Origin: a virus
Length of the DNA stretch: 40,213 bases
IMG/VR virus record: IMGVR_UViG_3300034284_002123
Location: 1-40,213 of that record
Strand: one strand, 5' to 3'
This document shows positions 1-40,213 of the stretch, piece after piece. Each line of letters opens with the position of its first letter. Position 1 is the stretch's first letter. A program made the translations under genes and the position numbers. The notes under the pieces are model-generated. The model was not told the origin of the DNA. It saw nothing but the letters and a program-made list of their open reading frames with translations, and did not search any database.

Positions 1-181
1 GCCGCTTGACTAGCCAGTAGTACGCCTGTCGCAAATCGCTGTTTGGGCCGCTGTTGTTTGTCCGCCAGCCAGAGGTTCGCCGGGTGTCCTCTGCGGCCTC
101 AAACCGGGCCATGGTGCGGCGGGCAAATTCCCGGTCATCCCGGAGCCGCTTGCCTTTTGCCTTGCTCTTACCCTTACCCAT
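1..181 (-). CDS. Phage portal protein, lambda gpB type (N-terminal fragment)
   Basis: The gene starts at ATG 181-179, sharing one base with the stop of the gpW-like gene (TGATG), and runs off the left edge after about 60 codons. The basic first ten residues (MGKGKSKAKGKR) are followed by RFEAAEDTRRTSGWR and then NSGPNSDLRQAYYWL, which is how lambda-type (phage_portal_2) portals begin. Portals form the dodecameric ring at the capsid vertex through which DNA is packaged. The order terS, terL, gpW, portal is the lambda order. Only the N-terminus is visible, so completeness cannot be judged. The family call is fairly secure because sequence and position agree. Confidence 0.82.
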   Translation of the reverse strand, partial: MGKGKSKAKGKRLRDDREFARRTMARFEAAEDTRRTSGWRTNNSGPNSDLRQAYYWLVKR

Positions 182-387
182 CAGGTTGGCCGAGACATGC
201 TGAAGTAGGTGCGGCGCAAGCGGGGCATCGAGCCGCCTTCCAGCTCTGCCGCCATTCCGGCTTCGATGCGGCGCATTTCGTCAAGACTTCGGTAGGTCAA
301 CTGCCGTCCGTCGCTAAAGCGAACGCTTAAAACCCCCTCCGCAATTGCGTTCCGTAGCTCTTGTAATTGGGTCAGGGTATAGGCCAT
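181..387 (-). CDS. Head-tail connector, gpW-like
   Basis: This 68-residue protein has the size and layout of lambda gpW. An N-terminal helix (LTQLQELRNAIAEG) is followed by a short beta hairpin (VRFSDGRQLTYRS), a second helix (LDEMRRIEAGMAAEL) and a basic tail (PRLRRTYF). gpW plugs the portal after packaging and prepares it for tail attachment. The gene lies between terL and the portal, exactly as in lambda. An AGAGG ribosome-binding site overlapping the terL stop lies about 10 bases ahead of the ATG. The start is the only reasonable one. Confidence 0.85.
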   Translation of the reverse strand: MAYTLTQLQELRNAIAEGVLSVRFSDGRQLTYRSLDEMRRIEAGMAAELEGGSMPRLRRTYFSMSRPT

Positions 388-396
388 GGCCCCATC

Positions 397-2397
397 TTAC
401 CTCTTTAGCCAGCCTTTGCGCTTGGCCAGGCCGCCTGTGCTGGAGCCCTTTAGCCAGCCCGATCGCTGGGAGGTTCGGACTGGGGGTGCCGGCGCTGCCC
501 CTCCCCCTCCCACCCCCGGCGCCTGGGTGCCCAGGCTGCGGGCGAGCTGGGCCCACATGGTGCCTGCTGCGTAACGGCGAGAAACCAGCAGCAGTGCCAC
601 ATAGGCCATCCGCGTGCAGTCGCCGCCTTCGTCTTGGGAGCCTGGGGGCAGGATCCAATGGTATTCAGTGCGTGCCCGGTTCTTCGGGACGTACACCCAA
701 GGGAACAGCTCCCGAAGAAACTGATCTGTGGAAGCCTGCCCAAAATGCAGGTATCGAGGCCCTGGTTGCTCAACCCGCAACATGGTCCTGAGGTGATCAA
801 CGCTAGCGCCGTAGCCAATGATGTAAACCTTAGGCCCGCGTTTTGTCATCATCTGATTTTTTTTATTGACGGCAACCGCCTTGCCACGCTCAACAATTGG
901 CAAGCCCTTGAAACCAGAGCCCTTTGTTGCAAGCCATCGGCTTGATCTGGTTGCGCAGAAATCAGCAACGGCCTTGCTTGACCTGCCGCCGTGGTCAACA
1001 CAGCCCAACGTGACGCGCATCTCTCCCCCGTCCTGCCGGCGCCAGCGTTTCTCGCTCATAACATCTAGCTGCTCCCATACCTCCGGCTGCTGGGGGTCCC
1101 CCTCGATCTCAAAATGGGCAATGTGCCACCCTTCCTCGCCGGTCCCCCAACCCCAGAGGGTGTAGACCAGCCGCTCACCCACGGTGCCACCGCCGCCCTG
1201 CACGTCAACACCATCGGTCAGCAGCAAAACCCCGGTCGGAATGTCCCATTCCTCGCCGTCCCATGGGTAGCCATTGCCAAAGCCTACATTTTTTCGCCGC
1301 TCGGCTAGGCCATCGCCGGTAAGTTTGCTGGTTATTTCATCAGCCCATGGCACACCTAAATCTGTATTATGAAAGGTTTGCATTGGCGCCACGTTGCCCA
1401 TTTTCATCTGCTCCAGCGCCACTCGATGCCGGGCCACCAGCTCGGGCCACATGGCCGCCCGGTGGTAGCTCATGCCAGGGCCCACCTGCTGTGATCGCCA
1501 GATCGGCACACCGTTGCGCAAAACTTGCTTGCTGCGATCCAAGCCCAGCGGACATGCCCAACCAGCGGCCTTGTCCATTGAATACAGGTTGCTGTAGTCA
1601 ATTGGGGTTTCGCAATGCTCGCAACGAATCCGTCCCTCATCAGGTCCTTCCTTTATGAAATTCTCCCAACGCAGTTGTTGATAATGATTACAGTGCGGGC
1701 ATGGATAATATCGATACTGTTGATCGCCTTTCTTAAAGGCTTGCTCCATGTAATCGTTAGGGTATATCGGCGTGCCGCCAATCGTAAAGAACGGATCCCA
1801 AATGTTACCGGCCCGCTGGAACAGGTTTCCAATGGTGTCACCTTCGGGGCTGTCGTAAGTGGCTGGTTCTTCGAACAGAATCGGGCTTCGCTCGACCCGA
1901 CGACCAGACCGGGGTGTTGCGGCGCTTACCAAGTGGATCAATGCACCATTAACAAGCTGCTTAAAATCGTAGCTATTCTTTAATGCCCCTTTTGTTTTTT
2001 TGTTGTTTAATTGTCCTTTTAATCTTGGGATTCCATGATTGTCGTCAAACATTGAATCTATATCTTCGGTGCTGTATTTCTGTACTTCAGAGTCTGTAGG
2101 CTGGACCAGCATAATCTTAGATCGGCGCCAGTCGGAGAAAAACACAATCACCGCTTTTACATACTCCGACCAGCCAACCCGCGACGGCTTCTGGCAAACC
2201 ATGCACTCAACCTCTGGGTCAGTTGGCGCTAAAAACCAATCCTCTTGATATGGCCTAGTTCGCCATTTTTGCCGACCATCGGTTGCGCTTGTCACATAGT
2301 AGTGAGTGTTGCTATATTCCAGCATCGTCATAAACGGTTTAGGCTTTACCATCGCGGCAAGCCGCTTAGCCATCTTTCGGATATTACGATCAATCAT
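397..2397 (-). CDS. Terminase large subunit, gpA family
   Basis: The 666-residue protein is full length for the lambda gpA family of packaging motors, which cut concatemers and pump DNA into the prohead. An ATPase P-loop variant KPSRVGWS lies at residues 70-77, like KSARVGYS in lambda. A Walker B-like ILFEEP lies at 170-175. A four-cysteine zinc knuckle is at C230, C233, C256 and C259. The nuclease region carries DGVDVQ at about 392-397, matching the family's metal-binding Asp segment. The start overlaps the terS stop by four bases (ATGA). DNA between about 1600 and 2400 is clearly less GC-rich than the rest of the gene, so the gene is compositionally mosaic. The product call is secure. Confidence 0.95.
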   Translation of the reverse strand: MIDRNIRKMAKRLAAMVKPKPFMTMLEYSNTHYYVTSATDGRQKWRTRPYQEDWFLAPTDPEVECMVCQKPSRVGWSEYVKAVIVFFSDWRRSKIMLVQPTDSEVQKYSTEDIDSMFDDNHGIPRLKGQLNNKKTKGALKNSYDFKQLVNGALIHLVSAATPRSGRRVERSPILFEEPATYDSPEGDTIGNLFQRAGNIWDPFFTIGGTPIYPNDYMEQAFKKGDQQYRYYPCPHCNHYQQLRWENFIKEGPDEGRIRCEHCETPIDYSNLYSMDKAAGWACPLGLDRSKQVLRNGVPIWRSQQVGPGMSYHRAAMWPELVARHRVALEQMKMGNVAPMQTFHNTDLGVPWADEITSKLTGDGLAERRKNVGFGNGYPWDGEEWDIPTGVLLLTDGVDVQGGGGTVGERLVYTLWGWGTGEEGWHIAHFEIEGDPQQPEVWEQLDVMSEKRWRRQDGGEMRVTLGCVDHGGRSSKAVADFCATRSSRWLATKGSGFKGLPIVERGKAVAVNKKNQMMTKRGPKVYIIGYGASVDHLRTMLRVEQPGPRYLHFGQASTDQFLRELFPWVYVPKNRARTEYHWILPPGSQDEGGDCTRMAYVALLLVSRRYAAGTMWAQLARSLGTQAPGVGGGGAAPAPPVRTSQRSGWLKGSSTGGLAKRKGWLKR

Positions 2398-2984
2398 TCC
2401 GGTAGCTCTTCAAACTCGTTGGAAGATACAGACTCAAAAATCTCGGATATAATCCTTTCAATTTCGCTTAGCTCTTGGTGGGTAAGGTGGGGGATTATTG
2501 CCTTGATTCGCTTATGGGCTGAGCTTGCTAGGGTGGTTAATTGCAGCAAGACAGCGTTATAGGCTATTTCCATGTCTTCAATATAAGCTAGCTGTCTTGC
2601 TTTTTCCATTCGATCCATTCGAGCAATCAAGCGCTTTTCGCGCTCGTGCAACGCCCGCTCCCTGTTGAAATCCGCTTCCTCTGTGTCTGGATCGTCGTCC
2701 AGTCCGTCGATGGGATCGGGAGCACCTGGCGACGTTTTCGCGTTTGCCTTAGGCAACGGCCTGGGTCCATGATCTTGGCCGGCATTGGTCCCACGCGGCG
2801 CCGGGTCCGTGGTTCGTGCCCACTGCTCATCAGCAAAGGCCGAATCAATCTCCCAGCCCTTCCCTTGACGCTCAACCGCTGGGGGCTGCAGCCGACCCGC
2901 CTTAATCGCCCTGAGCACCGAAACATGGGTGGCCCCTCGAAGGCCCAGGGCCTTGCGGTGATCGGCGTACTGCTGAAGGTTCAC
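2394..2984 (-). CDS. Terminase small subunit, Nu1-like
   Basis: The 196-residue product begins VNLQQYADHRKALG and continues into THVSVLRAIKAGRL, a winged-helix recognition unit of the Nu1 type. A Pro/Asp-rich linker (about residues 65-100) and an alpha-helical region (RALHEREKRLIARMDRMEKARQ) follow, ending in the acidic tip EFEELPE that should contact the large subunit. Nu1 proteins bind cos or pac and recruit TerL. The GTG at 2984 is the only likely start in the region: the frame stays open further upstream, but I found no ATG in it. The leader has no strong ribosome-binding site. A candidate promoter lies about 115 bases upstream. Identification rests on motif and on overlap with terL. Confidence 0.85.
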   Translation of the reverse strand: MNLQQYADHRKALGLRGATHVSVLRAIKAGRLQPPAVERQGKGWEIDSAFADEQWARTTDPAPRGTNAGQDHGPRPLPKANAKTSPGAPDPIDGLDDDPDTEEADFNRERALHEREKRLIARMDRMEKARQLAYIEDMEIAYNAVLLQLTTLASSAHKRIKAIIPHLTHQELSEIERIISEIFESVSSNEFEELPE

Positions 2985-3107
2985 TCTGCCCGCGCCAGCA
3001 ACATCAAGCTTGTACCCATGGGCATATTGTAACCAGCTGCGTACAAAATAGGCTACAACCTTGTGATAGCAAGCGATTGCACCGGTTACATGGTGTCTAC
3101 GGCAAAG

Positions 3108-3136
3108 GTTGTACCTTTATTGACAAGCGTTATCAA
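3108..3136 (-). promoter_or_regulatory. Candidate sigma70-type promoter ahead of terS
   Basis: On the minus strand TTGATA (3136-3131) and TACAAC (3113-3108) are separated by exactly 17 bases, a fair match to -35 and -10 boxes. Transcription would start near 3100 and enter terS, terL, gpW and portal. The site sits between the AGTCATAGCAA-type repeat cluster and the terS start, so it may be controlled by those repeats. This is a sequence match only. Confidence 0.45.
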
Positions 3137-3200
3137 CAGATAAATCGAGGCTTCGTGGTTCCCTCGGTATGTGTCGTTCGGAAGGACCCAAGCCGAAACC

Positions 3201-3313
3201 CCTTGCTATGACTGGGTTTTTGGCAGATTCCTTGGTATGACTGGGATTTAGGGCAATGTCCCGAAACCCCTTGGCATGACTGAGATTTGCTGAGATCCCT
3301 TGCTATGACTAGG
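3201..3313. repeat. Four spaced copies of a CCTTGCTATGACTGGG repeat
   Basis: Imperfect 16-base copies start at 3201, 3230, 3269 and 3298 (spacing 29, 39 and 29 bases), all in the same orientation. The core is CCTTG(C/G)(T/C)ATGACT; on the minus strand it reads AGTCATAGCAAGG. A fifth copy, CAGTCATAGCAATGG, lies on the plus strand at 5084-5098 in the other large intergenic region. The frame across the repeats is open for 63 codons from 3324 to 3133, but the peptide is just the repeat translated. The spaced copies look like binding sites for a phage regulator or a packaging protein (inference). Confidence 0.75.
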
Positions 3314-3320
3314 CCGCGCA

Positions 3321-3971
3321 TCATCGCCCCCCATAGCCCCTGGCGGCCGAGTCAAGGGCCCGCTTGTAGCCCGCAATAAAAGATCGATTGATCTCAATGT
3401 TGATTTCGGTCTGGATCAGCTGGCTGTGCTCGCCCTTGTCAAACATGCGTGCCACCGACGGCCCATAGACAACCTGCAACCGCCGTTTGCCATCAGGCTT
3501 GCGCTTGTTTCCAACTCTGAACGGCAACACCACGCCACCCCTGCCCATGGCCAAGAACGTCGTTGGATAGTCCTGGCGCTGGCCACGCAGGATGCTGGCA
3601 CGACCTGGCCTGCCCCTCTTTGTGGCCTTCCCCCAACCACGGCCACGGCCAAGCCCTGGAAGCCCTGTGGCGCGGGTGCCGGGCCTGAATCCAAACTGGC
3701 TGAGAGTTGGGGCGCGGGAAGCAAATGTTAATGTCGCCTCACCTCTACTCGCCAGACCCGTAAACAGACTTACATCTTGTTTGATACGCCTTGATCCAAT
3801 GTTATATCTTTGGCTAATACTTTTGCCTGCCTGCTTATTAGCGGAAGTGGCAGCAGCCAAGATCCCTGCCCGTGTTGCTTTCTGAAACAGTTTTGGGTCA
3901 AGGAAGGCCCGCATCTTTTCTAACTGGCTGATGCCTTCGACTTTTACTCTGATGAACTCGTTGGTGCCCAT
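3321..3971 (-). CDS. Minor tail protein Z-like
   Basis: This 216-residue basic protein has the pattern of the lambda gpZ family, which acts at the head-proximal end of the tail. It has an N-terminal helix region with AILAAATSANKQAGKSISQRY, then a glycine/arginine-rich centre (LGRGRGWGKATKRGRPGRA), and a conserved C-terminal block (VYGPSVARMFDKGEH) before a final long helix. The start ATG 3971 abuts the stop of the nuclease-like gene. It is misplaced relative to lambda: gpZ normally sits between FII and U, but here it precedes terS. Family membership is likely; the exact role is inferred. Confidence 0.7.
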   Translation of the reverse strand: MGTNEFIRVKVEGISQLEKMRAFLDPKLFQKATRAGILAAATSANKQAGKSISQRYNIGSRRIKQDVSLFTGLASRGEATLTFASRAPTLSQFGFRPGTRATGLPGLGRGRGWGKATKRGRPGRASILRGQRQDYPTTFLAMGRGGVVLPFRVGNKRKPDGKRRLQVVYGPSVARMFDKGEHSQLIQTEINIEINRSFIAGYKRALDSAARGYGGR

Positions 3972-4316
3972 CTATCCCCCCGTCAACCTCATGGCCTGGA
4001 GATAGCGCGCCCATTGCTCCAGGGTCAGCACTACGCGCCATGTGCCGCCCTTGAATCGAATCAGGCTGGCAGCGTGGTCTACCTGAGCGTTAATCCGCTG
4101 CTGCTCTGCTGCTGGGGGCTTGACCCTAGCGGCGGCTGCGGTGTCGGCCCAGTTGGCAACCTGCACAACATGGCCTGGGACGCCGTCCAGGTCGCCGGTG
4201 TCGTCTGCTCTGCCTGCCCCTAACTTGCGGCGAACAGACACCCCCAGGGCTTCGGTGAGGATTGCAGCAGCTTCCAGCTCTCCTTTATCCCCTTTACGTT
4301 TTGGTCGGTTTGCCAT
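3972..4316 (-). CDS. PD-(D/E)XK endonuclease-like protein, possibly inactive
   Basis: The 114-residue protein resembles small phage PD-(D/E)XK enzymes (PDDEXK_15 type). It opens with KGDKGELEAAAIL, then RRKLGAGRADDTGDLDG containing the expected acidic residue (D42), then the strand GHVVQVANW. Active relatives read roughly V-I-E-V-K-N at that strand. Here the glutamate is Gln52 and the lysine is Ala54, so two of the usual catalytic side chains are absent. It may bind DNA without cutting, or use a rearranged site. It sits between the gpZ-like gene and a DNA-binding gene in the leftward operon. The fold call is moderate, and the loss of catalytic residues is read directly. Confidence 0.6.
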   Translation of the reverse strand: MANRPKRKGDKGELEAAAILTEALGVSVRRKLGAGRADDTGDLDGVPGHVVQVANWADTAAAARVKPPAAEQQRINAQVDHAASLIRFKGGTWRVVLTLEQWARYLQAMRLTGG

Positions 4317-4325
4317 ACCCCAACC

Positions 4326-4961
4326 CTACCTCAAATCCCGGTTTGGTGGTTCAAGCACGCGCCGGTAGTGCAAACCATTGGCAGCCCAGCCATTGTTAAT
4401 TGAAGCTGAGATACCAGACTTGTTGACAAATGCAGCAACAGATGCCTCTTTTATTGATTTATAGCGTTGGCCTGTTTCAATACATTCGACCTCAACAGTA
4501 TGCTTCAATCGCGGGAGATTCATGGCAACAATATTGGAGGCCCGTGTTTCCGAGTCAAATAACTGGGTCAGCTCTGAATGGCCAATACCCCCAAACTGGT
4601 GGGGATGCTTTATAGCAAATTCCCATAACGCTTTGCGAGATATACACCAATGATTGTTTTTTGATTTATAGCGATAAACTGCTTTTAGCTTTCGTGATAG
4701 AATCCAGTTAAGTATTTTTTTGTTGTTATATCCCGTAAGAACTCCAATGGCAGATGTTGTAATAAATTCCCCTTGTGGCTTGATTGACAGACCCATAGCC
4801 TCTGCTTGCCTTGTCAAGGCCTTGGGAGTTCGAGGGGGCCGGGCTTGGTTGAACTGCTCAACAACCATGTGCCACGGGATCTCACCGGCAAGGTCCGCCA
4901 AAAGTTCGAGGTCTTCCGGCGTCCATCGCTTCCATTGACGCTTGGGTGCTGGCTGGGTCAT
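4326..4961 (-). CDS. DNA-binding protein with Myb-like and NUMOD1-like regions
   Basis: I chose ATG 4961 (MTQPAPKRQ); a TTG 15 codons upstream is possible but weaker. The 211-residue protein begins with a Myb/SANT-like block (KRWTPEDLELLADLAG, then RTPKALTRQAEAMGLS). A middle domain follows with alternating basic and aromatic residues (NNKKILNWILSRKLKAVYRY). The C-terminal module (ETGQRYKSIKEASVAAFVNK) resembles NUMOD1 DNA-binding repeats usually attached to homing endonucleases, but no nuclease motif is present. It may be a regulator acting on the adjacent repeat region at 5031-5298. The coding DNA is AT-richer than neighbouring genes, which suggests separate origin. Its function is not known to me. 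Confidence 0.6.
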   Translation of the reverse strand: MTQPAPKRQWKRWTPEDLELLADLAGEIPWHMVVEQFNQARPPRTPKALTRQAEAMGLSIKPQGEFITTSAIGVLTGYNNKKILNWILSRKLKAVYRYKSKNNHWCISRKALWEFAIKHPHQFGGIGHSELTQLFDSETRASNIVAMNLPRLKHTVEVECIETGQRYKSIKEASVAAFVNKSGISASINNGWAANGLHYRRVLEPPNRDLR

Positions 4962-5030
4962 GGCTGATAAATTTGTTGGCACTGGAAAGGTGGGCAAGGG
5001 GGTCAAGAGAGGTCGAGCTTTTTGAAATCA

Positions 5031-5298
5031 CCCCCCCCCCCCCTAATAAAAAGACAGGGATCGGGATAAAATCCGGCAAATCGCAGTCATAGCAATGGTT
5101 TAGAGGTTCAAAACATCGGGAATTTTGCGGGATTTTCTTTGGGGATCGGGATTTTCCGAAATCCTGCCCCTTGAGAAATTCCCGCAAAATTCCCGCAAAA
5201 TTCCCGATTTGGCAATCCTGAAACCCTTTCCATTGCAAACGATCTCGCGGATTTTTTCCCGAAATCCCTCTAAAAAGAAAAAACAGTATGGGGGGGGG
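5031..5298. repeat. Origin-like intergenic repeat region bounded by C13 and G9 tracts
   Basis: The 370-base gap between the primase-helicase stop and the next start holds no credible gene. It is bounded by a run of 13 C (5031-5043) and a run of 9 G (5290-5298), which are complementary. Inside are three 11-base tandem units AAAATTCCCGC (about 5176-5206) and an inverted counterpart TCGGGAATTTTGCGGGA near 5116. Palindromic GGAT...ATCC motifs occur at 5061-5075, 5145-5165 and 5249-5269. There is also one plus-strand copy of the repeat found at 3201-3313 (5084-5098). Iteron-like repeats beside a replicative helicase are typical of replication origins or operator arrays. The role is inferred. Confidence 0.65.
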
Positions 5299-5334
5299 AG
5301 GTAAGAAGTTGAGATTTGGGTCATTACAGAATCC

Positions 5335-7485
5335 TTACAAGGCATATCGAGGAGCATTGCGGCCAACGGTTGTCAGCTTCCAGGCCTTCCCCGCTTTTTT
5401 GATCAAGCCTTGCTTTCGCAGCCAGGTCAGGTTGTTGCGCACAGTCGCCTCAGAGACCCCCTGGAGGTCATCAAGCAACATCCGGGTGTCGGTGGGCCTA
5501 CCGCTGGCCTCGCGCAGCTCCAGGCGATCCAGGAGGGCGCAGCGAGCGTTCCCGGTGATCTCTCCGTCGCTCACCTCAAACCCCTCGGGCCCAAGGCGGT
5601 ACTTGAAATCGCGGGATTGGCTGCCACGCAACTTGAGCACCGACCATTCGTTGCAGGTGCCCCGTTCGCCGGTGTGCCTGGTGATCTGGTGGACACCGCT
5701 GGGGATCTGGTTGATGTTCTGGGAGCCTGCGGCGGCTTGGACGCCTTTACCAGAGGCCTTGCCGCCTGCAGGGTGGTGCAGCCACACCAGGGAGCAATGC
5801 CGGCCAACCAGGGCTTGCATGAACCTCATCAACGTGCCAACCGGGCCGATTCCGAAATTGATGCCGGCCAATTCCAAAACCGCCTTGAGGCTGTCAATGA
5901 TCACCAGCGAATGGCCGCCTTCTGCCAATTCGTCGCGCAGCTCAAGCAAGCCCCTTGGAGAACAGCACCAGGGCGGCATTTGATCGCCAGCCTCGGCGGC
6001 CCAGATCGATAGATTTGCGATAATCTCGGGATCGTCGGCCACCCCAAGGTCTTCGAGGTATTCGAGCACCATGGCCCTGGCCCCCTCACCGGCGTCGGTG
6101 CCGATCCATAGGACCTTGCCGCGGCGGATGGGATCAACGGGAATCTCCTGATCGAGAAACGGCAAGCCTTTGATGACGGCTGCGGCCATTGCAGCTGCGG
6201 CCATGGTCTTGCCGGCGCCTCCTGCACCGAAGACAACGTGATCCCGGCGCCACAACAAAAAGCCTGGCAGTAAATCCTCGGCAGGTGAGTCGAGGGAGTC
6301 GGTGATTGATCGCCCCCGGCGTTGCCCGCTGTGGCCCTGCTGAAGGGGAAGGCCCCACCTTGTGGCCAGGGCCACCATCATCCGATCGTCTATGGCATCG
6401 CCCCTGACCCCCAGGGCGAACAGCTCAGCTCGAATCGCCTGCTCCTGGGCCCATTGGTCGACCGGCTCAAGTTTGAGATCGAGGAGGGTGTCCAGGAGGG
6501 ATTGAATCTGCTGGTCGCGTGGGGGCTGGGAGCGCTGGGGCCCTGGCTCCTGCTCCTGTTGCTGAACCTCAACCAGCGTCCAGTAGGCCTCCACCGCTGC
6601 CTCTGCGATGTCGAGGATCGCGCTCTCGGGCCCATCTGGGGCGTCGTCAATGGATCCACCGTCTGGGATACCGGGCCATAGGTCGATCGCCGGAATCACC
6701 AGCATCGGCAGCCCTGCCTGCGCTGCGGCCTCGGCTGCGTTCTCGGCGCGCCGTCGCCCCTCCTGCTGGTGCCCCGGCCGATCCGGCCCGTCATGGTCCT
6801 GGAGGTAGATCAGCCCTGGGCAGCCACCAGCCTTGAGCGCTTGGTAGCGAGGCACGATCTGCTCAATGGTGTGGGCGTGGCCTGGTTGGGAGACGCTGAC
6901 CACGCCCCCTGCCGCGCAGAGTTCTGCGCATTTTTCGCCCTCGGGCTCAAGAATCCACCCATCGGCGCCGATGGTGTCGGCCAGGTTGAAAACGGGCCAA
7001 GGGTCAGGACCGGACCCCCTTTCCCATTTACCATCCTGCAGATGAAATACGTAGAAAGCCTTGTCACCGTCAGGAAGCGCCACCCGTTTAACCAACTGGG
7101 TGGGCCCATAGCGGTATGGGCTGCCAGCAGGCTCCCTGGCGGGCATCCTGGCCAGGGTTGGCGGTCGATCAGGTAATGGCGCCGGCTGTGTCCGCGCTGG
7201 CTCGGCTGGTCGCCGTTGGATCGATCGCCGAGGAAGGCGCTGGGCCCCGTCGCGGGGTTTGTCGAGGGTGAAATGGCCTGCCCTGCCGTCGCGGGTATTG
7301 CCGGTGAATGCCCAAGCCCCCTCATCTGCACCAATGACCACCTCACCGGGGCGGTGGTCTTTGGGGTGATGGCAGATCACCTCAAGGCCATCGGACGAAA
7401 TGCGGCAGTCGCCGTCCTTCGTTCTGCCGCAGATAGGGCAGGGGTTGCGCCGGCCGCTAGGAAGCAATTTTTGTTTCTCGCTCAT
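5335..7485 (-). CDS. Primase-helicase (zinc finger, Toprim-like, RecA-fold)
   Basis: The 716-residue protein opens with a zinc-binding motif (C16, C19, C27, C38 with H39/H40). A Toprim-like region follows (EPEGEKCAELCAAGG at about 180-194, YLQDHDG at 227-233). The RecA/AAA_25 helicase core has Walker A GAGGAGKT (420-427), Walker B LVIIDS (527-532) and the HHPAGGKASGKG motif at 570-581. The final 65 residues form a winged helix (VSEATVRNNLTWLRKQGLIKK). It should unwind and possibly prime the phage origin. Its start overlaps the ribbon-helix-helix gene stop by four bases, so the two are co-expressed. The RepA/AAA_25 helicase call is secure; primase activity is inferred from the N-terminal domains. 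Confidence 0.85.
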   Translation of the reverse strand: MSEKQKLLPSGRRNPCPICGRTKDGDCRISSDGLEVICHHPKDHRPGEVVIGADEGAWAFTGNTRDGRAGHFTLDKPRDGAQRLPRRSIQRRPAEPARTQPAPLPDRPPTLARMPAREPAGSPYRYGPTQLVKRVALPDGDKAFYVFHLQDGKWERGSGPDPWPVFNLADTIGADGWILEPEGEKCAELCAAGGVVSVSQPGHAHTIEQIVPRYQALKAGGCPGLIYLQDHDGPDRPGHQQEGRRRAENAAEAAAQAGLPMLVIPAIDLWPGIPDGGSIDDAPDGPESAILDIAEAAVEAYWTLVEVQQQEQEPGPQRSQPPRDQQIQSLLDTLLDLKLEPVDQWAQEQAIRAELFALGVRGDAIDDRMMVALATRWGLPLQQGHSGQRRGRSITDSLDSPAEDLLPGFLLWRRDHVVFGAGGAGKTMAAAAMAAAVIKGLPFLDQEIPVDPIRRGKVLWIGTDAGEGARAMVLEYLEDLGVADDPEIIANLSIWAAEAGDQMPPWCCSPRGLLELRDELAEGGHSLVIIDSLKAVLELAGINFGIGPVGTLMRFMQALVGRHCSLVWLHHPAGGKASGKGVQAAAGSQNINQIPSGVHQITRHTGERGTCNEWSVLKLRGSQSRDFKYRLGPEGFEVSDGEITGNARCALLDRLELREASGRPTDTRMLLDDLQGVSEATVRNNLTWLRKQGLIKKAGKAWKLTTVGRNAPRYAL

Positions 7486-7670
7486 TCGGCCTCGCGCCGG
7501 GCTTTGGCGGTTTCCCGCGCCGTGGCTGCCAGACTGGCCCGCCTGGCTCGCTCAATGGCCATAACAACCAGGGCATTGACCGCTAGGCCCCTGCTATCGG
7601 CCTCAGCCCGCAGCCAAAGCATTTGTTGCGGGGTAGGTCGGATTGAGATCGGGTTTCGCTTCGACGGCAT
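7482..7670 (-). CDS. Small ribbon-helix-helix-like DNA-binding protein
   Basis: This 62-residue basic protein has the RHH layout: a short strand PISIRPT, then helix PQQMLWLRAEADSRG and helix LAVNALVVMAIERARRA. It is the first gene of the leftward replication operon and overlaps the primase-helicase start (ATGA). It likely regulates the divergent promoters just upstream, where two GGTTCACCC repeats lie 40-65 bases from its start (inference). Size and helical pattern fit CopG/Arc-type repressors. Confidence 0.6.
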   Translation of the reverse strand: MPSKRNPISIRPTPQQMLWLRAEADSRGLAVNALVVMAIERARRASLAATARETAKARREAE

Positions 7671-7709
7671 TGCTAGGGGCAGGGGAATCTCAACCAGTGT
7701 AGCCGGAGA

Positions 7710-7735
7710 GGTTCACCCTATGCTATGGTTCACCC
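7710..7735. promoter_or_regulatory. Paired GGTTCACCC operator candidate in a divergent promoter region
   Basis: Identical 9-base sites lie at 7710-7718 and 7727-7735, with centres 17 bases apart. They fall in the 118-base gap between the leftward ribbon-helix-helix/primase operon and the rightward accessory operon starting at 7789. Same-orientation sites in a divergent gap fit a repressor binding both promoters. I could not fix convincing -35 and -10 boxes. Confidence 0.45.
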
Positions 7736-7788
7736 ATGGCCGCCGCACCATGCCTTGGCGACCAACCATCCTCTTTTGGTATCTCTTC

Positions 7789-8121
7789 ATGAGTGACGTC
7801 CCTTATTCAGCTATTGAAGTCGATGGTGTCAGGTACGTTCCTGAACAAGCCGCCAGCCCTGCTGCATTGCCCGCAGGCAACAGAGCTGTTTTTGTCATTG
7901 ATCGCGGTTTTATTTATGCCGGCGACTGGTCTTTGTCTGATGAAGGCTACACATTGGCCAATGCTGTAAATGTGCGCCGATACGAAAGTATTGGCTTTGA
8001 AGGAGTTCTTGCCGATCCAAAATCAAGCAAAGCCACAATTGTATCCATCCCTTATCCCGTAATTGTGCCAGCTGGATCTGTGCTGTTCAAGATACCCGTT
8101 CCTCAAGGGTGGGGGCTGTGA
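7789..8121 (+). CDS. Phage accessory protein, DUF6948-like
   Basis: ATG 7789 gives a 110-residue protein (MSDVPYSAIEVDGVRYVPEQ); the frame is open upstream, but that stretch is antisense to the primase operon. The core FVIDRGFIYAGDWSLSDEG, then LANAVNVRRYES, then a C-terminal block of short strands (VIVPAGSVLFKIPV) recalls the DUF6948 phage family, in which an RG-W/F-x-x-G segment precedes an N-A-x-x-[VI]R segment. The function is unknown. It is the first gene of the rightward early operon, and its TGA overlaps the GTG of the repeat-protein gene (GTGA). From memory, phage proteins of this family can carry GYGDG-type tails, which would make the next gene its detached tail. Confidence 0.6.
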   Translation: MSDVPYSAIEVDGVRYVPEQAASPAALPAGNRAVFVIDRGFIYAGDWSLSDEGYTLANAVNVRRYESIGFEGVLADPKSSKATIVSIPYPVIVPAGSVLFKIPVPQGWGL

Positions 8122-8435
8122 TTGCCTTAAGTCCGGTTGCTAGGCCAGTTGGCTATGGCTATGGCAATGGCTATAGCAATGGCAATGGCGATGGCGATGG
8201 CTATGGCTATGGCAATGGCTATGGCTATGGCGATGGCGATGGCTATGGCAATGGCAATGGCGATGGCTATGGCAATGGCTATGGCGATGGCTATGGCGAT
8301 GGCTATGGCAATGGCGATGGCGATGGCTATGGCACTGGCTATGGCAATGGCAATGGCGATGGCGATGGCTATGGCTATGGCTATGGCGATGGCGATGGCT
8401 ATGGCACTATTTCAACCGTAACCAGAAGGCGATGA
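8118..8435 (+). CDS. Gly-Tyr/Asn/Asp hexamer-repeat protein
   Basis: GTG 8118 overlaps the upstream stop (GTGA), giving 105 residues: a short lead (VIALSPVARPV), then about 42 dipeptide units of Gly plus Tyr, Asn or Asp, ending TISTVTRRR. The units are GGC followed by TAT, AAT or GAT; exceptions are one AGC and two ACT codons (about 8334 and at the tract end, 8406). The next frame is also open throughout and reads as an Ala-Met repeat. I prefer the GYG/GNG/GDG frame because its start is coupled to the upstream gene and such glycine-rich phage proteins are known. No signal peptide, membrane segment or catalytic motif is present. The function is unknown. Confidence 0.6.
   Translation: MIALSPVARPVGYGYGNGYSNGNGDGDGYGYGNGYGYGDGDGYGNGNGDGYGNGYGDGYGDGYGNGDGDGYGTGYGNGNGDGDGYGYGYGDGDGYGTISTVTRRR
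8151..8405 (+). repeat. Hexanucleotide repeat tract GGC(T/A/G)AT, about 42 copies
   Basis: 255 bases of near-perfect six-base units vary only at the fourth base, which is T, A or G and never C apart from two ACT endings. One unit begins AGC. The length is a multiple of three, so gain or loss of units keeps the frame. Such a tract should be prone to length change by slippage. Confidence 0.95.
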
Positions 8436-8722
8436 TTTTTTTCCCCACCCTTTAGCCCACGGGGCATGGCGGGCAGTTCATGGCCCGGCTAAGCGCTCCC
8501 TGGCGATGCCGTCTACTGCCCGGCCCTGGCGTAGCAAACAACGGCCTCTCGCCTGACACGGGACCCATCGAGGTTTACCGCTGGTGCCATTCAACACTGG
8601 AGGTGGGCGGTAACAAGCGCTGACCTGTAAGTCCCTTTTTTCTTTTACTCAATTCCCCTTCCCAGTAAACTACACCAAAACCACTCCATGCCCAGATTGC
8701 CCATTCTTGACTGGCACTGAAG
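8436..8722 (+). other. Intergenic region without a credible gene
   Basis: These 287 bases follow the repeat gene. They start with an eight-T run, then contain GC-rich sequence with no plausible coding frame or tRNA. A weak plus-strand promoter candidate lies near the end: TTTACT at 8644-8649 and TAAACT at 8666-8671, spacer 16 bases, about 50 bases ahead of the next start. Confidence 0.5.
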
Positions 8723-9010
8723 ATGACTTACTTTATCTGTAAAAACTACCACATCCAGAACGACGGCCTCGTCTGGAAACTGACGATGATGGCCCCCCCA
8801 GGGATTGGCGCTTGGAACATCAAGGCCACCCTGACCCGCAACAGCAGCGTCAAAGAGCGGCACGGCCGCTGGTCGGCCAGAACAGGATGGAAGCCCGCAG
8901 GGTGGCGCCCGCTGCCAGGTTCTGAGATTGCCCAGATCGCAGAAGGTTGGATGCGGGCCCATCCTGTTCCCATCTCTGATGGTGTGGCGGTTAGCCGGGG
9001 GAGGCCATGA
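8723..9010 (+). CDS. Hypothetical protein
   Basis: The 95-residue protein is rich in Trp, Gly and Arg (LVWKLTMMAPPGIGAWNIKA, then a basic middle KERHGRWSARTGWKPAGW) with a short helical stretch SEIAQIAEGWMRAH. I do not recognise a family. The N-terminal half looks like a small beta domain. It begins a run of tightly overlapping plus-strand genes; its TGA overlaps the next ATG (ATGA). The start ATG 8723 has no strong ribosome-binding site. Confidence 0.55.
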   Translation: MTYFICKNYHIQNDGLVWKLTMMAPPGIGAWNIKATLTRNSSVKERHGRWSARTGWKPAGWRPLPGSEIAQIAEGWMRAHPVPISDGVAVSRGRP

Positions 9011-9420
9011 CCTTCCACATCGACTCCGACGGCGGCCAGATTGGTCGTTTCTGGTGGGACAACAGCGCCATGGGTGGCATTTTTACTCGCGCCGGTCAGT
9101 TCAACACCAGTTTCCGCCCTGGCCGTTGTGGCTGGCGTGAATCCTGGCCCGATCAAACTGCATGTTGGCCGGTCTCCCCATGGGGAAAGGGTGATCCTGC
9201 TGATGACTGGTGTCGCGACTTTGCTGCTTTTGAACCTTGGTTTGATCGCATGATGGAAGATCGCAATCTTGATGAAATTGATTTTACAATTACAGACAGA
9301 ATCGAGATGTATTCAATGCTGTGCGACATGTTTAACGCTGGCGTAGAGGCCGGCCGCAATCCGTGGCGATGGGCCCGGCAGCTTGAGCAACGATCCACCA
9401 ATGAGAAGGAATCTGAATGA
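9007..9420 (+). CDS. Hypothetical protein with IGRFxW N-terminal motif
   Basis: The 137-residue protein starts MTFHIDSDGGQIGRFWWDNS and continues with a Trp/Cys-rich region (RCGWRESWPDQTACWPVS). The C-terminal half is helical (AAFEPWFDRMMEDRNLDEID, YSMLCDMFNAGVEAG). The first 20 residues resemble the start of the protein at 10077 (INSNHGRIGRFCWVNS), so the two share a domain. The C-terminal part is encoded by AT-richer DNA than the N-terminal part. It overlaps both neighbours by four bases. No known function. Confidence 0.6.
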   Translation: MTFHIDSDGGQIGRFWWDNSAMGGIFTRAGQFNTSFRPGRCGWRESWPDQTACWPVSPWGKGDPADDWCRDFAAFEPWFDRMMEDRNLDEIDFTITDRIEMYSMLCDMFNAGVEAGRNPWRWARQLEQRSTNEKESE

Positions 9421-9830
9421 CAACTCCCACCATTCGCGAGGCCCTGGCCCGGTTGATTGAGCTGGACGAACAGGCGCCAACGGGGTTTGAAATTGGGACC
9501 GATCCGCAGTGGACCAGCGACTGGGATCAGGCCATCCACCAGGCCCGCAAGGCGCTGGCCCCAAAAATCGCTATGAATCAAGCGGCATGGCTAAATGTTG
9601 CAATTTGCGCCGCTCAGCGAGCCAAAATTGCCATACAGGAAGCTAACAGTCTCAAGCTTGAAGATCCTAGGCGTCGCTTACTTACTAATCGGGAAATTGA
9701 CGAAACGGATACCGTAAACATGGCCTTTAATCGTGCCGCTGGTACTAGAGTTTTGCTTGATTCTGTTACGTTTCGCTGGATGTTTGACTATTCAGAACTT
9801 GATCAAACTGTTATTGAAGAAGAACCATGA
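9417..9830 (+). CDS. Hypothetical helical protein
   Basis: The 137-residue protein begins MTTPTIREALARLIELDEQ and is mostly helical, with QAIHQARKALAPKIAMNQAA followed by a long charged helix region and an acidic tail ending TVIEEEP. I recognise no catalytic motif. The second half (from about 9570) is clearly AT-richer than the first, a pattern seen in several genes here. Four-base overlaps with both neighbours indicate translational coupling in the accessory operon. Confidence 0.6.
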   Translation: MTTPTIREALARLIELDEQAPTGFEIGTDPQWTSDWDQAIHQARKALAPKIAMNQAAWLNVAICAAQRAKIAIQEANSLKLEDPRRRLLTNREIDETDTVNMAFNRAAGTRVLLDSVTFRWMFDYSELDQTVIEEEP

Positions 9831-10084
9831 CCACCCCCAAACCCTTAAGCCACGACCCGCAAGCGGTGCTGGATGCTTGGCTGAGCAGTGAGAATGGCGC
9901 CCGAATGCTGGGCGATCCAAGTTGTTTGGCCGCTGCATTTCGCGCCGCTGCAGCGCAAATTGCTGCAGGGGAGGTCCCGCCCCATGTAACGGGCGATGTT
10001 TACTGGCCGTGGCGAAACGGTCGCGCTACGGCCGAGGAACATTTGCTCGCCATCGCCACCGAACTGGAGGGGGCCAATGGCTGA
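9827..10084 (+). CDS. Hypothetical protein
   Basis: The 85-residue protein has a helical body (DPQAVLDAWLSSENGARMLG, then SCLAAAFRAAAAQIAAGEVP), a GDVYWPWRNGRATAEEHL segment and a short C-terminal helix. The MTTPKPLS start resembles the upstream gene's MTTPTIRE. Its end overlaps the next gene by eight bases (ATGGCTGA). No family is recognised; composition and overlaps support it being real. Confidence 0.55.
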   Translation: MTTPKPLSHDPQAVLDAWLSSENGARMLGDPSCLAAAFRAAAAQIAAGEVPPHVTGDVYWPWRNGRATAEEHLLAIATELEGANG

Positions 10085-10286
10085 TTCTTTTATCAGAATC
10101 AATTCCAACCACGGGCGGATTGGTCGCTTCTGCTGGGTGAACAGCGATCTGCGCCAGGATCACCGCAGTTGCATAATTGTCCAGGGGCAGATTGGCGGTC
10201 GAGCACCCTGGTATTACCCCTGCGGCTGGTGGGGTTGGTCTTATTTGTGCTCACCCCATCCGGCGACGCCCGGGGAGGCGTGGTGA
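10077..10286 (+). CDS. Hypothetical Trp/Cys-rich small protein, IGRFxW paralogue
   Basis: ATG 10077 gives 69 residues starting MADSFIRINSNHGRIGRFCW, matching the opening of the protein at 9007. The rest is Trp, Tyr and Cys rich (GQIGGRAPWYYPCGWWGWSY). It overlaps the upstream gene by eight bases and the downstream ATG by one (TGATG). The compact size and aromatic content suggest a small folded beta domain, possibly metal binding. The function is unknown. Confidence 0.55.
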   Translation: MADSFIRINSNHGRIGRFCWVNSDLRQDHRSCIIVQGQIGGRAPWYYPCGWWGWSYLCSPHPATPGEAW

Positions 10287-10630
10287 TGCCTGGCCCGACC
10301 CTCTCGGATCGCCTGGCACTGGCGGTATGTCGCACCACCGGCAACCCCGACGGTTCATGTTTTGCGATCTGCCGCGACTGCCGTCGTGACTCTGCCGCCG
10401 TCGCCCACGAAATTGCCAACTGGCTGCGTGAGCGGCACGGTGGCAGCAGCACCACTGCCGACCTGCATGATGGGGTTGGCTGCCACCAGCCCGACGCCGA
10501 GCCGTCCATCCAAGATGGATGGAGAGCCCTGGAGCGCACGCAAGACTTGCGAATGTGGCCACCAATTGACCCAGGAAAAGAGGCCGCCGCGATTGCTATT
10601 GCCCGTGAGCTAAGGGGGCCCGATGGCTGA
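10286..10630 (+). CDS. Hypothetical protein with two Cys residues spaced CxxC
   Basis: I chose ATG 10286 (MPGPTLSDRLALAVCRTTGN), one base into the upstream stop, giving 114 residues. The sequence FAICRDCRRDSAAVAHEIAN holds a CxxC pair followed by a helix; a further C at 15 and H/C later could complete a metal site, but this is not certain. The C-terminus is helical (KEAAAIAIARELRGPDG). It overlaps the HNH gene start by eight bases (ATGGCTGA). No known family. Confidence 0.55.
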   Translation: MPGPTLSDRLALAVCRTTGNPDGSCFAICRDCRRDSAAVAHEIANWLRERHGGSSTTADLHDGVGCHQPDAEPSIQDGWRALERTQDLRMWPPIDPGKEAAAIAIARELRGPDG

Positions 10631-11027
10631 CCCTGTGTCATTGACTGCTGCGCCTAAGTTATCTAGGGCTAAAACTCGCTTAATAGTGCTTAAAAAATAT
10701 GGTGGTAAGTGTGCTTATTGCGGGGTTGATTTGGTAAAGGGCTGGAATGTTGACCATATTACGCCTCAAGTATTTGGAGGTACAAACGATTTAGAAAACC
10801 TAAACCCAAGCTGTAAGGACTGCAACAACTATAAGTGTCATACTGATTTGGAGGGTTACAGAAGGCAGCTTCGCAAAATGCTAAACGAAAAACTTGATTA
10901 CCTATTTAAGAGCAAAACAAAAATGCGGGTAGCAATGAATATGGGTTCAATTGTGCACGCAGAATGGGATGGGATGTTTTATTTTGAGCGTGAAGGCGCC
11001 AGTGAACCAAAGAGGCACCATGCCTGA
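10623..11027 (+). CDS. HNH endonuclease
   Basis: The 134-residue protein has a clear HNH fold: a zinc knuckle at C30-x2-C33 and C64-x2-C67, catalytic DH at 44-45 (WNVDHITP), the asparagines of GGTNDLENLNPSC, and NNYK-C-H at 68-73. HNH enzymes nick or cut DNA; free-standing copies in phage are often homing enzymes or assist packaging. This one lies far from the terminase and its DNA is conspicuously AT-rich compared with both neighbours, so a mobile homing nuclease is more likely (inference). It overlaps both adjacent genes by eight bases. Confidence 0.9.
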   Translation: MADPVSLTAAPKLSRAKTRLIVLKKYGGKCAYCGVDLVKGWNVDHITPQVFGGTNDLENLNPSCKDCNNYKCHTDLEGYRRQLRKMLNEKLDYLFKSKTKMRVAMNMGSIVHAEWDGMFYFEREGASEPKRHHA

Positions 11028-11406
11028 TCCCGTTTCAAACGATGAGCTGGACTGGCTGATTTGGCGCGATCTGCGCGATCAGGACGGGCATCCAGAAAAC
11101 AGCCCCGTTCTGGTGGCCGCCGCTGGGGGGCAATCGCACCGAATCAAGGGCAGGATGCAGGCCATGCGCAAAGCAGGCCGGCTTCGGTTCCATCGCAGGA
11201 CCGAAAGCCGACTCCCCGCCCGCGTCAAGGCCCACGGCTGGGAGGTGCTCGGCTGCCCCGGTGCCGGCATCCAGGAGGACGGGCAATTTGACTGGGCCTA
11301 TGGCTGCGCCGATTGCCTGCGCCGCGTTAGCCCAGACCCAGCTGATGGGGTGGTCGAGCCGCCTGGGGTTGTTTTTGAAGAATGCGAGCTGAGGATTGAA
11401 CCATGA
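11020..11406 (+). CDS. Hypothetical protein with small helical DNA-binding-like N-terminus
   Basis: ATG 11020 lies inside the HNH gene end (eight-base overlap) and gives 128 residues. The N-terminal part (MPDPVSNDELDWLIWRDLRD, then GGQSHRIKGRMQAMRKAGRL) could be a winged helix. The C-terminal part has a Cys pair (GCADCLRR) and an acidic end. Its MPDPVS start resembles MADPVS of the HNH protein, possibly a local duplication of the start region. The DNA is GC-rich again, in contrast to the HNH gene. The function is unknown. Confidence 0.55.
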   Translation: MPDPVSNDELDWLIWRDLRDQDGHPENSPVLVAAAGGQSHRIKGRMQAMRKAGRLRFHRRTESRLPARVKAHGWEVLGCPGAGIQEDGQFDWAYGCADCLRRVSPDPADGVVEPPGVVFEECELRIEP

Positions 11407-11690
11407 CCACCCCCGCGCTTTGCTTCCAGGCTCGCCCCTTTGGGGATGAGTACGTCGGCTATGTGTTTACGGAAACCAGGGGCAAGGCCAAAGCGTTGGC
11501 CATGCAATCCGATCCCAGCAACTCACCGCCTTACCTGGCCGAAGACTTTACGCAATGGTCAGTTCGCCGCTGGCAGCAGCTAGACGGACGGCTGCCAGTA
11601 GGCGCCGCCTTGTGGTGCCCACAGGACGTGCCAGATGGCAGTGACATTGACCCGGTTGCCTTATGGACTGACTTTTCATTTTTCCTTTGA
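11403..11690 (+). CDS. Hypothetical protein
   Basis: The 95-residue protein (MTTPALCFQARPFGDEYVGY, then FTETRGKAKALAMQSDPSN) has an alpha/beta look with a conserved-looking helix after a strand, a Trp-rich middle and the C-terminal end ALWTDFSFFL. It overlaps the upstream stop by four bases (ATGA). I recognise no family. The early-operon position suggests an accessory takeover function (inference). Confidence 0.55.
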   Translation: MTTPALCFQARPFGDEYVGYVFTETRGKAKALAMQSDPSNSPPYLAEDFTQWSVRRWQQLDGRLPVGAALWCPQDVPDGSDIDPVALWTDFSFFL

Positions 11691-11693
11691 GGA

Positions 11694-12227
11694 TTGAGCC
11701 TAGTCCCTAACCCCAAACGCCCCGGCCGCCCTCGCAAGCCGGCCGCTTCTAGGCTCCCGCCAGATCCGCCAGATCCCACCCCGCAAGGCCCACCACCCCC
11801 CAGCGGGGATGCAGTCGCAGCGGCCTTAGTTGCCGTGGTGTCTGGCGCCGTGCCGGTTGAGGCCTGGGAGGTTCGAGCTGACGAGCCCCTCGACCGGCAG
11901 CAGGTTTGGGCTAGCAACGGCTGGCGGTTTGCGTTCTGGTGGCAGATGGGGGTGCTCCACCGCCTGGCTGTGGCACTGGCCCCTGGTGGTGCCCGGTGGG
12001 AGTACGGCTGCGGCCGGTGGCCTGATTGGCTGGCAGGGCCTGATGCCGTGGTGCTCGATCCGGTCCACCACCTGCTGACCTCGAAGCAGCGTGTCCAGCT
12101 GCAGGCACGGCTGCTGGGTTGCGCGCCGCAGCCACGGCCTCTGGTGCCGGAGTATTTCACGCGTCCCTGGCCGTCGCTCGATGAGGTCTTCCCGCCTGAC
12201 GAGGACTGGTTGGAGCGGGCGAGCTAA
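11694..12227 (+). CDS. Hypothetical Pro-rich protein
   Basis: The best start is TTG 11694, three bases after the previous stop; GAGG overlaps it too closely to be a normal ribosome-binding site, so reinitiation is likely. The first 40 residues are basic and Pro-rich (PKRPGRPRKPAASRLPPDPP), followed by an Ala/Val-rich helix and a Trp-rich C-terminal domain (NGWRFAFWWQMGVLHRLAVA, EYGCGRWPDWLAG). The GRPRKP patch recalls an AT-hook, which binds DNA minor grooves. It is the last gene of this rightward block, followed by a hairpin. The function is unknown. Confidence 0.5.
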   Translation: MSLVPNPKRPGRPRKPAASRLPPDPPDPTPQGPPPPSGDAVAAALVAVVSGAVPVEAWEVRADEPLDRQQVWASNGWRFAFWWQMGVLHRLAVALAPGGARWEYGCGRWPDWLAGPDAVVLDPVHHLLTSKQRVQLQARLLGCAPQPRPLVPEYFTRPWPSLDEVFPPDEDWLERAS

Positions 12228-12240
12228 AGGCCTAGCAGTT

Positions 12241-12267
12241 CAGTTGTCCGGAAATTCCGGATGACTG
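12241..12267 (+). terminator. Hairpin after the rightward accessory operon
   Basis: CAGT...ACTG and TCCGG...CCGGA form a stem of 4 plus 5 pairs, interrupted by a TG/TG mismatch, around an AAATT loop, 14 bases after the stop at 12227. No T-run follows, so it would be a weak or protein-assisted terminator, or a transcript-end stabiliser. Confidence 0.35.
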
Positions 12268-12284
12268 AATTTGATGCTTGCCAT

Positions 12285-12306
12285 AAAAAAGCCCCCGGAT
12301 GGGGGC
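12285..12306 (-). terminator. Rho-independent terminator for the minus-strand island
   Basis: On the minus strand GCCCCC-ATCC-GGGGGC is followed directly by TTTTTT, a classical intrinsic terminator with a perfect six-pair GC stem and tetraloop. It lies about 20 bases after the stop at 12325. Confidence 0.8.
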
Positions 12307-12324
12307 GGTGTGGTCAAGCTGGGG

Positions 12325-12627
12325 TCAGGCATTGCCCCGGCGGGCTGGGGGGCAAGAATCTGCCTCCCACCATGCATTACGCGAACGCCACCACTCGTGG
12401 CAATGCCGCATGATTCTTTTGCAGCCATCTTGGCCAGGCCCTGGCTCTGTGGGCCGGTTGGCATCGGTTGAGTTGAATGGCCTGCCCCGAAATATGGAAA
12501 CTCTCGACCAGCGGTGATCTTCGGCTCTTTTGTTGTCAAAAGATTGAGCGTCTTTTTTGTTAGCAAAAAGCCAAATGGCTTGTTGCTCTTCGACGCAATA
12601 AATGGGCTGGGCAGTGGTGGCAGTCAT
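12325..12627 (-). CDS. Hypothetical protein, end of minus-strand island
   Basis: ATG 12627 gives about 100 residues; a TTG at 12687 overlapping the upstream stop is an alternative start. The N-terminal part looks like a small folded domain (TAQPIYCVEEQQAIWLFANK, then KDAQSFDNKRAEDHRWSRVS). The C-terminal part is rich in Trp, His, Cys and Arg (GCKRIMRHCHEWWRSRNAWW). The codon use is AT-richer in the first half. It is the last gene of the leftward island and is followed by a strong terminator, which supports it being expressed. No family is recognised. Confidence 0.5.
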   Translation of the reverse strand: MTATTAQPIYCVEEQQAIWLFANKKDAQSFDNKRAEDHRWSRVSIFRGRPFNSTDANRPTEPGPGQDGCKRIMRHCHEWWRSRNAWWEADSCPPARRGNA

Positions 12628-12683
12628 AACCGTAGGTTGGCAATGGTAGATTGTTGCCGAGATAAGCTCCCGGCGGGCTGGGG

Positions 12684-12902
12684 TCAAGCAACGGAGCTGT
12701 ATTCGCCGGATTCGTAGCGAACAGCGTTATAGAACAGTTTGCCGCGAGGGCGCTTCAAGGTGAGCCATTGCCGAATGGTAAGCGTTTCGCACCAGCCCAC
12801 CATTTCGGGGGTAACGGTAAAATCTTTTTCTTTGATGATTTGGTAGATAATGCCTTCAATCGTGACGGTGGGAAGTTCGGCGGTCAGGGTGGCGGCGGTC
12901 AT
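12684..12902 (-). CDS. Hypothetical small protein
   Basis: ATG 12902 gives 72 residues (MTAATLTAELPTVTIEGIIY, then QIIKEKDFTVTPEMVGWCET, then a basic end KRPRGKLFYNAVRYESGEYS). I reject the frame's longer start at 13052 because it would read through a 58-bp control element whose second copy sits at the same distance from another start. It looks like a small beta-rich protein. The function is unknown. It should be transcribed from its own promoter at 12951-13008. Confidence 0.6.
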   Translation of the reverse strand: MTAATLTAELPTVTIEGIIYQIIKEKDFTVTPEMVGWCETLTIRQWLTLKRPRGKLFYNAVRYESGEYSSVA

Positions 12903-12950
12903 GGCTGGAGGTTGGGTGGCGGCTCGGGGTTCCCCCTTGCCTGTCTCCGT

Positions 12951-13008
12951 AATGTAACGCCTAGATAACGCCTCAACTGCAGCCAAGTGTGACGGTTTAC
13001 AAATTGTC
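12951..13008 (-). promoter_or_regulatory. Duplicated 58-bp control element, copy 1
   Basis: This element matches 14103-14160 over its full 58 bases without gaps (about 45 identical). It contains the identical 22 bases 12951-12972, with TAACGCC twice at an 11-base period, and a near-palindrome TGTGACGGTTTACA (12988-13001), then AATTGTC. It lies 48 bases upstream of the ATG at 12902. It most likely binds a regulator and drives the leftward gene. Confidence 0.65.
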
Positions 13009-13230
13009 GCGTTTAGCTTTGGCCTGGCGGTGGAGGAATACGCGCTCGGCAACTGCTATTTGCCCCTCCGGCGTCAACCGCTCCCAGCATCGAGAACACA
13101 GCTGCCCATGTTTGCCAGTGTGGCGCCGGGAGCAGCACTCGCACGGGATCCGCCGGCCGCCTGGTACCAGGCCCCGCTTGCGCTGGCGGTATAGGCGCTG
13201 GCGTTGGGCTGCGGCGCCGGGGTCAGGCAT
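12997..13230 (-). CDS. Small zinc-finger-like protein
   Basis: The 77-residue basic protein has a probable zinc site: C31-x-C33-C34 (IPCECCSRRHTGKHG), H37/H41, and C45-x2-C48 (LCSRCWERLTPEG). The N-terminus is Arg/Gln-rich and helical (AAAQRQRLYRQRKRG). It overlaps the membrane-protein gene stop by eight bases (ATGCCTGA). Its last codons run into the control element of the next gene. Small treble-clef proteins of this kind often bind DNA or RNA. No specific family. Confidence 0.6.
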   Translation of the reverse strand: MPDPGAAAQRQRLYRQRKRGLVPGGRRIPCECCSRRHTGKHGQLCSRCWERLTPEGQIAVAERVFLHRQAKAKRDNL

Positions 13231-13753
13231 CAGCCGGGACCACCGTCCAATTGTGGTCGCGGAGCCACCTAAGCCATGACTGGTATTTTATATTGTCATT
13301 GTCAATTCCAAAATCTTGCTTTGACAATGTTATTATATTTGGCCTCCGTTTTAGATAAGCATTGTTTGCGTCAATGGCCTTTATAATCACTGAAACAGGG
13401 TCATCAATGTTCGCCAGCTGAGTTCGTTGCGCCCGATGCCCTCGGGCCATGGTGGCGCGATCCACCAGCCCCCAGGCCGCTGCCAGGATGGCGGTGATCG
13501 GGGCCAGGGCCGCAATCGGTTGAGCGGGGAGCCGCCGGGCTGCGTCGGTGGCTAAGGCCTCGACGTGCTGCCGGCCCCAGGCCCCGGCTGAGTAGGTGGT
13601 GGCCACCGCTGCGACCAGTGCCGCGGCAATCTGCTGGCGATGGCGCCAGAGCCAGATGCCCCCGGCCGCAATGGCCATGCCGGCCAGGGTCATCAGCAGA
13701 GGGGCGATGCGTGCCGCCGCTGCAGTGGGGTGAAGGGTTCGAGATTTGGTCAT
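13223..13753 (-). CDS. Membrane protein with charged C-terminal domain
   Basis: The 176-residue protein has two hydrophobic segments near the N-terminus (IAPLLMTLAGMAIAAGGIWL at about 16-35 and AAALVAAVATTYSAG at about 42-56). A third weaker one lies at about 80-95 (IAALAPITAILAAAWG). A hydrophilic C-terminal domain follows (DDPVSVIIKAIDANNAYLKR, then LSKQDFGIDND). Codons for residues 115-165 are strikingly AT-rich compared with the rest, so this domain seems to have a different origin. It sits in the minus-strand island inside the early region. Membrane proteins there are often superinfection-exclusion or lysis factors, but nothing here proves that. Confidence 0.6.
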   Translation of the reverse strand: MTKSRTLHPTAAAARIAPLLMTLAGMAIAAGGIWLWRHRQQIAAALVAAVATTYSAGAWGRQHVEALATDAARRLPAQPIAALAPITAILAAAWGLVDRATMARGHRAQRTQLANIDDPVSVIIKAIDANNAYLKRRPNIITLSKQDFGIDNDNIKYQSWLRWLRDHNWTVVPADA

Positions 13754-13776
13754 GGGATTGGGGGGGGTGGTTGATT

Positions 13777-13796
13777 GCCCCCGGACTACTGGGGGC
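13777..13796 (-). terminator. GC hairpin between island genes
   Basis: GCCCCC (13777-13782) and GGGGGC (13791-13796) form a six-pair stem with an eight-base loop in the gap between the genes at 13881-14054 and 13223-13753. There is no T-run. It resembles the stem of the strong terminator at 12291-12306, so it may be a decayed or weak terminator. Confidence 0.3.
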
Positions 13797-13880
13797 GGTT
13801 CGGCTCGGTTTAACGCCTGTAGCCGGCTGGCGATCTGGATTTGGGGGGGGCGGCGCCGGGGAAGCCCGGCGCGGTGATGA

Positions 13881-14054
13881 TCAGACCAGATCAGCGGCCT
13901 CCATGGCGCCGGTCAGTCCGATCAGGATGCCGTGCGCTTTGGAGAGTGCAATCTGCGCATCGGCCGGTAACTCCAGCCAGAAGTCGGTGGCCTGCAGTGC
14001 CTCCAGTTCCTCTGCTGCGTTGGAAGCGTATGCGTGAGGCAGTTCGTAGTCCAT
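13881..14054 (-). CDS. Hypothetical small acidic protein
   Basis: ATG 14054 gives 57 residues (MDYELPHAYASNAAEELEAL, then QATDFWLELPADAQIALSKA), acidic and helical. The longer frame reaching 14201 is rejected because it would cross the duplicated control element. It is the first gene of the leftward island, with the control element 49 bases upstream of the start. Size, acidity and place resemble early anti-host or anti-restriction peptides, but this is guesswork. No family is recognised. Confidence 0.5.
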   Translation of the reverse strand: MDYELPHAYASNAAEELEALQATDFWLELPADAQIALSKAHGILIGLTGAMEAADLV

Positions 14055-14102
14055 GTTGCGGGGTGCGATTGGATCCGGGGGGGTCTCTGCTCCGGTGATC
14101 AG

Positions 14103-14160
14103 AATGTAACGCCTAGATAACGCCACGGCTGCCCAACGCTGTGACGCTTCACAGATTGTC
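14103..14160 (-). promoter_or_regulatory. Duplicated 58-bp control element, copy 2
   Basis: This is the second copy of the element at 12951-13008, 49 bases upstream of ATG 14054. It shares the identical first 22 bases. Its palindrome is perfect: TGTGA-CGCT-TCACA (14140-14153). It lies in the divergent gap between this leftward gene and the rightward early operon at 14289, beside the 10-base tandem repeats. Confidence 0.65.
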
Positions 14161-14198
14161 ACCTTTGCCGGGCAGCGTTGCCTGCCCCCATGCCAATT

Positions 14199-14228
14199 CA
14201 CGGCAGATCACGGCAGATCACGGCAGAT
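14199..14228 (+). repeat. Three tandem 10-base repeats CACGGCAGAT
   Basis: CACGGCAGAT occurs three times back to back, about one helical turn per unit, followed by CATGG. It sits 61 bases before the first start (14289) of the rightward recombination operon. Repeats on one DNA face are typical of activator or repressor arrays and of iterons. Confidence 0.75.
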
Positions 14229-14288
14229 CATGGTATGTTCTGGAGACGGGCGCAAACCGCGCTCACTCACCCCTCCACCAATGAATCG

Positions 14289-14534
14289 ATGATCACCGAC
14301 CCTCGGCACCGCGAGCTACTGCAGCGGGCAATCGATGCCCAGACCGTAGTGGCCGACGAACTGCAATCGGCTTTCACTGCCCGAATGGCCCTGCCAGTTG
14401 AGGACCCTCAACGGCTTGAAACACGAGACCTGTGGCGCGATAGCAGGGCACTTGAGGCCTTGATTTCTGGCGCCCATGACCTGCTGGCCGGCAAGGGTGG
14501 CGCTGTCACGCTGCAGGGAAGGTCCCAGCCATGA
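14289..14534 (+). CDS. Hypothetical helical protein
   Basis: ATG 14289 gives 81 residues (MITDPRHRELLQRAIDAQTV, then VADELQSAFTARMALPVEDP), all helical. A longer frame to 14178 would cross the tandem repeats and divergent control region, so it is rejected. The core (DELQSAFTARMALPVEDPQR) resembles part of the protein at 9417, which also has a x-E-D-P-R-R segment after a long helix; this may be a distant relationship. It is the first gene of the recombination operon. The end overlaps the next ATG by four bases. Confidence 0.55.
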   Translation: MITDPRHRELLQRAIDAQTVVADELQSAFTARMALPVEDPQRLETRDLWRDSRALEALISGAHDLLAGKGGAVTLQGRSQP

Positions 14535-14680
14535 CCCTTCCATTCACCGGGGGAATTTTCCTTGCCGGCGTCTTCTGTGTTGCCTGGCTTTCTGCGGCAC
14601 TTCGCCCCCCCCAGACCATGGCCCCGCCGCCCCAGCCTCTGCTGTTCGAGCAGCCCCAGCAGGCGGCGCAGCAGCCATGA
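14531..14680 (+). CDS. Small single-span membrane protein
   Basis: This 49-residue gene has ATGA overlaps on both sides. One hydrophobic segment (FTGGIFLAGVFCVAWLSAAL, residues 5-24) is followed by a Pro/Gln-rich tail ending AQQP. The layout fits a small inner-membrane peptide with its tail on one side. No family is recognised. Overlaps on both sides and codon use argue that it is real. Confidence 0.55.
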   Translation: MTLPFTGGIFLAGVFCVAWLSAALRPPQTMAPPPQPLLFEQPQQAAQQP

Positions 14681-15018
14681 CCAAGCCTACCCCAAAGCGC
14701 CGCCCCGGCCCCGGCACGCGGGTCAGCGGTGCGATCTACGACGCAACCGGCAACAGCGTGACGGTGTACGCGCATATCTCTGCGGATGCCCACCAGCGGC
14801 TCAAGCAGTTGCAGGAGCAAACCGGCGACACCCAGGCAGGTGCCTTTCGCTCCCTGATTTTTAGGGGTGCCCAATCCCTTGGGTTTCGTGATTCGGTTTC
14901 TGCTATGGATGCCGTAGCCGCTGCCAATGGCGGGGCCAGCGATTCCAGAACCGTGCATCACCTGATCCGCCTCGGTGCCGGGCTCAACCCAATTCTCTCC
15001 AATCCTCCAACGCCATGA
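14677..15018 (+). CDS. Hypothetical protein with ribbon-helix-helix-like region
   Basis: The 113-residue protein begins with a basic Pro-rich tail (TKPTPKRRPGPGTRVSG), then SVTVYAHISADAHQRLKQLQ and EQTGDTQAGAFRSLIFRGAQ. The strand-helix-helix pattern is that of RHH regulators. A C-terminal helical part follows. It may control the early operon and could bind the 10-base repeats or the duplicated element nearby (inference). Four-base overlaps couple it to both neighbours. Confidence 0.5.
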   Translation: MTKPTPKRRPGPGTRVSGAIYDATGNSVTVYAHISADAHQRLKQLQEQTGDTQAGAFRSLIFRGAQSLGFRDSVSAMDAVAAANGGASDSRTVHHLIRLGAGLNPILSNPPTP

Positions 15019-15365
15019 ATCGATCACCGTCTGATCGTGTGTCACTAGCTGAATTTTTGGACATCAAGCGCCTTGACGCGACGGTGCACTACCTAGGGCG
15101 CCTGCGTGCATCCTGGAAGGCCATGGCCAAGCCCCAGCGGATTGCTGCGCTACGGGTTGCGGCTCTAAGCCTGGGCAACATCGCCGACCGGCAGCTTCCA
15201 GCTGGTCAGCGCCGCGCCCGCCGCCAAGGTGCTGGATTTGAAAACTGCATTTTGATGGGGGTAATCGCCCTGATTGCCTCCACCCTGGCCTACACGGTAG
15301 GGGTTGAGCAGGGCCGCGCACGGTGCACGCTGGGAAGTGCTGTGGCTCCGACGGTGGTGCGATGA
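15015..15365 (+). CDS. Hypothetical protein with C-terminal membrane segment
   Basis: The 116-residue protein has a basic helical N-terminal domain (SLAEFLDIKRLDATVHYLGR, then LRASWKAMAKPQRIAALRVA) and one hydrophobic segment near the end (ILMGVIALIASTLAYTVGV, about residues 79-97). It overlaps the recE-like gene by four bases. A tail-anchored membrane protein in a recombination operon is unusual; the role is unknown. Confidence 0.5.
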   Translation: MNRSPSDRVSLAEFLDIKRLDATVHYLGRLRASWKAMAKPQRIAALRVAALSLGNIADRQLPAGQRRARRQGAGFENCILMGVIALIASTLAYTVGVEQGRARCTLGSAVAPTVVR

Positions 15366-16180
15366 AAATCGCCGACTACCACCGCCACCCGGCATGGTCT
15401 CCAACGGCGCTCAAATGCGCCGCAACGGAAACTATGGCGGTGTTCAATCACCGGTTTGGCCCTGGTGCCGCGCCGTTTGTGCCATCTGATGACATGAATA
15501 AAGGCAGCCTAGTTGATTGCCTACTCACCCCTCCATTTCGTATTGACGAGATGTTTGCTGTCTACCAAAATGTAGACAAGCGCGCCAAAGAAGGGAAGGC
15601 TAATTGTGCCGAAGCCGCAGAAAAAGGGCTAACGATTATCAGCTCAGCATGGCTCGCAAATGCCGAGGCAATTGTCAAGGTTCTCAAAGCTGATCCTGAC
15701 ATCGGCCCGGTCCTAGACAAACTGACCAAAGTAGCCAGCCAAGTTCCACACTTCTGGAACGATGAGGCTGGCCGCCCTTGTCGGATGCTGCCTGACATCA
15801 TAACGATTGACGGCTGTCTTTATGATGTCAAAAAAACTCGATCTGCCAGGCAAAAAAAATTCTATTGGCAGGCTATGGATCTTGGATATGACTTACAAAT
15901 GTCACACCTTGATCTCGGCTTTAAGGATAAATACGGTCGCCCACCCGAAGAGATTGGCATCATTGCTTTCGAGTGGGAACCCCCGCACGATTGCACCTTG
16001 CTAATTCTCGATCACGACGACATCGCCCTAGGTCTTGAAAAACGCGAGGAAGCCTTCCGCCGTATTGCTGAATGCCAGGCCGCTGGTGTTTGGCCTAGTC
16101 ATGGGCGGCAAGCATTCAAGCCCGAACGCGCCAGCGTTGCACCATTGACCATTGATCCCGATTCTATTGAGCTTTTCTGA
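15362..16180 (+). CDS. RecE-like exonuclease (PD-(D/E)XK, DUF3799 type)
   Basis: ATG 15362 gives 272 residues. The N-terminal YHRHPAWSPTALKCA matches the start of RecE-type nucleases. The active site is RMLPDIITID with D145, then YDVKKT with D155 and K157, followed by the QxxxxxY motif around Q170 and Y176. In family members the segment before the active site usually has a His (G-T-x-x-H-x-L-L); here it reads GSLVDCLL, with Asp52 in that place. Such enzymes resect double-strand ends to give 3-prime tails for the partner annealing protein encoded next. The stop overlaps the RecT-like start by one base (TGATG). Confidence 0.8.
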   Translation: MKIADYHRHPAWSPTALKCAATETMAVFNHRFGPGAAPFVPSDDMNKGSLVDCLLTPPFRIDEMFAVYQNVDKRAKEGKANCAEAAEKGLTIISSAWLANAEAIVKVLKADPDIGPVLDKLTKVASQVPHFWNDEAGRPCRMLPDIITIDGCLYDVKKTRSARQKKFYWQAMDLGYDLQMSHLDLGFKDKYGRPPEEIGIIAFEWEPPHDCTLLILDHDDIALGLEKREEAFRRIAECQAAGVWPSHGRQAFKPERASVAPLTIDPDSIELF

Positions 16181-17193
16181 TGACTTCCTCAGCACTTGCA
16201 ACACACGACGACCGCGACGACTTAAGGGTATTTTCCCTGGATGGTTTTGAGATGGCCCAAAGAATGGCCAAGTCTTTGGCATCTTCTACTTTAGTACCAA
16301 AAATATACCAGGGACAGGAAGGCCTGGCCAATTGCCTGATTGCATTGGAGCTTTCAAGCAGGATGAAAATTTCCCCAATGGTGGTCATGCAGAACATGGT
16401 CCCCATTTATGGCCGACCATCATGGAGTAGCCAGTTCTTGATTGGCACGGTAAACGCCTGCGGCAGGTTTTCGCCCTTGCGTTATATCTTCGATAATGAA
16501 GATGAGCCTACTTCCTGCTATTGCGAAGCCAAGGACATTGCCTCTGGCGAAATCTTGAGAGGTGAAAAAATCACCATCGCCATGGCGAAAGCTCAGGGTT
16601 GGTGGAGTCGCAAAGACTCAAAAGGCGCGGAAACCAGCAAGTGGCCCACTATGACTGGCCAAATGTTGCGGTTTCGCGCTGCATCGTGGTGGGTGCGGGT
16701 GTTCTGCCCTGAGATTTCCCTGGGCCTTGGCACACAAGAGGAGGCCATTGATGTTGAAGCTGTGGTCGTTACTGAGGCTTTGGCGCCGGCCTTGCCTGCA
16801 GTCCCCGCACCTCTGACGCACCGCGCCGAGGATGTGGCCGAAGTTGAGGCCCCCGCCCCTGAACCAGAGCCTGCCCCAGGGCCGGAGCCCCAGGGCCCAA
16901 ATTCCGAAGCCACCCCCAGCTCCCCGAATTTGGAGGCCAGCCCCCCGAATTTAGGGCCCAGCTCCCTGACGCTGGAGCCCTCCAGCGGCCTGGAACAGCC
17001 TGCCCCGGCCACCGAACCTGGCACGGCTCAGCGGCTGCCCCAGGGTCGAACCACCGTGGCCGCCGACCCCCAGCCAGCACCCGCGCCTGCCCCGGTCCGC
17101 CGGTCGGGTCCTGCCGCCGCACCTGCCCCGGTCCGCCGGTCGGGTCCTGCCGCCGCACCTGCCGCCGAGGCCCCAATTCCTGGCCTGGATTGA
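16180..17193 (+). CDS. RecT-like single-strand annealing protein with Pro-rich tail
   Basis: The first 190 residues match RecT-family annealing proteins: the FSLDGFEMAQRMAKSLASS start, ISPMVVMQNMVPIYGRPSWS, then SQFLIGTVNACGRFSPLRY and WPTMTGQMLRFRAASWWVRV. These proteins anneal complementary strands for recombination and replication. The last 140 residues are low complexity (Pro, Ala, Glu, Ser), including two identical 12-residue units with VRRSGPAAAPAP at the end. The tail is probably a disordered linker ending IPGLD, which may contact SSB or other partners. It is located between the exonuclease and SSB genes, a standard phage recombination set. Confidence 0.8.
   Translation: MTSSALATHDDRDDLRVFSLDGFEMAQRMAKSLASSTLVPKIYQGQEGLANCLIALELSSRMKISPMVVMQNMVPIYGRPSWSSQFLIGTVNACGRFSPLRYIFDNEDEPTSCYCEAKDIASGEILRGEKITIAMAKAQGWWSRKDSKGAETSKWPTMTGQMLRFRAASWWVRVFCPEISLGLGTQEEAIDVEAVVVTEALAPALPAVPAPLTHRAEDVAEVEAPAPEPEPAPGPEPQGPNSEATPSSPNLEASPPNLGPSSLTLEPSSGLEQPAPATEPGTAQRLPQGRTTVAADPQPAPAPAPVRRSGPAAAPAPVRRSGPAAAPAAEAPIPGLD
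17086..17157 (+). repeat. Two 36-base in-frame tandem repeats in the recT-like gene
   Basis: Units 17086-17121 and 17122-17157 are identical, encoding a duplicated 12-residue segment with VRRSGPAAAPAP. Perfect identity implies a recent duplication. Confidence 0.9.
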
Positions 17194-17222
17194 TCACCGC
17201 CCCATCCCATCGAACCCCCCTT

Positions 17223-17906
17223 ATGCAATTGATCACCCTGCTGGCCTACATCGAGGCCCCGCCTACGCTCAGCCCGTCTGGAGATACCCAAGCAGCTGCC
17301 TTCACCGTGCAGGTGGCTGCTTACAAGCACGAGGATCCCCCGATGGTCCTAACCGCCACCGTCTGGGGCGATGCTGCCGCCAGTGCCGCCGCCAACATCC
17401 GAGCCAACAGCTACTCGGTCTTGTCGGGGCGGTTAAGGATTGAAAAAGGGCAGCCCCTGGAGTTCCAGGTCGAAAAATTTGATGTAGTGTCTGCCCCCGT
17501 GAATTTGCCCGGCACCAACCGGGTGACGCTGGTCGGCCGCGCCGGCCGCGACCCTGAGGTCAAGTATTTTGAATCGGGCAAGGTCAACGCCAAATTCACC
17601 CTGGCGGTGAACCGCCGCAGCCGGGACGATCAGCCCGATTGGTTCCCCCTGGAGATATGGGGCAAACAGGCCCAGGTCGCAGCCGACTACGTGCGCAAGG
17701 GCTCACTGCTGGGGATCACCGGATCATTCAAGCTCTACCGCTGGACCGACCGCACCACCGGCGAGGAGCGCAGCAAACCGGTTATCAATGTGGATCGGTT
17801 GGAGCTGCTGGGCAGTAAGCGGGACGCCGAGGGTGGAGCCGGGGGAAGTGGGTATTCGGCCTCTGGCTACGGCGTCCCGGATTCTGACGAAGAGGTGCCT
17901 TTCTGA
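17223..17906 (+). CDS. ssb: Single-stranded DNA-binding protein with two OB-folds
   Basis: I chose ATG 17223 (MQLITLLAYIEAPPTL); the TTG 17190 overlapping the upstream stop would add 11 unrelated residues. The protein is about 227 residues. The first OB-like region spans residues 1-90 (TAAFTVQVAAYK-like strands, MVLTATVWGD, SYSVLSGRLRIEKGQPLEF). The second, 95-200, is a canonical bacterial SSB (NRVTLVGRAGRDPEVKYFES, then FTLAVNRRSRDD, WFPLEIWGKQAQVAADYVRK). The C-terminus is a Gly-rich linker and the acidic tip DSDEEVPF used to recruit partners. Two OB-folds in one SSB are uncommon. It lies directly after the RecT-like gene. Confidence 0.88.
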   Translation: MQLITLLAYIEAPPTLSPSGDTQAAAFTVQVAAYKHEDPPMVLTATVWGDAAASAAANIRANSYSVLSGRLRIEKGQPLEFQVEKFDVVSAPVNLPGTNRVTLVGRAGRDPEVKYFESGKVNAKFTLAVNRRSRDDQPDWFPLEIWGKQAQVAADYVRKGSLLGITGSFKLYRWTDRTTGEERSKPVINVDRLELLGSKRDAEGGAGGSGYSASGYGVPDSDEEVPF

Positions 17907-18517
17907 TGAAACTCTTTACCTGGATCAAGGGGCTTCTGCAGCCCGAGGGAGACACGATCAGTGTCAATTGCCAGACAATGCCCCTGGCTAAATGGGAGGT
18001 TTGGAGACGCAATGGCGGCTACCAGCCCTGCTCCCACGGGGGCACACCGAACCCGCCACCCAGGGATTTTGACGACTATCTGATCGCTCGCCGCCGTGGC
18101 TCCAATCCTCCCTCGCCAGGCAGCAAGCCGCCGATCAAACCCCAACCCCCTGGTGGGCGGCTGATCTATGGCGACCGCGACCCTGGCCCGGCCCCACCCC
18201 GCTTGCCCGATGACCTGGCTGACCTGCCGGTGTTGATAGCTGAGCACTTGGATGGTGCTGCAGCGGCTCCAGCCCCGGCTGAGATTCCGAGCGACGAGCT
18301 GATGCAGCGATGGAAGCGGGCTGCGATTGATGAGTACCTGAACGACTGCGTGCCCACTTGGCGCACGGCCGCCCTGCTGGCCTTTGCCGAGGGCCGGCAG
18401 CAGTCGCCCCAACACCCCCGCCTACTGCGCTGGTGGAGGTCGTCGGCAATGAACTCCCGTTACTGCCAGACGGGAGAGTTGACGAAGCTCGCACACGCGC
18501 CGCGATCCATGGGATAG
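17906..18517 (+). CDS. Hypothetical Pro-rich protein, likely frameshifted near its end
   Basis: The zero-frame product has 203 residues: a short N-terminal domain (MKLFTWIKGLLQPEGDTISV), a Pro-rich middle, then a helix-rich block (DELMQRWKRAAIDEYLNDCV, PTWRTAALLAFAEGRQQ). After about codon 170 the frame becomes unlike a protein (RSMG end). From about 18400 the -1 frame instead encodes a coherent domain (see 18358-18585). The run CCCCC at 18415-18419 is the likely slip or indel site. The start overlaps the SSB stop by one base. The function is unknown. Confidence 0.5.
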   Translation: MKLFTWIKGLLQPEGDTISVNCQTMPLAKWEVWRRNGGYQPCSHGGTPNPPPRDFDDYLIARRRGSNPPSPGSKPPIKPQPPGGRLIYGDRDPGPAPPRLPDDLADLPVLIAEHLDGAAAAPAPAEIPSDELMQRWKRAAIDEYLNDCVPTWRTAALLAFAEGRQQSPQHPRLLRWWRSSAMNSRYCQTGELTKLAHAPRSMG

Positions 18518-18585
18518 CCGCCTGGCTCGACACCTGTGGGCAGCATGGCTGCTCTGTGTTGCTCCGCGAGGAGATCAACCGATGA
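18358..18585 (+). CDS. C-terminal domain in the -1 frame of the preceding gene
   Basis: From about 18410 this frame encodes VEVVGNELPLLPDGRVDEAR, then TRAAIHGIAAWLDTCGQHGC and a LLREEINR end, which looks like a conserved small helical domain rather than chance. It overlaps the next gene by four bases (ATGA). There is no good start codon of its own (TTG 18358 at best), so it is probably the natural C-terminus of the 17906 gene, joined by a -1 frameshift or separated by a recent indel or sequencing error. The function is unknown. Confidence 0.5.
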   Translation: MAHGRPAGLCRGPAAVAPTPPPTALVEVVGNELPLLPDGRVDEARTRAAIHGIAAWLDTCGQHGCSVLLREEINR

Positions 18586-19280
18586 CAATGCCCGACTGGA
18601 TCAAGATCACCCATCAACCCAAAACCATGGCCACGCCCGCCGCCCTGACATCTGACGACATCCCCCCAGGCCCGCTATCAGAGGACGATCTACGCCAGCG
18701 ATGGAATCAACAGGCCGACCAATATAACCAGTGGGAGTCGCTGGACTCTGCGGAGCAACTGGCTTGGGCCCAGGCCCTGGCGATCAAGGCCGATCGCCAT
18801 GCCGCACTGAAGGCTGAGCCGGGAAGGAAGGGGCCAACTGATGAGGATCTCTACAACCTGGCGGAGCAGTTCAACGGCGACCCGGTGCCCGCGATGCGCC
18901 GTGTGTTGGAGCTGTGGGGCAACCCGCTGCAGGGAGCTCCAGCGCCTGGGGAAAACCCAGCCACCCCGCCAGCGCCGGAGCTGGGGGATGCGGCCCGCCC
19001 CACATACCTAGACGCCATTCGCCTGGCCCAGGGCTGCCACGATTTTTTAGGTGGCTACACCGGGGCAGAGGGTCAGGCCTGGCATGGCGCCATCGATACG
19101 GTCGTGGGCGTGCTCAAACGAGCGGCGGTGGGGCCCTGGGATTCGCAGACCAGAGCGGTGTTTGGCGTTGGGGTGGAGGCCGGGGAGGTGGCTGTGCCGG
19201 AGCCGGTGAGTGAGTGCCCACATTGCGGCTATGAAGGCGAGATGGTGCCAGCGCTTCATGCTGGGGAGGTGGCGGCGTGA
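18582..19280 (+). CDS. Hypothetical protein with C-terminal CxxC
   Basis: The 232-residue protein has an acidic N-terminal helical region (SEDDLRQRWNQQADQYNQWE, then EQLAWAQALAIKADRHAALK), a Pro-rich linker, and a helical domain (YLDAIRLAQGCHDFLGGYTG, VVGVLKRAAVGPWDSQTRAV). A CPHCGYEG end forms half of a zinc ribbon. DEDLYNLAEQF and VPAMRRVLELWG segments look like a repeated helix pair. Its GTGA end couples it to the next gene. No family is recognised. Confidence 0.55.
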   Translation: MTMPDWIKITHQPKTMATPAALTSDDIPPGPLSEDDLRQRWNQQADQYNQWESLDSAEQLAWAQALAIKADRHAALKAEPGRKGPTDEDLYNLAEQFNGDPVPAMRRVLELWGNPLQGAPAPGENPATPPAPELGDAARPTYLDAIRLAQGCHDFLGGYTGAEGQAWHGAIDTVVGVLKRAAVGPWDSQTRAVFGVGVEAGEVAVPEPVSECPHCGYEGEMVPALHAGEVAA

Positions 19281-19447
19281 GCACCCCCAAGAGCCCCGAC
19301 ACCCTGGCAATCCTGGCCGCCTTCAGAGACAGCCCAACCCTGAACGAGGCCGTCGCCCAGGGCTTCAGGGCCCTGGCGCTGCTCAAGTCGCGCGAACCCC
19401 TCGCGCCGGATCGGCTATTCCGCATCGCTGACGAGCTGGACCCGTGA
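19277..19447 (+). CDS. Hypothetical small protein
   Basis: GTG 19277 overlaps the upstream stop (GTGA), giving 56 residues: TPKSPDTLAILAAFRDSPTL, then NEAVAQGFRALALLKSREPL and an acidic end IADELDP. It is helical and resembles small phage early proteins. Nothing specific can be said about its role. Confidence 0.5.
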   Translation: MSTPKSPDTLAILAAFRDSPTLNEAVAQGFRALALLKSREPLAPDRLFRIADELDP

Positions 19448-19490
19448 TCATTCCATCCCCATTCACCCTCACCCCTGACTCTCCACTTGC

Positions 19491-20006
19491 ATGACTATCC
19501 TTGCTGACTTTCAAATCCGCGCTCTTTGCGAATCGGGCATGGTCACACCCTTTGATCCCGAACTGCTGAATCCCGCCAGCCTGGATCTTCGCCTGGGTTC
19601 AAACATCCTGATCGAATCCAGTGAAGGACCGGATCTTGTGCCCTGCTGCATTGCCAACTACACCCCCGCAAATCCCTATCAGGTGGTGCCAGGGCAATTC
19701 CTGCTCGCCGAGGCTGAGCCCATTTTTAACCTGCCCAACTGCATTGCAGCGCAGTTCGTGCTGAAGTCATCCCGCGCCCGCGAGGGGTTGCAGCATCTGC
19801 TCGCTGGATGGTGCGATCCTGGTTGGAACGGTTCCCGCCTGACCCTTGAGCTAAAGAACGTGCGCCGGTTTCACTGGATTGGCATCTACCCAGGGCTCAA
19901 GATCGGGCAGATGAAGTTTATGAAGATGGATTCAACGCCACTGGCGAGCTACGCAGAGACTGGCCGCTACAACGGGGATCAAACCGTCAAGGGGTCACGT
20001 GGATAA
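19491..20006 (+). CDS. dcd: dCTP deaminase
   Basis: The 171-residue protein fits the trimeric dCTP deaminase/dUTPase fold. SLDLRLGSNILI lies near the N-terminus, SSRAREGL at 93-100, and the AGWCDPGWNG substrate loop at 105-114. Catalytic Glu120 is in TLELKN, and GRYNGDQTVKGSRG forms the C-terminal arm that covers the nucleotide. It converts dCTP to dUTP, the precursor of dUMP and then dTTP. It directly precedes and overlaps the thymidylate kinase gene, so the two form a dTTP supply cassette. The ATG 19491 start is the only good choice. Confidence 0.92.
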   Translation: MTILADFQIRALCESGMVTPFDPELLNPASLDLRLGSNILIESSEGPDLVPCCIANYTPANPYQVVPGQFLLAEAEPIFNLPNCIAAQFVLKSSRAREGLQHLLAGWCDPGWNGSRLTLELKNVRRFHWIGIYPGLKIGQMKFMKMDSTPLASYAETGRYNGDQTVKGSRG

Positions 20007-20661
20007 GCCCAACCCAACCCCAGCCCGTGGCCGCTTCATCGCCCTGGAGGGCATCGACGGCTGCGGCAAGACCACCCAGCTGGAGGCCCTGTGCCAATGG
20101 CTGCCTGGCAGCGGCCTGCTGCCCTCTGGCGCCCGCGTGGTTGTGAGCCGTGAGCCTGGCGGCACGGCCCTGGGCCAGGCCCTGCGGGAGCTGCTGCTGC
20201 ACCCTTCCGACGGAACCGCCCCGGTGCCCCGTGCAGAGCTGCTGCTGTATGCGGCCGACCGTGCCCAGCATGTCGAAACCGTCCTCCGGCCGGCGTTGGA
20301 GCGGGGGGATTGGGTGCTATGCGATCGCTTCACCGGATCGACCGCCGCCTATCAGGGCTATGGCAGGGGCTGGCCTGTGGCCCTGCTTGACACGCTGGAA
20401 ACCCTGACCACAGGCGGTCTACAGGTCGATCTCACCCTCTGGCTGGATGTGTCCCTGATCGATTCATGCTGGCGGCGACGGGAGCAACTGGCTGATCGCC
20501 TTGAGGGGGAGGGGGTGGCGTTCCTGGCCCGCGTAGCTCATGGATTTGAAAGCCTGGCCGACCAACGAGACTGGGCCCGCATCGATGCAGGCAAGCCTGT
20601 AGCTGCCGTGACGGCGGACTGTTGCCGCGCCATCGCCTGCCAGTTTGGGGGGCGGGCGTGA
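19999..20661 (+). CDS. tmk: Thymidylate kinase
   Basis: The 220-residue enzyme phosphorylates dTMP to dTDP. It has the P-loop EGIDGCGKTTQLEAL (motif GIDGCGKT at 18-25), REPGGTALGQALRELL, the LLLYAADRAQHVE segment, DRF at 109-111 (VLCDRFTGSTAAYQGYGRG) and an Arg-rich lid near residue 155 (RRREQLADRLEGEG). Wording and length match cyanobacterial Tmk, especially Synechococcus and Cyanobium types, so it was probably taken from such a host. The GTG 19999 start overlaps dcd by eight bases. The stop overlaps the methylase GTG (GTGA). Confidence 0.93.
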   Translation: MDKPNPTPARGRFIALEGIDGCGKTTQLEALCQWLPGSGLLPSGARVVVSREPGGTALGQALRELLLHPSDGTAPVPRAELLLYAADRAQHVETVLRPALERGDWVLCDRFTGSTAAYQGYGRGWPVALLDTLETLTTGGLQVDLTLWLDVSLIDSCWRRREQLADRLEGEGVAFLARVAHGFESLADQRDWARIDAGKPVAAVTADCCRAIACQFGGRA

Positions 20662-21656
20662 CCCTGGCCGCGCCCTTCCCTTACTTTGGCGGCAAGCGCC
20701 GCGCCGCCGCCCGCATCTGGCAGGCCCTCGGCGATCCCGCTGGCTATGTCGAGCCGTTCGCCGGATCGGCTGCTGTGTTGCTGGCCCGGCCTGCATTCAC
20801 CGGCCGCCGGGTTGAGACCCTGAACGATGCGGACGGCTGGCTGGTGAACACCTGGCGCGCCATTCAGCTAAGCCCTGCTGATGTGGCCCGGCACGCATGG
20901 GGGCCCGTGGCCGAGATCGATTACCACGCCCGCTTGGCATGGCTGCAACAGCGCCGCACGCCTGACCTGGTGGCATGGCTTGAGGGCGACCCGGAGGCCC
21001 ATGACGCCAATGCCGCCGGATGGTGGCTCTATGTGGTTGCCTGCGGCATTGGTGATCCGTTTGGCCCTGGGCCGTGGCGGGTGGTGGATGGCCATCTTCG
21101 CAAGCTGCCGCACCTGGGGAATGCAGGGGTGGGCGTGAATCGCAAGCTGCCGCACCTGGGGAATGCAGGGGTGGGCGTGAATCGTGAGCTGCCGCACCTG
21201 GGGGATGCGGGGAGGGGCCAGCTTGAGAGCTACATGGGGCAACTTGCTGATCGCCTCCGCCGGGTCCGCATCACCTGCGGATCGTGGGAGCGGGTGGTGA
21301 AGCCATCGGTTATCCGCAGCGGCGCCGGTGGCGATGGCAGCCGAGCGATCTTCCTGGATCCGCCCTACGCCACATCAGGTGATCTCTACGCCCATGTCGA
21401 TACCGATGTGGCCCTGGCCGTCCGCCAGTGGTGCATTACCGCTCCGCGTGAGCAGCGAATCATCCTGTGTGGTTACGACGCCGAGCATGATGACCTGTTG
21501 GCCCATGGCTGGACTGTTACCGAGGGCAAGGCTGGTGGAGGGGCTGGCTACAGCGCCAATGGCCTGAACGGTCGCCGCGAGCGACTGTGGTTGTCACCCG
21601 CCTGTATTGGCAGTGAGCAACCCGACCTATTCGCCTCAGCGGGGCCGGTGGCATGA
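20658..21656 (+). CDS. dam: DNA adenine methylase (D12 class) with internal repeats
   Basis: GTG 20658 gives 332 residues. FPYFGGK (7-13) and EPFAGSAAVLLA form the AdoMet site of Dam/D12 methyltransferases; DPPYAT (234-239) is the catalytic motif IV. These enzymes methylate adenine N6, often in GATC. Residues 148-189 are three tandem 14-residue units (RKLPHLGNAGVGVN), the third diverged, inserted before the ESYMGQLADRLRRVRITCG segment. The insert may lie in the target-recognition region. The repeats suggest slippage-driven variation. The gene follows tmk and may protect phage DNA from host nucleases (inference). Confidence 0.88.
   Translation: MTLAAPFPYFGGKRRAAARIWQALGDPAGYVEPFAGSAAVLLARPAFTGRRVETLNDADGWLVNTWRAIQLSPADVARHAWGPVAEIDYHARLAWLQQRRTPDLVAWLEGDPEAHDANAAGWWLYVVACGIGDPFGPGPWRVVDGHLRKLPHLGNAGVGVNRKLPHLGNAGVGVNRELPHLGDAGRGQLESYMGQLADRLRRVRITCGSWERVVKPSVIRSGAGGDGSRAIFLDPPYATSGDLYAHVDTDVALAVRQWCITAPREQRIILCGYDAEHDDLLAHGWTVTEGKAGGGAGYSANGLNGRRERLWLSPACIGSEQPDLFASAGPVA
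21099..21224 (+). repeat. Three 42-base tandem repeats in the methylase gene
   Basis: Units 21099-21140 and 21141-21182 are identical; 21183-21224 is a diverged third copy. The 42-base length keeps the reading frame. The identity of the first two units points to recent duplication. Confidence 0.92.
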
Positions 21657-21937
21657 CCCCTGACTTGGTGCGCACCGTCCTAGCCCGCCGCCCGTGGGTG
21701 TCTGCAAACACCCTGCTCGACTGCCTGGAGCTGGCCGAATGGCTGGGGCCACGCATCCGCTCAGGACTGACGCCACTGGTTACCACGGCAGAACTGCAGG
21801 CCCGATGGAACTGCAGCCAGCCCACCGTTAGTCGCCGCGTTTCGGCACTTGTCCAGCACGGCCTGATTGACGCCACAGCGCCTACAGGTCGTGGCGCCTA
21901 CTGGGCCGTGCATCGCGTGGGGCCGGTGATACCGTGA
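21653..21937 (+). CDS. Winged-helix regulator
   Basis: The 94-residue protein has a typical winged helix: TPLVTTAELQARWNCSQPTV, then SRRVSALVQHGLIDATAPTG with the recognition helix around SQPTVSRRVSALV and a wing TGRGAYWAVHR. The overlap with the methylase stop (ATGA) suggests the two are made together. It is the last gene of the rightward operon and may regulate the phage or the methylase (inference). Confidence 0.6.
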   Translation: MTPDLVRTVLARRPWVSANTLLDCLELAEWLGPRIRSGLTPLVTTAELQARWNCSQPTVSRRVSALVQHGLIDATAPTGRGAYWAVHRVGPVIP

Positions 21938-22001
21938 CCATGTTCCTGGCGCTCCCGAAGGGGCTAAGAAGTGGGCCGTCCCTGCGTGCAAACGGCTATA
22001 G

Positions 22002-22083
22002 GACTGGATGGTAAATCGATCCCCGAACCACAGGGGACCCGGCTGCAATGCAGGGCACCATCCAGTCACCGGTTTAACTCCGG
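22002..22083. ncRNA. Candidate structured RNA with a three-way junction
   Basis: A perfect 10-base inverted repeat, GACTGGATGG (22002-22011) and CCATCCAGTC (22058-22067), encloses two smaller hairpins: CCCC/GGGG (22021-22024 with 22033-22036) and CTGC/GCAG (22043-22046 with 22050-22053). A further CCGG/CCGG hairpin follows (22069-22072 with 22080-22083). It lies in the 158-base gap between convergent genes with no coding frame of its own. There is no T-run, so it is not a plain terminator. It lacks the CTGATGA core of hammerhead ribozymes on either strand. The strand is unknown. Confidence 0.4.
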
Positions 22084-22095
22084 AGGGACCACCAA

Positions 22096-22362
22096 TCACC
22101 CCAACTCCTGCAGCCCCTCCCTGGCCCACTGCTGGTGTTCATCGCTCGGAGGCTGGAGCGGCCGAGCATCACGGGCCAAGACGAGCTCCACTTCCAGGCA
22201 CCGCACGCGGCCCAGCAGGGCATCGATCAGGGCGTTCTGGCCATAGGCCTGCACAATCAAGCCGTCAACCACGATGCTCAAATCGTCCCGGCATAGGTGG
22301 GCAGCAGTCCGCCGATCCAGGGCCCTGCTCAGCTGCGTTTCTAGGCTGAGCGTCGGCACCAT
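22096..22362 (-). CDS. Hypothetical small helical protein
   Basis: I place the start at ATG 22362 (MVPTLSLETQLSRALDRRTA); an ATG at 22386 would share the CATG of the divergent gene's start and is less likely. The 88-residue protein is helical, with DDLSIVVDGLIVQAYGQNAL and IDALLGRVRCLEVELVLARD, plus a polar end EHQQWAREGLQELG. The long amphipathic helix looks like a coiled coil. Only 22 bases separate its start from the opposite gene's start, so its transcript may come from the C39 gene upstream on the same strand. The function is unknown. Confidence 0.5.
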   Translation of the reverse strand: MVPTLSLETQLSRALDRRTAAHLCRDDLSIVVDGLIVQAYGQNALIDALLGRVRCLEVELVLARDARPLQPPSDEHQQWAREGLQELG

Positions 22363-22384
22363 CCAACTATTCGAGATTGAGCCC

Positions 22385-22645
22385 ATGGCGGATCAGGATT
22401 TTGAAACGAGAGTAGGAACAGACGCAAAAAATGGCGGCTACTGCCTGGAAGTTTGCATTGACGGGGTTCTACACCAGGATCGATCACCCGCCCAGATCCG
22501 CGCCTTGATTGAGCAGCGGCGGGCCCAGCAACTGGCACGATGGGCCCAGCTGGAACCGATCGAGGGGCTAGACGAGGATGCCGACGCGGGGCGGCCTGGG
22601 TGGGGCGGCATGGTGCAGGACGAGGGGGGCTGGCGGGAGGGCTGA
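22385..22645 (+). CDS. Hypothetical small protein on the strand opposite its neighbours
   Basis: ATG 22385 (MADQDFETRVGTDAKNGGYC) gives 86 residues with a helical middle (RSPAQIRALIEQRRAQQLAR) and an acidic Gly-rich tail. Its stop TGA and the stop of the convergent C39 gene lie together in one TGATCA palindrome (22643-22648). The protein has no motif I recognise. It is flanked by minus-strand genes on both sides, so it would be covered by antisense transcription if the C39 transcript continues. Confidence 0.5.
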   Translation: MADQDFETRVGTDAKNGGYCLEVCIDGVLHQDRSPAQIRALIEQRRAQQLARWAQLEPIEGLDEDADAGRPGWGGMVQDEGGWREG

Positions 22646-23194
22646 TCACGGGAACGTCCACCCCCAACCCGACCGGGGCCCCTCAACCAACCACCTGGGG
22701 TTGGTGTTGCGAAACGAATAGTGCTGGCCCCGGCCGCTGCCGTTGCCCGTCCGCGCCCACCCTCCAGCGACCAGATCAAGCTCGCCGTACGGATCATGAA
22801 CCAGCCAGCCTCTGGCGTCATACCCGGTCACGATGACAAAATGCCCGCCTCCACTGGGCCGGGTGACGGGGCCACGGTGCAGGATGCCGATCGCCACGGG
22901 CTGGCGCCGCAGCAAGCAGGCCTTCAGGTCATCGACCCCCATGTTTTGCCGGAACGTGGCCGGCGCCTTCAGGGAGGCCAGGGCTCGCCGGTGAGTCTCG
23001 GCCGCTGTGGTGTCACCGATACTGCGCACGATGGCCAGGTAATCGGTGTCGTCCACAATCCCCGGCACCTTCAGGTAGGCCAGGGCCATGGCGATCGAGC
23101 TGGTCTGGCATTGGCGCCACCCCTCGGGCCCGTCGCTCGGGTCGAGCTGGGAAAAAAATGGAACTGGGAGGCTGACGGTAGGCGATGGGGCCAT
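22646..23194 (-). CDS. C39-family cysteine peptidase
   Basis: The 182-residue protein has the C39/papain-like triad: oxyanion Gln16 (FFSQLDPS), catalytic Cys29 (WRQCQTSSIAMALAYL), His118 (GGGHFVIVTGYD) and Asp134 (WLVHDPYGE). No signal peptide or transport domain is present. C39-like peptidases in cyanobacteria and their phages cleave peptides; in this place it could act on peptidoglycan cross-links during lysis or entry, or process a virion protein (inference). It is the only good lysis-enzyme candidate here. It lies alone on the minus strand between plus-strand genes. Confidence 0.75.
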   Translation of the reverse strand: MAPSPTVSLPVPFFSQLDPSDGPEGWRQCQTSSIAMALAYLKVPGIVDDTDYLAIVRSIGDTTAAETHRRALASLKAPATFRQNMGVDDLKACLLRRQPVAIGILHRGPVTRPSGGGHFVIVTGYDARGWLVHDPYGELDLVAGGWARTGNGSGRGQHYSFRNTNPRWLVEGPRSGWGWTFP

Positions 23195-23240
23195 GACTAG
23201 CGGGATTAAGCTGCTGTCAAGATCCTAGCCCTGATTTCGC

Positions 23241-24095
23241 GTGCCATCTTTCACCTACGCCAATGCCTACCTAAATTCCATCGCCACCCCAGCAGCTCCG
23301 CTGACTGGCACATGGTACGGGCAATTGATGGGGCCTGGGTTTGTGTTCGACCCTGACACCATGGACACCAGGGCATCGGTAACCAGCGGCGAAATCACCC
23401 CAGTAGGCAGCTACACAGCAGGCGGTAAAGCCCTCGCCGTGACCATTGCCACGGCAGGCGCGATCGTCACAACGACCATCGCCCAGACGCAGTGGAGCGA
23501 CGCCAACATTACGGGCGCTCAGGGTATGCTGATTTGTTATCGCCCTACAGGTTCAATACCTTCTGAGCAATATATACTAGCATACAACAATTTTGGGTCG
23601 CCGCAAAATCACGTAGGCGGAATTTTCAGGGTTGAAGCCGCAACCTTTGACGCGGCTTTCCTGGGAGATGGTGCGCACACAATCCCGACCGCAACCCTTA
23701 CGGCGATTTTCAATAAACAGCTAATACTTTCTACTGCCACGGTTTACGCGATGCTTCTGACGGCAAGCTACACGCCAAACGTAGCGCATTCTTATAGGTC
23801 AAGCCTGACAGCTTTTGAGGTGTCAGCCGCTGGCTACACTGCTGGGGGCATCGTGTGCCCGCTGACTATCAATCGTGATGACACAGCAAACAAAACAATC
23901 ATTAAATTTAATGGGCCAATCTTTCCAGCTGCTACATATACAGCCCAATACGTTGCATTTTATCTACGGCTTGGTGGTGCCGCTAGTGATGATCGCGTGA
24001 TTTTAATAATGAATTTTGGAGCACCATATCTCTCAGGCGGTAACGTATTTCCCGTTGGAGATAACACCATAGAAATTTCTGCACTGGCTTCTTAA
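23241..24095 (+). CDS. Phage virion protein with two copies of a tail-type beta domain
   Basis: GTG 23241 gives 284 residues made of two related halves. The first has SYTAGGKALAVTIATAG and QWSDANITGAQGMLICYRPT; the second has LLTASYTPNVAHSYRSSLTA, GYTAGGIVCPLTINRD and GAASDDRVILIMNFG. These motifs (S-Y-T-P-N near the start, G-Y-T-A-G-G in the middle, then a strand with V-I-L) match a common phage structural family usually present as a single unit of about 130 residues. The protein is therefore an in-gene duplication. It is probably a tail or head decoration protein. It is transcribed opposite the main tail cluster. Confidence 0.65.
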   Translation: MPSFTYANAYLNSIATPAAPLTGTWYGQLMGPGFVFDPDTMDTRASVTSGEITPVGSYTAGGKALAVTIATAGAIVTTTIAQTQWSDANITGAQGMLICYRPTGSIPSEQYILAYNNFGSPQNHVGGIFRVEAATFDAAFLGDGAHTIPTATLTAIFNKQLILSTATVYAMLLTASYTPNVAHSYRSSLTAFEVSAAGYTAGGIVCPLTINRDDTANKTIIKFNGPIFPAATYTAQYVAFYLRLGGAASDDRVILIMNFGAPYLSGGNVFPVGDNTIEISALAS

Positions 24096-24436
24096 TGGAT
24101 TTTCCTGCATCCCTGTCCCTTATCGGCAGGCCGCACACCCTCGGGGGATTCAGCATCGCCTATGAAATTGATCGGCGGTTCAGGACGGGCAATGCCGTCC
24201 GGGGCCAAACTCTGGAGCTGCCATTGCCGCTGTTGACCCCCGCGCAGTTTGATGACCTCCAGGAGCACTGGCGCACGGTGGGACTGCTGTCATGCTGGGG
24301 GCTCCCGGCTGCTGCCTGGGTTGGCCGTGCATCACCGCCGCCGGTGACCCTGTGGCGCTATGCGTCGGCGCCCAGATGGAGCCTGCGGCCTGGGGGATTG
24401 TGGCTTGTGACTGGGGTTTCGTTGACCGCCGTGTAG
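24095..24436 (+). CDS. Putative tail-associated protein
   Basis: The 113-residue protein (MDFPASLSLIGRPHTLGGFS, then GQTLELPLPLLTPAQFDDLQ and EHWRTVGLLSCWGLP) has the general plan of the N-terminal domain of the convergent lectin-domain protein: FP start, a G-x-x-L-x-L-P-x segment, a short helix with H, and an F/W-rich end. The two may be diverged relatives. The start shares a base with the upstream stop (TAATG). The convergent gene ends only three bases away, leaving no separate terminator. Confidence 0.5.
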   Translation: MDFPASLSLIGRPHTLGGFSIAYEIDRRFRTGNAVRGQTLELPLPLLTPAQFDDLQEHWRTVGLLSCWGLPAAAWVGRASPPPVTLWRYASAPRWSLRPGGLWLVTGVSLTAV

Positions 24437-24439
24437 TAA

Positions 24440-25696
24440 TTAAAAAATCGGCAGCGGTCCAGTTGGGACGACATGCGGCCGCGCGGCTTTGGTTACTTGA
24501 AAATCATTTATGTAACCATGGAAACTGGCGACTCCGTAGACAATGCCGCCCACTCCAGCATAAAGGCCAATGTCAATAAATCCCTGAGAAAAGTTGTCCG
24601 TCCAGTCTCTGCCTGGACTGGTTATTATAGGATCGTATGAAAGAATGTTGCCTGCTGTTGAGCCAATTGACGTTCTAACCGCTCCATTAGTGCGGGTTTG
24701 CTGGAAAAAGTACCAAGTGTTATCAGAAATTAAAGAGAGTGATTCATCGACGGTTTCACTGCTTCTTTGGATTTGTACACTGTTTTGCCCGTTGGCAGTT
24801 TGATCAAAAAGCCCGGCTCGCAATCCGCTAGGAGTGCCGCTGGTGGTGGCAAATTCAAACAGGCCATTATTTGTAACGTTAATAGATTGAAACCAAAAGC
24901 GAATTGTATAATCACTTGTATCAATGCTTTTAGATAATGCGACCGCAAGCCAGCTTGAATCGCCATCAAAGTGGCCACTCCCACCCCCCCACTTACTTTG
25001 GGCTGTGCTGATTTTTGCGTTGCCTTGCGGGGTTGTAGTTAATCCTGTCTCGCTAACATCGGTAAATATTGTACTGTTATTTTCGCCAGTCATTGGCAGA
25101 TGTAGAATAACGGAACCGTACAAAGGATCGTTAAGTGGCGTAGAGATAACGTTTGCCGCTGTAGGACGGAGCAGCAGGAACGATCGATCACCTGGGGGTG
25201 TCGTCATGACCCCGGCTGCCGTAGGTGTCAATCGAATGGAAGAGGTGCCCCCCGGCGGCCCAGCCGGCAGAGCCCTGGCGGGGGATGCTCGCAGCACGAT
25301 GCGGGATGTGGCGCTCGGCACCAGGGCCACCCGCGCCCGCACCGCCCGAAAAGTGCAGGTCAGAAAATAAAGCTCGGAGCCCGCAACCGATCGGATGTCC
25401 TCCTGTTGAGGGTCGCCCGCGTAGACCCAGGCATAGCCGGGCAGCGACAGAGCTGGGGGCAGGGTAATGGCATCAAACGCAAATGGACGGCCCTGCTGAT
25501 CGCGCTCGTGATTGCGAATTACGTTGGCCTCAGCCTCGGAGAGGTTCTGGAACGGCAGGGTCAGCGCGTCGCCGGTGGCCATCGTGTCTGCCGTGGTGGT
25601 GACGGGGCTGCCGTCATAGCCCTGAACCACCGTCGCAGGGATTGCGCCGGGGGTGATGAGAACATCAGCAGGGACCAAGGGAGGGAACGTGGTCAT
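24440..25696 (-). CDS. Tail-tip associated protein with ConA-like lectin domain
   Basis: ATG 25696 (MTTFPPLVPADVLITP) gives 418 residues and overlaps the J-like gene stop. The N-terminal 130 residues form an unassigned domain (GDALTLPFQNLSEAEANVIR). A middle of repeated S-R-I-V-L-R/S-F-L-L-L-R-P-T-A-A strands follows. The C-terminal 210 residues have the LamG/concanavalin-type pattern (LHLPMTGENNST at the start, then GGGSGHFDGDSSWLAV, YTIRFWFQS, and the DIGLYAG/GYINDFQVTKAARP end). Such domains bind host glycans. The protein is probably a receptor-contacting tail-tip part. Confidence 0.7.
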   Translation of the reverse strand: MTTFPPLVPADVLITPGAIPATVVQGYDGSPVTTTADTMATGDALTLPFQNLSEAEANVIRNHERDQQGRPFAFDAITLPPALSLPGYAWVYAGDPQQEDIRSVAGSELYFLTCTFRAVRARVALVPSATSRIVLRASPARALPAGPPGGTSSIRLTPTAAGVMTTPPGDRSFLLLRPTAANVISTPLNDPLYGSVILHLPMTGENNSTIFTDVSETGLTTTPQGNAKISTAQSKWGGGSGHFDGDSSWLAVALSKSIDTSDYTIRFWFQSINVTNNGLFEFATTSGTPSGLRAGLFDQTANGQNSVQIQRSSETVDESLSLISDNTWYFFQQTRTNGAVRTSIGSTAGNILSYDPIITSPGRDWTDNFSQGFIDIGLYAGVGGIVYGVASFHGYINDFQVTKAARPHVVPTGPLPIF

Positions 25697-27867
25697 CAGG
25701 CGTATCCGCCGCCCAGTTCCCGAGTGATCCACCTATAGACCCACACCGCCGTATTTGAGCCAAACATTGAACCTCTATCGTAGGTCAACTGGCGGGCCTG
25801 GGTTCCGTCTGCGTTGAAAACTCCGACCGTCAGTGTGTTAATGCTGTAAATGCCCGTACCGTCCTCGTATGGCGTTATATCAATTATTTGCGCAGTCTGG
25901 CCGGGGTTAACCATTATATCTTGTTGAACAATTACAACTTCAGTAACTCCGGTGACTCCCTCTACTCTTTCAAAGCCGGCGAGAAGTGTATATTTTGTGA
26001 AGTCGGCTGGCGGCTGTGGTGGCACGGGCGGCTTTGCTGGACCCACGGGCGTGCCGGGATAGCTCGGGATGCCAGGGGGCTCGACAGGGCCAGTCGGTGG
26101 CAGCGGAGTAGGGGCGCCGCCACCGCCTCCACCACCGCCACCCGTGGGTCCAGCAGGAGGGGCGGGAGATGGCCCGCTGCGCCAACCGCCGCCTACAAAT
26201 TCGCCTGGCCCAGGTTTGCGCCCGTAACGGCCGTAGAACCAGACTTCATCGTCGGTCCAGGAATCGGCATCCTCGGGGGGAATTGAGCAATCGGTGGCCC
26301 TGCTGGCGTCTGCGTCGCAGGGGGGGGCGGTGTCGCCTGATGGCCAGATGCCGCCGTGGGCGGTGACCGCCGCAACATCAAGGGCCACCAGCGACCGACC
26401 CCGTGCATCAACCGGGCATTGCTCCAGGGCAAGTTTCAGCTGACCATCTTGGCTAATACTGGTGCTGGTGATCCAGTACCACTCGCGCAGTTGATCAGTT
26501 GTTCCGGCCTCCAGATCAGTGCGATCCAGCTGCAATGCAATCAATTCGCCCTCTCCTAGGGTGGAATCCCAATAGCCAGGCTTGACGGCTGCAGATGCTG
26601 TGTGGGTGATGTATCGGCGCTTTGCCTGACCAAACCGCATCGCCCTAGCCGCATGAATCTCCGTGGTGACGGATTGGGTTAGATCGTGTTCTTCTGTTGG
26701 CGCAGTATCTGGGGTGTCGCCGTAGCTTACTGGCGTGGTTCGGATCATTCGATCCAGTCCCGCGCCTCCCTGCTGCCGCCATGCGACCAGGGCCCTGTAC
26801 GGCCTCCTAGCCTCGGGACCCACGCCCTGAAATGTGTAGCTGCCATCGACAATCGCTTCGTTGTTGAAGACCCATTTAGGCTGCAGCGGGCCAGTGTCAA
26901 TCGCACCCGATGGCGTTACGGGCAGCAGTGGCCGCAGGCCGTAGCGGCCATTGATTTTAGTTTCTCGGACCATGTAATAAGGTCCAATCTTGCTCATCAA
27001 ATCGCTGATACTGGTTGGGGTAGATAGCACGCCATTCCAAAACAGCCCATTAACATCCATGAATCGAGCTGCTGCAGTCAGTGATTCTCGATCAATCTGC
27101 ACATCTGAAGTGCGGCCATCATTGTTCAAAAGGAATAAGTATAGATCAGCCAGGTTATTAGAGCTGCCGTAGGTGTTATCCAGTAGCCTGGTTGTTTCGA
27201 CGCCATTGCGAATGAATAGATGAATCTGCCGCTTCCAGTGGCCACGGTCTGGCAGACCGACGCCGTTTTCGTCAAAGCCGTTAAAATATGTAACAGCAAA
27301 ACTAAAAGTAGTTAGGCCTTCATATGTTCCAGCCGTGCCGCATTGAGTGGGGGCTTCAACTTTATTGGCTATAAGTTGAGCACCGTCATAAACATCGACC
27401 AGAAAATTGCCAGGGGTCCACCTGCCTGCAGGCTTGCCGTAGGCCTGGGAGAACGCGCCGACTCGGCAACGGCCATGGAAAACGTCTCTGACGTGGATAC
27501 CCCCGAGCCGGCCTTGGCTGAGAACCAGCCGGTATTTGGCCGCAACGGCATTGGCTACCGGATCGCCATCGATCTCTGGCGAATCAAACCGGCAGGCCGA
27601 CGCGCCAGGGCTGAGGATCACGCCACCAATTCCAGCATCTGAGGGGCTACTGCAGCTGTCGCCGATCCGCCGGCACCAGACGATAGGCGCACGTTCGAGC
27701 AGCTGCACCGCCCGTTGGGGGGAGTTCCAGTCGCTGGGGGGCTCTACCCCGCCGGTGGCCACCACCTTAGCCGCGCCACCCAGGGCGGCAGGGGCCGCGC
27801 CACCCAGGGCGATTGATCCTTTGGTATGCCGGGAGCCGCCGGGGCTAGAGCTTGAAAACGCAATCAT
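25696..27867 (-). CDS. J-like tail tip protein
   Basis: ATG 27867 (MIAFSSSSPGGSRHTKGS) shares one base with the upstream stop and gives 723 residues; the open frame continues upstream but overlaps another gene. The central region (VTYFNGFDENGVGLPDRGHW, RQIHLFIRNGVETTRLLDNT, then SISDLMSKIGPYYMVRETK) corresponds to the hub domains of lambda J-type proteins. A linker with nine consecutive Gly and many Pro separates it from a C-terminal receptor-binding part. The tail tip recognises the receptor and starts DNA ejection. Its place after tape measure and a small tail protein fits. Confidence 0.78.
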   Translation of the reverse strand: MIAFSSSSPGGSRHTKGSIALGGAAPAALGGAAKVVATGGVEPPSDWNSPQRAVQLLERAPIVWCRRIGDSCSSPSDAGIGGVILSPGASACRFDSPEIDGDPVANAVAAKYRLVLSQGRLGGIHVRDVFHGRCRVGAFSQAYGKPAGRWTPGNFLVDVYDGAQLIANKVEAPTQCGTAGTYEGLTTFSFAVTYFNGFDENGVGLPDRGHWKRQIHLFIRNGVETTRLLDNTYGSSNNLADLYLFLLNNDGRTSDVQIDRESLTAAARFMDVNGLFWNGVLSTPTSISDLMSKIGPYYMVRETKINGRYGLRPLLPVTPSGAIDTGPLQPKWVFNNEAIVDGSYTFQGVGPEARRPYRALVAWRQQGGAGLDRMIRTTPVSYGDTPDTAPTEEHDLTQSVTTEIHAARAMRFGQAKRRYITHTASAAVKPGYWDSTLGEGELIALQLDRTDLEAGTTDQLREWYWITSTSISQDGQLKLALEQCPVDARGRSLVALDVAAVTAHGGIWPSGDTAPPCDADASRATDCSIPPEDADSWTDDEVWFYGRYGRKPGPGEFVGGGWRSGPSPAPPAGPTGGGGGGGGGAPTPLPPTGPVEPPGIPSYPGTPVGPAKPPVPPQPPADFTKYTLLAGFERVEGVTGVTEVVIVQQDIMVNPGQTAQIIDITPYEDGTGIYSINTLTVGVFNADGTQARQLTYDRGSMFGSNTAVWVYRWITRELGGGYA

Positions 27868-28346
27868 CAGAAATCCAACCGGCAGGGGGTGCCTATGTTC
27901 TGCTGCGTCAGGATCAGTGGGGGCACCGAGACCGCAACCGGTGGCGGGGAGCTGGTCGCTGCAATCGAGAACGCCGTTAGGCCGCCTGAAGCGGTGACGC
28001 TGCCCATCAGGACCGAATCGACCCGCACCAGGCCGCCGGTGATGAGCTGGTACTGGACAAGATCGAGGAACCAGCCCTCGGCCTCCGCCTGCCGGGCCAA
28101 GGCCAGGGCCGATGCGGAATAGGCGCACGAGATCTGGGCCGATGCTGCTACCAGGCCTGAATCAAACCCTGGGCAATTGAATTCCTGATACCGCCAGGCC
28201 TGTGGCCCGTCACCGTCGCCTGCATTCCAGCTGCTGAAGGGCAAGTTGTCGGCCAGGTCGAGCCGGTGCCAGCGGGCCCGCGCCACGCCGGAGGGGTCCA
28301 TCCATTTGATGGTCTGGGTCCAGAAGTAGGGGCCGGTGGCAGGCAT
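27867..28346 (-). CDS. Minor tail protein
   Basis: The 159-residue protein (MPATGPYFWTQTIKWMDPSG, then LNLPFSSW-like NLPFSSWNAGDGDG and a C-terminal PLILTQQNIGTPCRLDF) lies between the tape measure and tail tip genes, where lambda has M, L, K and I. Two Cys pairs (CPGFD and ISCAYS) may stabilise it. I cannot place it in a particular family. It probably helps attach the tape measure to the tip. It overlaps both neighbours by one base (TGATG). Confidence 0.6.
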   Translation of the reverse strand: MPATGPYFWTQTIKWMDPSGVARARWHRLDLADNLPFSSWNAGDGDGPQAWRYQEFNCPGFDSGLVAASAQISCAYSASALALARQAEAEGWFLDLVQYQLITGGLVRVDSVLMGSVTASGGLTAFSIAATSSPPPVAVSVPPLILTQQNIGTPCRLDF

Positions 28347-31300
28347 CAGGCCATGCCCAGGGCCTTGCGCCCGTCATAGCTCTGGAGGCGGTCCCAGAGC
28401 TGGCCAACACCATCGGCCACCATGGCTTGCGCATCGGCCAGGGATACCGCATCGGTGCCATCGGGCAGCCGGTAGACGGGGCCGTTGTTGCTGAGGTTGA
28501 ACACTGGGGCAAAAGTGCCGCCGGTGCGGGGGGCCCCTGCGGGGGCAGCGCCGCCCGTGGCAGCGCGAGGAACCGACCGATGCAGATCGATGACCTGCTC
28601 CTGAGGATGCAGCATGGCCATAAATCCGCCCTGCCCATCGAGGCCGCCAGACCGTGGGCCGTTGCCGGTGTAACCGCCGCCGGCGAACTGGGGCACCTGC
28701 ACCGGTTGGATCATCCCCAACTGCGGGCCCCGCACGGCGGCGCTCACCGAATTGGCCGCGGCGATTAGGCGGTTGATCTGCTCGATGAAGGCATTGACCG
28801 CCCGCCCTGCCAGGCTGAGGGCCGAATTGATCACCCCCCGCACGGTGCCGATGATCGACTGCCAGGCATCGGTGATGGGCTGCACCAGGCCCACGGCATA
28901 GTCCCTCATTCCATCCATGGCCAGGTTCCAGGTCTGCCCCAGGCGGGCAATCAGGCCGTTCTCTGGGCCGATGATGGTGTCGATGAAGGCCGTCCAGTTC
29001 TCGCCCAGATTGGTGAGGATGTTGCTGGCATAATCCCTAATGCCAGTCATCATCAAATCCCAACCACCGCCGATCATTGCGACGAATCCGGTGGTGGGGT
29101 TGGCGATCAGATCCCAGAGGCCCCGAAAGGCATCGGCGATCTGGTCGCGGAACGAAAAAATGACAACGGCTGTGGCCACGGCTGCCGCGCCGATCAGCAC
29201 CGGGGCGGTCACAAAGCCGGCAACCAAGGCAACCAGGCCGGTGGCAGCTAATTTGATGGTGGTGGCGATGCCCGCCAGACCTGCCGTTACGGCTGGCATG
29301 GCCCCAGCCCAGCCAGCCAGGGTGGCGCCTAGGCCAAAGCCGGCAATGGTCTTGATGGCCATCCCAAGCCCAGCCACAACGGGCAGGGCGATGATGGCTG
29401 CCGCTCCAATGGCGCCAATTCCAATTGCTATTTGTGTGAGCAGGGGATTGGCCTGGGCAAGGCCTGAGATTGCTTGCACCACCCCAACAAATCCAGGGAT
29501 CAATTCTTTAATCACGGGCAGCAACTGATTGCCTATTTCGATCTGCAAGTTTTCTACATTGTTCCTGGCTAGCTGCATCTGCGCCGCAGTCGTTCCCATC
29601 ATTACCCCAGCTTCAGCGGTAACCGATCCCATGTTCTTAGTTTCATTATTTGCAACCCTTAGCGCTTCGGCGAGCTTTTGTGTATTGTTAATCATCGGGA
29701 ATAACCCCCTAGCCTCATCTCCAAAAAAGTCGCTAAACGTAGGCAGCTGCAGCTCTTGCGGCAGGCTTTTGATTTTATCCAGCATCGCAATTATCGTAGG
29801 CTCTGCGTTAGTGACCATGTTTCTAGCCAGCAGCAAGCCTGCACTTTCGCCCGACTTCCTGGCCGCTTCGTCTTGTTGAATTTTCAATATCTTTTGCTGG
29901 CCATCGTACAAAGCTCTTTCTTCTGTAAACGACGCTTCTATGCCTTGCTTTTTGTTGTCCAGCCTTTCTTGCTCAGCTTGCTTGTATGCAGCCAGACTTT
30001 CCTCATAAGCCTTCTTTTCTCTGTCCTGAGTGTCTTTAATTACTTCGGATTCTCGCTCTTTTCTTTCGTTAATTGCATCCATCCTCAACTGAGCAGCGTC
30101 TTCTATTGCTCGCTGTTCGCGCTTAAGAATCGCTTGCGATGCTGCATCCGTGCCGGTAATTCGCTGGCGCAATTGTTCTAGTAAGTCTTCGGTTTGCCGG
30201 CGCTCTGCCGTCTCAATAGTTCTATATTTTTTGTTAAGCTTTTTTTCCTCTTCTGACGTTTGCTTGGCCAATATCTTTAACACTTCATCCTGACGCCTCT
30301 GGGCTTCACGCAATACCCCGTTTGACTCGATCTCGGCCAGCCTGATCGCGCCATCCTTGCGACGGTTCAGGGCGTTCTCATAGCGCCGGTCCTCGGCCGA
30401 TCGCACCATCTCATCTTGCGCCTGGCTGATGGCCGTGGCAGCTTGGCCCGATGCCATCCCCAGGGTCTGCAGCGCTCGAATCTGCCGTTCCGTCATGGAG
30501 TCGCCACGGGTCATAGCCTTGACCATGTTGTTGAAGCTGGTGGCGGCGACCTCGGTTTCGACGCCTGCCGAGATCATCGCCGATCCAAAACCTGCAACCT
30601 GCTCCGCCGTTAGTCCCGCCTGCTGCCCAACGGCTCCAGACCGTAAAGCAAATTCGATCAGTTGCTTACCATTGGCGGCGCCAATTTTATCAAGTTCATT
30701 CATTGCATCAGCCAGTTTTAATACGTCTGGCTGCGTTAAATTCATACTGGTTCGCATCTTCGCAATAGACGAACCGGCCTCATCTGCCGTCATATTGAAA
30801 GCAGTACTGATCTTTGCAACATCTTCGGCAAACTGCCGTACCTCACCCCTTGCGATACCTGACGCGCCTGCAGCGGCGTAGATCTCTGCAAATCCTTTAG
30901 CCGAGATTGGCAGCTCTAGAGATAGCTGTCTGATCTCATCCGAAATTTCCGCAATTGCCTTGGGCGTCTCCAGGCCATCCATCACCTTGCGGACCTGGGA
31001 GATGCTGGTCTCAAAGTCAATGGCCGCTTTGGTGCTGGTCGCCAGCGCAACGCCAAACCCTGCAGCAGCAGCAGCAGCAGCCTGCCAGGATCGGCTGTTG
31101 AGCACAGCATCAAATCCCCGGCTGAAGGATGCGTCGATCCTGTTGAGGCCAGACAGAACCGACTGCAGGCGGGTGGCTTCTACGTGAACCACGCGCAACG
31201 ATTCAGCCTGAGCCTGGGCCGCCCTGAGTTGCGCATCTGCTACTTCTCTTTTTTTGGCGACAATGTTTGTGGTTATTACTAGCTCTTCCTGCGCAATTCG

Positions 31301-31783
31301 GTTAGCGGTCCTGGCGGCTTCGGTCTGCCGCAACATCTCTGGCGTGATCTTGCCGTAGGCGCCAGCAGTAGAAACCACCGATTGGGCCCGCTGCAGCTCC
31401 AGTTGGGTGGCCGTTTTTTTTGCCTGGGCTGTCTTCAGTTCGCCGGCCAACTGCTCTTCTGTCTGCTTGCGCCGCAACTCCGCGCCCTTCACCTCCAGGT
31501 CCGCCATTTGGTTTTGGGCCGCTGCACGGTCCCTGTCGTTCTGCAGCAACTTCATCTTGGACGCCAGCACCTGCTTGTCGGCATCCAGGATCTGGATTGA
31601 TGCTGCCGTGGCCGCAGCCATCTGACGCTCTATCCCGTCGGTACTGAAGACGCGAGCATTCTCTTGGGCCGCCAGCTTGGCCGATTTCGACACACTGATC
31701 AGCGTGTCGCTCAACTTCGTGACGCTGCCCATCCCCGCGACTTCGGCTCCAATCTTCAAAATCGCGTCAAAATTGACGGCCAT
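28346..31783 (-). CDS. Tail tape measure protein with inserted coiled coil
   Basis: The 1145-residue protein sets tail length. Residues 1-200 are coiled coil. The TIGR01760-type core begins at about 257 (FETSISQVRKVMDGLETPKA) and runs to about 455. It resumes at about 650 (LLARNMVTNAEPTIIAMLDK, then SLPQELQLPTFSDFFGDEA). Between them, about 195 highly charged residues (EEEKKLNKKY, KREQRAIEDA) interrupt the domain, encoded by AT-richer DNA. Three or four hydrophobic segments follow at about 780-900. The C-terminal part is Gly-rich. Size predicts a tail of roughly 170 nm by the usual 1.5 angstrom per residue rule. Confidence 0.92.
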   Translation of the reverse strand: MAVNFDAILKIGAEVAGMGSVTKLSDTLISVSKSAKLAAQENARVFSTDGIERQMAAATAASIQILDADKQVLASKMKLLQNDRDRAAAQNQMADLEVKGAELRRKQTEEQLAGELKTAQAKKTATQLELQRAQSVVSTAGAYGKITPEMLRQTEAARTANRIAQEELVITTNIVAKKREVADAQLRAAQAQAESLRVVHVEATRLQSVLSGLNRIDASFSRGFDAVLNSRSWQAAAAAAAGFGVALATSTKAAIDFETSISQVRKVMDGLETPKAIAEISDEIRQLSLELPISAKGFAEIYAAAGASGIARGEVRQFAEDVAKISTAFNMTADEAGSSIAKMRTSMNLTQPDVLKLADAMNELDKIGAANGKQLIEFALRSGAVGQQAGLTAEQVAGFGSAMISAGVETEVAATSFNNMVKAMTRGDSMTERQIRALQTLGMASGQAATAISQAQDEMVRSAEDRRYENALNRRKDGAIRLAEIESNGVLREAQRRQDEVLKILAKQTSEEEKKLNKKYRTIETAERRQTEDLLEQLRQRITGTDAASQAILKREQRAIEDAAQLRMDAINERKERESEVIKDTQDREKKAYEESLAAYKQAEQERLDNKKQGIEASFTEERALYDGQQKILKIQQDEAARKSGESAGLLLARNMVTNAEPTIIAMLDKIKSLPQELQLPTFSDFFGDEARGLFPMINNTQKLAEALRVANNETKNMGSVTAEAGVMMGTTAAQMQLARNNVENLQIEIGNQLLPVIKELIPGFVGVVQAISGLAQANPLLTQIAIGIGAIGAAAIIALPVVAGLGMAIKTIAGFGLGATLAGWAGAMPAVTAGLAGIATTIKLAATGLVALVAGFVTAPVLIGAAAVATAVVIFSFRDQIADAFRGLWDLIANPTTGFVAMIGGGWDLMMTGIRDYASNILTNLGENWTAFIDTIIGPENGLIARLGQTWNLAMDGMRDYAVGLVQPITDAWQSIIGTVRGVINSALSLAGRAVNAFIEQINRLIAAANSVSAAVRGPQLGMIQPVQVPQFAGGGYTGNGPRSGGLDGQGGFMAMLHPQEQVIDLHRSVPRAATGGAAPAGAPRTGGTFAPVFNLSNNGPVYRLPDGTDAVSLADAQAMVADGVGQLWDRLQSYDGRKALGMA

Positions 31784-32148
31784 TAGGAACCCCTCAGCAG
31801 TGTCAGCAGCTCAAGCTCGATGACGCGCAGATCATCCATCAGCGCAGCAACTGCGCCACGGCCACGCCGCAGGCCCGCCAGGTCGATAACCGCCGGATAG
31901 TTGAGCCCGGTGCGCACCCGGCAGGGACGCCCCTCTGGGGTGTACTCGGTGGCCCACTGCCATTGGGTTTGCACCTGGCACCAGAGCAGGAAGGCCTCCC
32001 AGTTCTCGGGCCATATCCAGCAAGTGGGCTCAATGGGTTCTAGCCGATCCTCGCGGGCCATGGGCACGTAGACGATGCCCATGGCTTCGGCTGCCCGGCG
32101 CTGTCCAGCGTCCTCCTGCTCCCGTGTTTTGGCCGGCGCCTGGGTCAT
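31783..32148 (-). CDS. Tail assembly chaperone, T part (DUF1799-like)
   Basis: The 121-residue frame contains CWIWPENWEAFLLWCQVQTQ and GLNYPAVIDLAGLRRGRGA, the pattern of DUF1799 proteins found between the G-like gene and the tape measure. It has its own ATG (32148, overlapping the G stop). It is probably also made as a G-T fusion, because the upstream -1 frame is open from the slippery site GGGAAAG at 32196-32190 through to this gene. The fusion and the short form together hold the tape measure during tail assembly. The stop shares one base with the tape-measure start (TAATG). Confidence 0.82.
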   Translation of the reverse strand: MTQAPAKTREQEDAGQRRAAEAMGIVYVPMAREDRLEPIEPTCWIWPENWEAFLLWCQVQTQWQWATEYTPEGRPCRVRTGLNYPAVIDLAGLRRGRGAVAALMDDLRVIELELLTLLRGS

Positions 32149-32609
32149 TTGTCGAAACCATTCCCTCGCGATGGCCTTGAGGTTGGCCGCTTTCCCAAAG
32201 TGTCGCTTTCTTTAGTGGTCATCTTGTAGTGAATGTTAAACCATGCCCCAACAATCGCCTGCGCCATGCCTTGCTTTTGCAAAACAGCCCTTCGATTTTG
32301 CTCGTTAAATTCCATCACTTCACCATTGCGAGTAAGATCAATCCATCCTGCAAGGATTCTGCCAGCAAACTCAATATTTGTAACAGCCGCAACTGAATCA
32401 CTAGGCAATAAATCGCCCCTTTCGATAGCTTTAGCTACAGCGTTAGCATCGTCAATTTCTTTTAATAATTTATTGATTTCTTCCTGCTCCATTCGCCTAA
32501 ACATAGCGGTAAACACCTTGTCTTCAATTTTTCCATCATTCATCACAGCGCCCTTAAGCGCTACTTCGCAAGGGTAGTCGTCTTCAATGTCGATCAGATC
32601 GAAAGCCAT
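32145..32609 (-). CDS. Tail assembly chaperone, G part
   Basis: The 154-residue protein (MAFDLIDIEDDYPCEVALKG, then VFTAMFRRMEQEEINKLLKE) is a lambda G-type chaperone with a helical body. It precedes the T part and the tape measure, its usual place. Codons TTG GGA AAG at 32198-32190 contain the heptamer GGGAAAG with the exact G-GGA-AAG phase of lambda. After it the zero frame codes a poor tail (RPTSRPSRGNGFDK). The -1 frame codes AANLKAIAREWFRQM and joins the T part. Both forms are expected. Confidence 0.82.
   Translation of the reverse strand: MAFDLIDIEDDYPCEVALKGAVMNDGKIEDKVFTAMFRRMEQEEINKLLKEIDDANAVAKAIERGDLLPSDSVAAVTNIEFAGRILAGWIDLTRNGEVMEFNEQNRRAVLQKQGMAQAIVGAWFNIHYKMTTKESDTLGKRPTSRPSRGNGFDK
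32190..32196 (-). promoter_or_regulatory. Programmed -1 frameshift site GGGAAAG
   Basis: The heptamer G-GGA-AAG, identical to that of lambda gpG-T, lies in the correct phase 14 codons before the G stop. The -1 frame has no stop between here and the T gene. A GGCC...GGCC hairpin with an eight-base loop begins two bases downstream and may help pausing. Confidence 0.75.
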
Positions 32610-32653
32610 AAGAGAAATCAGGGGTGAGAGTTAGGATTAAAAGTCTGACCAAA

Positions 32654-33598
32654 TCAGGTCTGAACAATCGTCAGCTCTTGGTTGGCCGCTTCGGCAACCA
32701 TTCGACCTTGAAGCTGAATGTAATTACTATCCTTGACATTGACAAGGCTGGGCATTACCTGAACCTGTGGCAGGTTGAAGGTGTTGATGTTGCCAGCCAC
32801 CGTACCGACTGGAAGCACCAACGCACCTAACTGAGAGTTAGAGGCATTGGTAAACACGTCTAATGTTTCAATCGGCAGCCGGGCGATTGTAAGGGTAAAT
32901 GTTATAGTTCGGTCGGTAAAATCAATATGAGGCACGCACCCGGCATTATCGTAATACTGGGTGATATTTTCAATGGTCAGCTCAAACGCCTCTACGCAAA
33001 CTCCAACGCCGGCAAATGTCAGCGAGCCTGGTGTAGTGCTGGATGAATCAAACGGCACCGAATTGGCCAGTGGCGCCGGATAGCTCGGGGTTGGGTTGGC
33101 GACGGTTGCAGGGGGGCGGTAGAGGCCCATGTAGCTGGCAACGGCGCTCAATGGCTGCCCAGCCTGGCCGCTGATTACCAGCTTGCTGACTCGCCCGCCA
33201 GCAGCGGAGTACACCACGCCATCGCGGTGAAACCGTGCGGTGTGGGTGATCGCCGGCGGTGGCCAGGCCAGGGCGTAGCTCACACTGCCGCTGGCCCCGG
33301 CAACCACGCTGGAATTGAAGCCCGCGGCCAGCATCACCGGATTGAGGGCTGAGATCGCGCCACGGGTGCCCGAACCCGCAAACTCAAACGGGATGTCAGC
33401 GGAAACCTTGCGCTCGGTGATCGCCGCCGCCCGCTGCGTGCCAGGGCGAGCGCCTAGCTGTGTTCGCTCAACCTCGACCCAGTCGGCCACATTAGGATCA
33501 AACGATCCGCAAGGAATCGCGTTAGCCCCGGTCAGCGTTACCGCTGTGCCGCTGGTTGTTTCGGGGCCCAGCAGGAAGATTTGGTCGCGGTAAGGCAT
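32654..33598 (-). CDS. Major tail tube protein, gpV-like
   Basis: The 314-residue protein (MPYRDQIFLLGPETTSGTAV, then ERTQLGARPGTQRAAAITER and ADIPFEFAGSGTRGAISALN) matches siphophage tube subunits with the P-E-x-T-x-G-T start and the long variable loop. The C-terminal half (FELTIENITQYYDNAGCVPH, then RTITFTLTIARLP) is the conserved tube fold. It polymerises into the tail tube around the tape measure. It lies directly upstream of the G/T chaperones. Its first 77 bases overlap the end of the Pro-rich gene on the same strand. Confidence 0.88.
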   Translation of the reverse strand: MPYRDQIFLLGPETTSGTAVTLTGANAIPCGSFDPNVADWVEVERTQLGARPGTQRAAAITERKVSADIPFEFAGSGTRGAISALNPVMLAAGFNSSVVAGASGSVSYALAWPPPAITHTARFHRDGVVYSAAGGRVSKLVISGQAGQPLSAVASYMGLYRPPATVANPTPSYPAPLANSVPFDSSSTTPGSLTFAGVGVCVEAFELTIENITQYYDNAGCVPHIDFTDRTITFTLTIARLPIETLDVFTNASNSQLGALVLPVGTVAGNINTFNLPQVQVMPSLVNVKDSNYIQLQGRMVAEAANQELTIVQT

Positions 33599-33764
33599 CG
33601 GTCGAATCCTCGGGGGGTGATGGTTGAGGGGCTGGTTGGTCGGTGGCGGAAATCTCTACGGCGGCAGGGGGCGCAACCTCCTGCCAGTCGGCTTGGCCCG
33701 GCTCCCAGGTAAACTGGCCGGCCCCTTGGGGGAGAGGGGGAGGCGTGGGGTCTTCAGTGCTCAT
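33522..33764 (-). CDS. Small Pro-rich protein overlapping the tube gene
   Basis: The 80-residue frame (MSTEDPTPPPLPQGAGQFTW, then EPGQADWQEVAPPAAVEISA) is Pro/Gln/Asp-rich. It overlaps the tail-terminator stop by four bases (ATGA) and the tube gene by 77 bases in another frame. Its composition is low complexity, and the last 25 residues only reflect the tube gene's other frame. A short disordered tail protein is possible. No family is recognised. Confidence 0.4.
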   Translation of the reverse strand: MSTEDPTPPPLPQGAGQFTWEPGQADWQEVAPPAAVEISATDQPAPQPSPPEDSTDALPRPNLPAGPRNNQRHSGNADRG

Positions 33765-34285
33765 CTGATCACGGTCACATCAGACTCTGCGGTCTTGGTC
33801 ACATCAGACTCTGCGGTCTTGTAGGTGACAGTGTAGAGGAGCCTTAGCCAACATGCCTGCAAATTGGGATCGGGAAACGCCCGCCCGTCTGACTGGATGC
33901 TTTGGCATAGCCCTCCCAGGTTGCGAGGCGGGGCCATGATCCGGCTATGGGCCGTCACGTAGAACGGGTCAAGCAGCTGCCAGTTAGGGGGGTCTCCCGG
34001 TTGCCGGGGCATCGAAATGGTGAGCACCACGGGCATCGTTGACTGCACCCGGCAGGTATCTGCGATCTCGTCCCGCGATCGACCCTCGTTCACGTCACCC
34101 TGGTCAATTCCGATCACCACCCCATCACCAGGCCCCGCCACGCGGGAGGCATCCAAAAACAACTGCGGGCGGCGGTTGGTTGGGTTGCCAACCAGCCACG
34201 GAATGTCGCTCTCCCCCTCGGGGGCTGTGCCCTGCAGGAGGTCGGCCAGGGCATCCATGATCCGGCAGCTGATTGAGAGCGTCAT
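33761..34285 (-). CDS. Tail terminator-like protein (gpU position)
   Basis: The 174-residue protein (MTLSISCRIMDALADLLQGT, then RRPQLFLDASRVAGPGDGVV) sits just before the tube gene, the place of lambda U, which caps the growing tail. The sequence includes WQLLDPFYVTAHSRIMAPPR. The C-terminus is two copies of the eight-residue unit KTAESDVT from a perfect 24-base duplication. Position supports the role more than sequence does. Four-base overlaps join it to both neighbours. Confidence 0.55.
   Translation of the reverse strand: MTLSISCRIMDALADLLQGTAPEGESDIPWLVGNPTNRRPQLFLDASRVAGPGDGVVIGIDQGDVNEGRSRDEIADTCRVQSTMPVVLTISMPRQPGDPPNWQLLDPFYVTAHSRIMAPPRNLGGLCQSIQSDGRAFPDPNLQACWLRLLYTVTYKTAESDVTKTAESDVTVIR
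33773..33820 (-). repeat. Two perfect 24-base tandem repeats at the end of the terminator-like gene
   Basis: Units 33773-33796 and 33797-33820 are identical and encode KTAESDVT twice. The last codons differ in no way between copies, so the duplication is recent. It adds eight residues in frame. Confidence 0.95.
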
Positions 34286-34533
34286 GGGTTGGGGGTGCGG
34301 TCCTGCTGGGGTTCGGTGGGCTTCAGTGTCTCAGCCTGCGGATCGTCCAGCTTTGCCAGCAATGTGGCACCCAGGCCGGCCGCCGCAAGCGAGCCGGATC
34401 CAGCCGCTGTCCATGCCTGAAGGCAATCGTTTTGGCGCCGCTGGCAGACGTGGTAGGCCCCCCCGACCCCAATGATTGGGGACGACAGAAGGCACAATGC
34501 AATTGCCCTGGTAATGGCGTCTCTTGCGTTCAT
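34282..34533 (-). CDS. Small membrane protein, holin candidate
   Basis: The 83-residue protein has two hydrophobic segments (AITRAIALCLLSSPIIGVGG at about 6-25 and GSGSLAAAGLGATLLA at about 46-61) joined by a polar loop with two Cys, and a charged C-terminal tail (PQAETLKPTEPQQDR). Two spans with a polar tail fit class II holins. It is placed among other small membrane proteins near the tail-fibre cassette, so a lysis role is reasonable but unproven. It overlaps the tail-terminator gene by four bases. Confidence 0.5.
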   Translation of the reverse strand: MNARDAITRAIALCLLSSPIIGVGGAYHVCQRRQNDCLQAWTAAGSGSLAAAGLGATLLAKLDDPQAETLKPTEPQQDRTPNP

Positions 34534-34590
34534 CGCGAATCCCTCGGCATGGCCATGAGTGGCAAGCTGGCGGTTTTGGGGTGAGGCATT

Positions 34591-35076
34591 TTATCCCTTG
34601 CCCCTCGCCAGTGCCGGGGGCATAATAAGGCCCGCCTTGCCTGAGCCATGGGGCAGTTTGTCATACACCGCGATGCCTTGCGTCACCAACCAAATCACCA
34701 CGCTTACACCGCCTGCAACTGCGGCGATCTTGATAACGATGCCATTCATATCGCTTTGCAATTTTTCAACAGATTTTTCTAATTGCCCTGCTCCTTTCAT
34801 TAATGCTTCAACAGCGCTTGAGAGTTTTATGATGTCCCTATCATGCGCGTTCATGTCTTTAACTGCGGCTTTATGGTCCGTTTGAATATCTGATATTGCT
34901 GTCTCCATCCGAGTTAGTCCTGAGCATAAGAGCTTTAGATCTCCCTGTATGGAAGTAACTTCTTTAAGCTGATCTTTAACGCCGGACAATTCACCACATG
35001 CTCTGTTGAGCATGTCAAACAAGCCTTTTAGATCACTAAGCGGGACTTGTGGAACTTGACTAAAATTTTCACTCAC
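34591..35076 (-). CDS. Coiled-coil protein with membrane anchor, lysis or exclusion candidate
   Basis: GTG 35076 gives 161 residues. Residues 1-110 are a helical coiled coil (GLFDMLNRACGELSGVKDQL, KLSSAVEALMKGAGQLEKSV). One membrane span follows (GIVIKIAAVAGGVSVVIWLV, about 111-130), then a short tail. The layout, a long coiled coil plus one span, resembles XhlA-type holin-associated proteins. It overlaps the upstream 41-residue membrane gene by eight bases, so three small membrane proteins are probably made together. Confidence 0.5.
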   Translation of the reverse strand: MSENFSQVPQVPLSDLKGLFDMLNRACGELSGVKDQLKEVTSIQGDLKLLCSGLTRMETAISDIQTDHKAAVKDMNAHDRDIIKLSSAVEALMKGAGQLEKSVEKLQSDMNGIVIKIAAVAGGVSVVIWLVTQGIAVYDKLPHGSGKAGLIMPPALARGKG

Positions 35077-35194
35077 GTTCCAACCTCCCCCGCATCCAGC
35101 GCCGCACGCCTGGCACCACCGTCAGAACGCCCCAGGCAGGCAGAAACAACGCCAGGTGCAGCACCGTCATGGCGACAACATCCCATAGATCCAT
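35069..35194 (-). CDS. Small single-span membrane peptide
   Basis: ATG 35194 gives 41 residues: MDLWDVVAMTVLHLALFLPA then WGVLTVVPGVRRWMRGRLER. Residues 5-30 are hydrophobic, followed by a strongly basic tail; the positive-inside rule would place the C-terminus in the cytoplasm. It precedes the coiled-coil membrane protein and overlaps its GTG by eight bases. Such small hydrophobic peptides often act as holin or antiholin partners (inference). Confidence 0.5.
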   Translation of the reverse strand: MDLWDVVAMTVLHLALFLPAWGVLTVVPGVRRWMRGRLERE

Positions 35195-35196
35195 GG

Positions 35197-35706
35197 TTAG
35201 ACGGGAGGCGGACTCATCGCAATTATAGCTTCATTGAGGGCAGTTACAAAAGCCTCTGGCAAATTGCACCGCGCGGCCAAGGCTAAAAATTCCTCGATCA
35301 ACGGGGCTTTGCTTTGCTCAGGCTGTACCGAAACAATCAGCAAGAGGCCTTGCAAATATTCGGCAAAATCTCCTTTGTCTTGGAAACGGTCTAAACGAGA
35401 ATGCGAAAACGTCACCGCAAGGCGAGCGGAATCATTTTCAGAATCCAGGGCCAACGCCAGTGCATTCACGTATCCGTTTTCGTTTAGAATCGCGTGCCGG
35501 AATTCCGCCCAATCAGTATTGGTTGCGCCGTTGATTTGGTAATACTCCTCAGCTGCTGTGATGCTATTAAACCAACTCCAGCCATGATATGGGTAATTGT
35601 ATGAATCCTTCTGGGACGCAAGCAGCGGTTCAGCATTTGGCAGATGAACCGACGTTGGAGCATAACGAAGCACGCCATCCAGAAACCGGTAGAATCCTTC
35701 TGTCAT
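35197..35706 (-). CDS. Hypothetical protein beside tail fibres
   Basis: The 169-residue protein begins MTEGFYRFLDGVLRYAPTSV and has a YNYPYHGWSWFNSITAAEEY segment typical of fibre-adjacent proteins, then a mostly helical C-terminal half (LDRFQDKGDFAEYLQGLLLI, LIEEFLALAARCNL). Because it follows a fibre gene and overlaps its stop by four bases, it may be a fibre assembly chaperone or a small tip adhesin. I do not recognise the family. Confidence 0.5.
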   Translation of the reverse strand: MTEGFYRFLDGVLRYAPTSVHLPNAEPLLASQKDSYNYPYHGWSWFNSITAAEEYYQINGATNTDWAEFRHAILNENGYVNALALALDSENDSARLAVTFSHSRLDRFQDKGDFAEYLQGLLLIVSVQPEQSKAPLIEEFLALAARCNLPEAFVTALNEAIIAMSPPPV

Positions 35707-37100
35707 GCTGTCACCGTCCAGTTTTTGGCAATGGCAATGCCTGGATTATAGCCGCTTTGATTGATGCCGTAATTCCCAGTTACGGTAATTATTTGGCCTG
35801 TAGCAACGACCGGGAGACCGGTAAAGATTTCATTTATGGCAACCGCTGATAGTTGACCGCTTGCCACTGTAAACGAAAACCGCATTCCTGAAAGAGGCAT
35901 ACGTTTCACAGATGGCGCCGATCCTCCTGTTATGCTGCCGTTTGATGTGCTAGTTACTGCGGCCATGTTAATTGGCGGCAGTTCTTGTAAATTTGCATTT
36001 CCCCCAAGCATGTTGTTCATGTTTATTACTGTTGCTGCATTGCCAGGAAATCTTGGGATTTTTCTTGCATTACAGTTGACATACATATTGGATATGTTGG
36101 TTAAGTTTGGCGCCGGGCCTGGAAGTTCCGGGAAACTGTCGGCATTGCCATTGCTGCCAAACTGAAACGCCGTAGTTGTTAACGCTGCGGCAGTACCTTG
36201 ATATTCTGGATAACTTTTTAACCCCGAACCGTCATGCATGTTAGCCATTGTTGTCACCGCAGTAATTGGGCAGGGGTATCTCGTTAAAGCCCTGAGTAAC
36301 GGCATTCCTCTAAGCATATTAGCAAAACTTGTTAAGGTTCCGCACGCTACTGGATTGACCCGCTCTAGTAATCGGTGGCCAACGGCAGTACCGCCCAATG
36401 TATAATTAGCGCCGGTAACGTTGGGAACCGAAATTGCAAGATCAAGCCAACCAGTTGCATACGCCTGCAGCCCTGTCTGATTATGTTTTGCTTGTAAATT
36501 TATAACGGTTAAATTTTGACCAGCCTGGGGAGTAATTGTTACGATTGCTATTTTGTAGGGCAGCAGCGTAGCGCTGCCATCATTGGTCAGCGTAACGGGA
36601 CTGCCGCCAAGGGTAGCGGAAATTTGAAACGTATTTGTTGTAGGGTTGACAACATAATACCGCTGGCCTTCAATTAATCCAGTTGTCGTAACAATGTTGA
36701 AAAATGGGAGTGCTGTGCCAGCGTTAAAGCCGTGGGCCGTTAGATTTACCGTGTTGGTTGATGCCGTAAAAGTTACAGGCTTATCGGTGCCGGCCAATGA
36801 TGCATTATTGAAATTAAACTCATAGTTTGCCTGAGTATTGCTTGCGTAATTTGTTGTTGTTCCATCGCCGAAATTTATTGTGTAAGCGCCTTGGCCATTG
36901 AAGGCAAAAAAGTTAGCGCCATTTCCTGTGCCATCCCCGCGCCAGACAGCATAGAGGCCAACGATTTTTTGCTCACTGGCCAGGACCGTTGGAATTGCTG
37001 GCCAGGCGGGGTTTCTGATCCATTCATCTACGAGCTGGGTGGTGGTTCCGCCGCCGCCAACATCAACGAAAACGCCAGCCTCCTTGACTTTCAGCCCCAT
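35703..37100 (-). CDS. Tail fibre or spike protein with BspA-like repeats
   Basis: The 465-residue protein starts MGLKVKEAGVFVDVGGGG (a virion-attachment type start). A PKD-like or Ig-like region follows (YTINFGDGTTTNYASNTQAN). A repeated Leu/Asn-rich zone comes next (TSFANMLRGMPLLRALTRYP, MANMHDGSGLKSYPEYQGTA, then NISNMYVNCNARKIPRFPGN and INMNNMLGGNANLQELPPI), which matches BspA/LRR-like repeats of about 22-24 residues. It is probably a receptor-binding fibre. The DNA is AT-richer than the neighbouring fibre gene, suggesting separate acquisition. It overlaps both neighbours by 1 or 4 bases. Confidence 0.68.
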   Translation of the reverse strand: MGLKVKEAGVFVDVGGGGTTTQLVDEWIRNPAWPAIPTVLASEQKIVGLYAVWRGDGTGNGANFFAFNGQGAYTINFGDGTTTNYASNTQANYEFNFNNASLAGTDKPVTFTASTNTVNLTAHGFNAGTALPFFNIVTTTGLIEGQRYYVVNPTTNTFQISATLGGSPVTLTNDGSATLLPYKIAIVTITPQAGQNLTVINLQAKHNQTGLQAYATGWLDLAISVPNVTGANYTLGGTAVGHRLLERVNPVACGTLTSFANMLRGMPLLRALTRYPCPITAVTTMANMHDGSGLKSYPEYQGTAAALTTTAFQFGSNGNADSFPELPGPAPNLTNISNMYVNCNARKIPRFPGNAATVINMNNMLGGNANLQELPPINMAAVTSTSNGSITGGSAPSVKRMPLSGMRFSFTVASGQLSAVAINEIFTGLPVVATGQIITVTGNYGINQSGYNPGIAIAKNWTVTA

Positions 37101-38725
37101 CAGATGCCACCTATCCAGAGGTCGCCGTTCACAGCATTTACGGGCTCTACAGTCCCAATCCAGTAGACCGCTGTCACTCCTGACGGCCGAGCTGCGCTGG
37201 CGTTAGAGCCGTGGTTGACGGCGGTAACAGCGTCAGCAGCAGCAGCAGCGCCCAGATTGCTGCGTGCGGTTGCGGCGTTGGCCAAATCGCTCAGGTTGTT
37301 GGCCTTGACCACCAGCCCCGACAGGTCCTGATCGCCCGTGTTGGTGCCGCTACTGGTGCCGCTGAAAGTGCCCGATTGGGTGGCCAAAGTGCCGAGGCCT
37401 GAAACCTGGCCCGCCAAAATCGTCGGAATATCGCCAGCCACCAAGGATCGAAACGCTGGAGCTGCTGCTGCACCGGTCGCAGGGCCGGCCCATACCAGGT
37501 TTGCAGACTGGGCCGCCAGCGTGGCGGTCAGGGTGCCCGACGTGGTCACAGGCGACCCGGTAACACTGAACAGGGCCGGCAGGCTCAGCCCAACACTGGT
37601 AACAGTGCCGCCATGCCCGCCATGGTTGCCCGTGACGCTGATTGTTTGGTTGGGCCAAGTGCCGGTAATGGTCACATGCGTGCCTGCCACCAGCCCAGGG
37701 GTGGCCGTTCCCGTGCCGCCATTGGCGATCGACAACAGCCCAGACACCCCGGTCGCCAGGGGAAGCCCAGTGGCGTTCAACAGGCCCAGGCTGGAGGGAG
37801 TGCCCCCTGCCCCGTCAAACAGCACGGGGGCCCCCGCGGCACCGGCATTCGTCGCCAAGGCGCTGGCTATCCCGGTGCCCAGGCCGCTGATGGTGCTCAG
37901 GGGCTGTGTGCCGCTGTGGTTGCTTCGGGCCAGGTAGAAGGCCGCGTTGTTTGCCGCCAGAGCCGTCAGGTTTGCGGAGAGAGGCTGATAGCTGTTGGCT
38001 GCGCTGACTGTGGTCAGGTAGGCGGCCAGCGTTGAGGCCAGCCCTGGAGGTTGCACCGCTGTTGCGGCCAGGGCACCTTGGGCAGAGGTGGCAAAGTCCC
38101 CCGCCGACGCCAGCGCCGCTGAGCCTAGCTCCAGGCTTGCACGCCCAGTGGAAGCATTGAGCCCGGTGGCGCCGCCGGACCACTGCCCGCGCATCGAGTA
38201 GGCCGTATCCCAGTTGGTCTGGCTGGTGTTACTCGGCAGGCTGAACCCTGAAGGCAGGCCCAGCGTGATGGTGACGCTGCCGGCAGTGTTGGTGCTGCTG
38301 GTGCTCCAGCCGCTGGGGGGGGTCAGGGCCACGGACTGCACCGCTGACTCGGCCTTGGCCCTGGTGCCTGGCGCCAGCAGGCCGGCCAGGGTTTCGGTTG
38401 CCAGGGGCACCGGTGCGTCGGCCCCGGTGGAGGACGCAATTGTCAGCCCCTCTGCCGTGCGGTCAATGACGGTCAGGTTGGTTGGGGCGCTGGTCCCCCC
38501 TGGGCCGGTGGGGTCAAATGGCAGATCAACAAACGCCGTCCCAACAATGACGTTATTGACCTCCTGGCCATCGACCCCGGTCTTGCTTCTGCCAGTAGGG
38601 TATCCCGTGCTATCAGTTTCTCGCCATACTTCGCCCTTGAGTAGTTTAAAATTCTGTTGAATTGCCTCGGCTTCTGTTGAATGCCTTGTTACAACTAAAG
38701 TCTTTTGTCTGTTGTATGTAGTCAC
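37100..38725 (-). CDS. Tail fibre protein
   Basis: The 541-residue protein begins MTTYNRQKTLVVTRHSTEAE with GEVWRETDSTGYPTGRSKTG, the sort of short N-terminal domain that attaches fibres to the virion. A long Ser/Thr/Ala/Gly-rich shaft follows, with many short repeats (LAPGTRAKAESAVQSV, SGLGTGIASALATNAGAAG, LSDLANAATARSNLGAAA). It ends with a compact domain (GVTAVYWIGTVEPVNAVNGD). Such low-complexity trimeric fibres extend the tail and carry the receptor-binding tip. Collagen-like G-x-y runs are absent. Confidence 0.75.
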   Translation of the reverse strand: MTTYNRQKTLVVTRHSTEAEAIQQNFKLLKGEVWRETDSTGYPTGRSKTGVDGQEVNNVIVGTAFVDLPFDPTGPGGTSAPTNLTVIDRTAEGLTIASSTGADAPVPLATETLAGLLAPGTRAKAESAVQSVALTPPSGWSTSSTNTAGSVTITLGLPSGFSLPSNTSQTNWDTAYSMRGQWSGGATGLNASTGRASLELGSAALASAGDFATSAQGALAATAVQPPGLASTLAAYLTTVSAANSYQPLSANLTALAANNAAFYLARSNHSGTQPLSTISGLGTGIASALATNAGAAGAPVLFDGAGGTPSSLGLLNATGLPLATGVSGLLSIANGGTGTATPGLVAGTHVTITGTWPNQTISVTGNHGGHGGTVTSVGLSLPALFSVTGSPVTTSGTLTATLAAQSANLVWAGPATGAAAAPAFRSLVAGDIPTILAGQVSGLGTLATQSGTFSGTSSGTNTGDQDLSGLVVKANNLSDLANAATARSNLGAAAAADAVTAVNHGSNASAARPSGVTAVYWIGTVEPVNAVNGDLWIGGI

Positions 38726-39138
38726 AAGCCGCTCCCATCCAGGATTAGAACCGGCAGCTCGGTGGGTTCGGTGGTTGGATCGTCGCCGGGATCGCCATCC
38801 AGGATCACCACCGTCTCCTCTGGGGCGTCAACCCTGGCTAGCCGCACCATGCTCCAGCTCAGCGCCCTGGGCTCGCTACCGGGCAGTGGCTCTGGCGTCC
38901 TTGTTGCCTTAAATGCAATGCCATCAACTACAAGCAAATGGTTGTAATCAAGATGGCCAAATTCTGCGGTTTTAATCTTTAACAGCCATGGGATAATTTC
39001 CACTCCATCATCAAAAACCAGCTCTTTGTTTTCCTCCAAAAAACCACGGCCAGTAACGGCGCCAGCAATTACGCTGACGCCGCCCATGAAATCCAGGGCC
39101 GCCCGATCTGCATGAGCCGATAGGCGGGCCCAGCTCAT
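38722..39138 (-). CDS. Head-tail joining protein, gpFII-like
   Basis: The 138-residue protein (MSWARLSAHADRAALDFMGG, then TGRGFLEENKELVFDDGVEI, DYNHLLVVDGIAFKATRTPE and SWSMVRLARVD) follows lambda FII: a helix, a short barrel with V-x-G-x-F near residue 30, and a strand-rich centre. FII-type proteins form the interface for the tail. The C-terminal 30 residues are Asp/Pro/Thr-rich and extra. The start overlaps the decoration gene stop by one base; its end overlaps the fibre gene. Confidence 0.65.
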   Translation of the reverse strand: MSWARLSAHADRAALDFMGGVSVIAGAVTGRGFLEENKELVFDDGVEIIPWLLKIKTAEFGHLDYNHLLVVDGIAFKATRTPEPLPGSEPRALSWSMVRLARVDAPEETVVILDGDPGDDPTTEPTELPVLILDGSGL

Positions 39139-39485
39139 CAGAAGGCGCCGTTGAGGCGGACGTGAGCCAGCGTAGCGCCAGAAGCGTAAGCGGCAGACTG
39201 AGATCCAATTGGCACAAACACACCGATAAGGGTGTTGCCGCTGGCGCTGGCTGTCACGTTCTTGTTGGTGTCATTCCAGTACGCCTTGGCGTAAAGACTG
39301 GCGGTGGCGCCAGTGGCCTTAGGAAGTTCGTGAACTCCTTCAAGCATGAAACTGCCAACCTCTGCATTGGCTAGAGCGGTTACGGCAACACCAAACAAAG
39401 CGCCAACCAACGCGCCGCCACCAGAGGCGACAACGTAAGGAGCGGCAATGGATAGGATTTTTCCTTCTTGAATAGGTCCGTGCAT
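39138..39485 (-). CDS. Capsid decoration protein, DUF2190
   Basis: The 115-residue protein has the DUF2190 pattern: IQEGKILSIAAPYVVASGGG near the start, LVGALFGVAVTALANAEVG, then EGVHELPKATGATASLYAKA and WNDTNKNVTASASGNTLIGV. DUF2190 proteins cement or decorate capsids. The gene is directly downstream of the capsid gene, 58 bases from its stop, as in related phages. The ATG 39485 start is unambiguous. Confidence 0.88.
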   Translation of the reverse strand: MHGPIQEGKILSIAAPYVVASGGGALVGALFGVAVTALANAEVGSFMLEGVHELPKATGATASLYAKAYWNDTNKNVTASASGNTLIGVFVPIGSQSAAYASGATLAHVRLNGAF

Positions 39486-39543
39486 TGTTTTTAGTGGAAT
39501 TGGGGAAAGTTAAAAACTGAAGCTAAATGCGCAATGGTTAAAA

Positions 39544-40213
39544 TCATGCGCCAGAGCTGCGATAAATAAAACGGAAATCCTCAATGGCGCAACCAAAATC
39601 AGAACGAGCCAGCAGCTTCAGGCCATCAGGATCCCTTTCGGGCTCTGATGTAATGGTAGGACCAGGCTCGTCTGCCAGGTAACCCCACACCATGCCAGGC
39701 GTTCTAGTTGGGCCAGCGGCTGCATACCATTGCGTTGCAGAACCATCAAGACGTGGCTCAACTATTAATTGCATCTTCCTTGCGTAGGGATTGGGCCCAG
39801 AGTTTCCAGTCAACGCAGCAGGAGCGTAACCATCAGGATAAAGAAATTGCTCGGCAGTTGCTTCTAGATCTGATGGAACAATCATAAACTCAGGGGTCAA
39901 ATTAACCGCAACGTTGCTAATATCTTTTTGCTTTCGCATTGCCTTTCGGGCTGCGTTTACACCGGCAATACCAATGGCGCCTGTGCCGGTGTTGTTGTGA
40001 GCTGCATTAAACAACGCAAGACCGTCTACCGATACAGTGGCATCGCCAGTGATCATTGCCCATATAAGATTGGATTCCAAGCGACGGAACCCACGGCCTA
40101 AAAATTCAGGAGTTCGCTCCAAGGCAGACAGATCATCATTGATAATTGCTTGCCGAGAAATTACAATTTTTTTGGTATATGTAAACAGCCTCCAGGTAGC
40201 TTCTGCTTCCTTC
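39544..40213 (-). CDS. Major capsid protein, Mu gpT-like (C-terminal fragment)
   Basis: The frame is open from the right edge and has no stop before 39544, giving 220 visible residues; the TTG at 40122 is internal. KEAEATWRLFTYTKKIVISR and QAIINDDLSALERTPEFLGR match Mu-like capsids, which often carry a fused ClpP-type protease at the N-terminus. The next part (FEFMIVPSDLEATAEQFL-like LTPEFMIVPSDLEATAEQFL) and the DFGCAIEDFRFIYRSSGA end are typical. It forms the icosahedral shell. The gene is cut by the window edge, so any protease part is not visible. Confidence 0.88.
   Translation of the reverse strand, partial: KEAEATWRLFTYTKKIVISRQAIINDDLSALERTPEFLGRGFRRLESNLIWAMITGDATVSVDGLALFNAAHNNTGTGAIGIAGVNAARKAMRKQKDISNVAVNLTPEFMIVPSDLEATAEQFLYPDGYAPAALTGNSGPNPYARKMQLIVEPRLDGSATQWYAAAGPTRTPGMVWGYLADEPGPTITSEPERDPDGLKLLARSDFGCAIEDFRFIYRSSGA

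What the first reader, a model, noticed from the sequence alone, without database searches (positions are those of the whole stretch)
8118..8435. Hexamer-repeat gene readable as (Gly-Tyr/Asn/Asp)n or (Ala-Met)n
About 42 units of GGC(T/A/G)AT lie right after a DUF6948-like gene, joined by a GTGA overlap. In the coupled frame every variable base changes the residue (Tyr, Asn or Asp). In the next frame (GCN-ATG) the same changes are silent and give Ala-Met repeats, and the two substitutions inside the tract there are mild (Met to Ile, Met to Leu). GCC, common elsewhere in this genome, is absent as an Ala codon, which argues against selection on the Ala-Met frame. A variable-length disordered protein, or a surface or phase-separating protein, could be encoded.
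Basis: partly seen in the sequence, partly recalled or inferred. Interest (0 to 1): 0.65.

Follow-up and report, generated by a model that had tools for sequence, protein, structure and literature searches.

The report
Sm-like protein paired with Gly-X repeat
The repeat is a real gene that makes a hypervariable Gly-Tyr/Asn/Asp chain, and it belongs to a very widespread but apparently undescribed phage gene pair in which a predicted Sm-like (RNA-binding-type) protein is made together with this repetitive partner.

Summary
The repeat is real: 42.7 hexamers (GGC-NAT) at 8150-8405, the strongest array in the window. The Gly-X frame is the coding frame; Ala-Met is a by-product. In an 80%-identical relative the array becomes GGC-(TAC/GAC/TCC), which destroys Ala-Met but keeps Gly-X. 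Both protein ends are conserved, with changes mostly at third codon positions.

The upstream gene is a divergent DUF6948 protein. Its family and Gly-X genes are almost always neighbours. Of 239 DUF6948 loci found by protein, 214 have a Gly-X run within 900 nt downstream (control 1/1442). Of 97 repeat loci found by DNA alone, 87 have a DUF6948-type gene just upstream. The pair occurs in cultured phages and in contigs from many bacterial phyla and some archaea, beside replication/recombination genes. AlphaFold models of two DUF6948 subfamilies match Sm/LSm structures.

Gly-X arrays differ between phages whose flanks are 99.7-100% identical. X is mostly Tyr, Ser, Asp or Asn. Gly is mostly GGC whatever the genome's GC, so there is a nucleotide-level bias too.

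Best reading: a coupled module of an Sm-like protein and a low-complexity, multivalent partner forming an RNA-protein assembly early in infection. The pair is shown; the function is inferred. I found no paper on it.

The parts
7789..8121 (+). Divergent DUF6948-superfamily gene, 110 aa, predicted Sm-like beta barrel (residues 1-27 low confidence)
   Evidence: Relatives with 80-99% identity; HMM link to DUF6948; AlphaFold model pLDDT 74.5 with Sm/LSm PDB matches
8118..8121 (+). GTGA overlap: start codon of the Gly-X gene inside the stop of the upstream gene
   Evidence: Sequence; the same type of overlap in 187 of 214 related loci
8118..8435 (+). Gly-X gene, 105 aa, from GTG 8118 to TGA 8433-8435
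   Evidence: Conserved frame, head and tail in relatives
8118..8150 (+). Head of the Gly-X protein (MIALSPVARPV, followed by the first array Gly), with the RP[VI]G motif of the subfamily
   Evidence: Motif in 44 subfamily loci: 28 nucleotide versions, 2 peptides
8151..8405 (+). Hexamer array (GGC-NAT)n coding for (Gly-Tyr/Asn/Asp)n
   Evidence: Tandem Repeats Finder 8150-8405; codon counts
8406..8432 (+). Basic tail TISTVTRRR, relative of the subfamily tail T-x-[ST]-x-x-R-x-R-R
8137..8421 (+). Ala-Met frame: open but not conserved, judged a by-product of the repeat
   Evidence: lost in L035 and most relatives

Best explanation
The tract is the body of a protein-coding gene in the Gly-X frame. 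It is translationally coupled to an upstream Sm-like protein (DUF6948 superfamily), and the two form a widespread phage gene module. Shown here: the coding frame, the overlapping start, the near-obligate pairing, the predicted Sm-like fold, and the fast turnover of the array. Inferred: the DUF6948 protein oligomerises and binds RNA as Sm/LSm proteins do, and the Gly-(Tyr/Ser/Asp/Asn) chain is its multivalent, disordered, low-complexity partner. Together they would form an RNA-protein assembly (a condensate-like body) early in infection that protects phage RNA or sequesters host RNA. Array length and X order turn over by in-frame hexamer slippage or recombination, while the residue mix and both ends are kept.
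For: Pairing in two independent samplings: 214 of 239 loci found by protein, control 1/1442; 87 of 97 loci found by DNA repeat. Overlapping start in 187 of 214. Ends conserved at protein level. Gly-X kept while Ala-Met is lost in L035. Arrays built on GGT or GGG also occur. Sm/LSm fills the top 50 PDB matches for canonical DUF6948, pLDDT 93.4, and dominates those of the window subfamily. X restricted to Tyr/Ser/Asp/Asn with Ala strongly depleted; X mix depends on DUF6948 subfamily. Replication/recombination neighbours. Arrays differ beside identical flanks.
Against: No experiment shows translation, RNA binding, ring formation or contact between the two proteins. Foldseek E-values are only 5e-3 or weaker and no PDB sequence match exists. 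The GGC preference regardless of GC is not explained by protein selection alone. Direct profile comparison of the window subfamily with canonical DUF6948 is weak (hhalign probability 16.6%, E 0.0015), so that link rests on intermediates, shared predicted fold and synteny.
Confidence: 0.4

Rival explanations
1. The repeat acts mainly as RNA. The Sm-like protein binds the (GGY-NN-Y)n segment of the message as a scaffold or guide, in a way resembling VIPR, where (YNNGG)n vrRNAs are bound by a RAMP protein. Translation into Gly-X would be secondary or a second function.
For: Predicted RNA-binding-type fold of the partner. GGY in 95% of array Gly codons against 61% in neighbouring long ORFs, and Gly3 independent of GC. 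Wobble bases nearly fixed while the NN bases vary. Combinations with poor RNA self-pairing almost absent. The window array folds with z -12. GGY/NN resemblance to vrRNAs.
Against: Head, tail and start codon are conserved as protein. NN is limited to a few amino-acid-compatible pairs, unlike a free guide. GGG-based arrays exist. No target found under skip rules 0-4 in 2.7 Mb of loci, nor exactly under a 1-nt skip in the viral collection; both tests are limited.
Confidence: 0.2
2. Gly-X is a hypervariable decoy or inhibitor: a fast-evolving protein that binds a host factor (for example a defence or RNA-handling protein), with the Sm-like protein as carrier or co-factor.
For: Arrays differ beside identical flanks; the pair is an accessory unit in early regions.
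Against: PADLOC has no related family. X keeps a narrow residue set and both ends are conserved, which suits a generic partner at least as well as a target-specific binder.
Confidence: 0.15
3. The array is a mostly neutral, slippage-prone insert or spacer in a small accessory gene; only the ends and DUF6948 matter.
For: Length and order vary freely among near-identical phages; a few short or degenerate arrays exist.
Against: Gly-X is kept in 214 of 239 loci across many phyla with a narrow X composition; neutral drift would give stops, frameshifts and other residues.
Confidence: 0.12
4. The Ala-Met frame is the real product.
For: In the window alone the varying base is silent in that frame.
Against: Ala-Met is lost in L035 and in most relatives. 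Start codon, head and tail are conserved in the Gly-X frame.
Confidence: 0.02

Closest known systems
DUF6948 (Pfam PF22253)
   Same: Upstream partner; canonical members in the same pair hit PF22253 at 1.2e-31 and 4.1e-22
   Different: The window protein is a divergent subfamily that Pfam does not hit directly; Pfam records no function, fold or partner gene
Sm/LSm (Hfq-like) RNA-binding proteins
   Same: Predicted five-strand small barrel; the top 50 PDB matches of canonical DUF6948 are Sm/LSm
   Different: A helix is inserted between strands 3 and 4 and another follows strand 5; no sequence similarity; ring and RNA binding unknown
VIPR systems (PMC13142463, preprint 2026)
   Same: Phage-encoded repeat array with constant GGY and varying NN beside a small protein of RNA-binding type
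   Different: VIPR repeats are pentamers in non-coding RNA with freely varying NN, bound by a roughly 20 kDa RAMP protein. Here the repeats are hexamers inside a conserved ORF, NN is residue-restricted and the partner is Sm-like
Low-complexity, prion-like domains of RNA-granule proteins (FUS, hnRNPA1, LSm4 tails; from memory)
   Same: Glycine with regularly spaced Tyr and small polar residues; a basic tail in the window subfamily; RNA-binding-type partner
   Different: Strict Gly-X alternation from hexamer repeats; a separate gene instead of a tail on the RNA-binding protein; condensation untested

Membership tests
DUF6948 (PF22253) | Match to the Pfam profile above its cut-off | tested here: not met
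   Window protein: no family at E<0.1. Canonical members of the same gene pair pass
DUF6948 (PF22253) | Homology through intermediate sequences | tested here: met
   Window-family HMM to L065 at 3.4e-6; L065 to PF22253 at 4.3e-5, below cut-off; direct hhalign is weak
DUF6948 (PF22253) | Same predicted fold and same neighbour gene as canonical members | tested here: met
   Both subfamily models are Sm-like; both subfamilies are followed by Gly-X
Sm/LSm superfamily | Five-strand small barrel | tested here: met
   AlphaFold and Foldseek, predicted only; E no better than 5e-3
Sm/LSm superfamily | Sm1/Sm2 sequence motifs | tested here: inconclusive
   No PDB sequence match to the profiles; the motifs were not aligned residue by residue
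Sm/LSm superfamily | Ring oligomer and RNA binding | not testable with these tools
   Needs an experiment
VIPR | RAMP-family Vipr protein | tested here: not met
   Partner is Sm-like; SUSP1 candidate Vipr and Vap show no similarity to the DUF6948 profiles
VIPR | YNNGG pentamer repeats | tested here: not met
   Period is 6; pentamers found in SUSP1 as control
VIPR | Array in a non-coding RNA | tested here: not met
   The array lies in a conserved ORF with an overlapping start; a separate small RNA was not testable
VIPR | NN matches a DNA target with a 1-nt skip | tested here: inconclusive
   No excess over shuffles and no exact hit; limited database and one exact pattern
Phase-separating low-complexity proteins | Sticker-spacer composition (aromatic plus Gly/Ser/Asn/Asp) | tested here: met
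   X composition
Phase-separating low-complexity proteins | Condensation in vitro or in cells | not testable with these tools
   Needs an experiment

The most novel reading that the evidence does not exclude
The array works at two levels. Translated, it gives a multivalent Gly-X partner. As RNA, its constant GGY positions bind the Sm-like protein while the NN positions vary: an Sm-based counterpart of VIPR-type repeat RNAs, encoded inside an ORF.
Probability: 0.15. Interest if true: 0.95.

Novelty: categorically new. Interest (0 to 1): 0.72.

Why it matters
An Sm-like protein almost always encoded next to a hypervariable Gly-X protein, across phages of many bacterial phyla and some archaea, is a large unexplained module. 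No paper in the held library mentions DUF6948. If it builds an RNA-protein assembly, phages would have a minimal two-gene version of what eukaryotic Sm/LSm proteins with low-complexity tails do. If the repeat RNA itself matters, it would be a second, unrelated GGY/NN-type repeat system beside VIPR. Several cultured phages carry it (Iodobacter PhiPLPE, Pectobacterium Ymer and relatives, Vibrio IKEMa6-1, Chlorobiaceae CV-1-33), so it can be tested directly.

Tried and rejected
Ala-Met coding: rejected from relatives. Pfam TrAA12 hit to the Gly-X protein: judged a composition artefact. PHROGs and PADLOC: no useful hit to the pair, except weak hits to phrog_18306, which matches the Gly-X protein over its positions 56-135 (E 0.49) and canonical DUF6948 over 153-231 (E 6e-5); this may be a natural fusion, but the family could not be viewed. 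VIPR membership: rejected on period, protein family and coding status. Guide-target search: nothing found. BLAST of the window region against GenBank phages: no match. A search for a constant third gene found only varied replication/recombination neighbours. The query was typed by hand as a consensus-like sequence, so that call is not used as evidence. The pN/pS was computed on loci chosen by peptide motif, which lowers it; one search gives the unfiltered version. Papers read or searched: VIPR, the Ymer genus paper and a low-complexity survey; no mention of the pair was found in them.

Full report
OBSERVATION. The tract is the strongest tandem array in the window: 8150-8405, period 6, 42.7 copies. 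In the Gly-X frame it holds GGC x42 and AGC x1 with TAT 18, GAT 13, AAT 10, ACT 1. The gene starts at GTG 8118, overlapping the TGA of the upstream gene, and stops at 8433-8435. The window is itself a 40,213-base virus record. It also carries a large terminase, a tape measure protein, exonuclease VIII and RecT-like genes, so it is a tailed phage.

CLOSE RELATIVES. Six viral contigs encode the upstream protein at 80-99% identity. All have a Gly-X ORF directly downstream. In L031 and L032 the flanks are 99.7-100% identical to the window, yet the array is rearranged (L031) or 22 residues shorter (L032). L033 (98.5-99.3% flanks) has another order. L034, L035 and L036 (about 79-83% identical upstream) keep a related head and tail with different arrays. 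In L035 the X codons end in C and Ser (TCC) appears: Gly-X is kept while Ala-Met becomes Ala-Thr/Ala-Pro. The Gly-X frame is conserved and Ala-Met is not.

A CONSERVED PAIR. I sampled in two independent directions. Of 97 such loci with at least 600 nt upstream, 87 have a DUF6948-type ORF ending within 700 nt upstream on the same strand; 80 of 89 after removing duplicates (using the iterated HMM). (b) By protein only: 80 canonical viral loci, 80 of the window's subfamily and 79 loci in bacterial and archaeal genomes. Of these 239, 214 have a Gly-X run within 900 nt downstream, 12 contigs end within 250 nt of the gene, and 13 lack one by the detector; 1 of 1442 control windows scored. Several of the 13 do carry a short or degenerate Gly-X ORF. 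In 187 of the 214 the start codon lies 1-20 nt inside the upstream gene, mostly at -1, -4 or -13. The pair is also in Iodobacter phage PhiPLPE, Pectobacterium phages, a Vibrio phage and a Chlorobiaceae phage, in gut phage contigs, and in a Neisseria gonorrhoeae chromosomal copy. In one phage the order is reversed (L161). In Pectobacterium phages Ymer and Amona the DUF6948 genes are identical but the arrays differ.

PROTEIN-LEVEL SELECTION. In the window's subfamily the head RP[VI]G has 28 nucleotide versions and 2 peptides, and the tail T-x-[ST]-x-x-R-x-R-R has 20 versions; pN/pS is about 0.05 and 0.07. These loci were chosen by motif, which lowers the ratio. Without that filter third positions are still the most variable: 1.75 against 1.28 and 1.00 bits for the head, 1.82 against 1.69 and 1.56 for the tail. 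Gly codons are mostly GGC, but GGT, GGG and GGA occur. X is Tyr, Ser, Asp, Asn, then Phe, Thr, His. Ala by GCY is 14-fold rarer than expected from base frequencies, while Ser by AGY is 5-fold commoner. X composition depends on the subfamily: Tyr 0.46, Asp 0.18, Asn 0.14, Ser 0.14 in the window's; Ser 0.36, Tyr 0.25-0.27, Asp 0.20-0.22 in the canonical one.

A NUCLEOTIDE-LEVEL SIGNAL. Inside arrays the amino-acid-changing bases of X vary (0.46, 0.40) and the wobble bases hardly do (0.08, 0.12). Rapid homogenisation by slippage with selection for a residue mix could explain this. But Gly stays GGC or GGT in 95% of cases against 61% in neighbouring long ORFs, even in AT-rich loci where GGA is commonest elsewhere. 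X3 follows genome GC (rho 0.45) and Gly3 hardly does (rho 0.13). Dominant combinations are GGC/NNC 130, GGC/NNT 53, GGT/NNC 19, GGT/NNT 0, GGG/NNC 4. The combinations that pair poorly with themselves as RNA are absent, apart from one short array (Fisher p 0.004 for the C/T table, loci not independent). The window array folds with z -12. Possible reasons are RNA binding, RNA structure, easier expansion of hairpin-forming repeats, or the general preference for GGC in low-complexity regions (PMC6821194). I cannot separate them.

THE PARTNER'S FOLD. AlphaFold gives a strand-strand-strand-helix-strand-strand barrel with a C-terminal helix for canonical DUF6948, pLDDT 93.4. All top 50 PDB matches are Sm/LSm proteins or Sm/LSm-bearing complexes (probability 0.97-1.00, best E 4.9e-3, target TM up to 0.69). 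The window-subfamily model (pLDDT 74.5) also finds mainly Sm/LSm. No PDB sequence match exists, so this rests on predicted structure. BFVD returns DUF6948 proteins first and some phage proteins named Sm-like further down.

CONTEXT. Neighbours are varied replication and recombination genes: ERF, YqaJ, SSB, RecE, primase/helicase, ribonucleotide reductase, HNH endonucleases. No third gene recurs. In some gut phages the Gly-X run carries an extra C-terminal domain.

COMPARISON WITH VIPR. The VIPR preprint (PMC13142463) describes phage (YNNGG)n guide RNAs bound by a RAMP protein. I located an array and the candidate Vipr gene in SUSP1. The present module differs in period, coding status, residue-restricted variation and protein fold, and a skip-code target search found nothing. 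It is not a VIPR by these tests, though the shared GGY/NN pattern is worth an RNA experiment.

VERDICT. The coding frame, the coupling and the near-obligate pairing are well supported (I would put them above 0.9). The Sm-like fold is a strong prediction. The function, an RNA-protein assembly with a multivalent low-complexity partner, is an inference, and the confidence of 0.4 is for that whole statement. I found no description of the module in the held library; papers outside it could exist.

Noticed in passing
L072, L136, L118, L117, L042, L062, L162, L163, L404: The Gly-X run is fused to a conserved C-terminal domain (FAHG...LTGSC...GR..F) with no good Pfam match; a weak relative lies in Tetrasphaera phage TJE1.
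   Followed up: partly
L078, C-terminal part of the Gly-X ORF: A Gly-X run fused to a DUF6745-like domain (E 2.6e-10).
   Followed up: no
window 21098-21216: A 42-base repeat, 2.9 copies, in frame (RKLPHLGNAGVGVN) inside an ORF at 20622-21656 that looks like a Dam-type DNA adenine methylase.
   Followed up: no
window 17081-17163: A 36-base tandem repeat, 2.3 copies, 97% match, near the end of the RecT-like gene.
   Followed up: no
window 5176-5206 and 14198-14230: Perfect short tandem repeats: AAATTCCCGCA x2.8 and TCACGGCAGA x3.3, possible iterons or binding sites.
   Followed up: no
L403 (NZ_CP119142.1): A DUF6948/Gly-X pair in Neisseria gonorrhoeae (three places in the record); the 2.17 Mb record is filed as a plasmid but has chromosome size.
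   Followed up: partly
L161 (MW202478.1) 1440-2077: Gene order reversed: the Gly-X ORF lies upstream of DUF6948, and its DNA reads Ala-Met/Ala-Leu in the DUF6948 frame.
   Followed up: partly
many viral contigs, for example L166, L313, L288: Contigs often end within about 60 nt after the DUF6948 gene, as if assemblies break at the array, so metagenomes undercount these genes.
   Followed up: partly
L088 DUF6948 protein: Weak Pfam hit (E 0.003, below cut-off) of canonical DUF6948 to CrAss_Ring_3_4, a phage tail ring protein family.
   Followed up: no
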